Shown here in pieces: positions 1 to 54,718 of a stretch of 54,718 nt of DNA; the first letter of the stretch is position 1, and each line of letters starts with the position of its first letter. The DNA comes from an uncultured Eggerthellaceae bacterium (GTDB taxonomy: Bacteria; Actinomycetota; Coriobacteriia; Coriobacteriales; Eggerthellaceae), in contig CAJOIP010000006.1 in the NCBI GenBank assembly GCA_905234785.1, positions 1-54,718 of the forward strand, given 5' to 3'. The translations under genes and the position numbers were made by a program. The notes beneath the pieces were generated by a model that saw only the letters and a list, made by a program, of their open reading frames with translations, did no database searches and was not told the DNA's origin.

Positions 1-1
1 G

Positions 2-292
2 CCCGACCACATAGAGGCGCACTTCCTCGTCTGCTACATAGCGCTGACGATCCTGAGGCTGCTGCAGTTGGCCACGGGCCTGCCCTGCGGCCGGATACGC
101 GAGGAGATCGCGGCCATGAACGGCGTGAACGTGGACGCGAACTGGTGGGTGTTCGGCCACCGCACCGACGAGTCCGACCTGATCGCCGATGCCGTCGGGC
201 TGGAGGAGCTGAAGCTCAAGAACCTCACCACCGGCAAGGCCAGGGAGGTCCTGGCCAAGGCCGCCAAGTGGAAAATACCACATGCAAAATAA
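2..292 (+). CDS. IS transposase, C-terminal fragment (IS1634/IS4-like DDE)
   Basis: The reading frame is open from the left window edge and stops at 290-292, giving the last 96 residues of a protein that begins outside the window. Its first visible residues, DHIEAHFLVCYIALTILRLL, match the conserved segment near the C-terminus of IS1634/IS4-type DDE transposases, where the third catalytic acidic residue lies and is followed by a hydrophobic helix. An internal ATG at 68 is not taken as a start because the similarity extends upstream of it. Whether the full element is intact cannot be judged. The 190 bp after the stop hold no gene and probably include the right end of the IS, but no terminal repeat can be confirmed without the left end. 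Confidence 0.75.
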   Translation, partial: PDHIEAHFLVCYIALTILRLLQLATGLPCGRIREEIAAMNGVNVDANWWVFGHRTDESDLIADAVGLEELKLKNLTTGKAREVLAKAAKWKIPHAK

Positions 293-485
293 TCATCAGA
301 ATCGATGCATGTCTGCAGGTCAGATGCCGTTTCTTCTAAAAACTGCTGCGGAAGTCAGGCCTCTTCGCATAGAAAACCACCATGAAATCTAGTGCACTGC
401 CGATGACTAGGGAAGGTTCACATGTGTGCCGTCTTTGCGTTTGCGCAGTTCAGAGAGGTGTGCGCTCTGTATCGATTGGGGGCCG

Positions 486-1916
486 CTACGCAAGAGGGGC
501 GGTCTGCCCGGAGGCTTCAGCAGGCGGCACCTCGCCGCTTGCGCGCATGACCAGGCCTGCGCGATTGGCGGCGCCCGTCTTCTCGTAGATGCTGGAGACG
601 TGCCGCTGTAGCTGGCGCCGCGAGATGTGCAGGCTGTCGGCGATTTGCTGGTTCGTGCCCTCGGTGAGCACGAGGGCCTCGAGCGCTTCTTGCTCGCGGT
701 CGGTCAGGCCGCATTCGGCCGCCAGCATGCGCACGCGCTCTTCAAGCGTCGGGGCGGGCTCCTCGGATGCCGTAGGCGCTTCGGCCAGGTTGAAGTCCCC
801 GTCCAGCGCCATCATGACGATGACCAGGGCGACCCCGGCGATGTCCAGGCCCACCACCACCGGCATCGGCAGCGCGGAGAGGTTGATCGCCCCGGCCGCC
901 AGCACCATGGCGCTGTCGAGCATCCGTCCGAAGGGGGCCCAGAGCGCCGGGTTGCGCGTGCCCGGGGCCAGCCGCCAGAAGGTGAGCAGATAGTAGGAGG
1001 TGAAGGCGGCGATGGCCAGGTAGAACAGGCACATGTTCAGCCAATACGCACCCTGCTCGCCGATGAGGACGACGTTCAGCAGCGCAATCAGCATGATGCA
1101 CAACGAGGTGATCGGCACGTACCTTCCGCCCTTCCTGTCGCCGATTGCGGCGAACAGCAGGTACCCGGGGACGAGCATCAGGCGCGGCCAGCTGTACACC
1201 GTGTAGGAGGCGTAGTCCGATTGGATCATCAGATGGTGGATGTGCTCGTTGTAGAAGCAGGTGAACAGGATGAAGGCGGCCGCGGTCACGACGGCGAACA
1301 CGATCCGCCGCGGCAGCGTGGGTGGCACGTCCCCACTTCCTTCCGCGCCGGTTTCCGGGGCCATGTGCGGCAAGACGAACAGCAGAAGGCCGGTCGCCGC
1401 CAGCATGAAGACCGGAAGGGCCGGCGTCGGGCCCCACTGGATCTGGAGCAGGTACTGCAAGACGACGGCAACCGAGCTGCCAATTCCCATGCAGCGCGCC
1501 ACGCGCACGCCTTCAACGGTCGCCATGCTCATGCGCAGGTGCGCCGCGCCGCCGATTCCCCCGACGCAGAGCGCCGCCGCCATGGAGGCGACCACGCAAG
1601 CGAGGGAGGCGGGGCCGACCAACAGCATGACCGCCACGCAGACGACGAACACGCCGAAGGCGCCGTATGCGACTGCGTTTCGTGCGCGCTTTCCCGAGGC
1701 GAGGCGGTCGAACAGGGCGTGCAGGAGGAACCCGCCGATGACGAACGCCTGCAGGGCGTAGTAGACCAAGGTGCGCTGCTCCGTGTCGAGATAGCCCTCC
1801 CCGGCGTGGTTCGCCAGCCCGAGCACGGTGAACTGCAGGAAGACGAAGGCTCCGAACAGGCCTATGAAAGACAGCTCGCGCTTCGCTTTATCGGATAAGG
1901 CAAACATGGCATCCAT
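486..1916 (-). CDS. LuxR-family regulator with multi-pass membrane N-terminus
   Basis: A 476-residue protein. Residues about 15-370 are a run of hydrophobic segments (about 10-12 predicted membrane helices), then a short acidic linker. A LuxR-type helix-turn-helix follows at about 402-460 (LTDREQEALEALVL, then NQQIADSLHISRRQLQRHV). This arrangement, a membrane sensor fused to a GerE-like DNA-binding domain, is greatly expanded in Eggerthellaceae, where such genes usually sit beside the respiratory or oxidoreductase genes they are thought to control. The ligand is unknown. The neighbour upstream on the same strand is a TetR regulator, with a 23-bp inverted repeat between them, so the two are probably separate transcripts. 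A few residues from the start a second in-frame Met is available. Confidence 0.85.
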   Translation of the reverse strand: MDAMFALSDKAKRELSFIGLFGAFVFLQFTVLGLANHAGEGYLDTEQRTLVYYALQAFVIGGFLLHALFDRLASGKRARNAVAYGAFGVFVVCVAVMLLVGPASLACVVASMAAALCVGGIGGAAHLRMSMATVEGVRVARCMGIGSSVAVVLQYLLQIQWGPTPALPVFMLAATGLLLFVLPHMAPETGAEGSGDVPPTLPRRIVFAVVTAAAFILFTCFYNEHIHHLMIQSDYASYTVYSWPRLMLVPGYLLFAAIGDRKGGRYVPITSLCIMLIALLNVVLIGEQGAYWLNMCLFYLAIAAFTSYYLLTFWRLAPGTRNPALWAPFGRMLDSAMVLAAGAINLSALPMPVVVGLDIAGVALVIVMMALDGDFNLAEAPTASEEPAPTLEERVRMLAAECGLTDREQEALEALVLTEGTNQQIADSLHISRRQLQRHVSSIYEKTGAANRAGLVMRASGEVPPAEASGQTAPLA

Positions 1917-1985
1917 AATCCTTCAGGACCCAACTTGGCACAATGAAAATTAATGAATTCCGTTCAAGTTGCTTCGAAATCTGAA

Positions 1986-2051
1986 GTGACCCACTGATCT
2001 TGGACATCTGCGAGCGGAGAGGAGCCGCGATGTCCAAGATCGCTGGGTCAC
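1986..2051. repeat. 23-bp imperfect inverted repeat between two regulators
   Basis: Arm 1986-2008 (GTGACCCA, CT, GATCTTGGACATC) is matched by arm 2029-2051 (GATGTCCAAGATC, GCT, GGGTCAC) across a 20-bp centre. It lies between the end of the TetR gene and the start of the LuxR gene. There is no T-run, so it is not a classic intrinsic terminator. It could be a degenerate terminator, a dispersed palindrome or a protein site. Confidence 0.6.
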
Positions 2052-2101
2052 GTCTGCTCTGGGTCAAAAATGGCGCCCTTCCCGCATCGCGGCACCGCGC
2101 C

Positions 2102-2641
2102 CTAATCTAGCCAGTAGCAGCTCAGGCTTTCGGGCATCATCCCGTACAGCAGGTCGGCGGCCTCGTCGGCGGAAAGCTTGTACTTGCCCTCGATCCACTT
2201 GCGGTACATGTAGCAAATTCCGTAGCAGAACACGTCGAGCTGCAGCTCCTCCTGCGGCGTGAGGCCTTCGCCCCCTCGGTTCTCGCGCGTGATCCGCACG
2301 ACAGCTTGGCGCGAGTAGGTGAAGATGAACGCCTCGAACGAGTTCACGCCGCTCGACCCGAATGTGCCCTTGATGTCGCGCAGCTTCGTGGCGCCCGCCT
2401 GGTAGAGGCGGTAATAGAGGTCGCGGTACGATGCGCAGTCGTCCAGGCTCATGAACTCGTCGAGCAGCTCTTTGTAGTTGCTGTTCATGACGTCGTACTT
2501 ATCGCGGAAGTAACGGTAGAACGTGGCCTTGCTCACGTCGGCTTCCGAGATTATGTCGGCGACGGTGATGTCGTCGAAACGCTTGTATGAAATGAGACGA
2601 TTGAACGCATCGACAATCGCCTTCTGCGTGCGCTTTATCAT
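2102..2641 (-). CDS. TetR/AcrR-family transcriptional regulator
   Basis: A 179-residue protein with a TetR N-terminal DNA-binding domain: TVADIISEADVSKATFYRYF at about residues 26-45 is the diagnostic HTH with the YRYF recognition helix. The helical C-terminal part resembles the TetR_C domain of DhaS-like regulators. The gene is divergent from the 2791-5157 pair, and a perfect 7-bp inverted repeat sits in the shared intergenic region. The simplest reading is a local repressor of that pair and of itself. The effector is unknown; co-location with a START-like protein and a flavin oxidoreductase suggests a hydrophobic small molecule, which is inference only. Confidence 0.85.
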   Translation of the reverse strand: MIKRTQKAIVDAFNRLISYKRFDDITVADIISEADVSKATFYRYFRDKYDVMNSNYKELLDEFMSLDDCASYRDLYYRLYQAGATKLRDIKGTFGSSGVNSFEAFIFTYSRQAVVRITRENRGGEGLTPQEELQLDVFCYGICYMYRKWIEGKYKLSADEAADLLYGMMPESLSCYWLD

Positions 2642-2682
2642 GTTTCACCTCTTATGACGTAAAAAGACCATTTCCATATTAT

Positions 2683-2697
2683 GTCTCATTATGAGAC
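2683..2697. promoter_or_regulatory. candidate TetR operator palindrome
   Basis: GTCTCAT-T-ATGAGAC is a perfect 7-bp inverted repeat, 42 bp upstream of the TetR start and about 94 bp upstream of the divergent gene. Its position and symmetry fit a TetR dimer site controlling both directions. Binding by this regulator is inferred from location only. Confidence 0.55.
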
Positions 2698-2790
2698 TAA
2701 TGAATCAGATGGATTCGTGACAAGCCCGACCCACTATGCGAATGTTTAACCGCTGGAAAACGACATTCGATCCCGTGCAAAGGAGGACTT

Positions 2791-3855
2791 GTGAGCGCAT
2801 ACGACGTGAAGGTGGACGGCTACCGCTACACCCGCCTGCAGGAGGCGGGGTTCATCCTGCTGGGCTTTTGCCTTGGCATCCCCGGCATCCTGATCGACTG
2901 GGCTATCGCCCGCAAGAAGAAGATGATGGAATGCTCGGCCGAGGGCATCTGGCTGGGTATCATCGGCTGGGCATTCGGTTATTTCTGCTGGTACATTCTG
3001 ACGGCGACGGGCGTATGGGCCGAAGGCGCGAGCGTGTGGTGCATCCTGGGCCTGTCGTTCGGCGGCGCCCTGCTCGGCCAAGCGGGCATCACGCTCGGCG
3101 ACCCGTACGGCGCGCCCGGCAACCTGAGCACGCTCTGGTTCGTGGGCTCGATCCTGTTCATCATCTTGGCCGACATGTGGGTGTACGGCATGCGCTACAA
3201 GATGACGCCGGAAGAGAAGGCCACGCCGCTCATGGGCGACGACTGGATCAAGCCCGGCGAGAAGCACCTGCGCTACGACTCGGGCGTGACCATCGACGCG
3301 CCGGCGGAGAAGGTCTGGGCTTACGTGCAGCAGTCCGGCCAGTCGAAGGCCGGCTGGTACAGCTTCGATTGGCTCGAGCGCCTCTGCACGTTCGACATCC
3401 ACAACCACTACGACATCCACCCCGAGTGGCAGAACCTGCAAGCCGGCGAGTACCAGTGGTTCCACCAGGCGCCGCTTTCCATCGGCGAATGGGTGACGGA
3501 AGTCTCGCACGAGGAGCCTTACGGCTGGGCCGCGCATTCCGACACCGCCACTGACCCGAGCTATAAGAACCCGGGCCCCAACGGCGAGGCCGCGATGAAG
3601 CTGTGGTTCCGCCGCTTCTGCTGGACGTGGAACTGGGAGATCCGCACGGTCGAACCCACGGCCGACGCTCCCGAGCGCTGTCGCCTGCGTTGGCGCTGCG
3701 ACTGTGTGACCGACCCCGATTCCCGCACGCCGTGGGCCAAGTACTTCAACGTGTTCATCCTAGGCACCGCGAGCATCGTCATGGGCCGTCGCTACATGGA
3801 CGTCATGAAGAAGCTCGCCGAGGGCCGCATGACCTACCCCGATTCCAAGAAGTAA
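2791..3855 (+). CDS. membrane protein with START-like (SRPBCC) domain
   Basis: A 354-residue protein starting at GTG 2791, chosen because AAAGGAGG lies 7 bp upstream. Residues about 17-135 hold four hydrophobic segments (for example FILLGFCLGIPGILIDWAI and IWLGIIGWAFGYFCWYIL). After about residue 165 the sequence YDSGVTIDAPAEKVWAYVQQ is typical of the first strand and helix of the SRPBCC/START fold, which forms a hydrophobic ligand pocket. The chain ends in a soluble charged tail. The flavin oxidoreductase gene follows after 66 bp on the same strand with its own ribosome-binding site, so the two are probably co-transcribed. The ligand and reaction are not recognisable. The DNA-facing repressor of the pair is likely the divergent TetR. 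Confidence 0.75.
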   Translation: MSAYDVKVDGYRYTRLQEAGFILLGFCLGIPGILIDWAIARKKKMMECSAEGIWLGIIGWAFGYFCWYILTATGVWAEGASVWCILGLSFGGALLGQAGITLGDPYGAPGNLSTLWFVGSILFIILADMWVYGMRYKMTPEEKATPLMGDDWIKPGEKHLRYDSGVTIDAPAEKVWAYVQQSGQSKAGWYSFDWLERLCTFDIHNHYDIHPEWQNLQAGEYQWFHQAPLSIGEWVTEVSHEEPYGWAAHSDTATDPSYKNPGPNGEAAMKLWFRRFCWTWNWEIRTVEPTADAPERCRLRWRCDCVTDPDSRTPWAKYFNVFILGTASIVMGRRYMDVMKKLAEGRMTYPDSKK

Positions 3856-3921
3856 GAAACGCGTGAGGCAGGGGGCGGCCACGCGCCGCCTCACCCACCA
3901 CCAGACGAAAGGAAGCCAACC

Positions 3922-5157
3922 ATGGCAACGTTCGATCACGAGACCATCATCGTCGGCGCGGGCGCGGCGGGCATGAACTGCGCGCTCGACCTGAAGGCGG
4001 CCGGCCACGACTACCTGCTCATCGCCGACTACATGGGCGGGCGCATCTACAACAACACCGAGCGGCATATGAACTACGGCGCCGTGTTCTACTTCGGCAG
4101 CTACCGCACGATGCTCTCCAAGGAGCGCGGTATCCTGAAGCCGACGGTCGACGTGGTGCCGTCGCTTTCGGCCGCCGCCTGCAACCGCGGCGACAAGCAG
4201 TGGGGCGCCGTGTCGGGCAAGACGGCCGGCCACTTCTCGTTCCTCATCCGCTACATGCGCTACATGCGCAACGAGTTCCTGCCGAACTACGAGCGCTTCA
4301 AGAAGGACTGCGAGGTCATGGAGGTCTCGCGCGCGCTCGCCAACAACCGTTTCATCGACCAGCTGTTCCACGAGACCGCCGACGAGTGGATGGACCGCAT
4401 CAACGTGCGCCCCATCTGCGAGGACCTCGTCAGCATGTTCGCGCATGCCTGTACGGGCACCCCGCCCGAGAAGCTGACGGCGCTCGATTACCTGAACACC
4501 GTGCAGCCGCTCACCATGGAGCTTCCCAGCATGAAGCTCGTCATGGAGCTGAAGCGCTTCGATTTCGACGCCGACGGCATGACCCAGCGCCTGTCCGAGG
4601 GCTCGGGCAACGTGCTGCTCGACAACCTGGTCGTGAAGGTCGAGCGTGAGGGCGAAGGCTGGAAGGTGACCACCGACAAGGGCGTTGTGAAGACGGCGAA
4701 GAACCTGGTCATGGCCACGCCGGTGGACGTGACAGCCGATCTTCTGGCCCCGGTCGAGGGCGTGCCCGACATCTTCGTGCGCAAGCATTGCGTGCTCTAC
4801 GCCTACCTGCTCGACGACGCGGTCATCAAGCCGCACTACGCCAAGCACACCGTGCACATCTTCGACGAGCAGACGCCGATCATCTTCATCGCCAAGCGTG
4901 GCGAGAGGGAATACGAGATCTTCACCGAGGTCGACTTCGAGAAGGACGGCCGCCTCGACGAGTATTTCGACCAGTACACCATCCACAGCTCGAAGGCGTG
5001 GCCGAAGGCCATGTTTACCGGCCCGACCGAGGGCACGCCGCAGAACGTGGCTCCGGGTCTGATCCTGGCCGGCGACGCGAACGGCCTCGGCATGGAGCCC
5101 GCCGCCATCTCGGGTGTCTACGCCGCCAACAAGATCCTCGGCAAGACCATCGACTAG
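3922..5157 (+). CDS. FAD-dependent oxidoreductase (amine oxidase/protoporphyrinogen oxidase-like fold)
   Basis: A 411-residue protein. The N-terminus IIVGAGAAGMNCALDLKAAG (about residues 8-27) is a Rossmann FAD site with GxGxxG, and the C-terminus has LILAGDANGLGMEPAAISG, the second FAD contact with the conserved GD seen in flavin amine oxidases and phytoene or protoporphyrinogen oxidases. There is no signal peptide or membrane anchor. AAAGGAAG precedes the ATG. It pairs with the upstream START-like membrane protein, which could present a lipophilic substrate to it (inference). The substrate cannot be named from sequence. Confidence 0.8.
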   Translation: MATFDHETIIVGAGAAGMNCALDLKAAGHDYLLIADYMGGRIYNNTERHMNYGAVFYFGSYRTMLSKERGILKPTVDVVPSLSAAACNRGDKQWGAVSGKTAGHFSFLIRYMRYMRNEFLPNYERFKKDCEVMEVSRALANNRFIDQLFHETADEWMDRINVRPICEDLVSMFAHACTGTPPEKLTALDYLNTVQPLTMELPSMKLVMELKRFDFDADGMTQRLSEGSGNVLLDNLVVKVEREGEGWKVTTDKGVVKTAKNLVMATPVDVTADLLAPVEGVPDIFVRKHCVLYAYLLDDAVIKPHYAKHTVHIFDEQTPIIFIAKRGEREYEIFTEVDFEKDGRLDEYFDQYTIHSSKAWPKAMFTGPTEGTPQNVAPGLILAGDANGLGMEPAAISGVYAANKILGKTID

Positions 5158-5457
5158 GCGGTTGGAAAGCGCCATCTGGTTCGCCTTCTGACTCATGGGT
5201 GACTCGATGGGGCGAAGCGGGCCTAGGGCCATTTGTTCGCGGCAGGTGCAAAACCCGCAATCTCGCGCATGCGCTGTTCCAGATTGCGGGTTTTGCACCC
5301 CGATTTGTCGCAAATTGCGGGTTGTGCACCCGAAATCGGCTGTTTCCAGGTGCAAAACCCCGAATCTCGTGCACGGGATGTTCCAGATTGCGGGTTTTGC
5401 ACCCGGCTTGGCATAAACTTCGCGTTTTGTATCTATTCCAACGCGCGCATCGCATGC
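5158..5457. repeat. intergenic palindromic repeat cluster (GGTGCAAAACCCGCAATCT family)
   Basis: There is no gene here. The 19-bp unit GGTGCAAAACCCGCAATCT at 5245-5263 faces its exact complement at 5281-5299. A variant complement lies at 5312-5330, and a second pair lies at 5349-5367 (one-base variant) and 5385-5403. Two hairpins plus one solitary arm are therefore packed into 160 bp. The arrangement looks like a REP-type dispersed palindrome cluster between two convergent genes, and it may also end transcription from both sides. Confidence 0.8.
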
Positions 5458-5553
5458 AACTCAAACGCGCAGCTGGCAGTTAGCGGAAGTTTAAGCGCGC
5501 AGTTACCGGTTAGCGGAAACTCAAACGCGCAGTTACCGGTTGGAAGTTAGCGG
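5458..5553. repeat. three tandem copies of a ~30-bp unit
   Basis: The core CGCGCAG followed by TTACCGGTTAGCGGA or close variants recurs at a 30-bp period starting at about 5458, 5488 and 5518. The last copy is extended by a few bases and runs into the 3' end of the surface-protein gene (stop at 5547). No coding function is seen. Confidence 0.7.
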
Positions 5554-6878
5554 ACGTGCCTGCCGTTGCGAGATGCGCGCGCCGTTTGCAGCTTAGCGCC
5601 GCTTATCGCCAGCATGATGATGGAAAGCAACAGCGCTGCCGCAATGGGAAGCGTGGCGCCAGGGAGGGAATCGCCTGTCTGCGGCACCGTCGTCGCAGTC
5701 GTGTCCTTGCCGGCTTCCTTGGCGTCTGCTCCGGCCTTTTCAGCGTTTGTGCCCTTGGTGCTGGTCGACGCCGACGTGCTGCCGGAACTGCCCGTGCCGC
5801 CACTGCCGCTACTGCCGCCTTTGTTGCCCGAGTCGTCTGCGGCCTTCTTCGATGCGTCGATGAGCTGCACCACCGCAGTAAGGTCCACGCCGCCGCCCCT
5901 CGGAACGATGATGGAGTAATTGCCGTTCGCGTCCGCCGTCAGCAGGATGCCGCTGCTGTAAGCCTCGACGATTTCGTAACCGTCCTGAACGGCCAGGTAA
6001 ACCCTGTCTCCCTCTTTGGCCGAGGTAATGGCTTCGCCGTTTCCGTTCGTGGCGCGCAGCCGCGAGGACGTTGCGGTGAGGTCGTCGTCAGCCGCCGCGG
6101 TCGTCAGGACAATGAGCTGCTCGCCTGTTTTGGCTGCCGCATCTTTTTCCGACACCTTGACGATGTAGTTAATGGATTTGGCGAACCGCTCGACGTCCGC
6201 GTTAGAAACGCCGGCCCCGCCGATCATCGAGTCCTCGTCCTTGCCGGTGATTCTCCAAACAGTCACTTCCTTGGCCACGACGTTGCCGTTGCCAAGCTCG
6301 ATGCCGTACTGCCCGCCCGAAATCGTGCCGCTGACGCTCACTTCGATGTTGTCGCCGCTCAGGTACAGGCCCGATTTGCTTTTGGACGTGATGTCGCCTT
6401 CGACTGCCAGCTTCACGGCGCCGTTGTCGCTCGTGAGGATCTTCGCGCCATGGTCGTCTGATGCTATGTCCCCATTAACGGTGATGGTGGCGCTGCTGTC
6501 CTTGAGCGCGCAAGCGTCGATTCCGATGCCATCGCTTTGCACGGTTCCCGTGGCAACTGATGCGGTTCCTTTGGAGTCGCCATCCGAAGGAGACGCGCCT
6601 GCTTGGACGTTGACGCCCGTGCTGCGCGCGGTGACGTTGCCGACTTGCACTTCGGCCTTTTGCCCGTCTTTGGCGATGACCTGCAACCCCCCGCCCGTTT
6701 CACCGCTCAGGTCGCCGTAGGATTTGTCGAGCGCGTCAGCATCGCCCGATGCCACGACGCTTCGGGAGTAGTCATCGTCGGCCAGTGCCGCAGAGGGAAC
6801 CAGCATGACGGAAAGGGCGAGCGCCATGCATGCCGCCATTGCCTTCTTGCCGAAGCCCTTCGACTTATGTGCGCTCAT
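5547..6878 (-). CDS. secreted, sortase-anchored surface protein
   Basis: A 443-residue protein when started at ATG 6878, chosen over an upstream ATG because GGAG sits 6 bp before it and the signal peptide then begins correctly (MSAHKSKGFGKK, a hydrophobic stretch, then cleavage near PSAALA-DD). Residues about 60-250 are rich in G, S, T, D and short beta-like repeats (for example GDITSKSKSGLYLSGDNIEV), suggesting a right-handed beta-helix. A Ser/Gly/Thr-rich stalk leads to VPQTGD at about 398-403, a hydrophobic segment and a basic tail. This is a sortase signal with V in place of the usual L. It is predicted to be covalently attached to the cell wall. Function is unknown; adhesion or glycan contact is plausible. 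Confidence 0.75.
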   Translation of the reverse strand: MSAHKSKGFGKKAMAACMALALSVMLVPSAALADDDYSRSVVASGDADALDKSYGDLSGETGGGLQVIAKDGQKAEVQVGNVTARSTGVNVQAGASPSDGDSKGTASVATGTVQSDGIGIDACALKDSSATITVNGDIASDDHGAKILTSDNGAVKLAVEGDITSKSKSGLYLSGDNIEVSVSGTISGGQYGIELGNGNVVAKEVTVWRITGKDEDSMIGGAGVSNADVERFAKSINYIVKVSEKDAAAKTGEQLIVLTTAAADDDLTATSSRLRATNGNGEAITSAKEGDRVYLAVQDGYEIVEAYSSGILLTADANGNYSIIVPRGGGVDLTAVVQLIDASKKAADDSGNKGGSSGSGGTGSSGSTSASTSTKGTNAEKAGADAKEAGKDTTATTVPQTGDSLPGATLPIAAALLLSIIMLAISGAKLQTARASRNGRHVR

Positions 6879-6976
6879 GAACGCTCCGCTTCTCTCGAGC
6901 CGCGTTATACGGGAACCGTCCAACCCATCATACTACCAAGAAGCTCTCCGCAGACGTGCGGAAGCGGCCGGGAAGC

Positions 6977-8344
6977 CTATTCCGACCAGTAATCGAGGGG
7001 CTGGTACTTCTTCACGAGTTCCAGACGGAAGGCCTCGATGGGGGAGCAGTTGCCGATGAGCGTGACCGGCTCGCCGATGGCGGCGATGTCGCGCACGAGC
7101 GCAGCGTAGTCGGGCTGCACGGTCATGTTCTCGGGTTGCACGCCGGCGCGCAGCAGGCGTTCGCGCATGTCGTCGTGCTTCGGCCCGCCGACGATCACCT
7201 GCGTGTCGGGGCCGCACAGCTGTTCCCAGCGCACGTCTTGGATCCAGTCGGTGGAAAGTCCGTCCATGATCTCGGCGCCGAGCAGGCACACGAGGCGCTT
7301 GGGGGGCTCGCCTTCGGAAAGCAGCATGTTGATGAGCTGGTTGCAACCTGCGGTGTTCTTCATGAGCAGCAGGCGCGTGCGCGTGCCGTCGATGTCGAAG
7401 ATCTCGAACCGGTGCGCCGCGTGCGTGAAGTGCGCGAGCGCGCGGAACGCGTCGTCTTGGCGCATGCCCGTCGCCACGAGCCCCGCCACGGCGGCGACGG
7501 CGTTGTACACGTCGTAGCCCGCGCGGACGTTGGCCTCGACCGTGTGCTCGACGCTGCCGAGCCGCAGCGTCAGCGTGCAGCTCTTCTCGCGGCGCTCGCT
7601 GATGGCGGTGCAGGCGAAATCGGGTTTGTGGTGCATACGTCCGCATTGCGGGCAGCGATAGGCGCCCAGGTGCGCGAACGTGCGATGGTCGAATTCCAGT
7701 TCGGCGCCGCATTCGACGCATTCCACATGCTCGTCGAAGTCGCCGATGCCATCCTCGTACACGGGGCATTCCACGCCGAACCACACGACCTTGTTGGGAA
7801 CGGCTTCGGCAATCGAGGCGGTCACCTGGCAGTCGGCGTCGAGCACGAGCACCGTGTCGGGCGAGCTCTTCGCCGCGGTGATGATGTAGTCGCGCGCGGT
7901 GGTCCAGCTGGTGTAGCGGTCGACCTGATCGCGGTACAAGTTGGTGACGACGAGCACCTGCGGCTTCATGGCGGGCAGGATGGTCTTGGTCGCGCCCTCG
8001 TCGCTTTCGATGACGGCCCAATCGCTTTTGCGCGTGCCGCCGACCGAGCTGTCGAGGCACAGTGTCGTTGCGATGCCCTGCTCGAGGTTGGTCGACGACG
8101 GGTCGTATGCGGCGGTGCCGTACGTGTTGATGACGGCCTGCTGCACGATGTGCGTGGTCGTGGTCTTGCCGTTGGTGCCGGTGATGACGATGGTCTTATG
8201 GCCGCGGGCGAGCTCGGCGATGATGCTCGGGTCGATTTTCATGGCGATCTTGCCGGGCAGCGCGCGGGCGGTGCGGCCGAGCAGGCGCATGCCGCGGTGG
8301 CTGACCTTGCACGCTGCGATGGCGACACTCGATTTCAGGGACAT
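6977..8344 (-). CDS. murT: MurT, lipid II isoglutaminyl synthase ligase subunit
   Basis: A 455-residue Mur-ligase-like protein. The start is ATG 8344, with GAGGAG just upstream; the frame continues further 5' without similarity. The P-loop is VITGTNGKTTT at about 54-64. A zinc-ribbon insertion typical of MurT (CVECGAE, then CPQCGR, at about 215-240) and the C-terminal MurT domain (NTAGCNQLINML and onward) are present. MurT with the glutaminase GatD amidates the alpha-carboxylate of D-Glu in lipid II, a cytoplasmic-membrane cell-wall step. gatD normally lies immediately downstream, but here the next gene is the surface protein and no GatD is found in the window. The gene is divergent from pckA, with a TATACT box on this strand at 8385-8390. 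Confidence 0.9.
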   Translation of the reverse strand: MSLKSSVAIAACKVSHRGMRLLGRTARALPGKIAMKIDPSIIAELARGHKTIVITGTNGKTTTTHIVQQAVINTYGTAAYDPSSTNLEQGIATTLCLDSSVGGTRKSDWAVIESDEGATKTILPAMKPQVLVVTNLYRDQVDRYTSWTTARDYIITAAKSSPDTVLVLDADCQVTASIAEAVPNKVVWFGVECPVYEDGIGDFDEHVECVECGAELEFDHRTFAHLGAYRCPQCGRMHHKPDFACTAISERREKSCTLTLRLGSVEHTVEANVRAGYDVYNAVAAVAGLVATGMRQDDAFRALAHFTHAAHRFEIFDIDGTRTRLLLMKNTAGCNQLINMLLSEGEPPKRLVCLLGAEIMDGLSTDWIQDVRWEQLCGPDTQVIVGGPKHDDMRERLLRAGVQPENMTVQPDYAALVRDIAAIGEPVTLIGNCSPIEAFRLELVKKYQPLDYWSE

Positions 8345-8431
8345 CCGGTTTCTCCTCGGAGTGCTATGCGGTTCGTATGGGAAGAGTATAAACGAGCCAT
8401 ATGCGCACGGCGTGAAGCGCGGATGCTGCCG

Positions 8432-8437
8432 TATACT
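8432..8437 (+). promoter_or_regulatory. -10 element (TATACT) of pckA
   Basis: TATACT lies 50 bp upstream of the pckA start in the 143-bp divergent region. A mirrored TATACT on the minus strand at 8385-8390 is suitably placed for murT. No clear -35 box accompanies either. Confidence 0.45.
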
Positions 8438-8487
8438 GCGTAAGCGCAAAAGAAACGATGACGAAAGCACCCAAGAAGGAGAGCCGC

Positions 8488-10089
8488 ATGGCAGTTAACG
8501 CCGAGTTGCAACAATACGGAATCGCCCATACCGACAAGAAATGCACGGTCGACGCCAGCCCCGCAAAGCTGGTGGAGATGGCGGTCGAGCGAGGCGAGGG
8601 CATCCTTACGAGCACGGGCTGCCTTGCCGTGCTGACCGGCGCCTACACAGGCCGCAGCCCCGAGGACCGCTTCATCGTCGACACGCCCGACGTGCACGGC
8701 AACATCGCGTGGGGCAAGGTAAACAAGCCCATGGCGCAGGATGCTTACGAGAAGATTCGCGAAGAGGTCGTGGCGTACCTTTCCGAGCGCCGCGTGTTCA
8801 TGGTGCATGGCATCGCCGGCGCCGACCGCCGCTTCTCGCGCAAGGTCCTGGCCGTATGCGAGATGGCCACGCAGGCCCTGTTCGTGCACCAGATGCTCGT
8901 GCGTCCGACCGCCGACGAGCTCGCCGAGTTCGGCATGGCCGATTTCGTCGTGCTGGCGGCGCCGCGGCTGAAGCTCGACCCGGCCGAGTACGGCACGCAT
9001 TCCGAATGCGCCGTGGTCATCAACTTCCAGGAGCGCATGATCCTGGTCGTGGGCACGCAGTACAACGGCGAGATCAAGAAGGCCATCTTCTCGACCATGA
9101 ACTACCTGCTGCCGGTGGAAAACAACGTGCTTCCCATGCATTGCTCGTGCAACATGAACCCGCGCAGCCACGGCACCACGGTGTTCTTCGGCCTGTCGGG
9201 CACGGGCAAGACGACGCTCTCGGCTGCCGAGGGCCGCATGCTCATCGGCGACGACGAGCACGGGTGGGCCGACGACGTGGTTTTCAACATCGAGGGCGGC
9301 TGCTACGCCAAGACCATCAACATCACGCCCGAAACCGAGCCGCAGATCGTCGGCGCGGTCCGTTTCGGCGCCGTGTGCGAGAACGTGGTCATCGACCCGG
9401 AAACCCGCGTGGCCGATTACTTCGACGATTCCGTCACCGAGAACGGCCGCGTGGCGTACCCGGTCGACTTCATTCCCAACGCCGTGAAGGCGGGCTTCGC
9501 AAAGCGCATGCCCGACGTGGTCATTTTCCTGACGGCCGACGCGTTCGGCGTGCTGCCGCCGGTCTCGAAGCTTTCCACGCAGGCGGCCATGTACCACTTC
9601 ATCACGGGCTTCACGTCGAAGGTCGCGGGCACCGAGCGCGGCATCAAGGAGCCGCAGCCGACGTTCTCGTCGCTGTTCGGCGAGCCGTTCATGCCACTCG
9701 ATGCGGGCGTGTACGCGAAGATGCTCGGCGAGCGCATCGAGCGCGGGGGCACGCGCGTGTACTTGGTGAACACCGGCTGGACGGGCGGCCCGTACGGCGT
9801 GGGCAGCCGCATGAAGCTCGATTACACGCGCAAGATGGTGGAAGCGTGCCAGTCGGGCATCATCGACGAATGCGATTTCGTGCACGACGAGCGCTTCGAG
9901 GTGGAGGTTCCCACGGAATGCCCCGAGGTGCCCTCCGAGCTGCTGAACCCGAAGAGCACCTGGGCCGACGGCGATGCCTACGAGAAGGCCGCCGACGAGC
10001 TCGCGCGCATGTTCCAGGCCAACGCCGCCACGCGCCACCCCAACATGGACCCCGACGTGAAAGCCGCCGGCCCGCATCCGCTCGGATAA
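8488..10089 (+). CDS. pckA: phosphoenolpyruvate carboxykinase (ATP)
   Basis: A 533-residue protein, the normal length for the ATP-type family. It interconverts oxaloacetate plus ATP with PEP, CO2 and ADP in the cytoplasm; in anaerobes it often runs toward oxaloacetate and gains ATP. Family hallmarks are visible: TGRSPEDRFIVD near residue 60, the P-loop GLSGTGKTTLS at about 235-245, the metal-binding segment LIGDDEHGW just after it, and NTGWTGGPYGVG near 430. The start at ATG 8488 is preceded by AAGGAG. It is followed at once by a strong palindromic terminator and stands alone as a transcription unit. Confidence 0.97.
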   Translation: MAVNAELQQYGIAHTDKKCTVDASPAKLVEMAVERGEGILTSTGCLAVLTGAYTGRSPEDRFIVDTPDVHGNIAWGKVNKPMAQDAYEKIREEVVAYLSERRVFMVHGIAGADRRFSRKVLAVCEMATQALFVHQMLVRPTADELAEFGMADFVVLAAPRLKLDPAEYGTHSECAVVINFQERMILVVGTQYNGEIKKAIFSTMNYLLPVENNVLPMHCSCNMNPRSHGTTVFFGLSGTGKTTLSAAEGRMLIGDDEHGWADDVVFNIEGGCYAKTINITPETEPQIVGAVRFGAVCENVVIDPETRVADYFDDSVTENGRVAYPVDFIPNAVKAGFAKRMPDVVIFLTADAFGVLPPVSKLSTQAAMYHFITGFTSKVAGTERGIKEPQPTFSSLFGEPFMPLDAGVYAKMLGERIERGGTRVYLVNTGWTGGPYGVGSRMKLDYTRKMVEACQSGIIDECDFVHDERFEVEVPTECPEVPSELLNPKSTWADGDAYEKAADELARMFQANAATRHPNMDPDVKAAGPHPLG

Positions 10090-10114
10090 TCAATTTCCTC
10101 CGAGGAAATTGATT
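10088..10114. terminator. bidirectional palindromic terminator after pckA
   Basis: AATCAATTTCCTC and GAGGAAATTGATT form perfect 13-bp arms around a single base, starting inside the pckA stop codon. Nearly the same palindrome occurs at 35316-35340 behind another gene, so it belongs to a repeated terminator family. Confidence 0.75.
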
Positions 10115-10219
10115 ATTGTCATGAATCATTTAACGTGACGCAATTACGATGAACCGCAGGTCATGCGGGTTGCTCGGTATACTCGACTTCAGAATCGGAT
10201 TCATCTGCTAGGAGGGTAT

Positions 10220-11059
10220 ATGGGCAAGCTGACTGGGGAAGTCGCCATCGTCACGGGCGCGGCGCGCGGCATCGGGCGCGCATTGGCGCTGCGGCTGGCC
10301 GATTTGGGCGCCGACGTGGCCGTCATCGACATCGATTTGCATTCGTATAAGCAGTTCGCGGCCGAAGAGGAGCTCATGACGGCCGACACGACGGTCGACG
10401 AGTGCCTGGCGAAGGGCGTGCGAGCCATCGGCATCGAATGCGACTGCACCGACCAGCCCGCGGTCGAGGCTGCCGTGAAGCGCGTGGCCGAAGAGCTCGG
10501 CGACCCCACGATCTGCGTTGCGAACTGCGGCGGCGGTGGCGGCACGTACGAGCAGACGGCGGCATCCACGCTCGACTGGGATCTGTACCACCAGATCATC
10601 AACCGCAACCTCCACGCGACGACCTACACCACCAACGCGGTGGCGCCCTACATGAAGAAGAACCGCAAGGGCAAGATCGTCACGCTTGCCTCGATCGGCG
10701 GCATCGGCGTGCACGACGGCGGCGACTACGTGCCCTATTCCATTGCCAAGGCCGGCATCATCCTGTTCACCAAGTACCTGGCAGAAGACCTGGGCAAGTA
10801 CGGCATCAACGTGAACTGCCTGGCGCCGGGCTACATCGCCACCGGCCGCCTGGTCGCCTCGATTTACGGCACCGAGGAAGGCAAGAAGCGTGCCCATGTT
10901 TCGAGCCTTCGCCGCTTCGGCACGGTGGAAGACTGCGCCAACGGCATGGAATTCCTGGTCACCGACCAATCCGATTACGTTACAGGCTTGGTGCTCGAGG
11001 TCAGCGGCCAGACCACCGGCAAGATTCACGTGTACGGCCTGGAAGACGGCCTCGATTAA
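10220..11059 (+). CDS. short-chain dehydrogenase/reductase (SDR)
   Basis: A 279-residue classical SDR. The cofactor site TGAARGIG is at about 12-19, the structural NAG-like motif appears as ANCGGGG near 115, and the catalytic Ser region LASIGG is followed by YSIAK (Tyr and Lys) near 173-177. The enzyme should reduce or oxidise a hydroxyl/ketone with NAD(P)H. The start at ATG 10220 is set by AGGAGG 6 bp upstream; TATACT at 10178-10183 is a likely -10. It begins a likely operon with a 3-hydroxyacyl-CoA dehydrogenase and a small cysteine protein. The substrate is unknown: an acyl-CoA, a steroid or another alcohol are all possible. Confidence 0.9.
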   Translation: MGKLTGEVAIVTGAARGIGRALALRLADLGADVAVIDIDLHSYKQFAAEEELMTADTTVDECLAKGVRAIGIECDCTDQPAVEAAVKRVAEELGDPTICVANCGGGGGTYEQTAASTLDWDLYHQIINRNLHATTYTTNAVAPYMKKNRKGKIVTLASIGGIGVHDGGDYVPYSIAKAGIILFTKYLAEDLGKYGINVNCLAPGYIATGRLVASIYGTEEGKKRAHVSSLRRFGTVEDCANGMEFLVTDQSDYVTGLVLEVSGQTTGKIHVYGLEDGLD

Positions 11060-11064
11060 AAACT

Positions 11065-11108
11065 CATCCAAACGGCCTTAGGCTGTTTGGATGAGGCTGT
11101 TTGGATGA
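11065..11108 (+). terminator. hairpin with duplicated right arm between SDR and HAD genes
   Basis: CATCCAAACGGCCTTAGGC followed by TGTTTGGATG forms a stem (11065-11093), and GGCTGTTTGGATG is repeated directly after it (11095-11107). One left arm can pair with either right arm. The position inside an operon suggests partial termination or mRNA processing. Related hairpins lie near 21389 and 23979. Confidence 0.55.
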
Positions 11109-11127
11109 CACGATGGAAGGGACGGTC

Positions 11128-12093
11128 ATGGCAACCGATAAACCGACGATTCTCGTGGCGGGCGCGGGCACGATGGGCAACAGCATCGCGCACGTGTTCG
11201 CTGCCAATGGCTACACCACCTACATGTCGAGCCGTCATCAGGAAACGCTCGACCAGGCGCTCGAGCGCATCAGCGCCGCGGTTGAGGTCCTGAAATCGGA
11301 GGGCATGGCCGACGAGGCGTACGAAGCGGCGCTGCGCGAGAACCTGCATCCCATTCATGCCGACGAGATTCCCGGCATCGCGCCGCAGCTCGACGTCGTG
11401 TTCGAAAGCGTCGTCGAGGACCCGCAGGCCAAGCGCGACCTGTACAGCACGCTCAGCGACAGCTGCCGCACCGACTGCATCTTGGCTTCCAACACGTCGG
11501 GCATGGACGTGTTCTCGGTGTGCGAAGGCGCCGTCGAGAACATGGAGCGCCTCATCATCGCGCATTGGTTCAACCCGCCGCATCTGATGAAGCTCGTCGA
11601 GGTCGTGAAGGGGCCGAAGACGTCCGATGCCGTTGCCGAGCGCATGCGCGAGCTGCTGGAAGCCGTCGGCCGCAAGCCCGCCGTGCTGAACACGTTCGTG
11701 CCCGGCTTCATCGTGAACCGCCTGGCCACGGTCATCAACCGCGAGCTGTACCACATGATCGACCAAGGCTGGGTCGCGGCGGAGGATGCGGAAGACGCCA
11801 TCAAGTACACGCACGGCTTGCGCTTCGGCTTCGAAGGCCCGCTCGAGCTGTGGGATTTCGTCGGCCTGGACATTCCCATGACCGTGGCGCGCGGCGGCGT
11901 TTTGGCGTCGCTGTGCAACGACGCCGAGACGCTGCCGCTCGGCGAGAAGCTCGTGGCCGAAGGCAAGACGGGCGTGAAGGCGGGCGAGGGCGTGCTGAAG
12001 TACGGCGACGTGAGCGAATACGTCGAGAAGCGCAGCCGCCGCGTCATCCAGATGACCAAGGTAGTTGAAGAGTGGGACCGCGAGGACGCGTAA
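11128..12093 (+). CDS. 3-hydroxyacyl-CoA dehydrogenase
   Basis: A 321-residue protein of the 3HCDH family. The NAD site is ILVAGAGTMGNSIAHVF at about 7-23. The catalytic segment AHWFNPPHLMKLVEVV near 146-161 contains the family His and Pro pair, and the C-terminal helical domain includes PGFIVNR near 192. It oxidises L-3-hydroxyacyl-CoA to 3-ketoacyl-CoA with NAD, or the reverse in butyrate-type synthesis. ATG 11128 is preferred over 11101 because GGAAGGGA precedes it and the Rossmann strand then starts normally. No thiolase or crotonase is nearby, so the pair with the SDR may act on a special substrate. Confidence 0.9.
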   Translation: MATDKPTILVAGAGTMGNSIAHVFAANGYTTYMSSRHQETLDQALERISAAVEVLKSEGMADEAYEAALRENLHPIHADEIPGIAPQLDVVFESVVEDPQAKRDLYSTLSDSCRTDCILASNTSGMDVFSVCEGAVENMERLIIAHWFNPPHLMKLVEVVKGPKTSDAVAERMRELLEAVGRKPAVLNTFVPGFIVNRLATVINRELYHMIDQGWVAAEDAEDAIKYTHGLRFGFEGPLELWDFVGLDIPMTVARGGVLASLCNDAETLPLGEKLVAEGKTGVKAGEGVLKYGDVSEYVEKRSRRVIQMTKVVEEWDREDA

Positions 12094-12141
12094 TGCGTCA
12101 AGCGCGCCCGTTCAGGTCGACACGCTGCACGGAGGAACACG

Positions 12142-12357
12142 ATGGCTGATCCTAAGGTTGAGCAATTCGCAATGCACGAGGAAGACCTCGAGGGGTTTTC
12201 CGTCGGCGACGTAGCGTGCATCTCGTGCCGTCCCCTGTGCACCAACAAGGTCATGCGCCGCTACCACGGCGGCCCGCTGTTCATGTGCACGCGCAAGGAC
12301 GCGACCAAGGAAGTGCTCGCCCGCGAATACGCCCGCATGCAACCCGACGCGGAATGA
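12142..12357 (+). CDS. small cysteine-containing protein, unknown function
   Basis: A 71-residue protein with a strong ribosome-binding site (CGGAGGA, 6 bp before the ATG). The middle has CISCRPLC followed 20 residues on by a further Cys (FMCTRKD), giving four Cys that could bind a metal. It has no signal peptide or membrane segment. It follows the 3-hydroxyacyl-CoA dehydrogenase after 48 bp on the same strand and is probably in that operon, so it may be an accessory or redox partner of those dehydrogenases (inference). I do not recognise a family. Confidence 0.7.
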   Translation: MADPKVEQFAMHEEDLEGFSVGDVACISCRPLCTNKVMRRYHGGPLFMCTRKDATKEVLAREYARMQPDAE

Positions 12358-12539
12358 CGCACAAGCGCGCGAACGCGAGCGTCCCGCGAATGGACACTCG
12401 GCTATGGGCCGATGTTCACCTTGCCGATATGCGGGAACGGCGTGGCTACGGCGTTCCGTTCCACTCGTTTTTACCAGAGGTGTGCTACAGTCATCCGAAA
12501 CGTTGGAAGGCGGCGGAGTGGAACGGGGGGGTCGAGGCG

Positions 12540-14414
12540 GTGGACACGCAGGCGCAAGAGACGCTGCGCAGCCGGTTCGGCTTCGATTCGTTCCGCCCGG
12601 GACAGCTCGAGCTCGTGAACGGGATCGCCGCCGGGCGCGATGTCATGGGCATCATGCCGACGGGCGCGGGCAAGTCGGTGTGCTACCAGGTTCCAGCGCT
12701 CATGCTGCCGGGCGTCGCCATCGTCATCAGCCCGCTCGTGTCGCTCATGCACGACCAGGTGAACGCGCTTGCCGGCAACGGAATACCCGCGGCGTACCTG
12801 AACTCGCAGCTGACGCCTTCCCAGCAGCATGACGTGATGGCGCGGGCCCTCGCCGGCGACTTCAAGCTGCTCTACATCGCCCCCGAACGCTTCGACGACC
12901 CGCGGTTCGCGTCGTTTGCCGCAGAAGCGCCCATTTCGCTCGTGACGGTCGACGAAGCGCACTGCGTGTCGCAATGGGGGCAGGATTTCCGCCCGTCGTA
13001 CCTGCGCATCGCCTCGTTCATCGCCAGCTTGCCGAAGCGACCGCCTGTTGCCGCGTTCACGGCGACGGCCACCCCGCGCGTAGCCGACGACATCGCCCGT
13101 TTGCTGGAACTGCGCGAGCCGGTGCGCGTCGTCACCGGTTTCGACAGGCCGAACCTGCGTTTCGAGGTGCATCAGCTGACCGACAAGCGGAAGCTTGCGC
13201 GTATCGCGTCGTATGCACTTGAACATGCAGGTGACAGCGGCATCGTGTACTGCAGCACCCGCAAGGAGGTCGAAAGCCTGCACGAGTCGCTCGCCGGGGC
13301 GGGCGTGCGCGCGACGCGTTACCATGCGGGCCTGACGAAAGCCGAACGTGCCGCGAACCAGCGGGCGTTCGTGAACGACGACGCCCTGGTCATGGTGGCG
13401 ACGAACGCGTTCGGCATGGGCATCGACAAGTCGAACGTGCGCTACGTCATCCACCACAACATGCCGGGCAGCCTCGAAGCGTACTACCAGGAAGCGGGCC
13501 GCGCCGGGCGCGACGGCGAACCGGCCGAGTGCCTGCTGTTCTGGAACGATTCCGACATCGCCACGGCGCGGTTCTTCATCGAGCAGGAAACGGAAAACGA
13601 GGCGCTCACCCGCGAGGAAGCCGATGCGGTGCGCTCCGCCCAGCGTCGGTGCCTCGCCGCCATGACCGGTTACTGCATGACCACCGACTGCCTTCGCGCC
13701 ACCATCCTGCGCTACTTCGACGACGAATCCATTCGAATGATGCACGGGAGGGGAGCGCGTGCGTCATCGTGCGGCAATTGCTCGAACTGCACCGGCGAGG
13801 TCGATGCCGTCGACGTCACGCTGACGGCCCGGGCCATCATGCGATGCGTGCACGAACTGCGCGGCCGGTATGGCAAGGGCATCGTGGCAGACGTGCTGCG
13901 CGGCTCGAACAACGAGAAAGTGCGGCAATTTGGCCTGACGAACGCGAAGACGTACGGCATCCTGAACGAACCGGCTGGCACGATAAAGGAAATCATCGAG
14001 CTTCTGGTGTCGGATGAGTACTTGGAAGTGAGCGAAGGCCGGTACCCGCTCGTGGGCCTGGGTCCGCGCGCCCGCGAGGCGGCAACCGACGAGTTCAGGT
14101 TGTACATGAAGCGGGTGCGCAAGCCTGCGCGGGCGGAGTCTTCCAAGGCGGCTGCGAAGCGAAGCAGCTCGTCGGGCCCCGCCAGGTTGGAAACGGACGA
14201 GCAGCGCGACCTTTTCGAGCGCCTGCGCGCCTTGCGCAAGCGAATCGCCGACAGCGATGGCGTGCCGCCGTACATCGTGTTCTCCGACGCGGCGTTGCGC
14301 GGCATGTGTGTGGCGCTTCCGAAGACGCCCGAGGAGTTCCTCGCCATCAGCGGCGTCGGCCAAGTGAAACTCGAACGGTACGGCCAGGATTTTCTCGCCG
14401 AGATAAACCGCTAG
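12540..14414 (+). CDS. recQ: ATP-dependent DNA helicase RecQ
   Basis: A 624-residue superfamily-2 helicase acting 3' to 5' in recombination and repair. Walker A is MPTGAGKSVCYQ near 39-50, the DEAH box is VDEAHCVSQWG near 136-146, motif VI is QEAGRAGRDGE, and the RecQ zinc-binding region has CLAAMTGYC and later CGNCSNC. A winged-helix (RQC) segment and a C-terminal HRDC domain follow. The start is uncertain: GTG 12540 gives a family-length N-terminus (VDTQAQETLRSRFGFDSFRPGQ), while the frame stays open upstream to overlap the small cysteine gene. The region 12480-12539 may hold the promoter. Confidence 0.93.
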   Translation: MDTQAQETLRSRFGFDSFRPGQLELVNGIAAGRDVMGIMPTGAGKSVCYQVPALMLPGVAIVISPLVSLMHDQVNALAGNGIPAAYLNSQLTPSQQHDVMARALAGDFKLLYIAPERFDDPRFASFAAEAPISLVTVDEAHCVSQWGQDFRPSYLRIASFIASLPKRPPVAAFTATATPRVADDIARLLELREPVRVVTGFDRPNLRFEVHQLTDKRKLARIASYALEHAGDSGIVYCSTRKEVESLHESLAGAGVRATRYHAGLTKAERAANQRAFVNDDALVMVATNAFGMGIDKSNVRYVIHHNMPGSLEAYYQEAGRAGRDGEPAECLLFWNDSDIATARFFIEQETENEALTREEADAVRSAQRRCLAAMTGYCMTTDCLRATILRYFDDESIRMMHGRGARASSCGNCSNCTGEVDAVDVTLTARAIMRCVHELRGRYGKGIVADVLRGSNNEKVRQFGLTNAKTYGILNEPAGTIKEIIELLVSDEYLEVSEGRYPLVGLGPRAREAATDEFRLYMKRVRKPARAESSKAAAKRSSSSGPARLETDEQRDLFERLRALRKRIADSDGVPPYIVFSDAALRGMCVALPKTPEEFLAISGVGQVKLERYGQDFLAEINR

Positions 14415-14420
14415 CCCCCC

Positions 14421-14604
14421 ATGTCATCCTGAGCGAAGGGCCGTAGGCCCGTAGTTCCCCGTGTCATCCTGAGCGAAGGGCCGTAGGCCCGTAGTCGAAG
14501 GATCTCGGGCTCTGCCCGTCAACCAGGTTCAGCATGCTGGTTGTGCGGACGAAGTCCGAGATCCTTCGACTACGCGCTTCGCGCTCCGCTCAGGATGACA
14601 GGGG
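14421..14604. repeat. long-range palindromic repeat element (GTCATCCTGAGCG family)
   Basis: Two direct copies of GTCATCCTGAGCG plus AAGGGCCGTAGGCCC precede a long interrupted palindrome: arms 14463-14475 and 14491-14508 pair with 14587-14599 and 14556-14573 (GTAGTCGAAGGATCTCGG against its complement). The centre holds a second small stem (AACCAG/CTGGTT). The element lies between convergent genes (recQ and the PLP enzyme). The same family appears expanded at 44160-44422. Confidence 0.8.
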
Positions 14605-14609
14605 GGGCC

Positions 14610-15824
14610 TTAACCCAGCGCCTGTTCCAAATCGGCGATGAGGTCGTCGGCGTCCTCCAAGCCGACCGACAGGCGCAGCAGCTTGTCGGTGAGGCCGAGC
14701 GCCAGGCGCTTCTCCTCGGGCACCGACCCATGCGTTTGCACCACGGGGTAGGTGATCAGGCTCTCGGCACCGCCCAGGCTTTCGGCGAACGTGATGAGCT
14801 TCGTCTTCTCGAGCACCTGCTCGGCACGCACGGCTGAGTCGACGTCGAAGCTGATCATGGCGCCGAAACCCGTTGTCTGCCTGCAGCTCAGCTCGTAGTC
14901 GGGATGGTCGGGGTCGCCTACGTACAGCACGCGCGTGACGTGCGGATGCGCCTTCAGAAACGCGCAAATCTTCTTCGCCCGCGCCTCTTGCGCGTCGAGG
15001 CGCAGCGTCAGCGTCTTCAGCGAGCGCAGCATGAGCCAGGCGTCGAACGGCCCGAGCGCGTCGCCTTCGCTCATGTAGTCCATGAACACGCGCTCGAGCA
15101 GCTTGTTGTCGCGGATGACGACGAAGCCGCATATGCAGTCGTTGTGCCCGCACAGGTATTTCGTGCCGCTGTACACCACCAGGTCGGCGCCGAGGTCGAG
15201 CGGGCGTTGGAAATAGCAGGTGAGGAACGTGTTGTCCACGATGAGCAGGGCGTCTTGCGCGTGGGCAAGCTCGGCGAGCGCCGCGATGTCCGACACCTTC
15301 ATCATGGGGTTCGTGGGCGTTTCCACGAAGAACGCCGCGATGGGCCCCGAACAGGCCGCTTCCACGGCTTCGAGGTCGGTGAAGTCGACGGGGCGAAACT
15401 CGATGCCGTAACGTGCGGCGTACACGTCTTGGAACAGGCGGTGCGTGCCGCCGTACAAGTCGTCGCTGACGAGCACTACGTCGCCTTGCTTGAACAGCTT
15501 GATGACGCACGAGATCGCCGCCATTCCGCTGCAGAACGCGAGCGCTTTCAAGCCGCCTTCCAGCATGGCGATGGTGTTTTCCAATTCGAGCACGGTGGGG
15601 TTGCCACAGCGCCCGTATGCGAAACCGGTTGACTCGTGAAGGCGCGGGTGGGCGAACGTCGCGCTCTGGTAGATGGGGTAGCTGACCGCGCCAGCCGCAT
15701 CGGGGCGGTCGCCGTACCCGCGCACGGCGCGCGTGGCGAACGAGTAGCGCTCATGGCGCGTGCGGTCTATGCCGAGAAGTCCTTCGATTTCGGAGGCCAT
15801 CGCCTCGAAGCTGGAATCGTCCAT
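14610..15824 (-). CDS. Cys/Met metabolism PLP-dependent enzyme (cystathionine gamma-synthase/lyase type)
   Basis: A 404-residue fold-type I PLP enzyme. AYGRCGNPTVLELE near 69-82 contacts PLP phosphate, FVETPTNPMMKVSDI and LLIVDNTFLT carry the conserved Asp, and SGTKYLCGHND near 218-228 holds the Schiff-base Lys; the C-terminus has SLGGAESLITYPV. Family members catalyse gamma- or beta-replacement or elimination on cystathionine, homoserine esters or methionine. Sequence motifs alone do not separate MetB, MetC and MegL. It is a single gene, followed by the palindromic element at 14421-14604. Confidence 0.88.
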   Translation of the reverse strand: MDDSSFEAMASEIEGLLGIDRTRHERYSFATRAVRGYGDRPDAAGAVSYPIYQSATFAHPRLHESTGFAYGRCGNPTVLELENTIAMLEGGLKALAFCSGMAAISCVIKLFKQGDVVLVSDDLYGGTHRLFQDVYAARYGIEFRPVDFTDLEAVEAACSGPIAAFFVETPTNPMMKVSDIAALAELAHAQDALLIVDNTFLTCYFQRPLDLGADLVVYSGTKYLCGHNDCICGFVVIRDNKLLERVFMDYMSEGDALGPFDAWLMLRSLKTLTLRLDAQEARAKKICAFLKAHPHVTRVLYVGDPDHPDYELSCRQTTGFGAMISFDVDSAVRAEQVLEKTKLITFAESLGGAESLITYPVVQTHGSVPEEKRLALGLTDKLLRLSVGLEDADDLIADLEQALG

Positions 15825-16049
15825 GTGAACCCTTTCTGCAGCGCCAGTCGGTTACGGCGAAATTATACGCTTCCGCTATCAGCAAAATCGCTCTTCGGGT
15901 CATAGACGATATCAATAGCGGGTTATCAATCCGCCAATTCGCAGGGGCGCTTTTTATCGCACCCGTCGCCGAAGGCGGATATATTTGTAAATACTGACGC
16001 ATCGCCGCTTCGCGGCGCGGGCTCGATGAATCGAGCCCCTACGAGAAAC
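15825..16049. other. 225-bp gap with two small hairpins
   Basis: No gene is seen. GCCGCTTCGCGGC (16012-16024 region) and GGGCTCGATGAATCGAGCCC (16019-16038 region) are compact stems placed just after the GH2 gene on its strand; the GAATCGAGCCCCTACG part recurs at 26219-26234. They probably end that transcript. The rest is an AT-rich stretch upstream of nothing obvious. Confidence 0.5.
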
Positions 16050-17897
16050 TCAACGATCCAGCTTGTTGACGCGACGGTCGTAGGTGAGGATGCCGTTCGT
16101 TTCCTCTTCGATGTCGCTGACCTGGGTGTACACGTAGCCTGCGAGGCCTTGGGGCTCGAGCGCGTCCATATGCGCCAGAAGGTCGCGCACGGCACGCCGC
16201 CATTCGCCGATGTCGTCGTAGGGCTCGTAGCCGTACGCTTCGTCAAGCGCGCTGTGTCCGTCGACGCGGTGGGTGAAGCCGCCGAACTCCGATACGAAGA
16301 ACGCGCGCCCGCGACGGCGATCGCGCCACACCACCAGGTCGCGGAAGTAGTTGTGAACGCTGAGGAAGTCGCCGCAATGCTGGTCGTACCAGCCGCTCAC
16401 GGCGTCGATCACGCGCGTGGGATCGAGCGCTCGCACTATGCTGCACGCCTTGCGCGCGTTGAACTGCCCCCATGCCTCGTTCATGAGCGACCAGCCGATG
16501 ATGCACGGGTGATTGCCGAGCAGCCGCACCGTGCCACGGCAGGTTTCCACCCACTCCGCCCGGTAACCCGCATCGCCCGCGCCGAGCTTCTCCTGGTTGG
16601 CGGGCGTGTCGTCGCGCATGTGGTTCCAGCTGACCTTGAACAGGGTGGGCTTGTAGCTCCACTGCCATGACTTGATTTCAGTGTCGCCGCCGCTGACCAT
16701 GTCCTGCAGCACGAGCATGCCCAGCCGGTCGCAATGGTAGTACCACCGCGCCGCCTCCACTTTTATGTGCTTGCGCATGAGGTTGAAGCCCGCCGCCCTC
16801 ATGGCCTCGATGTCGTGCACGAACGCCTCGTCGGAAGGCGCCGTCATGAGCCCGTCGGACCAATACGCCTGGTCGAGCACGCCCTTCATGAACAGCGGCT
16901 TGCCGTTCAGGAACACGCGTTTATGTCCGGCATCGTCGGCGCGCATCTCGATGGAGCGGAACGCGCAATAGCTTTCCACGACGTCCTCGCCGAACGTGAG
17001 CCGCAACTGGTACAGGTAGGGGTCGTCGGGCGACCACAGCCGCGCATTGGGCACGAGCACCGCTTCGGCGCAGGAATCGGAATCGACCGAGCACGTGGCC
17101 GAGCCAACTGCGTTCCCCTGCGCGTCAAGCACCTCGAGCGTGAACGCGCCAACCTGGCCGGGCAACGCCGACACGTGCGCGCCCACTGCGACGATGCCGG
17201 TCTTCGGGTCGGCCTCGATCTTGGCCGATTGAACGTACGCTGCCGGCACGACCTCTGCCCACACGGTCTGCCAGATGCCGCTTTGCGCCGTGTACCAGAT
17301 GTCGCCGCGGTCGAAGCGCTGCTTGCCGCGCAGCCTGCCGCCGAACTCGCTCGGGTCGGCGACGCATACGGCAAGCTCGTTTGCGCCTGCGGCCAGCAAG
17401 TCGGTGATGTCGAACGCGAAGGGCAGGTAGCCGCCCATATGCGCGCCCGCAAGCCGCCCGTTCACGCGCACGGCGCAGGCGTAGTCGACCGCCTGGAAGT
17501 GCAGCAGCAGCCGCTTGTCCCCAAGCGCAGGCGCGTCGAACGTGCGGCGGTACCACAGCAGCTCGTCGGGCTGCAGCTGCCGTTTCACGCCTGAAAGCGT
17601 CGCCTCGGGCGAGAACGGCACCACGATTTCGCGGTCGAACGCGCTCGCCTCGGGCATGACGGCCGCGCGCACGACTGCTTCCAAATCATCGGTCGGCTCG
17701 TGCCCGCTTGCGACGAACGCGCATTCCCAGCGGCCGTTTAGAACCTGGAAGTCCGTGCGCCGAAACTGCGGGTCGGGGTGCTCCTCGAGCACATGGTCGC
17801 AGTCGAGCTCTTCGCCCCAGGGCGTGAGCAGCTCGGCAAGCTCGGCTTCCACGTGCTCTTTCGGCTTTGCTCCCAGCACCTTCTTCAGGTTCAGCAT
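16050..17897 (-). CDS. glycoside hydrolase family 2 (beta-galactosidase/beta-glucuronidase-like)
   Basis: A 615-residue protein with the GH2 layout: jelly-roll sugar-binding domain (WYRRTFDAPALGDKRLLLHF, then ACAVRVNGRLAGAHMGGYLPF), immunoglobulin-like middle domain (RLWSPDDPYLYQLRLTF), and TIM barrel starting near FMKGVLDQAYW. The acid/base Glu is in LMNEAWGQF (about E474) and the nucleophile in VSEFGGF (about E537). There is no signal peptide, so it is a cytoplasmic exo-glycosidase. The substrate (beta-galactoside, glucuronide or mannoside) is not settled. It is isolated, with no sugar transporter adjacent, which is unusual for a mostly asaccharolytic lineage. Start ATG 17897 has GGAG upstream. 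Confidence 0.9.
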   Translation of the reverse strand: MLNLKKVLGAKPKEHVEAELAELLTPWGEELDCDHVLEEHPDPQFRRTDFQVLNGRWECAFVASGHEPTDDLEAVVRAAVMPEASAFDREIVVPFSPEATLSGVKRQLQPDELLWYRRTFDAPALGDKRLLLHFQAVDYACAVRVNGRLAGAHMGGYLPFAFDITDLLAAGANELAVCVADPSEFGGRLRGKQRFDRGDIWYTAQSGIWQTVWAEVVPAAYVQSAKIEADPKTGIVAVGAHVSALPGQVGAFTLEVLDAQGNAVGSATCSVDSDSCAEAVLVPNARLWSPDDPYLYQLRLTFGEDVVESYCAFRSIEMRADDAGHKRVFLNGKPLFMKGVLDQAYWSDGLMTAPSDEAFVHDIEAMRAAGFNLMRKHIKVEAARWYYHCDRLGMLVLQDMVSGGDTEIKSWQWSYKPTLFKVSWNHMRDDTPANQEKLGAGDAGYRAEWVETCRGTVRLLGNHPCIIGWSLMNEAWGQFNARKACSIVRALDPTRVIDAVSGWYDQHCGDFLSVHNYFRDLVVWRDRRRGRAFFVSEFGGFTHRVDGHSALDEAYGYEPYDDIGEWRRAVRDLLAHMDALEPQGLAGYVYTQVSDIEEETNGILTYDRRVNKLDR

Positions 17898-18016
17898 ACG
17901 GGGCTCCTCGGGTTTTAATCAACGAGAACGCCCCCATTATACGCAGCGAAGCGTATAATCGGAGATTCGAAAAACGCGCGGGGGTGCGCGTGAAGCACGT
18001 GAGAGAGGGGCCGACC

Positions 18017-20986
18017 ATGGCCATAAAGCCTGATAACGGACGCATTACCATCGTGAAGGAGCCGTACGGCGGCTCTACGGTCGAAGAGCGCAAGGCGGCG
18101 ATGAGCCGCGGCATGTCCGACGAGGAAATCGCGAAGCGCAACGTCATTCCCACGACGGCGCCCAATGGCGAGCCGCATCGCGTCATCGCCGAGGAGCTGT
18201 ATTCCGAAAACGACACGTACGTGCCCTACAAGCCGGCGGTGCCCAACGCGCCCGGCCCGGCATCGTACCGCACGTTCAAGCCCGGCGTGCGCGACGAGGG
18301 GCAGAAGATCACCGACCGCATCGGCGTGAAGGTGACGAAGGACGACCCGGATTACTGGGGCTTGGCCAGCGTCATGACCGAAGAGGAAGCGGCCGTCACG
18401 AAGCACATGAAGGTGCGCAAGCCCATGACGTTCACGCAGCTTCAGCAAGCGTGCGGCGTCGAGCCCGGGCATCTGCAGCAATTGCTCGACGACATGTCCA
18501 TCAAGGGCATCATCGAGTACAACTGGGAAAACCTCGACGGCAAGAACCCGAACCACGAGAAGCGCTACGTGCTGCCCATGTTCGTGCCGGGCTCGGCCGA
18601 GTTCACGGTCATGAACCAGGCGCAGCTGGAAGAGCACCCCGAGCTGGGCACGTTCTTCGAGCGCATGACGTTCCTGCCGCTCGAGAAGGTGACCAAGATG
18701 GTGCCGCCCGGCGGCGCCGGCATCGGCATGCACGTCATTCCCGTCGAGCGCGCGATCGACCAGGTCAACGAGGCGGCCGATGTCGAGAAGCTGTCGCACT
18801 GGCTCAAGAAGTACGACCGGTTCAGCGTCGGCGCGTGCTCGTGCCGCATGTCGGAACGCGTTCGCGGCGATAACGCCGGCAGCGACCCGCAGAACTGGTG
18901 CATCGGCGTGGGCGACATGGCCGATTACTGCGTGGAAACGGGCAAGGGCCACTTCGCCACGTACGACGAGGTCGTGAACCTGCTGCTGCTGTCCGAGAAA
19001 TGCGGCTACGTGCACCAGATCACCAACATCGACGGTTCCGAGAAGATCTTCGGCATCTGCAACTGCGACGTGAACATCTGCTACGCCCTGCGCACCTCGC
19101 AGCTGTTCAACACGCCGAACATGAGCCGCTCGGCGTACGTGGCGCACATCGAATCCGACAAGTGCGTGGCGTGCGCCGGCTGCGTTGAGGTGTGCCCGGC
19201 GGGCGCCGTTCAGCTCGGCCAGAAGCTGCCGACCGTGAACGGGACCGTGGAGTACCCGCGCCAGGCGCTCCCCACGCTTTCGTGGAGCGAGAAGGACTGG
19301 GACCCGGACTACAAGAACAACAACCGCATCGAGTGCCACGACACGGGCACGGCGCCCTGCAAGGTCGCCTGTCCCGCACACGTCTCGGTGCAGGGCTACC
19401 TGCGCATGGCGGCCGAGGGGCGCTACCGCGACGCATTGGCGCTCATCAAGAAGGAAAACCCGTTCCCGGCCGTGTGCGGGCGCGTCTGCAACCGCCGTTG
19501 CGAGGCGGCGTGCACGCGCGGCACGGTCGATGAGGCCGTGGCCATCGACGAGGTGAAGAAGTTCATCGCCGAGAAGGATTTGGAAGCCGAGCACCGCTTC
19601 GTGCCCGAGATCACGCCGCCCACGACGCGCGGCGGCTTCAACGAGAAGATCGCCGTGGTGGGCGCGGGCCCGGCCGGCTTGTCGTGCGCGTACTACCTGG
19701 CGACGCTGGGGTATGCGCCCGTCGTGTTCGAGCGCGACGAGAAGCCGGGCGGCATGATGACGTACGGCATTCCCGCGTACAAGTTGGCCAAGGACGTCGT
19801 CGATGCGGAAATCGACGTGCTGCGCGAGATGGGCGTCGAGATTCGCTGCGGCGTGGAGGTCGGCAGCGATGTGACGCTGTCCGAGCTGCGCGAGCAGGGC
19901 TTCAAGGCGTTTTACGTGGCGATTGGCTGCCAAGGCGGCCGCAAGGCGGGCGTGGAAGGCGAGGATGCCGAAGGCGTCACCACGGCCGTCGAGTTCCTGC
20001 GCGTGGCCATCGGCGACCCGTCGCATGAGGTCGCGGGCAAGACCGTCGTCATCGGCGGCGGCAACGTGGCCATCGACGCCGCGCGCGTGTCGGTGCGCTG
20101 CGGCAGCGCGGATGTGTCGATGTACTGCCTCGAGCAGCTCGACGAGATGCCCGCGCTTCCCGAGGAAATCGCCGAGGCGCGCGAGGATGGCGTGCAGATC
20201 GAAAACGGCTGGGGCCCGGCGCGCATCGAGGTCGGCGCGGACGGCAAGGTATGCGGCGTCACCTTCAAGCGCTGCACGCGCGTGTTCGACGACGAACACC
20301 GCTTCTCGCCCGAGTACGACGACACCGACACCATGACCGTGAGCTGCGATAACGTGGTGCTCGCCATCGGCCAGTCCATCGAGTGGGGCAACCTGCTGGA
20401 AGGCAGCGCCGTGAAGCTCGGGCGCGGCAACGGGGCCGTGGCCGATCCGCAGACCTACCAGACCGACGAGCCCGACATCTTCGTAGGCGGCGACGTGTTC
20501 ACCGGTCCGCGCTTCGTCATCGACGCCATTGCAGCCGGTCACGAGGCCGCCGTTTCGCTGCACCGCTTCGTGCAGAAGGGCAGCTCGCTCACGCTCGGCC
20601 GCAACCCGCGTCACTACGTCGAGCTGAACAAGGAGACCGTGGCGCTGAACCCACTGAGCTACGACCATGCCGGCCGCGGCGTGCCCGCGTGCGCCCAGCC
20701 TGCGAGCATCCTGCACAACTGGGATGACGTGCGCGCCACGTTCACCGAGGAGCAGATCCGCGTCGAGACGGCGCGCTGCCTGTCGTGCGGCGCTTCAATC
20801 GTCGACCCGAACAAGTGCATCGGCTGCGGCCTGTGCACGACGCGCTGCGAGTTCGACGCCATCCACCTGTACCGCGACAACCCGGAATGCTCGACGATGG
20901 TGGCGTCCGAGGACAAGCTGAAGAAGATCCTGCCCAACGCCGGCGGCATGCTTCTGCGCAAGATCGCCCCCATGGTGAAGAAATAA
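18017..20986 (+). CDS. fused Fe-S/FAD NAD(P)-oxidoreductase (GltD-like)
   Basis: A 989-residue multi-domain protein; start ATG 18017 with GAGAGGGG upstream. Residues 1-380 contain a winged-helix-like part (FTQLQQACGVEPGHLQQLLDDM) and several Cys-rich stretches (CSCRMSER, ICNCDVNICY). A ferredoxin cluster CVACAGCVEVCPAGA lies near 383-397. From about 438 a GltD-type helical Fe-S domain follows (CKVACPAHVSVQGYLRMA, then CGRVCNRRCEAAC), then FAD binding VVGAGPAGLSCAYYLA near 546 and NAD(P) binding VVIGGGNVAIDAARV near 677. Two more cluster motifs, CLSCG and CIGCGLCTTRCEF, lie near 921-948. It should pass electrons between NAD(P)H and a partner via FAD and clusters. The electron acceptor is unknown. 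Confidence 0.87.
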   Translation: MAIKPDNGRITIVKEPYGGSTVEERKAAMSRGMSDEEIAKRNVIPTTAPNGEPHRVIAEELYSENDTYVPYKPAVPNAPGPASYRTFKPGVRDEGQKITDRIGVKVTKDDPDYWGLASVMTEEEAAVTKHMKVRKPMTFTQLQQACGVEPGHLQQLLDDMSIKGIIEYNWENLDGKNPNHEKRYVLPMFVPGSAEFTVMNQAQLEEHPELGTFFERMTFLPLEKVTKMVPPGGAGIGMHVIPVERAIDQVNEAADVEKLSHWLKKYDRFSVGACSCRMSERVRGDNAGSDPQNWCIGVGDMADYCVETGKGHFATYDEVVNLLLLSEKCGYVHQITNIDGSEKIFGICNCDVNICYALRTSQLFNTPNMSRSAYVAHIESDKCVACAGCVEVCPAGAVQLGQKLPTVNGTVEYPRQALPTLSWSEKDWDPDYKNNNRIECHDTGTAPCKVACPAHVSVQGYLRMAAEGRYRDALALIKKENPFPAVCGRVCNRRCEAACTRGTVDEAVAIDEVKKFIAEKDLEAEHRFVPEITPPTTRGGFNEKIAVVGAGPAGLSCAYYLATLGYAPVVFERDEKPGGMMTYGIPAYKLAKDVVDAEIDVLREMGVEIRCGVEVGSDVTLSELREQGFKAFYVAIGCQGGRKAGVEGEDAEGVTTAVEFLRVAIGDPSHEVAGKTVVIGGGNVAIDAARVSVRCGSADVSMYCLEQLDEMPALPEEIAEAREDGVQIENGWGPARIEVGADGKVCGVTFKRCTRVFDDEHRFSPEYDDTDTMTVSCDNVVLAIGQSIEWGNLLEGSAVKLGRGNGAVADPQTYQTDEPDIFVGGDVFTGPRFVIDAIAAGHEAAVSLHRFVQKGSSLTLGRNPRHYVELNKETVALNPLSYDHAGRGVPACAQPASILHNWDDVRATFTEEQIRVETARCLSCGASIVDPNKCIGCGLCTTRCEFDAIHLYRDNPECSTMVASEDKLKKILPNAGGMLLRKIAPMVKK

Positions 20987-20988
20987 CG

Positions 20989-21009
20989 CAAAGGGGAGTA
21001 TCCCCTTTG
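20989..21009 (+). terminator. short hairpin between oxidoreductase and hypA
   Basis: CAAAGGGG-AGTAT-CCCCTTTG forms an 8-bp perfect stem directly after the oxidoreductase stop and 18 bp before hypA. It lacks a T-run, so it may only partly stop transcription or stabilise the upstream mRNA. Confidence 0.55.
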
Positions 21010-21027
21010 AGTTATGGAAGGTGAAGC

Positions 21028-21372
21028 ATGCACGAACTGGGCGTCGTGTTCCATATGGTCGACTTGCTCGAGGATATCGGCCGCGAGCGGAACCTGTCGC
21101 GCATCGGCAAGGTCGTCGTGGATTTGGGCGAGGTGTCCGGCGTGGTCACCGAGCTGTTCGGCGACGCCTGGCTGTGGGCGTCCGATAGACATGATTTGCT
21201 GCGCGGCGCCGAGTTGGAGATTCACGAAATAGAAGCCGCAACCATCTGCAACGCGTGCGGCCACACGTATCGCACGGTCGATCACGGCCGTACCTGCCCA
21301 CGTTGCGGAAGCGCCGACACCGAGCTGCTACAAGGCAACGAGCTCAACATCCGCGAAATCGAAGCTGAATAA
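21028..21372 (+). CDS. hypA: hydrogenase/urease nickel metallochaperone HypA
   Basis: A 114-residue protein of normal family length. It begins MHE, the conserved N-terminal nickel ligand, and has a zinc ribbon with ICNACGH and CPRCGS about 18 residues apart. HypA delivers nickel to [NiFe] hydrogenase maturation with HypB. No hydrogenase or other hyp gene lies in the window, so it is either an orphan chaperone or linked to the upstream Fe-S flavoprotein, with which it may share transcription (41 bp apart, hairpin between). Confidence 0.93.
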   Translation: MHELGVVFHMVDLLEDIGRERNLSRIGKVVVDLGEVSGVVTELFGDAWLWASDRHDLLRGAELEIHEIEAATICNACGHTYRTVDHGRTCPRCGSADTELLQGNELNIREIEAE

Positions 21373-21386
21373 GCGCTGGCAACATT

Positions 21387-21419
21387 CATCCAAACGGCCT
21401 TAGGCCATTTGAACAGATT
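21387..21419. terminator. CATCCAAACGGCCTTAGGC-type hairpin between convergent genes
   Basis: CATCCAAACGGCCTTAGGC is followed by CATTTGAACAG, an imperfect stem of the same family as 11065 and 23979. It sits between the end of hypA and the end of the lysozyme gene, so it probably terminates both. Confidence 0.55.
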
Positions 21420-21424
21420 ACGCG

Positions 21425-22441
21425 TTAGACGCCCGACAAGTCGAGGTTCATGTCGACGGTGGTGTCGAAGCCGGCGACCGAGCCGGTGCTGGTGTATTGC
21501 CACATGACGATGTCCGTGTAATGCGACGGGTACTCCACATCGTATTCCGCCCACCAGATGCCGCGGCCGGTCATGACGACGATGTCGTAACTCGACAGGT
21601 CGAGGGCGTTGCCGTACACCATCGTGCGGTAGCCGGCTTGCTCGATGCGGTCGCAGAACGCGTCGGCGATGGCCGTCAGCTCCTCGTCGGAAAGGTCGAT
21701 CGTGCGGGTCGCCCCGAGGCTCGTCACCACTTCCGAATCGAAGGCGATGGGGTATTCGAGGGGCCTTCCGCCCAGGTTGTCGAGCACGAACTCGGCTTCC
21801 TCAACGGCCTCTTCGACGCTGATGGCCTGCGAGAAGAAGTACAGCCCGCAGTCGATGCCGGCGGCACGCGCGTTCTCGAGGTTCGACTCGAAGTACTCGT
21901 CGAGGTACAGCGCCCCCTCGGTGGCCCCGCGGTAACCCAGGCGGATCATCGCGAAGTCGATGCCGTCGGCTGCGGCGGCTTCCCAATCGGGGTAGCCCTG
22001 GTAATCGGCGACGTCGACGCCCAGGCGCGACTTCACCTGGCCGTTCACGACGTACGCGTAGTGGCCGTCGGTGCGGTCGAGGTTCGACCAATCGTAGGGG
22101 CTGACGTACTCGTCGTCTCCCGGGGCGCCTTGCGTGAGGTCCGCGAACATGCGCACGCCGAAAATCAGCAGGACCGCGATGAGCGCGACTGCGACAACCG
22201 ACAGGATGTACACGGCGTTGCGCGCGATGAACTGGCCGATCGTCTCGCGCTCGCCGGGGCGGCGCTGCGGTTCGGGGCGCGGCGGTTCCTGCTCGCGGTC
22301 GACCCAGCGGCCGTCGGCTTCCCGGCGTCGCGTGCCTCCGACCTGGTCGCTATGCGAGTAGGCGCGCTGCTGCATGCCGGCGCCCGCCAGCGCGGCGCGC
22401 TTGTCTCTTACGTCCCTGTTGTCGCGTGCGTGGTTGGCCAC
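21425..22441 (-). CDS. membrane-anchored GH25 lysozyme (muramidase)
   Basis: A 338-residue protein if started at GTG 22441, chosen because GAGGGG lies 8 bp upstream; an ATG at 22471 has no such site. An N-terminal basic, Arg/Gln-rich cytoplasmic stretch of about 70 residues precedes one membrane segment (VYILSVVAVALIAVLLIFGV). The extracellular GH25 domain follows: RLGVDVADYQG (first catalytic Asp), IDFAMIRLGYRG, GLYFFSQAIS and PIAFDSE (acidic pair), ending with VMWQYTSTGSVAGFDTTVDM. It should cleave beta-1,4 MurNAc-GlcNAc bonds in peptidoglycan at the outer face. It is divergent from queF. Confidence 0.9.
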   Translation of the reverse strand: MANHARDNRDVRDKRAALAGAGMQQRAYSHSDQVGGTRRREADGRWVDREQEPPRPEPQRRPGERETIGQFIARNAVYILSVVAVALIAVLLIFGVRMFADLTQGAPGDDEYVSPYDWSNLDRTDGHYAYVVNGQVKSRLGVDVADYQGYPDWEAAAADGIDFAMIRLGYRGATEGALYLDEYFESNLENARAAGIDCGLYFFSQAISVEEAVEEAEFVLDNLGGRPLEYPIAFDSEVVTSLGATRTIDLSDEELTAIADAFCDRIEQAGYRTMVYGNALDLSSYDIVVMTGRGIWWAEYDVEYPSHYTDIVMWQYTSTGSVAGFDTTVDMNLDLSGV

Positions 22442-22509
22442 GTTAACACCCCTCGTTTCAATGCGCTTCATGATACCGTACAATGGGCAGACGCGAAAAA
22501 GGAGACGCC

Positions 22510-22968
22510 ATGACCGCACATGAAGAGCTGACGCTGCTCGGCGCCCATGCCGACATTCCGACCGATTACGACCCCGGCGTGCTGGAGTCGTTCGACAACG
22601 CGCACCCCGAGCGCGATTACCTCGTCACGTTGCGGTGCCCCGAGTTCACCACGCTGTGCCCCATTACCGGCCAGCCCGATTTCGCGACGATGCTCATCAG
22701 CTACATTCCCAACGAGAAGATGGTGGAAAGCAAGTCGCTGAAGCTGTACCTGTTCAGCTTCCGCAATCACGGCGACTTCCACGAGGATGTCACCAACATC
22801 ATCCTGAACGACCTGGTGAAGCTCATGCAGCCCAAGTATATCGAGGTGAAGGGCCTGTTCGTGCCACGCGGCGGCATCGCCATCCATCCGTTTGCCAACT
22901 GGGCGCACCCCGACTTCGGGTATGCGGAGAAAGCCGCCAGCCGCTTGTTCGAGCAGTTGGACGACTAG
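22510..22968 (+). CDS. queF: NADPH-dependent 7-cyano-7-deazaguanine reductase
   Basis: A 152-residue protein, the length of the short (type I, YkvM-like) QueF group. It reduces preQ0 to preQ1 in queuosine biosynthesis. The nucleophilic Cys is C50 in [11 protein letters not shown], and the NADPH-binding QueF motif [14 protein letters not shown] follows near 74-87. AAGGAG precedes ATG 22510. It is a single gene with a strong terminator behind it. No other que synthesis genes are present, but a riboswitch-controlled queuosine-precursor transporter occurs at 29527. Confidence 0.96.
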
Positions 22969-22996
22969 CGAGCGAAGCCGGAAAACCTTTCGCGAA

Positions 22997-23032
22997 GAAA
23001 AACGCCCGCTGCTGAGCGGGCGTTTCTTACTG
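22997..23032. terminator. bidirectional intrinsic terminator
   Basis: AACGCCCGCT-GCTG-AGCGGGCGTT forms a 10-bp perfect stem with TTCTT after it on the plus strand and an A-run before it (T-run on the minus strand). It separates the ends of queF and the YARHG gene and fits termination of both. Confidence 0.9.
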
Positions 23033-23046
23033 CCGAACAGGGAGGC

Positions 23047-23898
23047 TTAGAGGTACGGCGAGCCCTTGTCCTTCTCGACTTGCTGCATGACCTTGACGTT
23101 CTGAATCTCGGCGTCGGTGAGCTGGTTGCCCATGCTGTCCCATTGCGCCGGCGTGTACAGCGGCTCGTACCAAGCCTGCGAGTTGAAGTAATCCTGCAGG
23201 TCAGAGCGGTTGAACATGCGGCCATGGCGCGCGAAGATCTCGTTGCGCGCGATGTACAGGTCGTACGTGCTCATGCCGCTCAGCTCGTTGTACGAGTAGT
23301 AGTAATACGAGCTATCGGGCAGCACGTAGTAATCGTTGTAGTACACAGGCTCGGGTTCGGGCTGGGCGTTCTGCCGCTGGGTGGGGTCGACTGTTTGCGC
23401 AGCCGCTTCGGAGGCCGCAGAAGCAGAAGCGGCGGAAGCCGATGCGCTCGCAGCGGACGTTGACGTTGCCGAAGCGGAGGCCGAGGAAGTGCTCGACGTC
23501 GTGGAAGCCGACGATGCGGAATCGCTCGTCGCCGTGGCGCTTTCCGACGTGGCTTGGCTCGAAGTCTCATCGGAACCGGAGGTTGCCTGCCCGTTGCACG
23601 AAACGACGGCGAAGGCAATGATCGCGATCAGCGCGATGATGGCGATGATGATGGCCGCTATGCGCCCGCCGTTGCGCTTGGGCGCGGGCTGGAAGCCGCG
23701 GGGGTTCTTGGATTGCGCCGAATGCAGCGCGCCGTCGGTTGACGAGCGGTAGTTCGCACGGTCGGCTTGCGCATCGACAGTGGGCCAATCTTCCCCGCGC
23801 TCGATGGGCTTGCCGTCCATCGACACCTGCATCGCACCGCACCTGATGCAGAAAATCGCACCGTCTTTAAGCTCGTGACCGCATTCAATGCACTTCAT
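23047..23898 (-). CDS. zinc-ribbon membrane protein with YARHG domain
   Basis: A 283-residue protein. The N-terminus is a zinc ribbon (CIECGHE, then CIRCGAM), followed by a charged linker, one membrane segment (IAAIIIAIIALIAIIAFAVVSC near 78-99) and a long Ser/Ala/Thr stalk. The C-terminus YDLYIARNEIFARHGRMFN and YEPLYTPAQWDSMGNQLTDAEI is a YARHG domain, an extracellular domain of unknown role common in Gram-positive membrane proteins. The topology puts the zinc ribbon inside the cell and YARHG outside. Confidence 0.85.
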   Translation of the reverse strand: MKCIECGHELKDGAIFCIRCGAMQVSMDGKPIERGEDWPTVDAQADRANYRSSTDGALHSAQSKNPRGFQPAPKRNGGRIAAIIIAIIALIAIIAFAVVSCNGQATSGSDETSSQATSESATATSDSASSASTTSSTSSASASATSTSAASASASAASASAASEAAAQTVDPTQRQNAQPEPEPVYYNDYYVLPDSSYYYYSYNELSGMSTYDLYIARNEIFARHGRMFNRSDLQDYFNSQAWYEPLYTPAQWDSMGNQLTDAEIQNVKVMQQVEKDKGSPYL

Positions 23899-23975
23899 GG
23901 CATCCTCCTCGAACTATGCTGCTGACAGTATACTTCGTTTTTCCAGCAGTCGAAACGGGAATGAACGACGCTCGT

Positions 23976-24010
23976 GCAGTCATCCAAAGTGCCTTAGGCC
24001 GTTTGGATGA
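23976..24010. terminator. CATCCAAA...GTTTGGATG hairpin
   Basis: CATCCAAAGTGCCTTAGGC followed by CGTTTGGATG gives a long, almost perfect stem, placed right after the end of the Tat-type lipoprotein gene on the minus strand. It is the third copy of this hairpin family in the window. Confidence 0.65.
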
Positions 24011-24016
24011 CTTTCG

Positions 24017-25276
24017 TTATGCGAGCGTGGTCCAGACTTTCACGCGGCAGGCGTGCACGGCGTCGGCGCCGATGGGGTGGTGGTCGATGTTGGCGTACGT
24101 GACGAAATTCCCGTGCGTTCCCGACGACGCGAGGTACTCGCCGTAGTCGTCGGCGCCGTTGTCGACGTCGATGGCGAAATACGTGCCGGCTTCCAAATCG
24201 ACGCCGCACACCGAGTAGCTCGACTTCACGATGAGCAGGTTCCCGCACCACGCGGGCGCGGCGGTTGGGGTGCGTGCGAAGCCGAACCACTTCGCGTTGC
24301 TGTAATTGCCGTCCGACGGCTTGCGCACGGGCGTGTACGTTCCCAAGTTGGAAATGCCGCCGCCGTAGTTGTAAATGTCGGCGAACGAGAACATGAACCC
24401 CGTGTTGCCGTATCCGGTTTCGAGCGGGGTCATGCCGCCGGGCAGCGTTAGCGTGTCTGTGACCTTACCCGATTGGGCGTCGATGTTGGTGAGCTGATAG
24501 TACACGGTTCCCATGTCGAGCCGCGGGGCAATGGTGATGGAATCGGCGTCGGAATACGGGGGCGTGCCCATGCGGCGCGCGTTCTCGTACACGCACGTCG
24601 TCTTGTCGCTTCCGAACGAGCCGGCCATCAGCCGCGACGGCAGCCCGGCGTCGTTGGGGGCCTTGGGCACGACTTGCCAGAACGCCAGCTTGGAAGACAC
24701 GGCGAGCATGGGCGTGTCGTAGGTTGCGTCGCCTTCCTCGACGAGGGCCGGTGCGCCGTCGATGCCGCCGTTGGCGATGCGTGCCGTGTACACGCGCCAC
24801 ATGCCCTGCAGCACGTTGGCTTCGGTCCAAACCAAGCCGTTTGCCGTCGCCCGCACGTCGTAAATCTCGAAGTGGTCCGCTGAGCCCACGGCCCGGTCTA
24901 GCACGACGTCGAGCGAGCCGCTGCCGAAGAACAGCAGGCCGACCTGCGTGAGCGGCGAACCCGATGACGTCGGCAGCAAGCAGGCTGCCACCTCGTCGTC
25001 GTTCGCCCAGACCAGGGTGCCGTACGGAATGTCGAAACTGGCGATGAGCTGAACCTTCCCCTCGGGGCTCTCGAGCGCTTCGAAATCGTTGAGCGTGACG
25101 AGCGACGATTCGGGCACCTCGAGATACGTGACCTCGTCGCTGCCGCCGGTGATGGCCTCGCAGCCTGAAAGGCCCACGCCCACTGCAGCCGCAGCGCCCA
25201 CCGCCGCGGTGCCGTACAAAAACGCCCTCCGGGAAACGAGCAGCTGGCCGTTCTTCTGTCCTGTGTTATCGCCCAT
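24017..25276 (-). CDS. secreted lipoprotein with Tat-like signal, probable beta-propeller
   Basis: A 419-residue protein started at ATG 25276, where the signal peptide begins properly. SRRAFLYGTAAVGAAAAVGV near 15-34 is a twin-Arg type signal, and GLSGC just after is a lipobox (Cys near 39). The mature part shows repeating segments of the pattern seen in blade proteins (for example LVWANDDEVAACLL, GLVWTEANVLQGMWRVY and KLAFWQVVPKA). No catalytic motif is seen. It is probably attached to the outer face of the membrane. It lies divergently upstream of the two-component system but has no visible link to it. Confidence 0.7.
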   Translation of the reverse strand: MGDNTGQKNGQLLVSRRAFLYGTAAVGAAAAVGVGLSGCEAITGGSDEVTYLEVPESSLVTLNDFEALESPEGKVQLIASFDIPYGTLVWANDDEVAACLLPTSSGSPLTQVGLLFFGSGSLDVVLDRAVGSADHFEIYDVRATANGLVWTEANVLQGMWRVYTARIANGGIDGAPALVEEGDATYDTPMLAVSSKLAFWQVVPKAPNDAGLPSRLMAGSFGSDKTTCVYENARRMGTPPYSDADSITIAPRLDMGTVYYQLTNIDAQSGKVTDTLTLPGGMTPLETGYGNTGFMFSFADIYNYGGGISNLGTYTPVRKPSDGNYSNAKWFGFARTPTAAPAWCGNLLIVKSSYSVCGVDLEAGTYFAIDVDNGADDYGEYLASSGTHGNFVTYANIDHHPIGADAVHACRVKVWTTLA

Positions 25277-25391
25277 GGTTCGAGTATACCCGTTTAGCGC
25301 GGCTCCACATTTCCGCTGCTTAAAGATTACCCCTTGGTCACGAAACGCTATAATTTGTTTCACATCTGCCCACGTGCGCAACGCGGGCGAT

Positions 25392-25397
25392 ACAATA
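25392..25397 (+). promoter_or_regulatory. -10 element (TACAAT) of the two-component operon
   Basis: TACAAT lies 35 bp before the response-regulator ATG, with AAGGAG between them as the ribosome-binding site. A weak -35 candidate lies near 25369. Confidence 0.4.
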
Positions 25398-25431
25398 ATC
25401 GAATCTGAATCCTGCTAGTTAAGGAGACGAA

Positions 25432-26145
25432 ATGGGTAACGAAACACGCCGCATCATGCTGGTCGAAGACGAAAAGGCCATCCGCGATGCCGTGACCGCC
25501 TACCTCGAGCGCGAGAACTACTGGGTCACCGCCATCGGCGATGGCCAGGACGCCCTCGACGAGTTCGCGAAGCATCATTTCGACCTCATCATCCTCGACC
25601 TCATGCTTCCGCGCGTCCCCGGCGAGCGCGTGTGCCGCGCCATCCGCGACAATTCCGATGTGCCCATCATCATGCTGACGGCCAAGGGCGAGGTCGAAGA
25701 CCGCATCATCGGTCTCGAGCTCGGCGCCGACGACTACCTCATCAAGCCGTTCAGCCCGCGCGAGCTGGTGGCCCGCGTGCGCGCTCTGCTGCGCCGCGTG
25801 CACGCCGATTCCGAGCCTCAGCGCGAAGTGCTGGAATTCGGCGATTTGACCATCGACGTGTCGGGTCACAAGGTGCTCGTCAGCGGCAAGGAAGTCGACC
25901 TCACCGCCAGCGAGTTCAAGCTGCTCACCACGCTTTCGCGTTATCCGGGCCGCGTGTATTCGCGCATGGAGCTGGTCGAAAAGGTGCTCGGCTACGACTT
26001 CGAGGGCTACGAGCGCACCATCGACAGCCATGTGAAGAACCTGCGCGCCAAGATCGGCGACAACCCGCGCAACCCGAAGTGGCTGCACACGGTTCACGGC
26101 GTGGGCTATCGTTTCGAAGACCCCACTAAGACCGGCGTTCAGTAG
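25432..26145 (+). CDS. OmpR/PhoB-family response regulator
   Basis: A 237-residue protein. The receiver domain (about 7-120) has the acidic pair in LVEDEK, the phospho-acceptor D56 in LIILDLMLP, Thr in MLTAKG and K105 in YLIKPFSP. The C-terminal winged helix (about 138-232) contains LTASEFKLLTTLSRYPGRV and ERTIDSHVKNLRAKIG. The histidine kinase follows 103 bp downstream on the same strand, forming a conventional pair. The stimulus and regulon are unknown. Confidence 0.95.
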   Translation: MGNETRRIMLVEDEKAIRDAVTAYLERENYWVTAIGDGQDALDEFAKHHFDLIILDLMLPRVPGERVCRAIRDNSDVPIIMLTAKGEVEDRIIGLELGADDYLIKPFSPRELVARVRALLRRVHADSEPQREVLEFGDLTIDVSGHKVLVSGKEVDLTASEFKLLTTLSRYPGRVYSRMELVEKVLGYDFEGYERTIDSHVKNLRAKIGDNPRNPKWLHTVHGVGYRFEDPTKTGVQ

Positions 26146-26248
26146 CCGCCGAACGTCGCGCGCAATGCCGTAAGGGCGCGATTCACCGCGCCCGCCAAGC
26201 GCGGTAGTCGAACATAACGAATCGAGCCCCTACGGGAGGGCGTTATCT

Positions 26249-27793
26249 GTGAGCGAAGAAGAAGTCAAGCCCAACGAGCCCGTGGCTGAAGACGTCGACG
26301 TCGAAGAGGACGACGATCTGGAAGAGGGCGAACCCGGCAACCGCCGCGTGTGGTCGAACCTTTCGTACGCCGCTCGCGTCACCATCTCGTTTTCGCTGAT
26401 CGCCGCCATGACGGCGCTCGTCGCCATCGGCGTGGTCTCCCTCGTGTGGGAGCAGCATTTCCATGCGTACACGCAGGAGAACATGTACGCCGTCGCGGAG
26501 ACCACCGCGGCCCAAATCGGCGAACTGTACGAGCAAAAAGGCGAGTTCAGCAAAGACGTTCTGCAGCCGGCCGAGAACACGGTGGCGATCACGCATGGCG
26601 TGGGCGTGCAGGTGGTCGACGCCGAGAACAACACGCTGTTCGACTCGTCCACCCAAGCAGGCGGCGTCGACGGCATCGTGACGCCTTCGATGGCCCCGCA
26701 GCAGGGGCAATCGAACATGGCCCACGCGCCCATCGTCGTCGCCGACCAGGCGGTCGGTTCGGTGCGCGTGTGGGTGTACGGTTCAGATCAGCTGCTGCGC
26801 GCCACCGACCAGGAATTCCGCGACAAGTCGTACCAGGCCATGATCCTCGCCGCCGCCGTCGCGATCGTCCTGGCCTCGGTGTTCGGCTATTTCTTTGCGC
26901 GCAGCCTCGTGCGCCCGATTCGGCGGATGACGGACACGGCGGTCGCCATCAAGGAAGGCGACCTCACCGCGCGTACTGACCTGCAGGGCGAAGACGAGAT
27001 CTCGCAGCTCGGCCAGACGTTCGACGCCATGGCGGACGCGATGGAGCGCGACCGCAAGCTCGAACGGCGCCTGACGACCGACGTCGCCCACGAGCTGCGC
27101 ACGCCGCTCATGGCCATTCAGGCCACGGTCGAAGCCATGGTCGACGGCGTGCTGCCCGTCGACGAGCAGCGTCTCATGACCGTCGATTCCGAGGTCATGC
27201 GCCTGTCGCGCCTGGTCGACCAGCTGCTGAAGCTGTCGCGTCTGGAAAACCGCTCGAACCCGACCAAGCAGGAAGTCGTCGACGTGGGCGAGGTCGTGGC
27301 CGGCATCATCGCCACGCACGAGGCGTACGTGCGCGAGTCGGGCCTCACGCTGAAGTACCGCGCCGATGCGAACGTGCTGGTCATGGGCGACCCCGACCTC
27401 ATCCGCCAGGCCACCGCCAACCTCATTTCCAACGCCGTGCGCTACACCGACGAGGGCGGGCACATCACCGTGCGCGTGCGCCGCGGCGAGTCGATGGCCT
27501 CCATCGCGGTGCAGGACACGGGCATCGGCCTGACGCCCGAAGAGGCGCGCATGGTCTTCCAGCGCTTCTGGCGCGCGAACGACAGCCGCGACCGCGAAAG
27601 CGGCGGCTTGGGCGTGGGGCTTACCGTGGTGAAGGAAATCGTCGAGCGCCACAACGGCTGGGTGCAGGTGGAAGGCCGCAAGGGCGAAGGCGCCTGCTTC
27701 ACCATCCACATTCCGCTGTACGACCGCGACCGCGATCAGCGCCGCAAGGGCGGCCGTTCCAACACCGGCCGCGTTCCCAAGATTTCCCGCTAG
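26249..27793 (+). CDS. sensor histidine kinase
   Basis: A 514-residue kinase starting at GTG 26249 behind GGGAGGG. An acidic N-terminal tail leads to membrane helix 1 (ARVTISFSLIAAMTALVAIGV near 36-57), an extracellular sensor of about 130 residues, and helix 2 (AMILAAAVAIVLASVFGYFFA near 197-217). A HAMP linker, the dimerisation helix with H281 in TTDVAHELRTPLMAIQ, and an ATPase domain (N box LISNAVRYT, G1 VQDTGIGL, G2 GLGVGLTV) complete it. Partner of the upstream response regulator. Confidence 0.95.
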   Translation: MSEEEVKPNEPVAEDVDVEEDDDLEEGEPGNRRVWSNLSYAARVTISFSLIAAMTALVAIGVVSLVWEQHFHAYTQENMYAVAETTAAQIGELYEQKGEFSKDVLQPAENTVAITHGVGVQVVDAENNTLFDSSTQAGGVDGIVTPSMAPQQGQSNMAHAPIVVADQAVGSVRVWVYGSDQLLRATDQEFRDKSYQAMILAAAVAIVLASVFGYFFARSLVRPIRRMTDTAVAIKEGDLTARTDLQGEDEISQLGQTFDAMADAMERDRKLERRLTTDVAHELRTPLMAIQATVEAMVDGVLPVDEQRLMTVDSEVMRLSRLVDQLLKLSRLENRSNPTKQEVVDVGEVVAGIIATHEAYVRESGLTLKYRADANVLVMGDPDLIRQATANLISNAVRYTDEGGHITVRVRRGESMASIAVQDTGIGLTPEEARMVFQRFWRANDSRDRESGGLGVGLTVVKEIVERHNGWVQVEGRKGEGACFTIHIPLYDRDRDQRRKGGRSNTGRVPKISR

Positions 27794-27897
27794 CGTAACG
27801 CGAGGGCGCCCTTCTCGTTACGGCAACGGGGGCGCCCCTGCGTTGCGTGCTTCGGAGCATTTGTCGTGAAGTTGGCGCGGCAAGGGGCACTTGCAGC

Positions 27898-27903
27898 TAC
27901 AAT
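27898..27903 (+). promoter_or_regulatory. -10 element (TACAAT) before purC
   Basis: TACAAT lies 38 bp upstream of the purC start. The preceding 27796-27846 contains a long GC-rich stem (GCGAGGGCGCCC against GGGCGCCCCTGCG) that probably ends the kinase transcript. Confidence 0.4.
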
Positions 27904-27940
27904 AGCTTAGTTCGGCGTTTTTCGACTGAAAGGCTGCAAG

Positions 27941-28807
27941 ATGGCTGGTATCGACATCAAGCCCGATGCGCAAGGCAAGGTCCGCGACCTGTACGATTTG
28001 GGCGACAAGCTGCTGCTCGTCGCGACTGACCGCATTTCGGCGTTCGATTACATTCTGGAAGACGAGATTCCCCATAAGGGCGAAGTGCTCACGCGCATTT
28101 CGTGCTTCTGGTTCGAGCTGCTCGACGGCGTGGTGGAAAACCATCTGGTCTCGACCGACGTCGCCGACTTGCCCGAGCAGTTCCAGCCCTATGCCGATTA
28201 CCTGCGTGGCCGCTTCATGCTCGTGCGCAAGGCCGAGATGTTCCCGGTCGAGTGCATCGTGCGCGGCTACCTGGCCGGCAGCGGCCTGAAGGAGTACCAG
28301 CGCGAAGGCACCGTGTGCGGCATCAAGCTGCCCGAGGGCCTCGTGAATTCCTCGAAGCTTCCCGAGCCCATCTTCACGCCGTCGACGAAGGCCGAAATCG
28401 GCGACCACGACGAGAACATCAGCTTCGAGCGCTGCGCCGAGCTGCTCGGCGATAAGGACGCCGCCGCGCTGCGCGACCTGTCGCTGAAGGTGTACACCAC
28501 GGCGCGCGATCACGCCGCCGACCGCGGCATCATCATTGCCGACACGAAGTTCGAGTTCGGGCGCCTGAACGGCGACATCATCCTCGCCGACGAGGTGCTG
28601 ACGCCTGATTCGTCGCGCTTCTGGCCCGGCGATGCGTACGAGCCCGGCCGCGACCAGGCCAGTTTCGACAAGCAGTTCGTGCGCGATTGGCTGACTGCCA
28701 ATTGGGACAAGACCGGCAACCCGCCGCGCCTTCCGCAGGACGTCATCGACCGCACGAGCGAAAAGTACGTGCAGGCGTACGAGAAGATCACCGGGAGAGC
28801 ATTCTAA
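27941..28807 (+). CDS. purC: phosphoribosylaminoimidazole-succinocarboxamide synthase
   Basis: A 288-residue SAICAR synthetase, joining CAIR and aspartate with ATP in purine biosynthesis. Hallmarks: GKVRDLYDLGDKLLLVATDR near 12-31, SAFD, the signature EMFPVECIVRGYLAGSGLKEY near 95-115, and LADEVLTPDSSRFWPGDAYE near 213-232. It lies 1 bp ahead of the next gene, so the two are co-transcribed. Confidence 0.97.
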   Translation: MAGIDIKPDAQGKVRDLYDLGDKLLLVATDRISAFDYILEDEIPHKGEVLTRISCFWFELLDGVVENHLVSTDVADLPEQFQPYADYLRGRFMLVRKAEMFPVECIVRGYLAGSGLKEYQREGTVCGIKLPEGLVNSSKLPEPIFTPSTKAEIGDHDENISFERCAELLGDKDAAALRDLSLKVYTTARDHAADRGIIIADTKFEFGRLNGDIILADEVLTPDSSRFWPGDAYEPGRDQASFDKQFVRDWLTANWDKTGNPPRLPQDVIDRTSEKYVQAYEKITGRAF

Positions 28808-29455
28808 ATGAGCCAGCGTAACCCCATGAACGAGCGGTACAACGACGAGAACCGCAAAGGCAAGACGCGCAAATCGGCGGCTTCGGCGAAGCCCTCTGCC
28901 GAGCGCGCGGCAACGGTGCGCACGCCGGGGCCCAAAACCGCGAAGCAGAAGAAGCAAGAGGCGCGCGAACGCGAACGCAAGCAAGAACAGAAATACACGG
29001 TGGCAGTCCCCGATAATCAGCGCATCGAGTCCCTTCCCGAATACAAGAAGCTGCGTCGTTACTGGTGGGCCTGCCTCATCGGCGCCATCGTGCTCATCGC
29101 GCTTTCGTTTTTGACGATGCGGAACGGCGAGCTCAGCTTCCTGTACGTCTACTTCCTGGTAGGCGGCTACGTGCTGGTCATCGCCGCGTTCTACATCGAC
29201 CTGGGCAAGATTCGCAAGCTGCGCAAGAAATACGAGCAGCAGGTGATGAGGGGCAAGTCGAAGGAGGCCCGCGCCCAGCAGAAAGCCGCGCGCGCCGAGG
29301 CCCGCGCCCAGCAGAAGGAAGCCGAGGAGAAGTTCGAGGCCGCCAAGGCCGAAGAGCAGGCCAAGAAGGAAGCCGGATTCCTCGGGCGCTTCCGCAAGAA
29401 GAAGGCCGACGAGGCGCCGGCTGAAGAAGCCGAAGAGGCTTCCGAAGGCAAGTAA
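28808..29455 (+). CDS. two-helix membrane protein with coiled-coil tail, unknown function
   Basis: A 215-residue protein directly abutting the purC stop codon. A Lys/Arg-rich N-terminal tail of about 65 residues precedes two membrane segments (YWWACLIGAIVLIALSFLTM near 79-98 and FLYVYFLVGGYVLVIAAFYI near 104-123). A long Lys/Glu/Ala-rich segment (about 130-215) with strong coiled-coil character follows. No enzymatic motif is seen. The genomic link to purC is physical only; I do not recognise a family. Confidence 0.75.
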   Translation: MSQRNPMNERYNDENRKGKTRKSAASAKPSAERAATVRTPGPKTAKQKKQEARERERKQEQKYTVAVPDNQRIESLPEYKKLRRYWWACLIGAIVLIALSFLTMRNGELSFLYVYFLVGGYVLVIAAFYIDLGKIRKLRKKYEQQVMRGKSKEARAQQKAARAEARAQQKEAEEKFEAAKAEEQAKKEAGFLGRFRKKKADEAPAEEAEEASEGK

Positions 29456-29481
29456 CCGACCGGTCCCTGGCCGTTCCCAGG

Positions 29482-29520
29482 GGGCTGTTCGCAACATCCA
29501 GCCTCATCAAAACTAAGGAC
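29482..29520 (+). ncRNA. preQ1-I riboswitch (translation control)
   Basis: The stretch GGCUGUUCGCAACAUCCAGCC (given in parts: stem GGCU, loop GUUCGCAACAUCC, stem AGCC) followed by UCAUCAAAACUAAGGA matches the compact preQ1-I aptamer: P1 stem, C-rich loop with UCGCA, A-rich strand, and a 3' AGGA that pairs with UCC of the loop to make the P2 pseudoknot. That AAGGA is the ribosome-binding site of the gene starting 7 bp downstream, so ligand binding would block translation. It resembles the Thermoanaerobacter tengcongensis aptamer in loop and A-tract. The gene it precedes is a queuosine-precursor transporter, as expected. Confidence 0.8.
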
Positions 29521-29526
29521 ATCGCA

Positions 29527-30216
29527 ATGAAGAAAACGACTACGAACCTCATGCTGTGCGCCATGGTCTTCGCCGTGGCGCTCGTCATTTCCAACGTCAT
29601 CACGGCGAAGACCGTGCAGACCGGCATCCCGCTGTTCGGCAGCACGATTTTGGTGCCGAGCGCGGTCATCTGCTATTGCGTCACGTTCCTCATGACCGAC
29701 GTCATCGGCGAGATATGGGGCAAGAAGGAGGCGAAGACCGTGGTGCTCGGCGGTTTCGCCTGCCAGATTCTGGCGACGTGCCTCATTTTAATCGGGCAAG
29801 CGCTGCCGGCTGCCGATGCGAGCATGCAGGCGTCGTATGACATGCTGCTCGGCCAGAACGCCGTGTTCGTGCTGGCCAGCATGGCGGGCTACCTGCTTTC
29901 CCAGTCGTGGGACGTGTTCGTGTTCCACAAGATTCGCAACCGGGTGCTTTCGAATGGCGGCACCGCTCGCAGCCGGTGGATCTGGAACAACGCCTCTACC
30001 ATGACCTCGCAGCTCATCGACACGGTCGTGTTCATCGGCATTGCGTTCGGCATTGGCTTCGGGTGGCTGTTCGATCCCGCGATGGTCGGCACGCTCGGGG
30101 GCATGATGGTGGGGCAGTACCTCTGCAAGTTCGTGCTTGCGGCCATCGACACGCCCATCTTCTACTTCCTGACGCGCAATGCGGAAAATCGTGCCGGTTT
30201 GATTGAGGCCGCTTAG
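29527..30216 (+). CDS. queuosine precursor transporter (YhhQ/VUT family)
   Basis: A 229-residue integral membrane protein with about six helices. The family segments VFAVALVISNVITAKTV near 14-30, AVICYCVTFLMTDVIGEIWGKKEA near 47-70, and MTSQLIDTVVFIGIAF near 158-173 are clear. It imports preQ0/preQ1 or queuine for tRNA modification. Translation should be controlled by the riboswitch immediately upstream. With queF at 22510, the cell can reduce preQ0 and take up a precursor, pointing to a salvage-oriented queuosine pathway. Confidence 0.93.
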   Translation: MKKTTTNLMLCAMVFAVALVISNVITAKTVQTGIPLFGSTILVPSAVICYCVTFLMTDVIGEIWGKKEAKTVVLGGFACQILATCLILIGQALPAADASMQASYDMLLGQNAVFVLASMAGYLLSQSWDVFVFHKIRNRVLSNGGTARSRWIWNNASTMTSQLIDTVVFIGIAFGIGFGWLFDPAMVGTLGGMMVGQYLCKFVLAAIDTPIFYFLTRNAENRAGLIEAA

Positions 30217-30590
30217 GTTATCCTGCTTGTCCGCCCTGGCTTGAGCCGATGGGGTGTTCGCTTGTCTGAGTGAATTAACAGAGCCCCCGGGTTTATCCCA
30301 TTTGCGGGTGCGATTAGGGTGTGAAGTGCAAATGGGACAAGCCCGGAGGCTCTGGGAAGCGTAAGCGACGGGTGCTGCGTTAAGCGCGTGTGTTCCCGCC
30401 GCGTACCGATGGTCGGGTGTTAAGCGGCTGACCCGACCGGAAAAAGCTGCCAAGCGGGGAGCGTTTCAGGCTCGTGAACCCGCTTTCGTTGGTGAGGTAG
30501 GGGCAAAACGGTTCGGTTTGCAGGTTTCCCTTGCCGGCGAAGATCCGTTTCTGCGCGGAGAACATCCCAGTCCTTCTTCCTTATGCGTTC
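30217..30590. other. 374-bp gap with a long inverted repeat
   Basis: No gene is seen. Arm 30279-30305 (CAGAGCCCCCGGG, TTTA, TCCCATTTGC) pairs with 30328-30354 (GCAAATGGGA, CAAG, CCCGGAGGCTCTG) over a 22-bp loop. It lies between the convergent transporter and winged-helix genes, so it may terminate both; its length and the unpaired internal patches are unusual for that alone. The remaining sequence shows nothing I can identify. Confidence 0.65.
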
Positions 30591-30902
30591 CTACCGTTCA
30601 GATGGGGCATCGAGCGCTTCGAGCTGCTCTACGCACGCGACCACCTGCTCTCCGAGCGGCGTGACGGTGTAACCGCTGCGCGCCCGGTACTTCTGCACGC
30701 ACCCCGATGCAACGAGCGCCTGCATGAGGGGATTGAGCTTTCCCTTGCTGACGTGGAAAAGCCTTGCAATCTCCTCCTGGCTTTCGCGCACCCGTTTCCC
30801 GTTCAGGGTGTCTGCCTGCAGGTTCTCGAGCAGGCAAAGCAACCTATACGAGTCCGAGGTGAACAGGTTCACCAGACCCCGTTGTGCGTTTAAGTGGTTC
30901 AT
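30591..30902 (-). CDS. small winged-helix DNA-binding protein
   Basis: A 103-residue protein that is essentially one winged-helix domain: SYRLLCLLENLQADTLNGK, then QEEIARLFHVSKGKLNPLMQ as the recognition region, then a wing QKYRARSGYTVTPLGEQV. It is closest in style to MarR/PadR-type or replication-initiator helices. On its strand TATATTATTTTGGCAA directly precedes the ATG, a -10-like box only about 10 bp from the start and no ribosome-binding site, so the mRNA may be leaderless. No target is known. Confidence 0.75.
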   Translation of the reverse strand: MNHLNAQRGLVNLFTSDSYRLLCLLENLQADTLNGKRVRESQEEIARLFHVSKGKLNPLMQALVASGCVQKYRARSGYTVTPLGEQVVACVEQLEALDAPSER

Positions 30903-31243
30903 TTGCCAAAATAATATACTCTAAAGATATAGAAATGCAACCAAAAAGAGACCAAAAAATTAGACCAAATGGCAAAAGACAGCGTTTTCGCACATGTGCC
31001 GATGTGGCTTAATTGTGTGTCCTGAAGAACCCGTGGAGAAAGTATTGGAGATGTGAAGACCGCTGACCTGGGCTTTTGATTTCCTCGTGCTGATTGCGTG
31101 CGTGCCTTGTCGGGCGCCCATGTGCAAAGTGTCGAGTTGCGGGAAGGCCCAGAAAGCTTGCGTATGCTCATTGTGCCGATCGGACCGCTCAGCGGAACCG
31201 GACCTGAACCGTACCCTCCGGTCGGCCCAAGGAGATAACGCTT
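30903..31243. other. 341-bp gap, AT-rich on the left, leader hairpin on the right
   Basis: 30903-31030 is much lower in GC than the surrounding DNA and has many A-runs, suggesting foreign origin or a promoter region for the winged-helix gene. Near the secreted protein, GCCGATCGG (31175-31183) can pair with CCGGTCGGC (31218-31226), with CCGCTCAGCGG inside, forming a 5' leader hairpin just before the AAGGAG of that gene. No gene is seen. Confidence 0.45.
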
Positions 31244-31945
31244 ATGCACACATGGACCAAATTCGCACTAGGGCTCGCGTTCGCCATGGCGCTCGTTCCG
31301 GGTGCTGCGTACGCCGATGACGGGTCGGGCCAAAGCTCGCTCGACTTGGTTGCGGCTACGCTGCGCGCCGAAGTATCCCATACGGAATCGACCGTTTCGG
31401 ATGTTTCCGCGTTATGCCAAGGGGCCGTATCCCAGGGTATCCAGGGCGCAGGCGACGCGATTGCCGATGCCGCAGTCGAGCCTTTCAAGGAAAGCAAGCT
31501 GCTCGCGTATAATCCGGCAGACATTGCCGCCATTGGAAACCAAGCGCAGTCCGGCCATACCATCTGCTGTCCGTCGTACGCGTGCGCTTACGCCGATGCC
31601 GTGCTTGACGGCACGGTGCACGACCACGACTACTACACGTGCTCGTACTGCTCGTGGACCGATTGGGGCGGCGGGAACTCGTCGTTCCGCAGCGTGGGAA
31701 CCGACGAGCAGCTCTTGCGTGAGGCGTACGACCAGATAGCTTCAGGCAAGCCGACGGTCATTCACGTCACATGGAGCGGTGGCGAGCATTGGATCGCGCT
31801 CATCGGCTACGAAAACGCCGCCGACCCCGATCGCCTGACGCTCTCGAACTTCATCGCGCTTGACCCGTGGGATGGCGCCCAGCTGAACGCCGGCTCGAAG
31901 TACGCCCTCTACGGCGACGGCTGCGAACACATTTCCGACCGGTAG
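31244..31945 (+). CDS. secreted C39-like peptidase-family protein
   Basis: A 233-residue exported protein with AAGGAG before the ATG. The signal peptide is residues 1-24 (hydrophobic core GLAFAMALVPGAAYA, cleaved before DDGS). The mature domain has ICCPSYACAYADAV near 108-120, where a Cys would be the nucleophile, followed by GKPTVIHVTWSGGEHWIALIG near 168-188 with His182, and an Asp in ALDPWDGA near 206-213. That order (Cys, His, Asp, with WSG-GEHW) is that of papain-like C39 peptidases. The long N-terminal part (25-105) is helical and unassigned. Function is unknown; the fold call is moderate. Confidence 0.65.
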   Translation: MHTWTKFALGLAFAMALVPGAAYADDGSGQSSLDLVAATLRAEVSHTESTVSDVSALCQGAVSQGIQGAGDAIADAAVEPFKESKLLAYNPADIAAIGNQAQSGHTICCPSYACAYADAVLDGTVHDHDYYTCSYCSWTDWGGGNSSFRSVGTDEQLLREAYDQIASGKPTVIHVTWSGGEHWIALIGYENAADPDRLTLSNFIALDPWDGAQLNAGSKYALYGDGCEHISDR

Positions 31946-32021
31946 GGATGATGCGCGGAAGGGGAGCTACTGCATCATTTTGCAGAAACACCCCTTGATG
32001 CACTTGCTCCCCTCCCGCGCA

Positions 32022-33443
32022 TCATTCCCGGCCGTTCCAGCAGTAGGTGCAGATCTTCTCGCGGTCGATGCCGATGGCCTCGAGCATGCCGTCGAGCGAC
32101 TGGTAGCTCAGGCTGTCGAAGCCGAGGTCCTCGCAGATCGTCTTCACCAGGCATTTGCCGCGCTCGGCCTTAGGGTCGATGTATTCCTCGAGATGCTCGG
32201 CGCCCTCGTCGCCTTCGAGCTTGTGCACGACGCGGCGGGCGATGAGGTCCATGACCGACTTGTTGCGCGAGAACGTGAGGTACTTGCAGCCGTACATGAT
32301 AGGTGGGCACGCCGAGCGCATGTGCACTTCCGCTGCGCCCGATTGGTACAGGAACTCGACCGTGTTCTGCAGCTGCGTGCCGCGAACGATGGAATCGTCG
32401 ACGAACAGCAGCTTCTTGCCTTCGATGAGCTCTGGCACGGGCACGAGCTTCATCGTCGCCACGCGGTTGCGCATCTCCTGGTTGGTCGGCATGAACGAGC
32501 GAGGCCACGTGGGCGTGTACTTGATGAACGGCCGCCCGAACGGCATGCCCGATTCCTGGGCGTAGCCGACGGCGTGCGGGGTGCCGGAATCGGGAATGCC
32601 CGCCACGTAATCGACTTCGGGCATGACGCCGCGCTTGCGTTCCTCGCGGGCCATGATGGCGCCATTGCGATAGCGCATGACCTCGACGTTTTCGCCTTCG
32701 TAATTCGAATTGGGGTAGCCGTAGTACACCCACAGAAACGCGCAGATCTTCATGTCGTCGCCCGCGGGGGCAAGCGTTTCGAAGCCGTCGGCGGCGACGC
32801 GCACGATTTCGCCTGGCCCCAGCTCGTAGGCGTCCTCGTAACCCAGCTTGTGGTACGCGAACGACTCGAACGACACGCAGTAGCCGTCGTCGTCGCGGCC
32901 GATGAGAACCGGCAGGCGGCCCATCTTGTCGCGCGCGGCGATGATAGAGCCCTGCTCGTCCATGACGAGCAGGGTGAGCGACCCGTCGATGCGCTCTTGC
33001 GCGAACTTGATGCCCGACACGAAATCGGGTTCGTGGTTGATGAGCGCCGCGACCAGCTCGGTCGTGTTCACGTTGCCTGACGACATGGCGGAAAACTGCC
33101 GCCCCTCGTATTTGAGGTAGCGGTTGACCAGCTCTTCCTCGTTGTTGATGCAGCCAACGGTCGTCAGCGCGAACACGCCCAGATGCGAGCGCATGAGCAG
33201 CGGCTGCGGGTTGGTGTCGGATATGCAGCCGATGCCGGAGTTACCGTGGAAGTCGGGCAAGTCGTCTTCGAACCGCGTACGGAACGGCGTGTTCTCGATG
33301 GAATGGATCTGGCGCTGGAAAGAGTCGCCGTCGTGGAAGATGAGGCCTGCGCGCTTCGTGCCGAGGTGAGAATGGTAGTCGACCCCGAAGAAAACGTCGT
33401 ACACCACATCGCGTTTCGAGACTGCGCCGTAGAATCCGCCCAT
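32022..33443 (-). CDS. PurF-like amidophosphoribosyltransferase lacking the N-terminal Cys
   Basis: A 473-residue homologue of glutamine PRPP amidotransferase; start ATG 33443 with GGGGAGGAA upstream. The N-terminal glutamine amidotransferase fold is clear (MGGFYGAVSKRD, then FFGVDYHSHLGTKRAGL), but residue 2 is Gly, where class-II amidotransferases carry the catalytic Cys (as in MCGIFG), and no Cys is near the N-terminus. The phosphoribosyltransferase half is intact: KLLFVDDSIVRGTQLQNT is the PRPP loop near 338-355. The C-terminal Cys motif ICTYCWNG is retained. It probably uses free ammonia or has another role. A second, canonical PurF may exist outside the window. Confidence 0.8.
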   Translation of the reverse strand: MGGFYGAVSKRDVVYDVFFGVDYHSHLGTKRAGLIFHDGDSFQRQIHSIENTPFRTRFEDDLPDFHGNSGIGCISDTNPQPLLMRSHLGVFALTTVGCINNEEELVNRYLKYEGRQFSAMSSGNVNTTELVAALINHEPDFVSGIKFAQERIDGSLTLLVMDEQGSIIAARDKMGRLPVLIGRDDDGYCVSFESFAYHKLGYEDAYELGPGEIVRVAADGFETLAPAGDDMKICAFLWVYYGYPNSNYEGENVEVMRYRNGAIMAREERKRGVMPEVDYVAGIPDSGTPHAVGYAQESGMPFGRPFIKYTPTWPRSFMPTNQEMRNRVATMKLVPVPELIEGKKLLFVDDSIVRGTQLQNTVEFLYQSGAAEVHMRSACPPIMYGCKYLTFSRNKSVMDLIARRVVHKLEGDEGAEHLEEYIDPKAERGKCLVKTICEDLGFDSLSYQSLDGMLEAIGIDREKICTYCWNGRE

Positions 33444-33578
33444 TGCTTCCTCCCCAAACCGTTTGCAATGGGGAAAGTATACACGGCGAAAGGGCTGTTC
33501 CGACGCTGAATTTACCGCATCGAAACGTCTGCCTGCAGCCGTCGGCAAGCACAGTGGCTTAAGCCGCCTGCCGATAAG

Positions 33579-35297
33579 CTAATCGCGCACAGTTGCGATG
33601 AAACGCTCGAATGCCGAAACCATGGCGGGATGCTCGATGACGAAGTGAATGACCGGCCCCTTGTTCTTCGACACCAGCACGTGATGTCCCTCGCAGATGG
33701 CGATCTGCACGTTCCTGAACGCCTGGTTGTTGTCGATGACGAGCGCGCTGCGTTCGTACGGCGCGATAAACGATTTCAGCGCCGTCAGGTGCTCAAGGTA
33801 CTCGTCGTACGAATAGGGGACGGCTTCCTCGATGAACAGCCCCGATAGGTCGAGCGCCGGCGGGTAGGCGTCGAACTCCGCGCGCGTCAGGCTTGGGAAC
33901 TCGAATCGAATCTCGTCATGGGCCAGCAGGTCCGTCAGCTCGTCGGCGCGTTGGGCGGCAAATGCCCTGATTGCCCCACGCTCCGCTTCGGCCACTTCGT
34001 TGCGCTCTAGCATGCGTTCGAGCAAACCGGTTGGAATGCTGCCGATGGGCGGCGCGCTCATGATGACGCGGCGGCGGCACCGCAGCTCCATGCACTCCTT
34101 CAGGAACAGTTGAAGCTTATCGGCGTCGGCGGCGGTGATGATGCGCATGAGCGGGCTTGCGTGGTCGAGCATGCGCTCGGCCCGCTTGCGGTAATACCGC
34201 ACCTCGTCGCGGTTCTTCGTCAGGACGTAGCGTCCCTCGCCCTGGTGGTCGGCGATGGCCTCTCCCTGCATGGCCACCGTGCCCGCCACCTTCAAAATGT
34301 GGTTGAAGACGCTGTTGTCGGCGCCTGTGAAGTAGTACGGCGAAATCTGCCCGGTCATGTACATGGGAATCCACCCCTCCAAGCCGAGCATCATCTCGGG
34401 GAGGGGGCGGTTCGTGTCGTGGATCATGTGCAGGCGCAGGCCCTTCTTCAGCATCATGGCCATGCCGTACATCCACTTTTTCGGGAATTCGGAATCGGCG
34501 GCCATCTCTTCCAAGGGCATGTCGCTGTACATGATGACGCTCGCCGACGACTTCGAAAGCACCGCTGCTTTCAGAAAGTCGATTTCGCATTCCATCATCT
34601 CGCGGATGCCCGTGTACGTCTTCGTCGTGGGAAGCTGGATGGGCGTGGTGGGAACCTTCATCTCGTCGAAATGAATGGCGCGGATGAAGTCGTCGAGGTC
34701 GAACTCGTCGAGCTTCTTCAGGAAGCTGCTGATGGGGTCGTGCATGGGCGCGTAATTCGTTCCCAGCCACGTGGCGATCGCCTGCGATTGCGCGTCCTCG
34801 TCTGATGCGCTGTCGAACCCGCCGCCTACGAGGCTTTTCAGCGCCAAACGGGTTTCGTCCTCTGTGCAGCGGCGGGCAGCGAATTGGGCGACGCCGGCGA
34901 CGAACGCCCGCAAGTCGGCAGGTCGGCGCTGTCTCGTGAGAATGCGCGAGATGTATGACGGGTCGAAGCTGAGCGCGCGGGCCACTTCGATGTTGTTCAC
35001 GGAAAGCGCTTCCAGAAGCGCGCTCAGATTCGACAGGAACGTGTCGTAGTCGATGGAGATGCCGCTGATCGAGGCGGCGAGCTCTTCGTGCACAGCCTGC
35101 TCGCTGAGCGACCCTGCGGAAAGCGCGGCAATGCCGTTTGCCAGCATGCGCAACTGCTTGCTGTCGGGGTCGGGCGTGCGCTCCCCGGCCCGGTACCGGC
35201 TGATGGCGGCAGCCGATATGCCCGATGCTTCGGCCAAGTCCTTGGCGCTGCAGTCGAGCTCGGTGATGTATCGGTTGAGCAGGTCGCTGAAATCCAT
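33579..35297 (-). CDS. large XRE-family transcriptional regulator
   Basis: A 572-residue protein with GGGAAG before the ATG. Residues about 5-45 are a classical XRE helix-turn-helix (SAKDLAEASGISAAAISRYRAGERTPD). A second HTH-like unit lies near 93-120 (NNIEVARALSFDPSYISRILTRQRRP). The remaining about 430 residues are unassigned and mostly helical, with segments such as YRKRAERMLDHASPLM; they may bind a ligand. The terminator palindrome 35316-35340 separates it from the lipoprotein gene upstream on the same strand, so it is a separate unit. Large proteins of this architecture recur in Eggerthellaceae; the signal is unknown. Confidence 0.75.
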   Translation of the reverse strand: MDFSDLLNRYITELDCSAKDLAEASGISAAAISRYRAGERTPDPDSKQLRMLANGIAALSAGSLSEQAVHEELAASISGISIDYDTFLSNLSALLEALSVNNIEVARALSFDPSYISRILTRQRRPADLRAFVAGVAQFAARRCTEDETRLALKSLVGGGFDSASDEDAQSQAIATWLGTNYAPMHDPISSFLKKLDEFDLDDFIRAIHFDEMKVPTTPIQLPTTKTYTGIREMMECEIDFLKAAVLSKSSASVIMYSDMPLEEMAADSEFPKKWMYGMAMMLKKGLRLHMIHDTNRPLPEMMLGLEGWIPMYMTGQISPYYFTGADNSVFNHILKVAGTVAMQGEAIADHQGEGRYVLTKNRDEVRYYRKRAERMLDHASPLMRIITAADADKLQLFLKECMELRCRRRVIMSAPPIGSIPTGLLERMLERNEVAEAERGAIRAFAAQRADELTDLLAHDEIRFEFPSLTRAEFDAYPPALDLSGLFIEEAVPYSYDEYLEHLTALKSFIAPYERSALVIDNNQAFRNVQIAICEGHHVLVSKNKGPVIHFVIEHPAMVSAFERFIATVRD

Positions 35298-35315
35298 GTC
35301 TTCCCTTAGCTGATG

Positions 35316-35340
35316 ATCAATTTCCTCGGAGGAAATTGAT
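35316..35340. terminator. palindromic terminator (ATCAATTTCC family)
   Basis: ATCAATTTCC-TCGGA-GGAAATTGAT is almost identical to the palindrome behind pckA (10088-10114). It lies 6 bp after the end of the lipoprotein gene on the minus strand and is the likely end of the protease-lipoprotein unit. Confidence 0.75.
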
Positions 35341-35345
35341 TATCG

Positions 35346-36116
35346 TCACGAGGCCAGGAACTGAAGCGATTCCTGGGCGGTTTGCATGGCCGCAATGGTC
35401 TCGTAGTCTTCCTTGTAGTAGTTGCACGACCACATGAAGAAGTAGCCGCTGATTTCCTCGGTGTAGTTGGCGACGAGCACCGTCTTGCCGCCGCCCTCGG
35501 GCGTGTACGCGTACTCGAAGCCCACGAGCACGCGGTTGTACTTGTCAGACAGCTTCACAGTGTTCGCCACCGGCTCGACGGCCAGGCGGTTCTGGTACTT
35601 CTGCTTCGTGTCTTCCATGGTCTTCGCCATGAGGTCCTCGACCGTGCGGCCCGTGCTGTTCTTCATGAGCGTCAGCCTGAAGAAGGGCACCTGACCTGAC
35701 TTTTCTCCTGTGTACACGGTGGCGTTCATGCCGTTCGTCTCGGCGGTGTAAGCCTTGTCGACCTTGAAGGCGTAGCCGGCTTCCTTGTTCGTGTAGTCGA
35801 CGAGCGTGCCGCTGGCGATGGTGGCCGCGCTGCTGGAAGCCGATGACGACGCCGAGCTCGACGAGGCGCTGGCGCCCGAGCTCGATGACGTGCTGCCCGA
35901 CGATATGAGCGAGACGCCCGTCGCCTTGTCGTCGCCGGCTTCGGAATCGGCCGACGCGCTCGATGCGCTGACCGTCTCGCCCGACGCCGGTTCAGATGCA
36001 GCAGAGGTTGACGAACTGCCGCCTGAAGACGCGCATCCGGTCAGCGCGGCCATGCCGAGGGCTGCCGCCAAGGCGATTGCGCCCAAGGTTTTCCAAGTGA
36101 TGTTCGAATGCTTCAT
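35346..36116 (-). CDS. surface lipoprotein, unknown function
   Basis: A 256-residue protein. The signal ALAAALGMAALTGC with lipobox LTGC (Cys near 28) is followed by a long Ser/Ala/Glu stalk (about 30-105). The folded C-terminal domain (about 105-256, for example VDYTNKEAGYAFKVDKAYT and RVLVGFEYAYTPEGGGKTVL) is predominantly beta and has no enzyme motif. Genes with this look are often named PsbP-like or DUF domains; I cannot assign one. It is 25 bp downstream of the clostripain-family protease on the same strand, so it is co-transcribed with it and could be its substrate or partner. Confidence 0.75.
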   Translation of the reverse strand: MKHSNITWKTLGAIALAAALGMAALTGCASSGGSSSTSAASEPASGETVSASSASADSEAGDDKATGVSLISSGSTSSSSGASASSSSASSSASSSAATIASGTLVDYTNKEAGYAFKVDKAYTAETNGMNATVYTGEKSGQVPFFRLTLMKNSTGRTVEDLMAKTMEDTKQKYQNRLAVEPVANTVKLSDKYNRVLVGFEYAYTPEGGGKTVLVANYTEEISGYFFMWSCNYYKEDYETIAAMQTAQESLQFLAS

Positions 36117-36141
36117 TGCCGTTCCTTTCCTTCGGGCTTTC

Positions 36142-38175
36142 TTACAGTTGGTTCAGCTTCGCAAGCTCGGCGGTGCGCTTACCGCCAGAATACGTTATGA
36201 GGGCGGGGTCGGGCGTGTACTCGTTGCCGAACAGGTCGGTGACCGTGACCATGTACACGTAGGTGGCATTGCCCGCGAACGCCATGGTCATCTTGGTGTC
36301 GTCGGTCCAGGTGATGGTGCCGGTCGAGCCGCTCTCGGTTTTCCCGCCGATGGTGCGCGAAACGAGAAAGCGCAGCTGGTCGCCCTCCGAGAGGGCGGCC
36401 GTGGCCTTGGCGACCATGCCGTCTTCGGCGTCGTCGTACACGCACAGCACCTCGTAGGAGTTCGTGGCGTAGTCGTACATGGAAAGCAGGTTCGTGCGGT
36501 ACGTCATCGTGGTGCCGCGGCTGCTCTTCGTCGTCCATTCGACGGGGGTGGAATACAGGTTGTACGCCGGCTTGTCGTCGATGGCCACCTGGTCGACGAT
36601 GTCGGCATATACGTACGCGTCGCCGATCTTGTACCAGCCGCCTTCGAACCGGTCGGCGTAGTGCACTGCGCCGTTGGGGTCGATGTCGAGGTCGAGGTTG
36701 TTGTCGGAGCCGAGCATGGCGACCGATCCGTCGTCGAGCAGCTGGCCAATCTGGCATTTCGTGGCGTCGGCGACGAATTCGGTGTTGCCCGTGATGTCGA
36801 CGATGTAGCGCCCATCGGAATCGATGTGCGACGACACGCTGAACGCGCCGAGCGCGTCGTCTTCCCTGATGGGGTCGAGGCCCTTCACGCCCTCGTTGTT
36901 CCAGTCGACCTTGTCGTACGAATCGGCCTCAGCAGCCAGGAACTGCAGGTAGGGGATGTTGTCGAGGTCGTTTTCCGTCGAAAGCTCGAAGTACTTCACG
37001 AACGTGTCGTAGTCGATCTTCAACGGGTAGAACACCGAAAGCCCGGTCGACTTCGCCGATTGCGGGCCGTGCACCTCGTAGACGACGGCTTTGTCGATGG
37101 CCTTCTCGACGGAAGCGGCGCTCGAAACCGATTCGCTCGTGCACTCCATGAGGTCGCGCAGGTCGACCATGTCGGTGTATCCCTCGAGGTAGTTCGCGTG
37201 CCCGAACGCCTGCACGTTGCGCGCCTGCTGCTCGAGGCGCTGCATGGGGCTCGGCTTCTCGGTGGCGGATGCCATGTCGCGGGCGGCCGTTTCGAACGCG
37301 CTGGCAACATCGCCGATGCGTGACAGGTCGACAACCGACAGCGTGGCGGTGGAAGCCACCTTGTTCGCCTGGCATTTCGCCAGGTAGCTGTCGCAAATCA
37401 CCTGGCCAAGGCCTGCGACGCCACCTGTCGGCTTCTCGAACCAGGCGGGCCAATCCGCCCACGCCCAACCGCACGCGGGCTCGACTTCCTCTGAAGCCAC
37501 CATGTAGTCGGCGTACGGGGCGAGCAGCTGCGCGTTTTCCAGGGTTGCCATGAGGCACGTGTCGAAGCCGACGACGTCGAAGGTCACGTTCGCCGCGGCG
37601 ATGCCATCGCGGATTTCAGGAAGCGTCAGCGTGTCGTAGTCGAGCTCGTCTTGGCACACGCCTGAAAGCGACCCGCCGCCGTGGTCCCAGAACACGAGCA
37701 TGTAGTGGTCGGCCGGGTAGGTTTTCACGCCCCAGGTCAGGAAGTCCGCGAGCGTGTCGGAGTCGCCCATCGACGTGCGGGGCAGCTGCTCTTGTTGGAA
37801 CAGCTTGCCATCGGAAACGGTGTAGCGTTCGATGTAATCGGCGCTCACGACGTTGTTCCACCACTCGTTTGCGCCGCCGGTTTCCAAGACGAAGTTCACG
37901 TTTTTGGCCGTAGTTGCGCCTTGAAGCTCGACGAGGTTGTCGGTGGCGTATCCGGCCTGGGTTTCCAGGTTCGATCCGCACATGTATATGAACACCGACC
38001 AGGTTTCGTTGGCGCCGATGGCCTTTTCAGCTTCGGCGGCAGCGGATCCTGATGAGCTGCTCGTTGTGACGGCAGTGCCGCCGCTGCCTGACGAGCAGGC
38101 GACGAGCGCGACAAGTGCCATAGCGGCAACGATGCAGGATAGTATGCGAACAATTCGCTTTCCGCAGGTCATCAT
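36142..38175 (-). CDS. clostripain-family (C11) cysteine peptidase, lipoprotein
   Basis: A 677-residue exported protein; start ATG 38175, where AAGGAG is 9 bp upstream (a second ATG is adjacent). Lipobox VALVAC (Cys27) anchors it to the outer membrane face. The C11 core is present: WSVFIYMCGSNLE near 59-71, catalytic His165 in MLVFWDHGGGSLSG, and catalytic Cys207 in DVVGFDTCLMATLENA, followed by VASEEVEPACGWAW. The C-terminal half carries beta-rich domains (SSHIDSDGRYIVDITGNTEF and onward). It probably cleaves extracellular proteins after basic residues, the family preference, which has not been shown here. It precedes the small lipoprotein in one transcript. Confidence 0.88.
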   Translation of the reverse strand: MMTCGKRIVRILSCIVAAMALVALVACSSGSGGTAVTTSSSSGSAAAEAEKAIGANETWSVFIYMCGSNLETQAGYATDNLVELQGATTAKNVNFVLETGGANEWWNNVVSADYIERYTVSDGKLFQQEQLPRTSMGDSDTLADFLTWGVKTYPADHYMLVFWDHGGGSLSGVCQDELDYDTLTLPEIRDGIAAANVTFDVVGFDTCLMATLENAQLLAPYADYMVASEEVEPACGWAWADWPAWFEKPTGGVAGLGQVICDSYLAKCQANKVASTATLSVVDLSRIGDVASAFETAARDMASATEKPSPMQRLEQQARNVQAFGHANYLEGYTDMVDLRDLMECTSESVSSAASVEKAIDKAVVYEVHGPQSAKSTGLSVFYPLKIDYDTFVKYFELSTENDLDNIPYLQFLAAEADSYDKVDWNNEGVKGLDPIREDDALGAFSVSSHIDSDGRYIVDITGNTEFVADATKCQIGQLLDDGSVAMLGSDNNLDLDIDPNGAVHYADRFEGGWYKIGDAYVYADIVDQVAIDDKPAYNLYSTPVEWTTKSSRGTTMTYRTNLLSMYDYATNSYEVLCVYDDAEDGMVAKATAALSEGDQLRFLVSRTIGGKTESGSTGTITWTDDTKMTMAFAGNATYVYMVTVTDLFGNEYTPDPALITYSGGKRTAELAKLNQL

Positions 38176-38475
38176 GGCTCCTTGCTCCTTGGGCTTTTCG
38201 AGAAAGTATAGGGTTCCGAGCTTGCCGAACGGTGACGATTGACAATTGGTCAACGACAACGCAGAGGGGGCAAGGGCGCTTTGCCCGGGGGATTGTTCTC
38301 AAGATAGCCACGCTAACCTTGATAGGCCCACTGAAATGCTGATGTTCCGTTGAACTGGGCAGTTCCCGATTTGGCAATTCCCAGACTGGCATTGTCAATT
38401 GAAAATTCCGGGGGAGGGCGCTTTTTTCCTAAGCTAGTATGACAATGTTTACTCGCTTGGAGAAGAGGTCGTGCT
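38176..38475. other. 300-bp intergenic region between divergent exported proteins
   Basis: Promoters for the protease (minus) and the surface protein (plus) must lie here. An imperfect stem CTGGG...CCCAG spans about 38354-38384, and GACAATTGGTC (near 38248) is a small palindrome. The sequence is less GC-rich than its flanks. No gene is seen. Confidence 0.4.
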
Positions 38476-39825
38476 ATGTCCGTAAAGAAGAAACTCGTCG
38501 CCTTATTCGCCTGTTTCGCGCTCTGCGCGTCGTTCGTCCCCGTGCTGGCCATCGCCGACCCGGTTGACGATGAAACCATCGAAGCCGAAGACATCGAACT
38601 GACCACGGCTGCGACAGGCATTCACGTGGCCATTAACAAATCTACCGGTGGTCCAGATGCAGAGGGAAAGTTCACGTTTGACAACGGGAGCGCCGTTGTG
38701 ACGTATAACGGGGCGGCTTTTCCGAGCACTCAGATAAGCGCTGCTCAAACGGGTGATAAGGTGAGCATCACGCCGACGCCTGCGGAGGGGTACACCGCGT
38801 ATGTCACGGTGGATGGGAACCAGGTTTCGGTCGCTGCGAACACGGCTTATATCTACACCATTCCCAATACTGTTGCCGACAACGGCGTTGTCAACATCGA
38901 CGTGGATTTTGTAAAGCCCGGCCAAGAGCCGCCGTCTTCATCCGCTCAAGTGCGCGATGTTACGGTAACGGTCGATAGCGCAAGCTTGCCGCTCCTCTCG
39001 TCGAACAAGGCGTACTTCAAGATCGGTTCCGGCGATGGTAACGATGTCACATTCAGCCAAAATGGCGCGACGGTCACCATAACCAACGACGACGAGCATC
39101 CCGATGTGCTGCTTTCGTTCGCGATTGACAACCGCTATTTCATCCCGACCGTCATCGTCAACGGCACGACATACGAAACGTACGACACGGGCGAGCATGA
39201 CAGCGATCACGATGATTTCGTGGTCATCGGCGTGGACCTCACGGGCGATGCTGCCAAGGCGGATGCGTACAACATCAACCTGACCATTGGTGCAATAGCC
39301 CAGGTCGATTTGACGGCGCAGAGCGTGCGGGGCGCCGACGCGCGGTGCATGCTCGTCGAAGAGGGCACGCAGATCATGCCTGCCACGACGGAAGTCGATT
39401 TGGCGGTTGCCGATACGGCCACGGACACGGCAGTCGATGGCGCAGTTGCGACATTCGATCTCGGCCTTACGCTGAACGGGGAAAGCGCGACTGAAATCGA
39501 CGCGCCGCTTGACATTTCGATGATGCTCGACACAAGCGTGTACACGGCATCCGATTACGTCGTGGTGCGCAACCACGAGGGCACGATCACGGAGCTCGAT
39601 ACCACGTACGATGCGGCTACCGGCCGGCTTTCCTTCGCATCCGACCAGTTCTCTGATTACAGCCTGGTCGACAAGAGCGTCGCTACGAAAGCCGACGGCA
39701 AGGCCAGCAAGACGACGCTTGCCAAGACGGGCGATCCGCTCGCGGCAGGCGGCGTGGTTGCCATGAACGTCATCGCGCTTGGCGCCGTTGCCTTTGCAAC
39801 CCGCAAGCTGCGCGAACAGCACTAG
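38476..39825 (+). CDS. cell-wall-anchored surface protein (LAKTG sorting signal)
   Basis: A 449-residue exported protein. The signal peptide is residues 1-29 (KKKLVALFACFALCASFVPV, cleaved near LAIA-DP). The mature chain is beta-rich and Thr/Val/Asp-dominated, with no enzyme motif (for example ASLPLLSSNKAYFKIGSGD). The C-terminus TTLAKTGDPLAAGGVV followed by a hydrophobic stretch and the basic tail RKLREQH is a sortase signal with LAKTG in place of LPxTG. AGAAGAGG precedes the ATG. It is a single gene followed by a strong terminator. Function is probably adhesive or structural. Confidence 0.75.
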   Translation: MSVKKKLVALFACFALCASFVPVLAIADPVDDETIEAEDIELTTAATGIHVAINKSTGGPDAEGKFTFDNGSAVVTYNGAAFPSTQISAAQTGDKVSITPTPAEGYTAYVTVDGNQVSVAANTAYIYTIPNTVADNGVVNIDVDFVKPGQEPPSSSAQVRDVTVTVDSASLPLLSSNKAYFKIGSGDGNDVTFSQNGATVTITNDDEHPDVLLSFAIDNRYFIPTVIVNGTTYETYDTGEHDSDHDDFVVIGVDLTGDAAKADAYNINLTIGAIAQVDLTAQSVRGADARCMLVEEGTQIMPATTEVDLAVADTATDTAVDGAVATFDLGLTLNGESATEIDAPLDISMMLDTSVYTASDYVVVRNHEGTITELDTTYDAATGRLSFASDQFSDYSLVDKSVATKADGKASKTTLAKTGDPLAAGGVVAMNVIALGAVAFATRKLREQH

Positions 39826-39907
39826 CTTGCGCATGCTGTAGGTGCTATAATCCAGAAGGTCGACGGACTGCCTGCGGTTAGTGGCGGGTAGCACCGTTAA
39901 GGTTGTT

Positions 39908-39939
39908 GAAGACCGCTAGCTGCTACTAGCGGTCTTCGT
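39908..39939 (+). terminator. intrinsic terminator after the LAKTG protein
   Basis: GAAGACCGCTAG-CTGCTA-CTAGCGGTCTTC is a perfect 12-bp stem with a 6-bp loop, about 85 bp after the stop codon. The T-run is short (CGTCC), so it may be only part of the termination signal. Confidence 0.75.
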
Positions 39940-39977
39940 CCATTTAGGGCACCTGCACCCTAGTGTTTCTCTGCATC

Positions 39978-40008
39978 TAGATGTATAATGCATGCGTAAT
40001 GCATGAAA
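39978..40008. promoter_or_regulatory. promoter and candidate operator of the toxin-antitoxin operon
   Basis: TATAAT at 39984-39989 is a clear -10. ATGCAT-GCGTA-ATGCAT overlaps its right side, a symmetrical pair suited to a ribbon-helix-helix antitoxin dimer. The arrangement fits autorepression by the antitoxin, which is standard for this class. Confidence 0.55.
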
Positions 40009-40024
40009 CGAGAAAGGACGCGTC

Positions 40025-40492
40025 ATGCCCGCATTGCAAGTGCGCGATTTCCCCGACGACCTGTACGAGCGCCTGAAAGCGGCAGCGGCGAAGAACCACC
40101 GCAGCATCGCCCAGCAAACCGTGGCCTTCGTCGAAGCGCAGCTTAACCAGGAAGACGCGAAGAGCGCCGCCATCCTCTCGTCCGATTTCAGCGTGCCGTT
40201 CGTGACGCCCAACGTGCGCGAGGCTTCGGCGCGGGCGCGCGACGTCGACGCATTCGACTGGCTGCGCGATTTCGAGGAAGAGCCGGAAGAGGTTGTGGAA
40301 GCGCGCCGGAAGAAGCGCGAAAAGCTCCGGGAACAGGCAAAGGAGCTGAGCAAGGCATGGATTGGGCCAAAGCCGACAGCTGACGAGATAGCGGAAATGA
40401 TTCGCGAAGAACGGGAGGCTCGCACGGACAGGATTATGCAGATAGCCGAAGAATATCACGAGGAAATGAGGAAGAGGCATGATGGTGCTTGA
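40025..40492 (+). CDS. antitoxin of a type II toxin-antitoxin pair (ribbon-helix-helix)
   Basis: A 155-residue protein. Residues 1-40 (PALQVRDFPDDLYERLKAAAAKNHRSIAQQTVAFVE) are a FitA/Arc-type ribbon-helix-helix DNA-binding domain. The rest is charged and helical, with a toxin-binding region at the C-terminus by analogy. The antitoxin is long for its class. It overlaps the start of the PIN gene by 14 bp, a normal antitoxin-toxin order. Confidence 0.85.
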   Translation: MPALQVRDFPDDLYERLKAAAAKNHRSIAQQTVAFVEAQLNQEDAKSAAILSSDFSVPFVTPNVREASARARDVDAFDWLRDFEEEPEEVVEARRKKREKLREQAKELSKAWIGPKPTADEIAEMIREEREARTDRIMQIAEEYHEEMRKRHDGA

Positions 40493-40892
40493 TGCAAGCG
40501 CGGCGATAAACGCCGCATCGAGTGAGATTATCGAAGATGAGAATAGCGAATTGCTTGAGTTTCTCGATACCGAAAAATTCATCGCACCAAGCTTCTTTGG
40601 GGTTGAAGCGGCTAATTCTGCCTGGAAGTTCACGCATGCCGGCCTGTTTCCCGAGAGCGAAACGGCTCGGATGATGGCGACTGCCGTTGGGCACATAGAT
40701 GAGTTTTTCGACGACGAAGAACTTGTTGGCGAAGCGTTCAGCGAGGCTGTTCGCCTTGATCACCCTGTCTACGACATGCTTTACTTTGTTCTTGCGAGAC
40801 GCAAAGGCGTAAAACTTGCGACTGCCGACAAGAAGCTTGCCAAACTCTGCGAGGAGAACGGGGTCGAGTGCGTGCGGGTGCTCGACCTGTAA
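40479..40892 (+). CDS. VapC-type PIN-domain ribonuclease toxin
   Basis: A 137-residue PIN-domain protein, overlapping the antitoxin gene. The N-terminal MVLDASAAINAA has the first acidic residue (D5). A conserved Glu follows in FGVEAANSAW near 43, and the C-terminal VYDMLYFVLARRKGVKLATADKKL supplies the remaining acidic residues (near D99 and D116). VapC toxins cut tRNA or rRNA when freed from antitoxin. Two adjacent ATG codons are possible starts. Confidence 0.87.
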   Translation: MMVLDASAAINAASSEIIEDENSELLEFLDTEKFIAPSFFGVEAANSAWKFTHAGLFPESETARMMATAVGHIDEFFDDEELVGEAFSEAVRLDHPVYDMLYFVLARRKGVKLATADKKLAKLCEENGVECVRVLDL

Positions 40893-40957
40893 TGCGCTAT
40901 CATAGGCACCGTTAAAGCGCTTCCTACATCAACAACAACCGCAGCACGGAAGGCGTT

Positions 40958-42466
40958 ATGGCGCGGGGCAACCTCATACTCGACCGTTACGAGCCCATCG
41001 GCACGGCTGGCGCCGGCGGCTTCGGCACGGTTCAGATTGCCTGGGACCCGCGCATCCAGCGCAAAGTCGCCATCAAGACCATCTTGCTGACCGAGCACGA
41101 CGCGTACCGCGCGCACCTGCCGGGAGCGCAGGCCGTTGCCGCCAGTCCGACGGCAGACCGTTGGCACGGGGTTCAGCCGTGGAACGACTTCCTGCGCGAA
41201 GACCTTTCGGCCGACCCGTACGCCGCGGAATACGGCCCCGACGATTACGACGACCCCGACCAGGTGACGTCGCTCGCGCACCTGCCGGGCCTCGACGAAG
41301 CGCGCACGGCCGCCATGCTGCAGGATCCGCGCATCGTCACGGTGTACGACTTCGAAATCCGCGACCGCATGGCGTACCTCATCATGGAATACGTCGAGGG
41401 CATCACGCTGACGCGCCTGCTCGACGACTACGCCGATTTCCTGACGCTCGACATGGTCGCGGCGGTGTTCGACGCCATGGCGGGCGCCCTCATGGTGGCG
41501 CATAAAGCCGGCGTGCTGCACCTCGACATCAAGCCCGACAACATCATCATCAACCCGCAGGGGCAGGCGAAGGTCACCGACTTCGGCCTGGCGACGCTCG
41601 CCGACGCGTCGGGCGCGGGCACGACAGGTGGCGGCACCATCGGCTACATGCCGCTCGAGCAGATGCGCCGCGAGCACCTGGATGCGCGCACCGATGAGTG
41701 GTCGCTGGCTTCCGTGGCCTACGAGATGCTGACCGGCGACAACCCCTTCCGCGCGAGCAACCTGGACCAGGCGGAAGCCGCCATCGAAAACGCCGAGCTC
41801 ATCTTGCCGTCGTTGTGCTGGGAAAACCTCGATGAGCAGGTCGACGACGTGGTGTTCTACGCCCTCGACCCAGACCGCGAGCACCGCTATGCCAGCGTGG
41901 CCGATTTCGCGGAGGAGATGGACAAGTTCCTTGGCAGCGCCGTGCAGGGCCGCGATGAGCTTGCCTTGGTGGTGGGCGATGCGCTCGGGCTTAACGCCGT
42001 CGAAGAAGAGCTGACCGACGAATGGGAAGCCGCCGACGTGTGCGAACGCCGCAAGCCAGGCTTGTTCTCGCGGCTGTTCGGTTCGGGGGGAAAGCCCGTC
42101 CGGGCCGACGATAGCGCCGCCGAGCCCGAGCCGTACGACGAGCCATATTGGCAAGCGGAAGAGGAAACCGAGCCTCAGCCCGAAAAGCACCACGAGCGGC
42201 AGAAAACCCGCAAGGTCCGCACCGAAGAGCAGAAGAGACGCCGCCGCGCAGCAATTGGTCGCGCCATCGCCGCTCTCTGCGGCGGCCTCGCAACCTGGTT
42301 CGCCCTTGGCAACCTGCCGCAGTTGCCGACGCTCTTCGGCCTCGACCCGCTGTTCCTCAAGCTCGTCTTATCCCTCGTGATGGCGGCCATCAGCGCCATC
42401 ACTCCGCTCGTGGGCCTCATCATCGCCTTCGCCCTGCTGGGCGTGTCGTTTATTCCGGTTCGATGA
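40958..42466 (+). CDS. membrane-anchored Ser/Thr protein kinase
   Basis: A 502-residue eukaryotic-type kinase. The glycine loop is PIGTAGAGGFGTVQ, the ATP Lys is K40 in VAIKTI, the catalytic loop is HLDIKPDN (H188, D190, K192; HLD instead of HRD), and DFG is at 208-210. An acidic, low-complexity segment follows the kinase domain at about 330-410. The C-terminus is strongly hydrophobic (about 430-500), giving two or three membrane segments. This places the kinase at the inner membrane face without the usual PASTA ectodomain. Its end overlaps the end of serS by 17 bp on the opposite strand. Confidence 0.88.
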   Translation: MARGNLILDRYEPIGTAGAGGFGTVQIAWDPRIQRKVAIKTILLTEHDAYRAHLPGAQAVAASPTADRWHGVQPWNDFLREDLSADPYAAEYGPDDYDDPDQVTSLAHLPGLDEARTAAMLQDPRIVTVYDFEIRDRMAYLIMEYVEGITLTRLLDDYADFLTLDMVAAVFDAMAGALMVAHKAGVLHLDIKPDNIIINPQGQAKVTDFGLATLADASGAGTTGGGTIGYMPLEQMRREHLDARTDEWSLASVAYEMLTGDNPFRASNLDQAEAAIENAELILPSLCWENLDEQVDDVVFYALDPDREHRYASVADFAEEMDKFLGSAVQGRDELALVVGDALGLNAVEEELTDEWEAADVCERRKPGLFSRLFGSGGKPVRADDSAAEPEPYDEPYWQAEEETEPQPEKHHERQKTRKVRTEEQKRRRRAAIGRAIAALCGGLATWFALGNLPQLPTLFGLDPLFLKLVLSLVMAAISAITPLVGLIIAFALLGVSFIPVR

Positions 42467-43766
42467 CCTCGACGCCGCCCATGTAGGGCACGAGCACGTC
42501 GGGCACCTTCACGGAGCCGTCGGCCTGCTGGTAGTTTTCCAAGATGGCGGCCATCGTGCGGCCCACGGCCAGGCCCGAGCCGTTCAGCGTGTGCACGTAG
42601 CGCGTGCCCTTGAAGTGCTCCGGGTCCTTGTAGCGCATGTTCATGCGGCGCGCCTGGAAATCGGTGCAGTTCGAGCAGCTGGAAATCTCCTTGTAGCCGT
42701 TGTAGCAGGGCAGCCACACTTCGAGGTCGTACGTCTTCGCAGACGAGAACCCGATGTCGCCCGTGCACAGGCTGATGACGCGGTAGGGCAGGCCCAGCAG
42801 CTGCAGGATGTTCTCGGCGTCGGCCACCATGGCCTCGAGCTCCTCGTAGGAATGCTCGGGCTCGCACACCTTCACCATTTCCACCTTGTCGAACTGGTGC
42901 ACGCGGATGAGGCCGCGCGTGTCGCGTCCGGCCGAGCCGGCTTCCTCGCGGAAGCACGGGGTGAATGCGCAGTAGTGCTTGGGCAGGTCGTCGGCCGAAA
43001 GCGTCTCGTCGGCGTGCAGGTTGGTCAGCTGCACCTCGGCCGTCGGGATGAGGTACAGGTTGTCACCCTCTTTGTCAGACGTGCCTTCCATGTCGGTGGC
43101 GAAGGTCTTGAACATGTCGTTCTCGAACTTCGGCAGCTGGCCCGTGCCCGTCATTGTGCGGGCGTTGGCCATGACCGGCAGCCACCATTCCTTGTAGCCG
43201 CGCGACGTGTGCGTGTCGGCCATGAAGTTTATGATGGAACGTTCCAGGCGCGCGCCCATGCCGCCGAGCACGATGAAGCGGCTGGCGGCTAGCTTCACGC
43301 CGTAGTCGAAGTTGATGATGCCCAGGTCGGGGCCGAGGTCCCAATGGGCCTTGGGCTCGAAGTCGAATTCGGTCGGAGTGCCCCAACGACGCACCTCGGG
43401 GTTGTCGTTCTCGTCATCGCCGACAGGCGTCTCGTCCGAGGGCATGTTGGGCGTGTGCAGCAGCAGGTCGCGCAGCTCGGCATCGATGCGCTCGCGCTCG
43501 GAGCCGGCGCCTTCCAGCTCGGCTTTAATCTCGGCAACGCGCGCCTTCACGCTTTCGGCTTCGTCTTTCTGGCCGGCCTTCATAAGCTCGCCGACTTGCT
43601 TGGAAAGCGCGTTGCGTTCGGCTTGCAGCGCCTCTTCTTTCTGAATGGACTCGCGGCGAGCCTCGTCGAGCTGGGCGAACTTGGCGCCGTCCCATTCCGC
43701 GTGGCGGTTCTTCATGGCCTCCGCGACGGCCTCTTGGTTCTCGCGAACGAACTTGATGTCAAGCAT
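42450..43766 (-). CDS. serS: seryl-tRNA synthetase
   Basis: A 438-residue class II aminoacyl-tRNA synthetase. The N-terminal coiled-coil arm (about 1-110, for example ARRESIQKEEALQAERNALSKQ) contacts the tRNA-Ser long variable arm. The catalytic part shows motif 2 (CFREEAGSAGRDTRGLIRVHQFDKVE) and motif 3 (LNGSGLAVGRTMAAILENYQ). Start ATG 43766 is set by GGAG 10 bp upstream; no T-box leader is visible in the 150 bp before it. It is convergent with the kinase. Confidence 0.97.
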   Translation of the reverse strand: MLDIKFVRENQEAVAEAMKNRHAEWDGAKFAQLDEARRESIQKEEALQAERNALSKQVGELMKAGQKDEAESVKARVAEIKAELEGAGSERERIDAELRDLLLHTPNMPSDETPVGDDENDNPEVRRWGTPTEFDFEPKAHWDLGPDLGIINFDYGVKLAASRFIVLGGMGARLERSIINFMADTHTSRGYKEWWLPVMANARTMTGTGQLPKFENDMFKTFATDMEGTSDKEGDNLYLIPTAEVQLTNLHADETLSADDLPKHYCAFTPCFREEAGSAGRDTRGLIRVHQFDKVEMVKVCEPEHSYEELEAMVADAENILQLLGLPYRVISLCTGDIGFSSAKTYDLEVWLPCYNGYKEISSCSNCTDFQARRMNMRYKDPEHFKGTRYVHTLNGSGLAVGRTMAAILENYQQADGSVKVPDVLVPYMGGVEVIEPE

Positions 43767-43925
43767 GTGAAAGCACTCCTTCGTAATTGACGTGGGGGTA
43801 AGTATAGACCTACGGCATTGCGCCTTCATTGTCATTCTGGGCGTTAGCGAAGAATCTCCAGCGCCAAATTGCGGGAGATTCCGTGCTGCGTTCGGGATGG
43901 CGATTTCTCTGGTACTATGCGTATC

Positions 43926-44123
43926 ATGGATTTCTCGGAGATATATCATTTCCTGTTCGAAACGTACGCGGGCATCGGCGTGCTCGTAGCGGTTTCGCTT
44001 GTGCTGTGCATCATCATTGCGGCGGTGCTCGAGCTGCGCACGCGCAAGACCTTCATCGACCGCGGCCCCAAATCCGAAGACGAAGAAGACGAGTGGTCGC
44101 TGTTCGACGATGAGGACGACTAA
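43926..44123 (+). CDS. small single-helix membrane protein with acidic tail
   Basis: A 65-residue protein. The N-terminal half holds one membrane helix (GIGVLVAVSLVLCIIIAAVLEL), followed by a basic stretch and a highly acidic tail (EDEEDEWSLFDDEDD). An in-frame ATG at 43917 is an alternative start and neither has a strong ribosome-binding site. The composition is protein-like and the frame is not a shadow of another gene. Function is unknown. Confidence 0.55.
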   Translation: MDFSEIYHFLFETYAGIGVLVAVSLVLCIIIAAVLELRTRKTFIDRGPKSEDEEDEWSLFDDEDD

Positions 44124-44525
44124 GGCGCTGACGACTAGGGAACACCTTAACCCCATTCTGTCATCCTGAGCGGAGCGCGAAGCAGCCCCCCACCTGTCAT
44201 CCTGAGCGAAGCGCGTAGCGAATCCCCCTTTGTCATCCTGAGCGGAGCGCGAAGCAGCCCCCCACCTGTCATCCTGAGCGGAGCGCGTAGCGAATCCCCC
44301 TTTGTCATCCTGAGCGGAGCGCGAAGCGCGAAGTCGAAGGATCTCCGCGAAGCGACCAGCCGGGTTCGCGTCCCGGGACGACCGGTCAGAGCCCGAGATT
44401 CCTCGCTGGCGCTCGGAATGACAAGCAAGTTATGCTGCAACTAGGTATTTAAAAACCCTATACGGATGCCCCAACGTGACGGCGGTATACTTTCCCACGA
44501 TAAAACTATGAGGAAAGAAGGCAAC
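44124..44525. repeat. GTCATCCTGAGCG tandem repeat block (36-bp period)
   Basis: Five tandem copies start at 44160, 44196, 44232, 44268 and 44304, each beginning GTCATCCTGAGCG and spaced exactly 36 bp. Two kinds of unit alternate, one with GCGAAGCAGCCCCCC and one with GCGTAGCGAATCCCC. The block ends with AGTCGAAGGATCTC, a GC-rich centre and a final inverted GGAATGAC arm at about 44415-44422. It belongs to the same family as 14421-14604. No coding capacity is seen. The 3' part of this gap should hold the promoter of the kinase gene at 44526. Confidence 0.85.
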
Positions 44526-45398
44526 ATGTCCGTTACGCAAACTTCCACGTTGTACGAGCGCGAAGGCGATTACATCCCGCGCATCGCCGCCGTACACGAC
44601 CTGTGCGGCTACGGGAAATGCTCGCTCGGCGTGGCTATTCCCGTGCTGTCTGCGGCGGGCGCCGATGTGTGCCCCGTGCCGACGGGGCTGTTCAGCTCGC
44701 ATACGGCGTTTCCCGGATGGTACATGCACGATACGACCGATATCCTGGCCGATTACCTGGCGGCTTGGAAGGGCATCGACGTGGAAATCGACGCCGTGTA
44801 CTCGGGCTTCCTCGGCGCGCCCGAGCAAGTAGACATCATCCGCGACATCTACGCCACGTACCCAAAGGCGTTGCGCGTGGTCGACCCGGTCATGGCCGAT
44901 CACGGGCAGGTGTACCCGACGTACACGCCCGAACTCGTGGCGGCCATGGGCGAGCTGGCGTGCGATGCCGATATCCTGACGCCGAACCTGACCGAGGCCG
45001 CCATCATCCTCGGCCGCGAGTGGACCGGCCCCGACATCGATGAGGACCAGGTGCGCGACATCATCGGCGCCCTGCGCGAACGCGGCGCGAAGAACGTCGT
45101 TTTGAAGGGCATCGAGCATGGCGACGGGCTCATCCACAACTACACGTGGGGCGATGCCGCCGAGTTCTCGGAGACGACGAACGCGAAGCTTCCCTACATG
45201 CTGCATGGCACGGGCGACCTGTTCGCCAGCGCGCTGCTCGCCGCCGTGATGACCGGCCGTGGCCTGCCCGAAGCCACCGCCTTCGCAGCCGACCTGACCG
45301 CAGACGCCATGGTCGTCTCGGCCAAGCAGCCGAACTTCGAAGCCCGTGGCGTGTCCTTCGAGCCCCTCCTGGGGAAGGTTGCCGCCCTGCTCGCCTAA
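44526..45398 (+). CDS. pyridoxamine/pyridoxal kinase (PdxY/PdxK-like)
   Basis: A 290-residue ribokinase-fold kinase. IAAVHDLCGYGKCSLGVAIPVLSAAG near 21-46 is the conserved N-terminal vitamin B6-kinase segment; VVDPVMADHGQVYPTYTPE near 119-137 and DILTPNLTEAAIILG follow, and LHGTGDLFASALLAA near 224-238 has the catalytic Asp. It phosphorylates pyridoxal, pyridoxine or pyridoxamine with ATP to feed PLP enzymes. Start ATG 44526 follows AGGAAAGAAGG. Confidence 0.9.
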   Translation: MSVTQTSTLYEREGDYIPRIAAVHDLCGYGKCSLGVAIPVLSAAGADVCPVPTGLFSSHTAFPGWYMHDTTDILADYLAAWKGIDVEIDAVYSGFLGAPEQVDIIRDIYATYPKALRVVDPVMADHGQVYPTYTPELVAAMGELACDADILTPNLTEAAIILGREWTGPDIDEDQVRDIIGALRERGAKNVVLKGIEHGDGLIHNYTWGDAAEFSETTNAKLPYMLHGTGDLFASALLAAVMTGRGLPEATAFAADLTADAMVVSAKQPNFEARGVSFEPLLGKVAALLA

Positions 45399-45427
45399 CC
45401 TGCCCGCAAATGCGCCTTTTAAAACGT

Positions 45428-46330
45428 CTAGCGGCTTGAAAAGAGCGTAAGAAGCGCTGTCATGTTATTGGCGCATTCGGCTTTCAAGTTAATCGTGATG
45501 CTTTCCCGCTCTGAATTACCAGACTGCGCCCGCTGAAGAAGCCGCATCATATCCGATTGCGCAAGAGCACGAGATTGGACGGCCAAAAGCCATATAAACC
45601 ATGCTTCGTATTGCATGTGGCGGGTTGTGCTAAGGTTGCGAAAGCGACATAGGAATCTCGATTTGCATTGCGCAAGTGCGTGAGTGAAAGGTGCGGCCTT
45701 TCGGTCTGATAGCGACGTTTCACCGCAATTCGCGATTAGTAGCGTTACAGCGCTTACGGTAATTGCCGAAATGATGTTAGCGAGGATGCTGGCAGCTTTG
45801 GGCGATTTCACGTTGTATTTACCGGCAAACGTAACCCGTTTTGTTGGATTATCAATTGTGAGCGTCAGTTTCTGGGGAATTTGCTGCCCCGTTGTTTGCA
45901 ATCGGGCAACTTCGTTTTTGATTATCGCGAGTACTCGTCCGCGCATTCGAAAAGCGGTTTTCAGGCTAACTTTGCATTTTTGCGAAATCTCCCTTAAGCT
46001 GCACAGCTCAATATGGCATTCTGCGAAAGTCATCCATGTTTCCAAGGGAATCTTTGTGCCTGATAAGAGGCTGCTTGAGTGGGCGGTAAAACTACGACCG
46101 CAGGTGTGGCATAGATAGCGCTGCCGCCCCTTTTCGTCGAAGCCTCGTTTCGTATGGCTTTCTGACGCGCATGCTGGGCAGGCGGGACTCTTGGCGTATC
46201 CGCTTTCGTGCTCAAGCGTTTCGTAATGCCCTTCTATCAATGCTTGCAGACGCTCTAAAGAAAGGTTGCGCTCACGGTCGATTAAAGCGCGGCTGTGCAC
46301 ATTCAGCCCTTTTGGAATTCGTAACAACAC
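45428..46330 (-). CDS. zinc-ribbon/HTH protein resembling the N-terminal half of an IS1595-type transposase
   Basis: A 300-residue protein starting at GTG 46330, where GGAGGAG is 5 bp upstream, a strong indication that it is translated. Residues 51-77 form a zinc ribbon (C51, C54, C74, C77: CPACAS, then YLCHTCGRSF). Residues 95-135 (PLETWMTFAECHIELCSLRE, ISQKCKVSLKTAFRMRGRV) form the HTH pattern seen before the catalytic core in IS1/IS1595-type transposases. The C-terminal 160 residues show no DDE triad that I can find. No terminal inverted repeats are visible. It could be a decayed transposase, a domesticated one, or a regulator. It lies just downstream of the tracrRNA on the same strand. 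Confidence 0.6.
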   Translation of the reverse strand: MLLRIPKGLNVHSRALIDRERNLSLERLQALIEGHYETLEHESGYAKSPACPACASESHTKRGFDEKGRQRYLCHTCGRSFTAHSSSLLSGTKIPLETWMTFAECHIELCSLREISQKCKVSLKTAFRMRGRVLAIIKNEVARLQTTGQQIPQKLTLTIDNPTKRVTFAGKYNVKSPKAASILANIISAITVSAVTLLIANCGETSLSDRKAAPFTHALAQCKSRFLCRFRNLSTTRHMQYEAWFIWLLAVQSRALAQSDMMRLLQRAQSGNSERESITINLKAECANNMTALLTLFSSR

Positions 46331-46550
46331 CCATCTCCTCCTGCCGTTTCGTCGCTGATGGCAGTATCGATTGACGGCGGGTTCGTGCGTGTACCGAATA
46401 ACGTACAGACAGCTCCAAAAATGTCTAACAAACCGAAAAGATGTTGGATGTACGCGGTCGCGCCTTTAAGGCTCGTGGGAAGTGGGAGACGTGGCCGCAA
46501 AAAGGCGGTCCGAGGCCGTCTCTTACGCAAGGATCAAGTTGGAAATGGGA

Positions 46551-46672
46551 AAGAAAAAGGGCCTCTGACGAGGCCCTTTGCAAGTCAAATTGCCACCTAC
46601 GTGGCGCCTGAAGGCTCTTTAGGCTAAGCCGTTATTTTGACTCGCAGTGTCGTCCCGGCTGGTAACCAGAAC
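46551..46672 (-). ncRNA. tracrRNA
   Basis: Read on the minus strand from about 46672: the anti-repeat (GTTCTGGTTACCAGCCGGG, then ACGACACTGC) pairs with the CRISPR repeat almost fully, with one A-C mismatch and G-U pairs. Then come bulge GAGT and lower stem CAAAAT, matching repeat start GTTTTG. Further stems include GCCAC-GTAG-GTGGC, and transcription ends at a perfect stem GGGCCTC-GTCA-GAGGCCC (46559-46576) followed by TTTTTCTT. The -10 box TATTAT (plus coordinates 46679-46684) is 7 bp from the predicted start. The overall order (upper stem, asymmetric GA bulge, lower stem, stem loops, terminator) matches type II-A tracrRNAs. Confidence 0.88.
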
Positions 46673-46792
46673 ATGGTCATAATACCACTGTTGGCTAAAA
46701 CGAAGGGCAAAAAGATACCCCCGCTTCTGATAGTCTGTTGTCATCGATAATCGGCAAGGCGATTCAATGCCAGCAGAGCGGAAGAGGTAAGT
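46673..46792. promoter_or_regulatory. divergent promoter region between tracrRNA and cas9
   Basis: It contains TATTAT for the tracrRNA on the minus strand and GATAAT at about 46746-46751 as the likely cas9 -10. GAAGAGG with spacing of 5-6 bp precedes the cas9 ATG. Confidence 0.5.
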
Positions 46793-49700
46793 ATGAATCT
46801 GCGAAATGCAGCCCGCGACGGAATCGATTACAGCATCGGTTTAGACATCGGAACCGGTTCGGTTGGTTGGGCGGTCATCGATTCGAATGGCGATTTGCTT
46901 CACTTCAAGAAAAAGCCAGCCTGGGGCAGCCGGCTCTTCCCTTCGGCTGACTCCGCGTCGAAAGCTCGCGTTCCGCGTGGGCAGAGGCGCCGCTATGACC
47001 GCCGACGCCAGAGGCTCGACTTGCTCCAGGAACTTTTCTTCTCGGAGATGGCCGAGGTTGATCCCGAATTCTTCGTGCGTTTGCGTCAATCTCGGCTTTT
47101 GCCGGAGGACCGCGAAGCAGGACATGCTGACTATCGGTGGCCACTGTTCAACGGGTCAGATTTCACCGAGAAGGACTACTACGAGAAGTTCCCCACCATT
47201 TACCACCTTCGCGCTTGGCTGATGGAAACTGACGAGCGCGCTGATTTGCGTCTCATATACCTGGCCTTTCATAACATCGTGAAAACGAGGGGCAATTTCC
47301 TCCATCAGGACAATGCCAAGTTGAGCGCGCGAAACGCCAGTATGAAGGAGTCGGTCGATAAACTGTGCGATGCGATTGAAGCTTGGTGCGAGGAGCGGGA
47401 GCTCACCTGCCTTCCGAAGCGGAAAAAACTCTGTGGAGTTCTGGAAGATGGGTCGCTCACTCGAGCGGACAAGCGAGACAAAAAGCAATTGGCATCGCTC
47501 TTTTCCTATGGCTCAGACAAGGAAGGCGAGCGATTTGCGTACGAAACAATAAGTGCGGTGCTCGGCTATCAGGCATCGTTCGGCATTGTTTTCGGCATCG
47601 AAGGAGAAGCGTACAAATTTGGCTTGGATAACGATGAGAAAGTCGAGGAGTTCCTGACGGTTTGCCCCGATGACGGGGTCGAGCTATTCGAAGCCATCCA
47701 AGCCGCTCATTCGTCCTATATCCTGGCGGGCATCCTCAAGGGGGCGGATGGCAAGACCATCTCGTATTGCAAAATCGGCGAATACGAGCGTTACGGTGAA
47801 GACCTTAAAACGCTCAAAGCGCTCGTTCGCGAATACGCTCCTGAAAAGTACGACGATTTCTTCCGCGGGTCGCACTACGAGGACGCTCGCTGGAAGAAGG
47901 ACTACGACCCGAGCAAAGCGCAGGGCTATACCCGTTACAACCTCGGAACGAGCAAGCTTGGCTATGATGATTTCGCCAAAGAGGTGAGGAAGCTTCTCGG
48001 TCAGGCAGGGGCGGAGGGCGATCCTCGATACGAGCGGATGATGCAATCGTTCGCGGAAGAGACGTTCCTGCGTCGCCTGAAGACGAGCGACAACGGCAGC
48101 ATTCCCTACCAGCTGCATCTCGAAGAAATGCAGGCCATTATCGATTCTCAGGGCAAGCATTATCCGTTCCTGCTCGAAGATCGCGCGAAAATCGAATCCC
48201 TTGTCACGTTCCGCATCCCGTATTATGTCGGCCCTCTGACAACTAAGAACGCGCCGACGAATCCAAAAACCGGGAAGACACGCTTCGCATGGTCCGAACG
48301 CCAGGAGGGAAAGGAGAGCGCGCCCATTCGCCCTTGGAACTGGGAAGAGGTCATCGACAAAGATAAAAGCGCGGAAAACTTCATCCGGCGCATGACCGGC
48401 ACCTGCACCTATTTGCAAGGCGAGCCGGTTCTTCCGCGCTGCTCGCTGCTCTATGAGAAGTTCTGCGTGCTCAACGAGCTAAACGGCGCCCGCTGGTCGC
48501 AAGATGGCGACGACGAGCACAGGTTCAGTGCCGTTGACCGTCTGCTGATTTATGACGAACTGTTCAAACGGGGCTCCGTTACCTATAAAAAAGTCGAGGA
48601 TTGGCTCACTCGGCACAATCGCCTTCATCCCCATGTACGGGGTGGACAAGGCGAGACGAAATTCGAATCAAAGCTCTCGTCGCATATGTTCTTCTGCAAG
48701 GTGCTCGGTGTGGATGACATCGACGGCGCCAATGAGCGGATGGTCGAGGAGCTCATATTGTGGAACACGCTGTTCGAAGATCGCGACATCCTTCGCGAGA
48801 AGGTGAAGCGAGCGTATGGCGATCGGCTAAGCGATGACCAGATCAAGCAGATTTGCAAGAAGCGCTTCACGGGGTGGGGCAGGCTCTCCGAGAAGTTCCT
48901 GTGCGGCTTGAAAGCCGAGATGACAGAAGGCCTCAAATCAATCATGGACATCCTCGAGGACGGCAATCCCGAAGGCAAGCATGTTGGCTCTGCAATGGTT
49001 CTCATGGAAATCCTTCATGATGAGCATTTCGGCTTCGAGAAACTCATCGACGAGGTGAATCTCGAGAAGGCGAAAGGCGAGGGCGGGCTCTCGATTGAAG
49101 ATCTCCCGGGCTCGCCCGCATTACGCCGTGGCGTAAACCAGGCGACGAGGATTGTCGATGAGATCGTCGGCATAGCCGGAAAGCCTCCTGCGAACATCTT
49201 CATCGAGGTAACGCGGGAAGAAGACAGGCGTAAGAAGGGCAAGCGTACGACGCGTCGCTACGACGGGTTGAAAGCAGCCCTTGCAGAGTTGAAAGAAGAC
49301 GGCGCGGTCAGCCTCCAAGAGCTGAAAGCCGTATCTCCGGATCAACTCGATGACGCTCTTTCCTTGTATTTCATGCAGAACGCGAAGTGCATGTACTGCG
49401 GCGAGCCGCTCGACATTCGGCATGTGATGAGCGGCGACCAGGAGTATCAGGTCGACCACATCATTCCCCAGTCTTATGTCAAAGACGACAGTTTCGAGAA
49501 CCGCGTGCTGGTCCATTCGCACTGCAACCAGAGCAAAACAGATGCGCTGTTGATCGATCCGGCCATCAGGCGAAAGATGAGCGACTACTGGAAAAATCTT
49601 CTCGACGCCAAGTTAATCGGCGAGAAGAAATATCGAAACCTGATGCGCGACCGCATCGACGAGAAGCAGATGCGGGGCTTTATCAACCGCCAGCTGGTTG

Positions 49701-50929
49701 AAACGAGTCAGATCGTCAAATTCGTGCGACTCATGCTCGCCGAGAAGTACCCAGATACCGCCGTCGAATCCATCAAGGCGGGCCTCTCGCACCAGCTGCG
49801 TGAAAACCAGGGTTTCGTGAAATGTCGTGAGGCGAACAATTATCACCATGCGCACGATGCCCTGCTTGCAGCGGAGATCGGTCGGTTCATCAAGCTGCGG
49901 CATGGCAATTTGCTCGAAAATCCCATCGCAGCGACGAAGGCGATGAAGGACTTCATTCAGTCCCAAAGCGAGTACTACAAGCGAACGCACCGCATGCCGG
50001 GCTCCGCCTCGTATATCGTCGGAAGCTTCCTGACCTCAGGGTTCGACAAAGAAACCGGCGAAGTGTTCAGGGATGCTTGGGACGCCGAAGCGGAATGCGC
50101 GAGGATCCGCCGTTTCCTGAACTACAAGCAATGCTACATTTCGCGAATGCCCGAAGTGACAAACGGCGCCTTCTGGGATGCGACGATTTACTCGCCGAAG
50201 AATTCAAAGAAGGCGTTATCGCTACCGCTGAAGAAGGGGCTCGATCCCCAGAAGTACGGCAGTTACTCGAGAGAGCAGTTTGCCTATTTCTTCGTGTACA
50301 AGGCGTTGAAGAAAGGCAAGCCTGTGTTCGAGTTCGCGCCAGTGCCGGTGAGTGTGGCAGCGAGAGCTGAACAGGAGCCAGATGTTCTGCGTAGGTATGC
50401 GTTGTCGATATCGGAAGAGAAAGGGCTTGATTTCGTCGAGGTGGTTCGAGCAGGCATTTCTAAGTATCAGCTTATTGAATATGAAGGGGACAGGCTGTAT
50501 ATCACAGGTCAGAAAGAAGTACGTAACGCATCTGAGTTGGCGTTTACAATACATGAGGCCGAAGTCGTATCGAAACTAAGCAATGGGGATTTCCCATCCG
50601 CCGCCGATCTGGATGCATTATTCAGAACAGTCGTCGAGCGTTACGAGCGTATAGCGGGAAGACTTGGTGCCCAAATGGGCGTTGGTCAACTTTGGAAAGC
50701 ATTCGAACGCGCAACAGACGAGGAAAAAGCAAAGGCGATCATCAGTCTTATTTCCATCGCAAACGGTAATACTAATATGATTGATCTGTCAGCGGTCGGT
50801 GGTCCGAAATGCGCTGGTTGTATGCGTATCACGTTTTCCAAAGCCCTTACAGACTCCCATGCTGATCTAGCATTTATCGATCAATCGGTCACGGGCATGT
50901 TCGAGAGGCGGCAGCGTCTTGAGCTTTAG
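46793..50929 (+). CDS. cas9: Cas9, type II-A RNA-guided endonuclease
   Basis: A 1378-residue Cas9, the length of the S. pyogenes-like large group. RuvC-I has D18 in YSIGLDIGTGSVGWAV, the Arg-rich bridge helix is near 65-85 (RVPRGQRRRYDRRRQR), RuvC-II has E805 in NIFIEVTREED, HNH has H889 in YQVDHIIPQSYV followed by NRVLVHSHCNQSK, and RuvC-III has H1021 and D1022 in NNYHHAHDALLAAE. The C-terminus ends with FIDQSVTGMFERRQRL, equivalent to the SITGLYETR end of SpCas9. All catalytic residues are intact, so it should cut both strands. The PAM cannot be read from the sequence. Its last codons overlap cas1. Confidence 0.98.
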   Translation: MNLRNAARDGIDYSIGLDIGTGSVGWAVIDSNGDLLHFKKKPAWGSRLFPSADSASKARVPRGQRRRYDRRRQRLDLLQELFFSEMAEVDPEFFVRLRQSRLLPEDREAGHADYRWPLFNGSDFTEKDYYEKFPTIYHLRAWLMETDERADLRLIYLAFHNIVKTRGNFLHQDNAKLSARNASMKESVDKLCDAIEAWCEERELTCLPKRKKLCGVLEDGSLTRADKRDKKQLASLFSYGSDKEGERFAYETISAVLGYQASFGIVFGIEGEAYKFGLDNDEKVEEFLTVCPDDGVELFEAIQAAHSSYILAGILKGADGKTISYCKIGEYERYGEDLKTLKALVREYAPEKYDDFFRGSHYEDARWKKDYDPSKAQGYTRYNLGTSKLGYDDFAKEVRKLLGQAGAEGDPRYERMMQSFAEETFLRRLKTSDNGSIPYQLHLEEMQAIIDSQGKHYPFLLEDRAKIESLVTFRIPYYVGPLTTKNAPTNPKTGKTRFAWSERQEGKESAPIRPWNWEEVIDKDKSAENFIRRMTGTCTYLQGEPVLPRCSLLYEKFCVLNELNGARWSQDGDDEHRFSAVDRLLIYDELFKRGSVTYKKVEDWLTRHNRLHPHVRGGQGETKFESKLSSHMFFCKVLGVDDIDGANERMVEELILWNTLFEDRDILREKVKRAYGDRLSDDQIKQICKKRFTGWGRLSEKFLCGLKAEMTEGLKSIMDILEDGNPEGKHVGSAMVLMEILHDEHFGFEKLIDEVNLEKAKGEGGLSIEDLPGSPALRRGVNQATRIVDEIVGIAGKPPANIFIEVTREEDRRKKGKRTTRRYDGLKAALAELKEDGAVSLQELKAVSPDQLDDALSLYFMQNAKCMYCGEPLDIRHVMSGDQEYQVDHIIPQSYVKDDSFENRVLVHSHCNQSKTDALLIDPAIRRKMSDYWKNLLDAKLIGEKKYRNLMRDRIDEKQMRGFINRQLVETSQIVKFVRLMLAEKYPDTAVESIKAGLSHQLRENQGFVKCREANNYHHAHDALLAAEIGRFIKLRHGNLLENPIAATKAMKDFIQSQSEYYKRTHRMPGSASYIVGSFLTSGFDKETGEVFRDAWDAEAECARIRRFLNYKQCYISRMPEVTNGAFWDATIYSPKNSKKALSLPLKKGLDPQKYGSYSREQFAYFFVYKALKKGKPVFEFAPVPVSVAARAEQEPDVLRRYALSISEEKGLDFVEVVRAGISKYQLIEYEGDRLYITGQKEVRNASELAFTIHEAEVVSKLSNGDFPSAADLDALFRTVVERYERIAGRLGAQMGVGQLWKAFERATDEEKAKAIISLISIANGNTNMIDLSAVGGPKCAGCMRITFSKALTDSHADLAFIDQSVTGMFERRQRLEL

Positions 50930-51794
50930 AACCATCTTCATCGAAAGCCAGTGTCGCTGCTCTTATCAGGGCGGTTATATGGTCGTGCGCAAGGAAGACG
51001 AGACGTCGAAGGTGCACCTGTCCGAAGTGTCGTCTGTCATTCTGCAGACCCAGCAAGTCTACTTGAGCGCATATCTCCTTTCTGAGTTTGCGAAGAACAA
51101 AATATCCCTTGTCGTCTCGGATGAGAAGCACAATCCGGTGGGGCAGTACCTGCCGCTTTACGGAGCTCACAACACGAGCAAGCGCATCGTCGAGCAATTG
51201 CGGTGGGGTGAGCCAATAAAAAAGCGCGTGTGGCAGCATGTCGTGCGCGACAAGATCTACCATCAGGCAAGATTTCTTGAGGAGCGCGACTACGATGAGG
51301 CGAAAATCCTCCATGGGGCGATACCTGAAGTCCGCTCCGGCGATACGACTAACCGTGAGGCGCAGGCAGCCCGCATCTACTTCACCGCGTTGTTCGGGGA
51401 TGGTTTCAACCGGAATGCAGAGATTCCTCTGAACGCCGCACTAAACTATGGGTATGCCATCTTGCTTTCCATGGTCAACCGCGAGATTGTTTCGCGGGGA
51501 TATTTGACGCAATGTGGCATTTGCCATCGGAACGAATACAACCAGTTCAACCTCGCCTGCGATTTCATGGAGCCGTTCAGGCCTGCGGTCGATCGCTTGG
51601 TGGTCGATTTTTTCACAGGCGACTTCGATGTCGATACGAAGCGGGCGTTGGCCGACTTGGCGAACAAGGGGATGGTGTACAAGGGAGGAACCTATCGTCT
51701 TATCTCGGTTGTCAGTCTGTACGTCCAAGATTGTTTGAACGCCCTGAACAAGAAGATTGCCGTGGACGATATCGAGGCGTTCGAGATTCTATGA
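50919..51794 (+). CDS. cas1: Cas1, spacer-integration nuclease/integrase
   Basis: A 291-residue protein, start at TTG 50919 overlapping cas9 by 11 bp. The catalytic arrangement is present: Glu in NREAQAARIYF near 148, His in TQCGICHRNEYNQFN near 205, and acidic residues in LACDFMEPFRPAVDRLVVD near 213-231. It forms the Cas1-Cas2 complex that inserts new spacers at the leader end. The type II-A variant normally also needs Csn2 and Cas9 for spacer capture, all present here. Confidence 0.96.
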   Translation: MSFRTIFIESQCRCSYQGGYMVVRKEDETSKVHLSEVSSVILQTQQVYLSAYLLSEFAKNKISLVVSDEKHNPVGQYLPLYGAHNTSKRIVEQLRWGEPIKKRVWQHVVRDKIYHQARFLEERDYDEAKILHGAIPEVRSGDTTNREAQAARIYFTALFGDGFNRNAEIPLNAALNYGYAILLSMVNREIVSRGYLTQCGICHRNEYNQFNLACDFMEPFRPAVDRLVVDFFTGDFDVDTKRALADLANKGMVYKGGTYRLISVVSLYVQDCLNALNKKIAVDDIEAFEIL

Positions 51795-52129
51795 GCGATG
51801 ACGGAACGAGGGTGCGCTACATGCGCCTTATGGTGTTTTTCGACTTACCGGTTCTGACAGCCAAGCAGAGAAAGGATTATAGGCTGTTCAGAAAGTACCT
51901 CATAAAAGAGGGCTATCTCATGTTGCAGGAGTCGGTGTATGCAAAGCTCGTGACGAACGACGCAAACGCCGGCGCGGCGATTATGCGGCTGCGGAAGCAT
52001 CGGCCGCCTGATGGGTTGGTGCAGGTGCTGAAAGTGACCGAGCGGCAATACGAGACGATGGTGTTCATTACGGGGAACCGCGAGGCTTATGACGAGGTGG
52101 ATACCATGGAAGAGTTTCTCGTGCTATGA
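51791..52129 (+). CDS. cas2: Cas2
   Basis: A 112-residue protein, ATG overlapping the cas1 stop (ATGA). The ferredoxin-like start YMRLMVFFDLPVLTAKQRKDY near 10-30 with conserved Asp and the LQESVYAKLV strand identify the family. It is the structural partner of Cas1 in spacer integration. Confidence 0.96.
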   Translation: MSDDGTRVRYMRLMVFFDLPVLTAKQRKDYRLFRKYLIKEGYLMLQESVYAKLVTNDANAGAAIMRLRKHRPPDGLVQVLKVTERQYETMVFITGNREAYDEVDTMEEFLVL

Positions 52130-52812
52130 ACGTGTGCTTCACGGGGCTGAATGAGCCCATCATAGTAGGCCCTGATGCCGTGTCGGTTCTCGAGGTGCAA
52201 AACCGGGTTTTGTTTTGCCGCCTATGCTCGTCGCTTGTTTCCGAAAGGGGATCCGAGGCCGAAGAACCTTATACATTTTGGAGTGATGATGGCGAGGAGA
52301 TTAAACCAGAGGGGAGGATCCTGTTTGTTCTGAGTCCCTTGTCGTTGCCGTGGACAGATAAGGCTCTTTCAAATGGTCTTTCGGCAAAATTGGAGAGATT
52401 GGTGAATGAGGATGAGGATGCGCGGCAAGGGGTCGAGTATGCGTTTGCTTGCCTTAAATCACGGCTGAGCGAGGTGGCTCTTTCGTTAGAATCGGAATAC
52501 GCATTCGAGATCGATTGGGAATTGAAGCGATATCTTCGAACTTACGGGTTCGGTGTCGAGCTCATTGAAAATGAGCCGCTCCTTGACAAGTTGATAAAGT
52601 TTCTGGCATTGGCGAAAGACGTTTCCCTGAGCAAGGTTCTTTTGTTCGTGAATCTCAAGCTTTTTCTGTCGGAAAACGAGTTGAGAAAGTTCTACGAACA
52701 AGCTTTTTTCTCGGGGTTGAGCGTCCTGCTCATAGAAAACGTTCGTGATGGCGTATATTATGAGCAAGAGCGAAAGTACGTGATTGACCAGGACTTATTA
52801 GAGTCTTGGTAG
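52126..52812 (+). CDS. csn2: Csn2, type II-A adaptation protein
   Basis: A 228-residue protein overlapping cas2 (ATGA). Csn2 is recognised by its N-terminal strand pattern NVCFTGLNEPIIVGPDAVSVLEVQN, the helical middle (EIDWELKRYLRTYGFGVEL) and the conserved C-terminal strand KVLLFVNLKLFLSENELRKFY and SVLLIENV. Csn2 forms a tetrameric ring on DNA ends and is needed for spacer acquisition. Its presence makes the locus type II-A rather than II-C. The gene is lower in GC than cas9, suggesting the operon was acquired. Confidence 0.9.
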   Translation: MNVCFTGLNEPIIVGPDAVSVLEVQNRVLFCRLCSSLVSERGSEAEEPYTFWSDDGEEIKPEGRILFVLSPLSLPWTDKALSNGLSAKLERLVNEDEDARQGVEYAFACLKSRLSEVALSLESEYAFEIDWELKRYLRTYGFGVELIENEPLLDKLIKFLALAKDVSLSKVLLFVNLKLFLSENELRKFYEQAFFSGLSVLLIENVRDGVYYEQERKYVIDQDLLESW

Positions 52813-52864
52813 GTGCTGCCACCAGGAATGAACATCCCTTTGCAGTGGGGATTATGCTCCAACG
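52813..52864 (+). promoter_or_regulatory. CRISPR leader (short)
   Basis: Only 52 bp separate the csn2 stop from the first repeat, so any leader and array promoter must lie here or within csn2. The bases next to the repeat read ATTATGCTCCAACG; in type II-A systems the last few leader bases guide integration. No promoter boxes are obvious. Confidence 0.5.
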
Positions 52865-53429
52865 GTTTTGGAGCAGTGTCATCCTGGCTGGTAATCAAAC
52901 TCCGAAGGGCGAGGGCGACCGCAAGTTCCGGTTTTGGAGCAGTGTCATCCTGGCTGGTAATCAAACATGGAACCACCAAACAAAGACCTACATGGATGTT
53001 TTGGAGCAGTGTCATCCTGGCTGGTAATCAAACCTCGCGCTTGAGCTGATTCGGCTTTATCTCGTTTTGGAGCAGTGTCATCCTGGCTGGTAATCAAACT
53101 TATCCTTAGGCCACGCCAAGCGCGAGAGCGTTTTGGAGCAGTGTCATCCTGGCTGGTAATCAAACAGGGAGTGGCATGAAACGGCGGCGAACGCCGTTTT
53201 GGAGCAGTGTCATCCTGGCTGGTAATCAAACCCGGCTCGTCTGGAACACGCCGTATGCCAAGTTTTGGAGCAGTGTCATCCTGGCTGGTAATCAAACTCC
53301 AGAATGCGACATTCGGACGCGGTTCTAGTTTTGGAGCAGTGTCATCCTGGCTGGTAATCAAACATTCCAGTCGGGGAAATCATCAGGCAAACCGTTTTGG
53401 AGCAGTGTCATCCTGGCTGGTAATCAAAC
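52865..53429 (+). CRISPR. CRISPR array, leader-proximal part (9 repeats, 8 spacers)
   Basis: Repeats start at 52865, 52931, 52998, 53064, 53130, 53196, 53262, 53328 and 53394, each 36 bp and identical (beginning GTTTTGGAGCAGTGTC, ending GGCTGGTAATCAAAC). Spacers are 30 bp, except one of 31 bp (52967-52997). The GTTTTNGAGC start is that of type II-A repeats, and pairing with the tracrRNA fixes the direction as plus. This part is next to the leader and so should hold the newest spacers. It ends at a 485-bp non-repeat segment. Confidence 0.98.
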
Positions 53430-53510
53430 CGCGCTTCTCTGCGCATTGGGCGGGTTTTTTGCGCTATCCCAAGCGAGGCAATTGTTCCCGAGGTGTCGCA
53501 CGAAAAAGAA

Positions 53511-53528
53511 ACCCCGCCGTGGCGGGGT
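53511..53528 (-). terminator. terminator of the array-embedded gene
   Basis: On the minus strand ACCCCGCC-AC-GGCGGGGT is a perfect 8-bp stem followed by TTCTTTTTC. It lies 26 bp beyond the 93-residue gene stop and inside the segment, so the gene is transcribed as a separate unit against the array. Confidence 0.85.
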
Positions 53529-53554
53529 GGGGAAGGTGGTGGTTTTCGGTAGCG

Positions 53555-53836
53555 TTACACCGCTAGTGCGTGGGCGCAGAACTCCGGGGATAGCTCGAGG
53601 TCGTATTTCTCGAAATGGTAGACGTCGCAGGTGTCCCACGTGAAGCCGCCGTCGCGGTACGCGCACCAGGATGCGTCGACTTCCTCGCCAGTGACCGCAT
53701 CGTTGAAGTGTCCGGCTGCGACGGCCACGAGCGGGAACTTCTTCAAGAACGCGAGTATTTCGCCCTTGCGGTCGTTCGTGGCGGTCTTCATCGTCCCGCC
53801 GTGCTTGTAGTCTGATGTGTAGATGCGGTTCGTCAT
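53555..53836 (-). CDS. array-embedded 93-residue acidic protein, unknown function
   Basis: A 93-residue protein with GAGGG 4 bp before the ATG. It is acidic (14 Asp/Glu against 9 Lys/Arg) and has no membrane or signal segment. A lysine-rich helix (DRKGEILAFLKKFPLVAVAAG) is followed by an aromatic, acidic region (DGGFTWDTCDVYHFEKYDLE) with three Cys in total. An in-frame Met16 is a second possible start. I recognise no family. It sits on the opposite strand inside the CRISPR array with its own terminator. Small acidic proteins near a Cas9 locus raise the idea of a Cas9 inhibitor, but nothing in the sequence proves it; it may equally be a captured phage gene or an unrelated passenger. Confidence 0.75.
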   Translation of the reverse strand: MTNRIYTSDYKHGGTMKTATNDRKGEILAFLKKFPLVAVAAGHFNDAVTGEEVDASWCAYRDGGFTWDTCDVYHFEKYDLELSPEFCAHALAV

Positions 53837-53914
53837 TTCGCCCTCGGGTGGAATGTCTTCATCATGCCCGTATTATCCCCTGGATACTCGCCGACCTCAA
53901 GGCCCCCGTCGGAA

Positions 53915-54718
53915 GTTTTGGAGCAGTGTCATCCTGGCTGGTAATCAAACCAACGAGAACCGCGAGCTCATTGACATGCGGTTTTGGAGCAGTGTCATCC
54001 TGGCTGGTAATCAAACTGGACGCTGCTCGAGTTCATATACCGAGAGGTTTTGGAGCAGTGTCATCCTGGCTGGTAATCAAACGGAATCGTTCGCATCGGT
54101 GGCACAGTATAAGTTTTGGAGCAGTGTCATCCTGGCTGGTAATCAAACCGCGAAGCTGTTCCTGAACTCGCTGTACGGGTTTTGGAGCAGTGTCATCCTG
54201 GCTGGTAATCAAACCTGGTTCGTCGGGGGCGGCGGCGAGAAGTCGTTTTGGAGCAGTGTCATCCTGGCTGGTAATCAAACCAATGCTTGTAGACCAGTGG
54301 TGATGGCTTCGTTTTGGAGCAGTGTCATCCTGGCTGGTAATCAAACCGCGAACGCGATCGCTTGAGCATCCATCGGGTTTTGGAGCAGTGTCATCCTGGC
54401 TGGTAATCAAACAGGACACCCAGTCGGTTTTCGCGGGCTGCAGTTTTGGAGCAGTGTCATCCTGGCTGGTAATCAAACGAAGAGTACGAGGCGAAGGTGA
54501 AGGAGCTGGTTTTGGAGCAGTGTCATCCTGGCTGGTAATCAAACCGATTCCAGCGGATGCAGCGCGATTACCCGTTTTGGAGCAGTGTCATCCTGGCTGG
54601 TAATCAAACAACCTTACGATAATAACACCTCCTACTATAGTTTTGGAGCAGTGTCATCCTGGCTGGTAATCAAACGCGCGTTGGCTCGTGCCGGCATCGA
54701 ATCCCGTTTTGGAGCAGT
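53915..54718 (+). CRISPR. CRISPR array, distal part (12 full repeats plus a partial; continues past the window)
   Basis: Full repeats start at 53915, 53981, 54047, 54113, 54179, 54245, 54311, 54377, 54443, 54509, 54574 and 54640, with a partial thirteenth at 54706. Repeats are identical to those of the leader-proximal part. Spacers are 30 bp except the one before 54574, which is 29 bp (54545-54573). These are the older spacers. The absence of a degenerate last repeat within the window fits an array that goes on further. Confidence 0.97.

What the first reader, a model, noticed from the sequence alone, without database searches (positions are those of the whole stretch)
53430..53914. A gene with its own terminator occupies one spacer position of a type II-A CRISPR array
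Seen: intact identical repeats flank a 485-bp segment carrying a 93-residue gene on the opposite strand, with a ribosome-binding site and an intrinsic terminator. Insertions in arrays are usually IS elements with transposases; none is here and no terminal repeats are visible. Inference: the gene may be carried as cargo, may blunt Cas9 (small, acidic, in a locus it could regulate), or may produce antisense transcription into the array. It also divides the array into newer and older parts.
Basis: partly seen in the sequence, partly recalled or inferred. Interest (0 to 1): 0.8.

Follow-up and report, generated by a model that had tools for sequence, protein, structure and literature searches.

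The report
CRISPR array storing phage immunity genes
The odd segment in this CRISPR array is an oversized 'spacer' that carries a whole phage-derived immunity (antitoxin-like) gene, and related bacteria hold many such gene-bearing spacers, so the CRISPR memory bank seems also to capture and keep complete protective genes.

Summary
In detail: a 485-bp segment (53430-53914) sits between two perfect copies of the 36-bp repeat of a type II-A array. It is not unique. The contig runs past the window, and the same array holds four more oversized spacers (327, 124, 1269, 333 bp). Related genomes, including single-contig ones, hold dozens.

The 93-residue gene belongs to a family that sits directly downstream of a toxin-tailed minor-capsid (MuF-type) gene in phage head modules (portal, toxin, this gene, scaffold, capsid). 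The segment keeps the last 26 codons of that toxin (its stop overlaps the gene's start, ATGA), the whole gene and a terminator. Two other genomes, one from another family, hold homologues in the same cut-out form between CRISPR repeats. It is best read as an orphan immunity gene, not an anti-CRISPR or IS passenger. Other giant spacers carry Ntox50, papain-fold toxin, HicA/HicB, HipA, Fic or Panacea genes.

Best explanation: type II-A adaptation occasionally integrates untrimmed phage or plasmid fragments, and those that leave the cell an immunity or antitoxin gene are retained. Phage gene order at the cut and convergent capture are shown; the integrase step, expression and protection are inferred.

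The parts
52865..54718 (+). type II-A CRISPR array (part inside the window; goes on beyond a run of N to the contig end at 58252)
53394..53429 (+). perfect repeat at the left border of the giant spacer
53430..53914 (.). giant spacer of 485 bp, slice of a phage head-gene region
53833..53913 (-). last 26 codons and stop of a capsid-linked toxin gene (SDGGLEVGEYPGDNTGMMKTFHPRAK*)
   Evidence: read; aligned with phage toxin ends
53555..53836 (-). complete 93-aa immunity-type gene; its ATG overlaps the toxin stop (ATGA)
53872..53900 (-). promoter-like pair TTGAGG-17-GATAAT
   Evidence: pattern match only
53511..53528 (-). terminator-like hairpin after the gene
   Evidence: pattern match only
53915..53950 (+). 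perfect repeat at the right border of the giant spacer
46793..50929 (+). cas9 (1378 aa)
50919..51794 (+). cas1 ORF
51512..52129 (+). ORF holding cas2 (Cas2 domain at residues 104-183)
52126..52812 (+). csn2

Best explanation
The 485-bp segment is a slice of a temperate phage's head-gene region captured into the CRISPR array as one giant spacer. It removes all but the last 26 codons of a minor-capsid-linked polymorphic toxin and keeps the complete downstream immunity gene with its terminator. It is one of a class of gene-bearing giant spacers in this group of bacteria. Most likely the Cas1-Cas2(-Csn2-Cas9) machinery sometimes integrates a fragment that was not trimmed to 30 bp, duplicating the repeat as usual. 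Most such events are useless and are lost; those that supply an antitoxin or immunity gene protect the cell from a toxin that the phage or plasmid carries or delivers, and are kept even after the repeats around them decay. Shown: perfect repeat borders, phage gene order at the cut, capture of the same immunity family in three arrays, toxin and toxin-antitoxin families in other giant spacers, leader-distal retention, and purifying selection between two orphan copies. Inferred: the integrase step, expression from the array, and neutralisation of the toxin.
For: Perfect repeat borders here and at four more giant spacers of the same array; dozens in relatives, including single-contig genomes G077 (L046) and G065 (L023). 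Homologues of the 93-aa protein are in 13 other genomes of the order. In prophage L096 and viral contigs L105-L109 the homologue follows a portal gene and a minor-capsid protein with a 'RLLSC.TG..FAQ.LA..LG' end, and precedes scaffold and capsid genes. The 26-residue tail in the window aligns with those toxin ends. In G342 (another family) the homologue lies between degenerate repeats of this type, with a toxin tail ...DGRVAIGDKKYDDDGERVTFHPQEQEGQA* and ATGA; in G058 between repeats of another type, with tail IFKPRI* and ATGA. The toxin domain was not found in the own genome. Other giants hold Ntox50, two Gln_amidase papain-fold toxins, HicA, HicB, HipA_C, Fic, SocA_Panacea, phage scaffold and minor-capsid genes. 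Giants sit leader-distally (mean relative position 0.82 against 0.51 expected). Orphan copies L095 and L097 have dN/dS 0.19. In vitro, type II-A Cas1-Cas2 alone integrates unprocessed longer substrates while the Cas9-containing complex trims to 30 bp (PMC8034620).
Against: No phage identical to any giant spacer was found, so exact ends, PAM and single-step capture are not proven. Integration of 0.3-2.5 kb by Cas1-Cas2 is not documented in anything I read. Several giants (for example 124 and 327 bp here) show no immunity gene. The G058 copy has an in-frame stop. Expression and toxin neutralisation are untested. The window's own genome is a fragmented assembly with an N gap in this array.
Confidence: 0.65

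Rival explanations
1. Capture hotspot without selection: long fragments are taken preferentially from the part of the phage genome near the injected DNA end (cos), which holds the head genes, so immunity genes are caught by position and are passengers.
For: Several giants hold head-module pieces without an immunity gene: scaffold, minor capsid, and possibly the 124- and 327-bp ones here. Type II-A systems are known to sample near free DNA ends (own knowledge).
Against: No terminase or portal family is among the listed matches of giant ORFs (25 of 47 PHROG families were shown). HicA/HicB, HipA, Fic and Panacea genes are not head genes. The cuts repeatedly leave the immunity gene whole and the toxin as a stub. 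Even within a 12-kb head region only about 2.4 whole immunity genes are expected in 54 giants (rough).
Confidence: 0.15
2. Another recombination route made the inserts, for example exchange between repeats of different arrays or on mobile elements, or a recombinase that uses the repeats as sites, as in rAID islands or integrons; Cas1-Cas2 took no part.
For: Some arrays with many giants have no cas9 in the genome (G131, G033, G065). Giants form clusters at the old end.
Against: Giants also lie singly among ordinary spacers in intact cas-linked arrays, always with one extra repeat each. No recombinase is linked to the array. G058 shows the same form with a different repeat.
Confidence: 0.15
3. 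Assembly artefact: reads from a phage and from the array are joined through shared 30-bp protospacers.
For: The window's genome is in 83 contigs with an N gap inside the array.
Against: Giants occur in single-contig genomes (G077, G065). The five giants of this array show no shared motif after their first 30 bases, as would be expected next to a protospacer (seen directly; the PAM of this Cas9 is not known). The same immunity family in three unrelated arrays cannot arise this way.
Confidence: 0.04
4. The 93-aa protein is an anti-CRISPR carried in the array it would regulate.
For: Small protein in a Cas9 locus.
Against: Homologues stand behind capsid-toxin genes in phage head modules with an ATGA overlap.
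Confidence: 0.02

Closest known systems
rAID / AID (recombinase-associated acquired interbacterial defence) islands of Bacteroidales
   Same: Arrays of captured orphan immunity genes without the matching toxin, with conserved short intergenic sequences between them (PMC12247911).
   Different: Here the platform is a CRISPR array with ordinary spacers; genes lie in both orientations; no array-linked tyrosine recombinase; this immunity gene comes from a phage capsid-toxin locus rather than a T6SS.
Type II-A CRISPR adaptation (Cas1-Cas2-Csn2-Cas9)
   Same: Same locus, one extra repeat per insert, leader-to-distal order.
   Different: Inserts of 0.2-2.5 kb with complete genes instead of 30 bp; likely use at protein level rather than as a crRNA guide.
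MuF polymorphic toxins of temperate phages and their immunity genes (PMC5576092)
   Same: Source of the captured cassette: toxin domain at the end of a minor-capsid protein with a small gene directly downstream.
   Different: In the array only the toxin's tail is left, so the immunity gene is orphan.
IS or transposon insertion into CRISPR loci
   Same: An extra gene inside an array.
   Different: No transposase, no terminal repeats, borders exactly at repeats, many different contents.

Membership tests
Type II-A CRISPR-Cas locus | cas9, cas1, cas2 and csn2 next to a repeat array | tested here: met
   (Cas9 REC, PI, HNH, RuvC; Cas1; Cas2; Csn2)
Type II-A CRISPR-Cas locus | uniform spacers of about 30 bp | tested here: not met
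   most are 29-31 bp, but 485, 327, 124, 1269 and 333 bp occur in the same array
Immunity gene of a phage capsid-linked (MuF-type) toxin | directly downstream of a minor-capsid protein with a variable C-terminal domain, before scaffold and capsid genes | tested here: met
   homologues in L096 (Phage_min_cap2, E 8.8e-49), L099, L102, L105-L109
Immunity gene of a phage capsid-linked (MuF-type) toxin | neutralises the toxin | not testable with these tools
   needs an expression assay
Immunity gene of a phage capsid-linked (MuF-type) toxin | match to a named immunity family | tested here: not met
   no Pfam, PHROG or NCBIfam match for the 93-aa protein
Orphan immunity gene | no cognate toxin in the same genome | tested here: inconclusive
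   toxin domain of L096 finds nothing in the own genome at E up to 1, but only one variant was used as query
rAID island | linked tyrosine recombinase and co-oriented genes | tested here: not met
   neighbours are cas genes and a transposase-like ORF; genes in giants lie on both strands
IS element | transposase and terminal inverted repeats | tested here: not met
Anti-CRISPR | inhibits a Cas nuclease | not testable with these tools
   no assay; the context of homologues speaks for an immunity gene

The most novel reading that the evidence does not exclude
CRISPR adaptation in these bacteria doubles as a gene-capture system: rare untrimmed acquisitions store whole antitoxin and immunity genes of phages and plasmids in the array, giving heritable protein-level protection beside RNA-guided protection, with the old end of the array as a long-lived library of such genes.
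Probability: 0.5. Interest if true: 0.95.

Novelty: new variant of a known kind. Interest (0 to 1): 0.85.

Why it matters
Spacers are taken to be short and non-coding. If arrays can acquire and keep whole immunity genes, array annotation misses a class of genes, adaptation is less strict about length than thought, and bacteria have a second, protein-based use of the CRISPR memory against toxins linked to phage capsids. It also gives a direct way to find immunity genes of phage-borne toxins, and a natural setting in which to ask how type II-A systems control prespacer length.

Tried and rejected
Single-sequence searches with the 93-aa protein in phages, plasmids and viral contigs found nothing useful; the Streptomyces hit L020 has no matching context and was dropped. 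An exact-match scan with a shared phage intergenic stretch found no viral contig. Relatives of the 327-bp insert's protein and of the L046 toxin were not found in viral contigs. The first tally of giant spacers used a regex mode that skips repeats and was redone with a Hamming scan. A PADLOC scan failed on a wrong coordinate and was not repeated. A single-sequence structure prediction was submitted but had not finished and is not used. Nine full-text literature searches found no description of gene-bearing giant spacers; subscription papers are not covered.

Full report
Observation. The array next to cas9-cas1-cas2-csn2 uses the repeat GTTTTGGAGCAGTGTCATCCTGGCTGGTAATCAAAC. Between perfect repeats at 53394-53429 and 53915-53950 lies a 485-bp segment with a 93-codon gene on the minus strand, a promoter-like pair and a terminator-like hairpin.

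It is not alone. The contig continues to 58252 behind a run of N. There the same array holds oversized spacers of 327, 124, 1269 and 333 bp, each between perfect repeats, among ordinary 29-31-bp spacers. Of 138 genomes of the family, 33 match the repeat and 32 carry a related cas9. Many arrays are ordinary (L028 with 82 repeats, L036, L044, L049). Others are rich in giant spacers: L046 (G077, one contig), L055 (G134), L062 (G131), L029 (G033), L064 (G030), L023 (G065, one contig), and single cases in L037, L022, L024 and L066. Giants in single-contig genomes make misassembly an unlikely general cause. In four cas-linked arrays the giants sit towards the leader-distal end (mean relative position 0.82 against 0.51 under random placement), and in L055 and L095 the repeats around them have decayed.

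What the gene is. The 93-aa protein has no Pfam, PHROG or NCBIfam match. A search of 397 genomes of the order found 13 others with a relative. In prophage L096 the relative follows a portal gene (SPP1_portal) and a 659-aa protein with a Phage_min_cap2 domain (E 8.8e-49) that ends in a 'RLLSC.TG...FAQ.LA..LG..V.AP' domain. The stop of that gene overlaps the start of the relative (ATGA), and scaffold-like and capsid-like genes follow. Viral contigs L105-L109 show the same layout. This is the layout described for MuF polymorphic toxins of temperate phages (PMC5576092). By position and family the gene is therefore the immunity gene of a capsid-linked toxin; that the domain is toxic is inferred from the layout.

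The window's slice has the same junction: SDGGLEVGEYPGDNTGMMKTFHPRAK*, the last 26 codons of the toxin gene, with an ATGA overlap to the 93-aa gene. The tail aligns with the toxin ends of L096, L099, L102 and L095. So the slice is contiguous in phage gene order, removes the toxin and keeps the immunity gene. The toxin domain was not found in the own genome.

Convergent capture. In G342, from another family, a 44-49% identical homologue lies between degenerate repeats of the same type, with a short toxin tail and ATGA. In G058 a homologue with one in-frame stop lies between repeats of a different type, with tail IFKPRI*, ATGA and a terminator. Thus three arrays hold the same immunity family in the same cut-out form. 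G340, of the same genus as G342, holds an orphan copy (L097) without recognisable repeats; between the two, dN/dS is 0.19, which speaks for purifying selection.

Other giant spacers. Pfam finds Ntox50 and two papain-fold Gln_amidase toxins in L029; HicA, HicB, HipA_C, HSDR_N and VG15 in L046; HipA in L024; a weak HipA_C in L062; Fic in L022; SocA_Panacea and Phage_scaffold in L064; PhageMetallopep in L037; Minor_capsid_2 in L029. PHROG adds three HicB-like members. The papain-fold toxin has phage relatives (L073, L076) with the toxin at the end of a head protein and a small gene after it. No terminase or portal family is among the listed matches. A rough calculation expects 0.7 whole immunity genes in 54 giants from 40-kb sources and 2.4 from a 12-kb head region. 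Toxin, immunity or toxin-antitoxin families are seen in about fifteen giants by my count, which was not blinded; it suggests an excess but does not prove one.

Mechanism. In vitro, type II-A Cas1-Cas2 alone integrates substrates at their unprocessed length, and only the Cas9-containing complex trims them to 30 bp (PMC8034620). I infer that untrimmed fragments sometimes enter the array in vivo and that those with immunity or antitoxin genes are kept. Integration of 0.3-2.5 kb by this route has not been shown. Expression, protection, PAM and the exact source phage remain open.

Rivals. A capture hotspot near the injected phage end could place head genes in arrays without selection, but it does not explain HicA/HicB, HipA, Fic and Panacea genes, nor the repeated toxin-stub plus whole-gene cuts. 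A recombinase route as in rAID islands is possible for orphan arrays without cas9 (G131, G033, G065). Anti-CRISPR and IS readings have no support.

Known kinds. It works like rAID islands (PMC12247911) but lacks their recombinase and co-orientation; it lies in a true type II-A array but breaks the spacer-length rule. I found no paper describing gene-bearing giant spacers, within the open-access limit of the library. I file it as a new variant of a known kind; if the gene-capture reading holds, it would be a new function of CRISPR adaptation.

Noticed in passing
G000:C6:54719-54957 (just after the window): The window ends exactly where a run of N begins inside the array, so the array beyond is joined by scaffolding.
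   Followed up: partly
window 45428-46330 (-): 300-aa ORF upstream of cas9 with a weak zinc-ribbon transposase signature (phrog_1191, phrog_25593).
   Followed up: no
L025 / L062 (G131 contig 3): An array of 32 repeats that look like type V-A (GTATTAAATTTCTACTTCTGTAGAT) lies next to an orphan II-A-type array rich in giant spacers; no cas9 was found in that genome.
   Followed up: partly
L021:3580-4524 (+), i.e. G000:C6:56279-57223: The 1269-bp giant spacer of the own array carries a complete 314-aa gene that looks EcsC-like by eye (only a weak SHOCT match).
   Followed up: partly
L021:2782-3012 and L065:6099-6377: Giant spacers of two different genera carry similar small cysteine-rich proteins of unknown function, a second family caught twice.
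   Followed up: partly
L037:3384-3780: A 397-bp giant spacer ends in what looks like the 5' part of a tRNA (GGGGGCGTAGCTCAGCTGGT...).
   Followed up: no
L098:5300-6478 (G395): A relative of the 93-aa gene lies between two 108-bp direct repeats (90% alike) that code for similar small proteins: perhaps an orphan immunity cluster outside a CRISPR array.
   Followed up: partly
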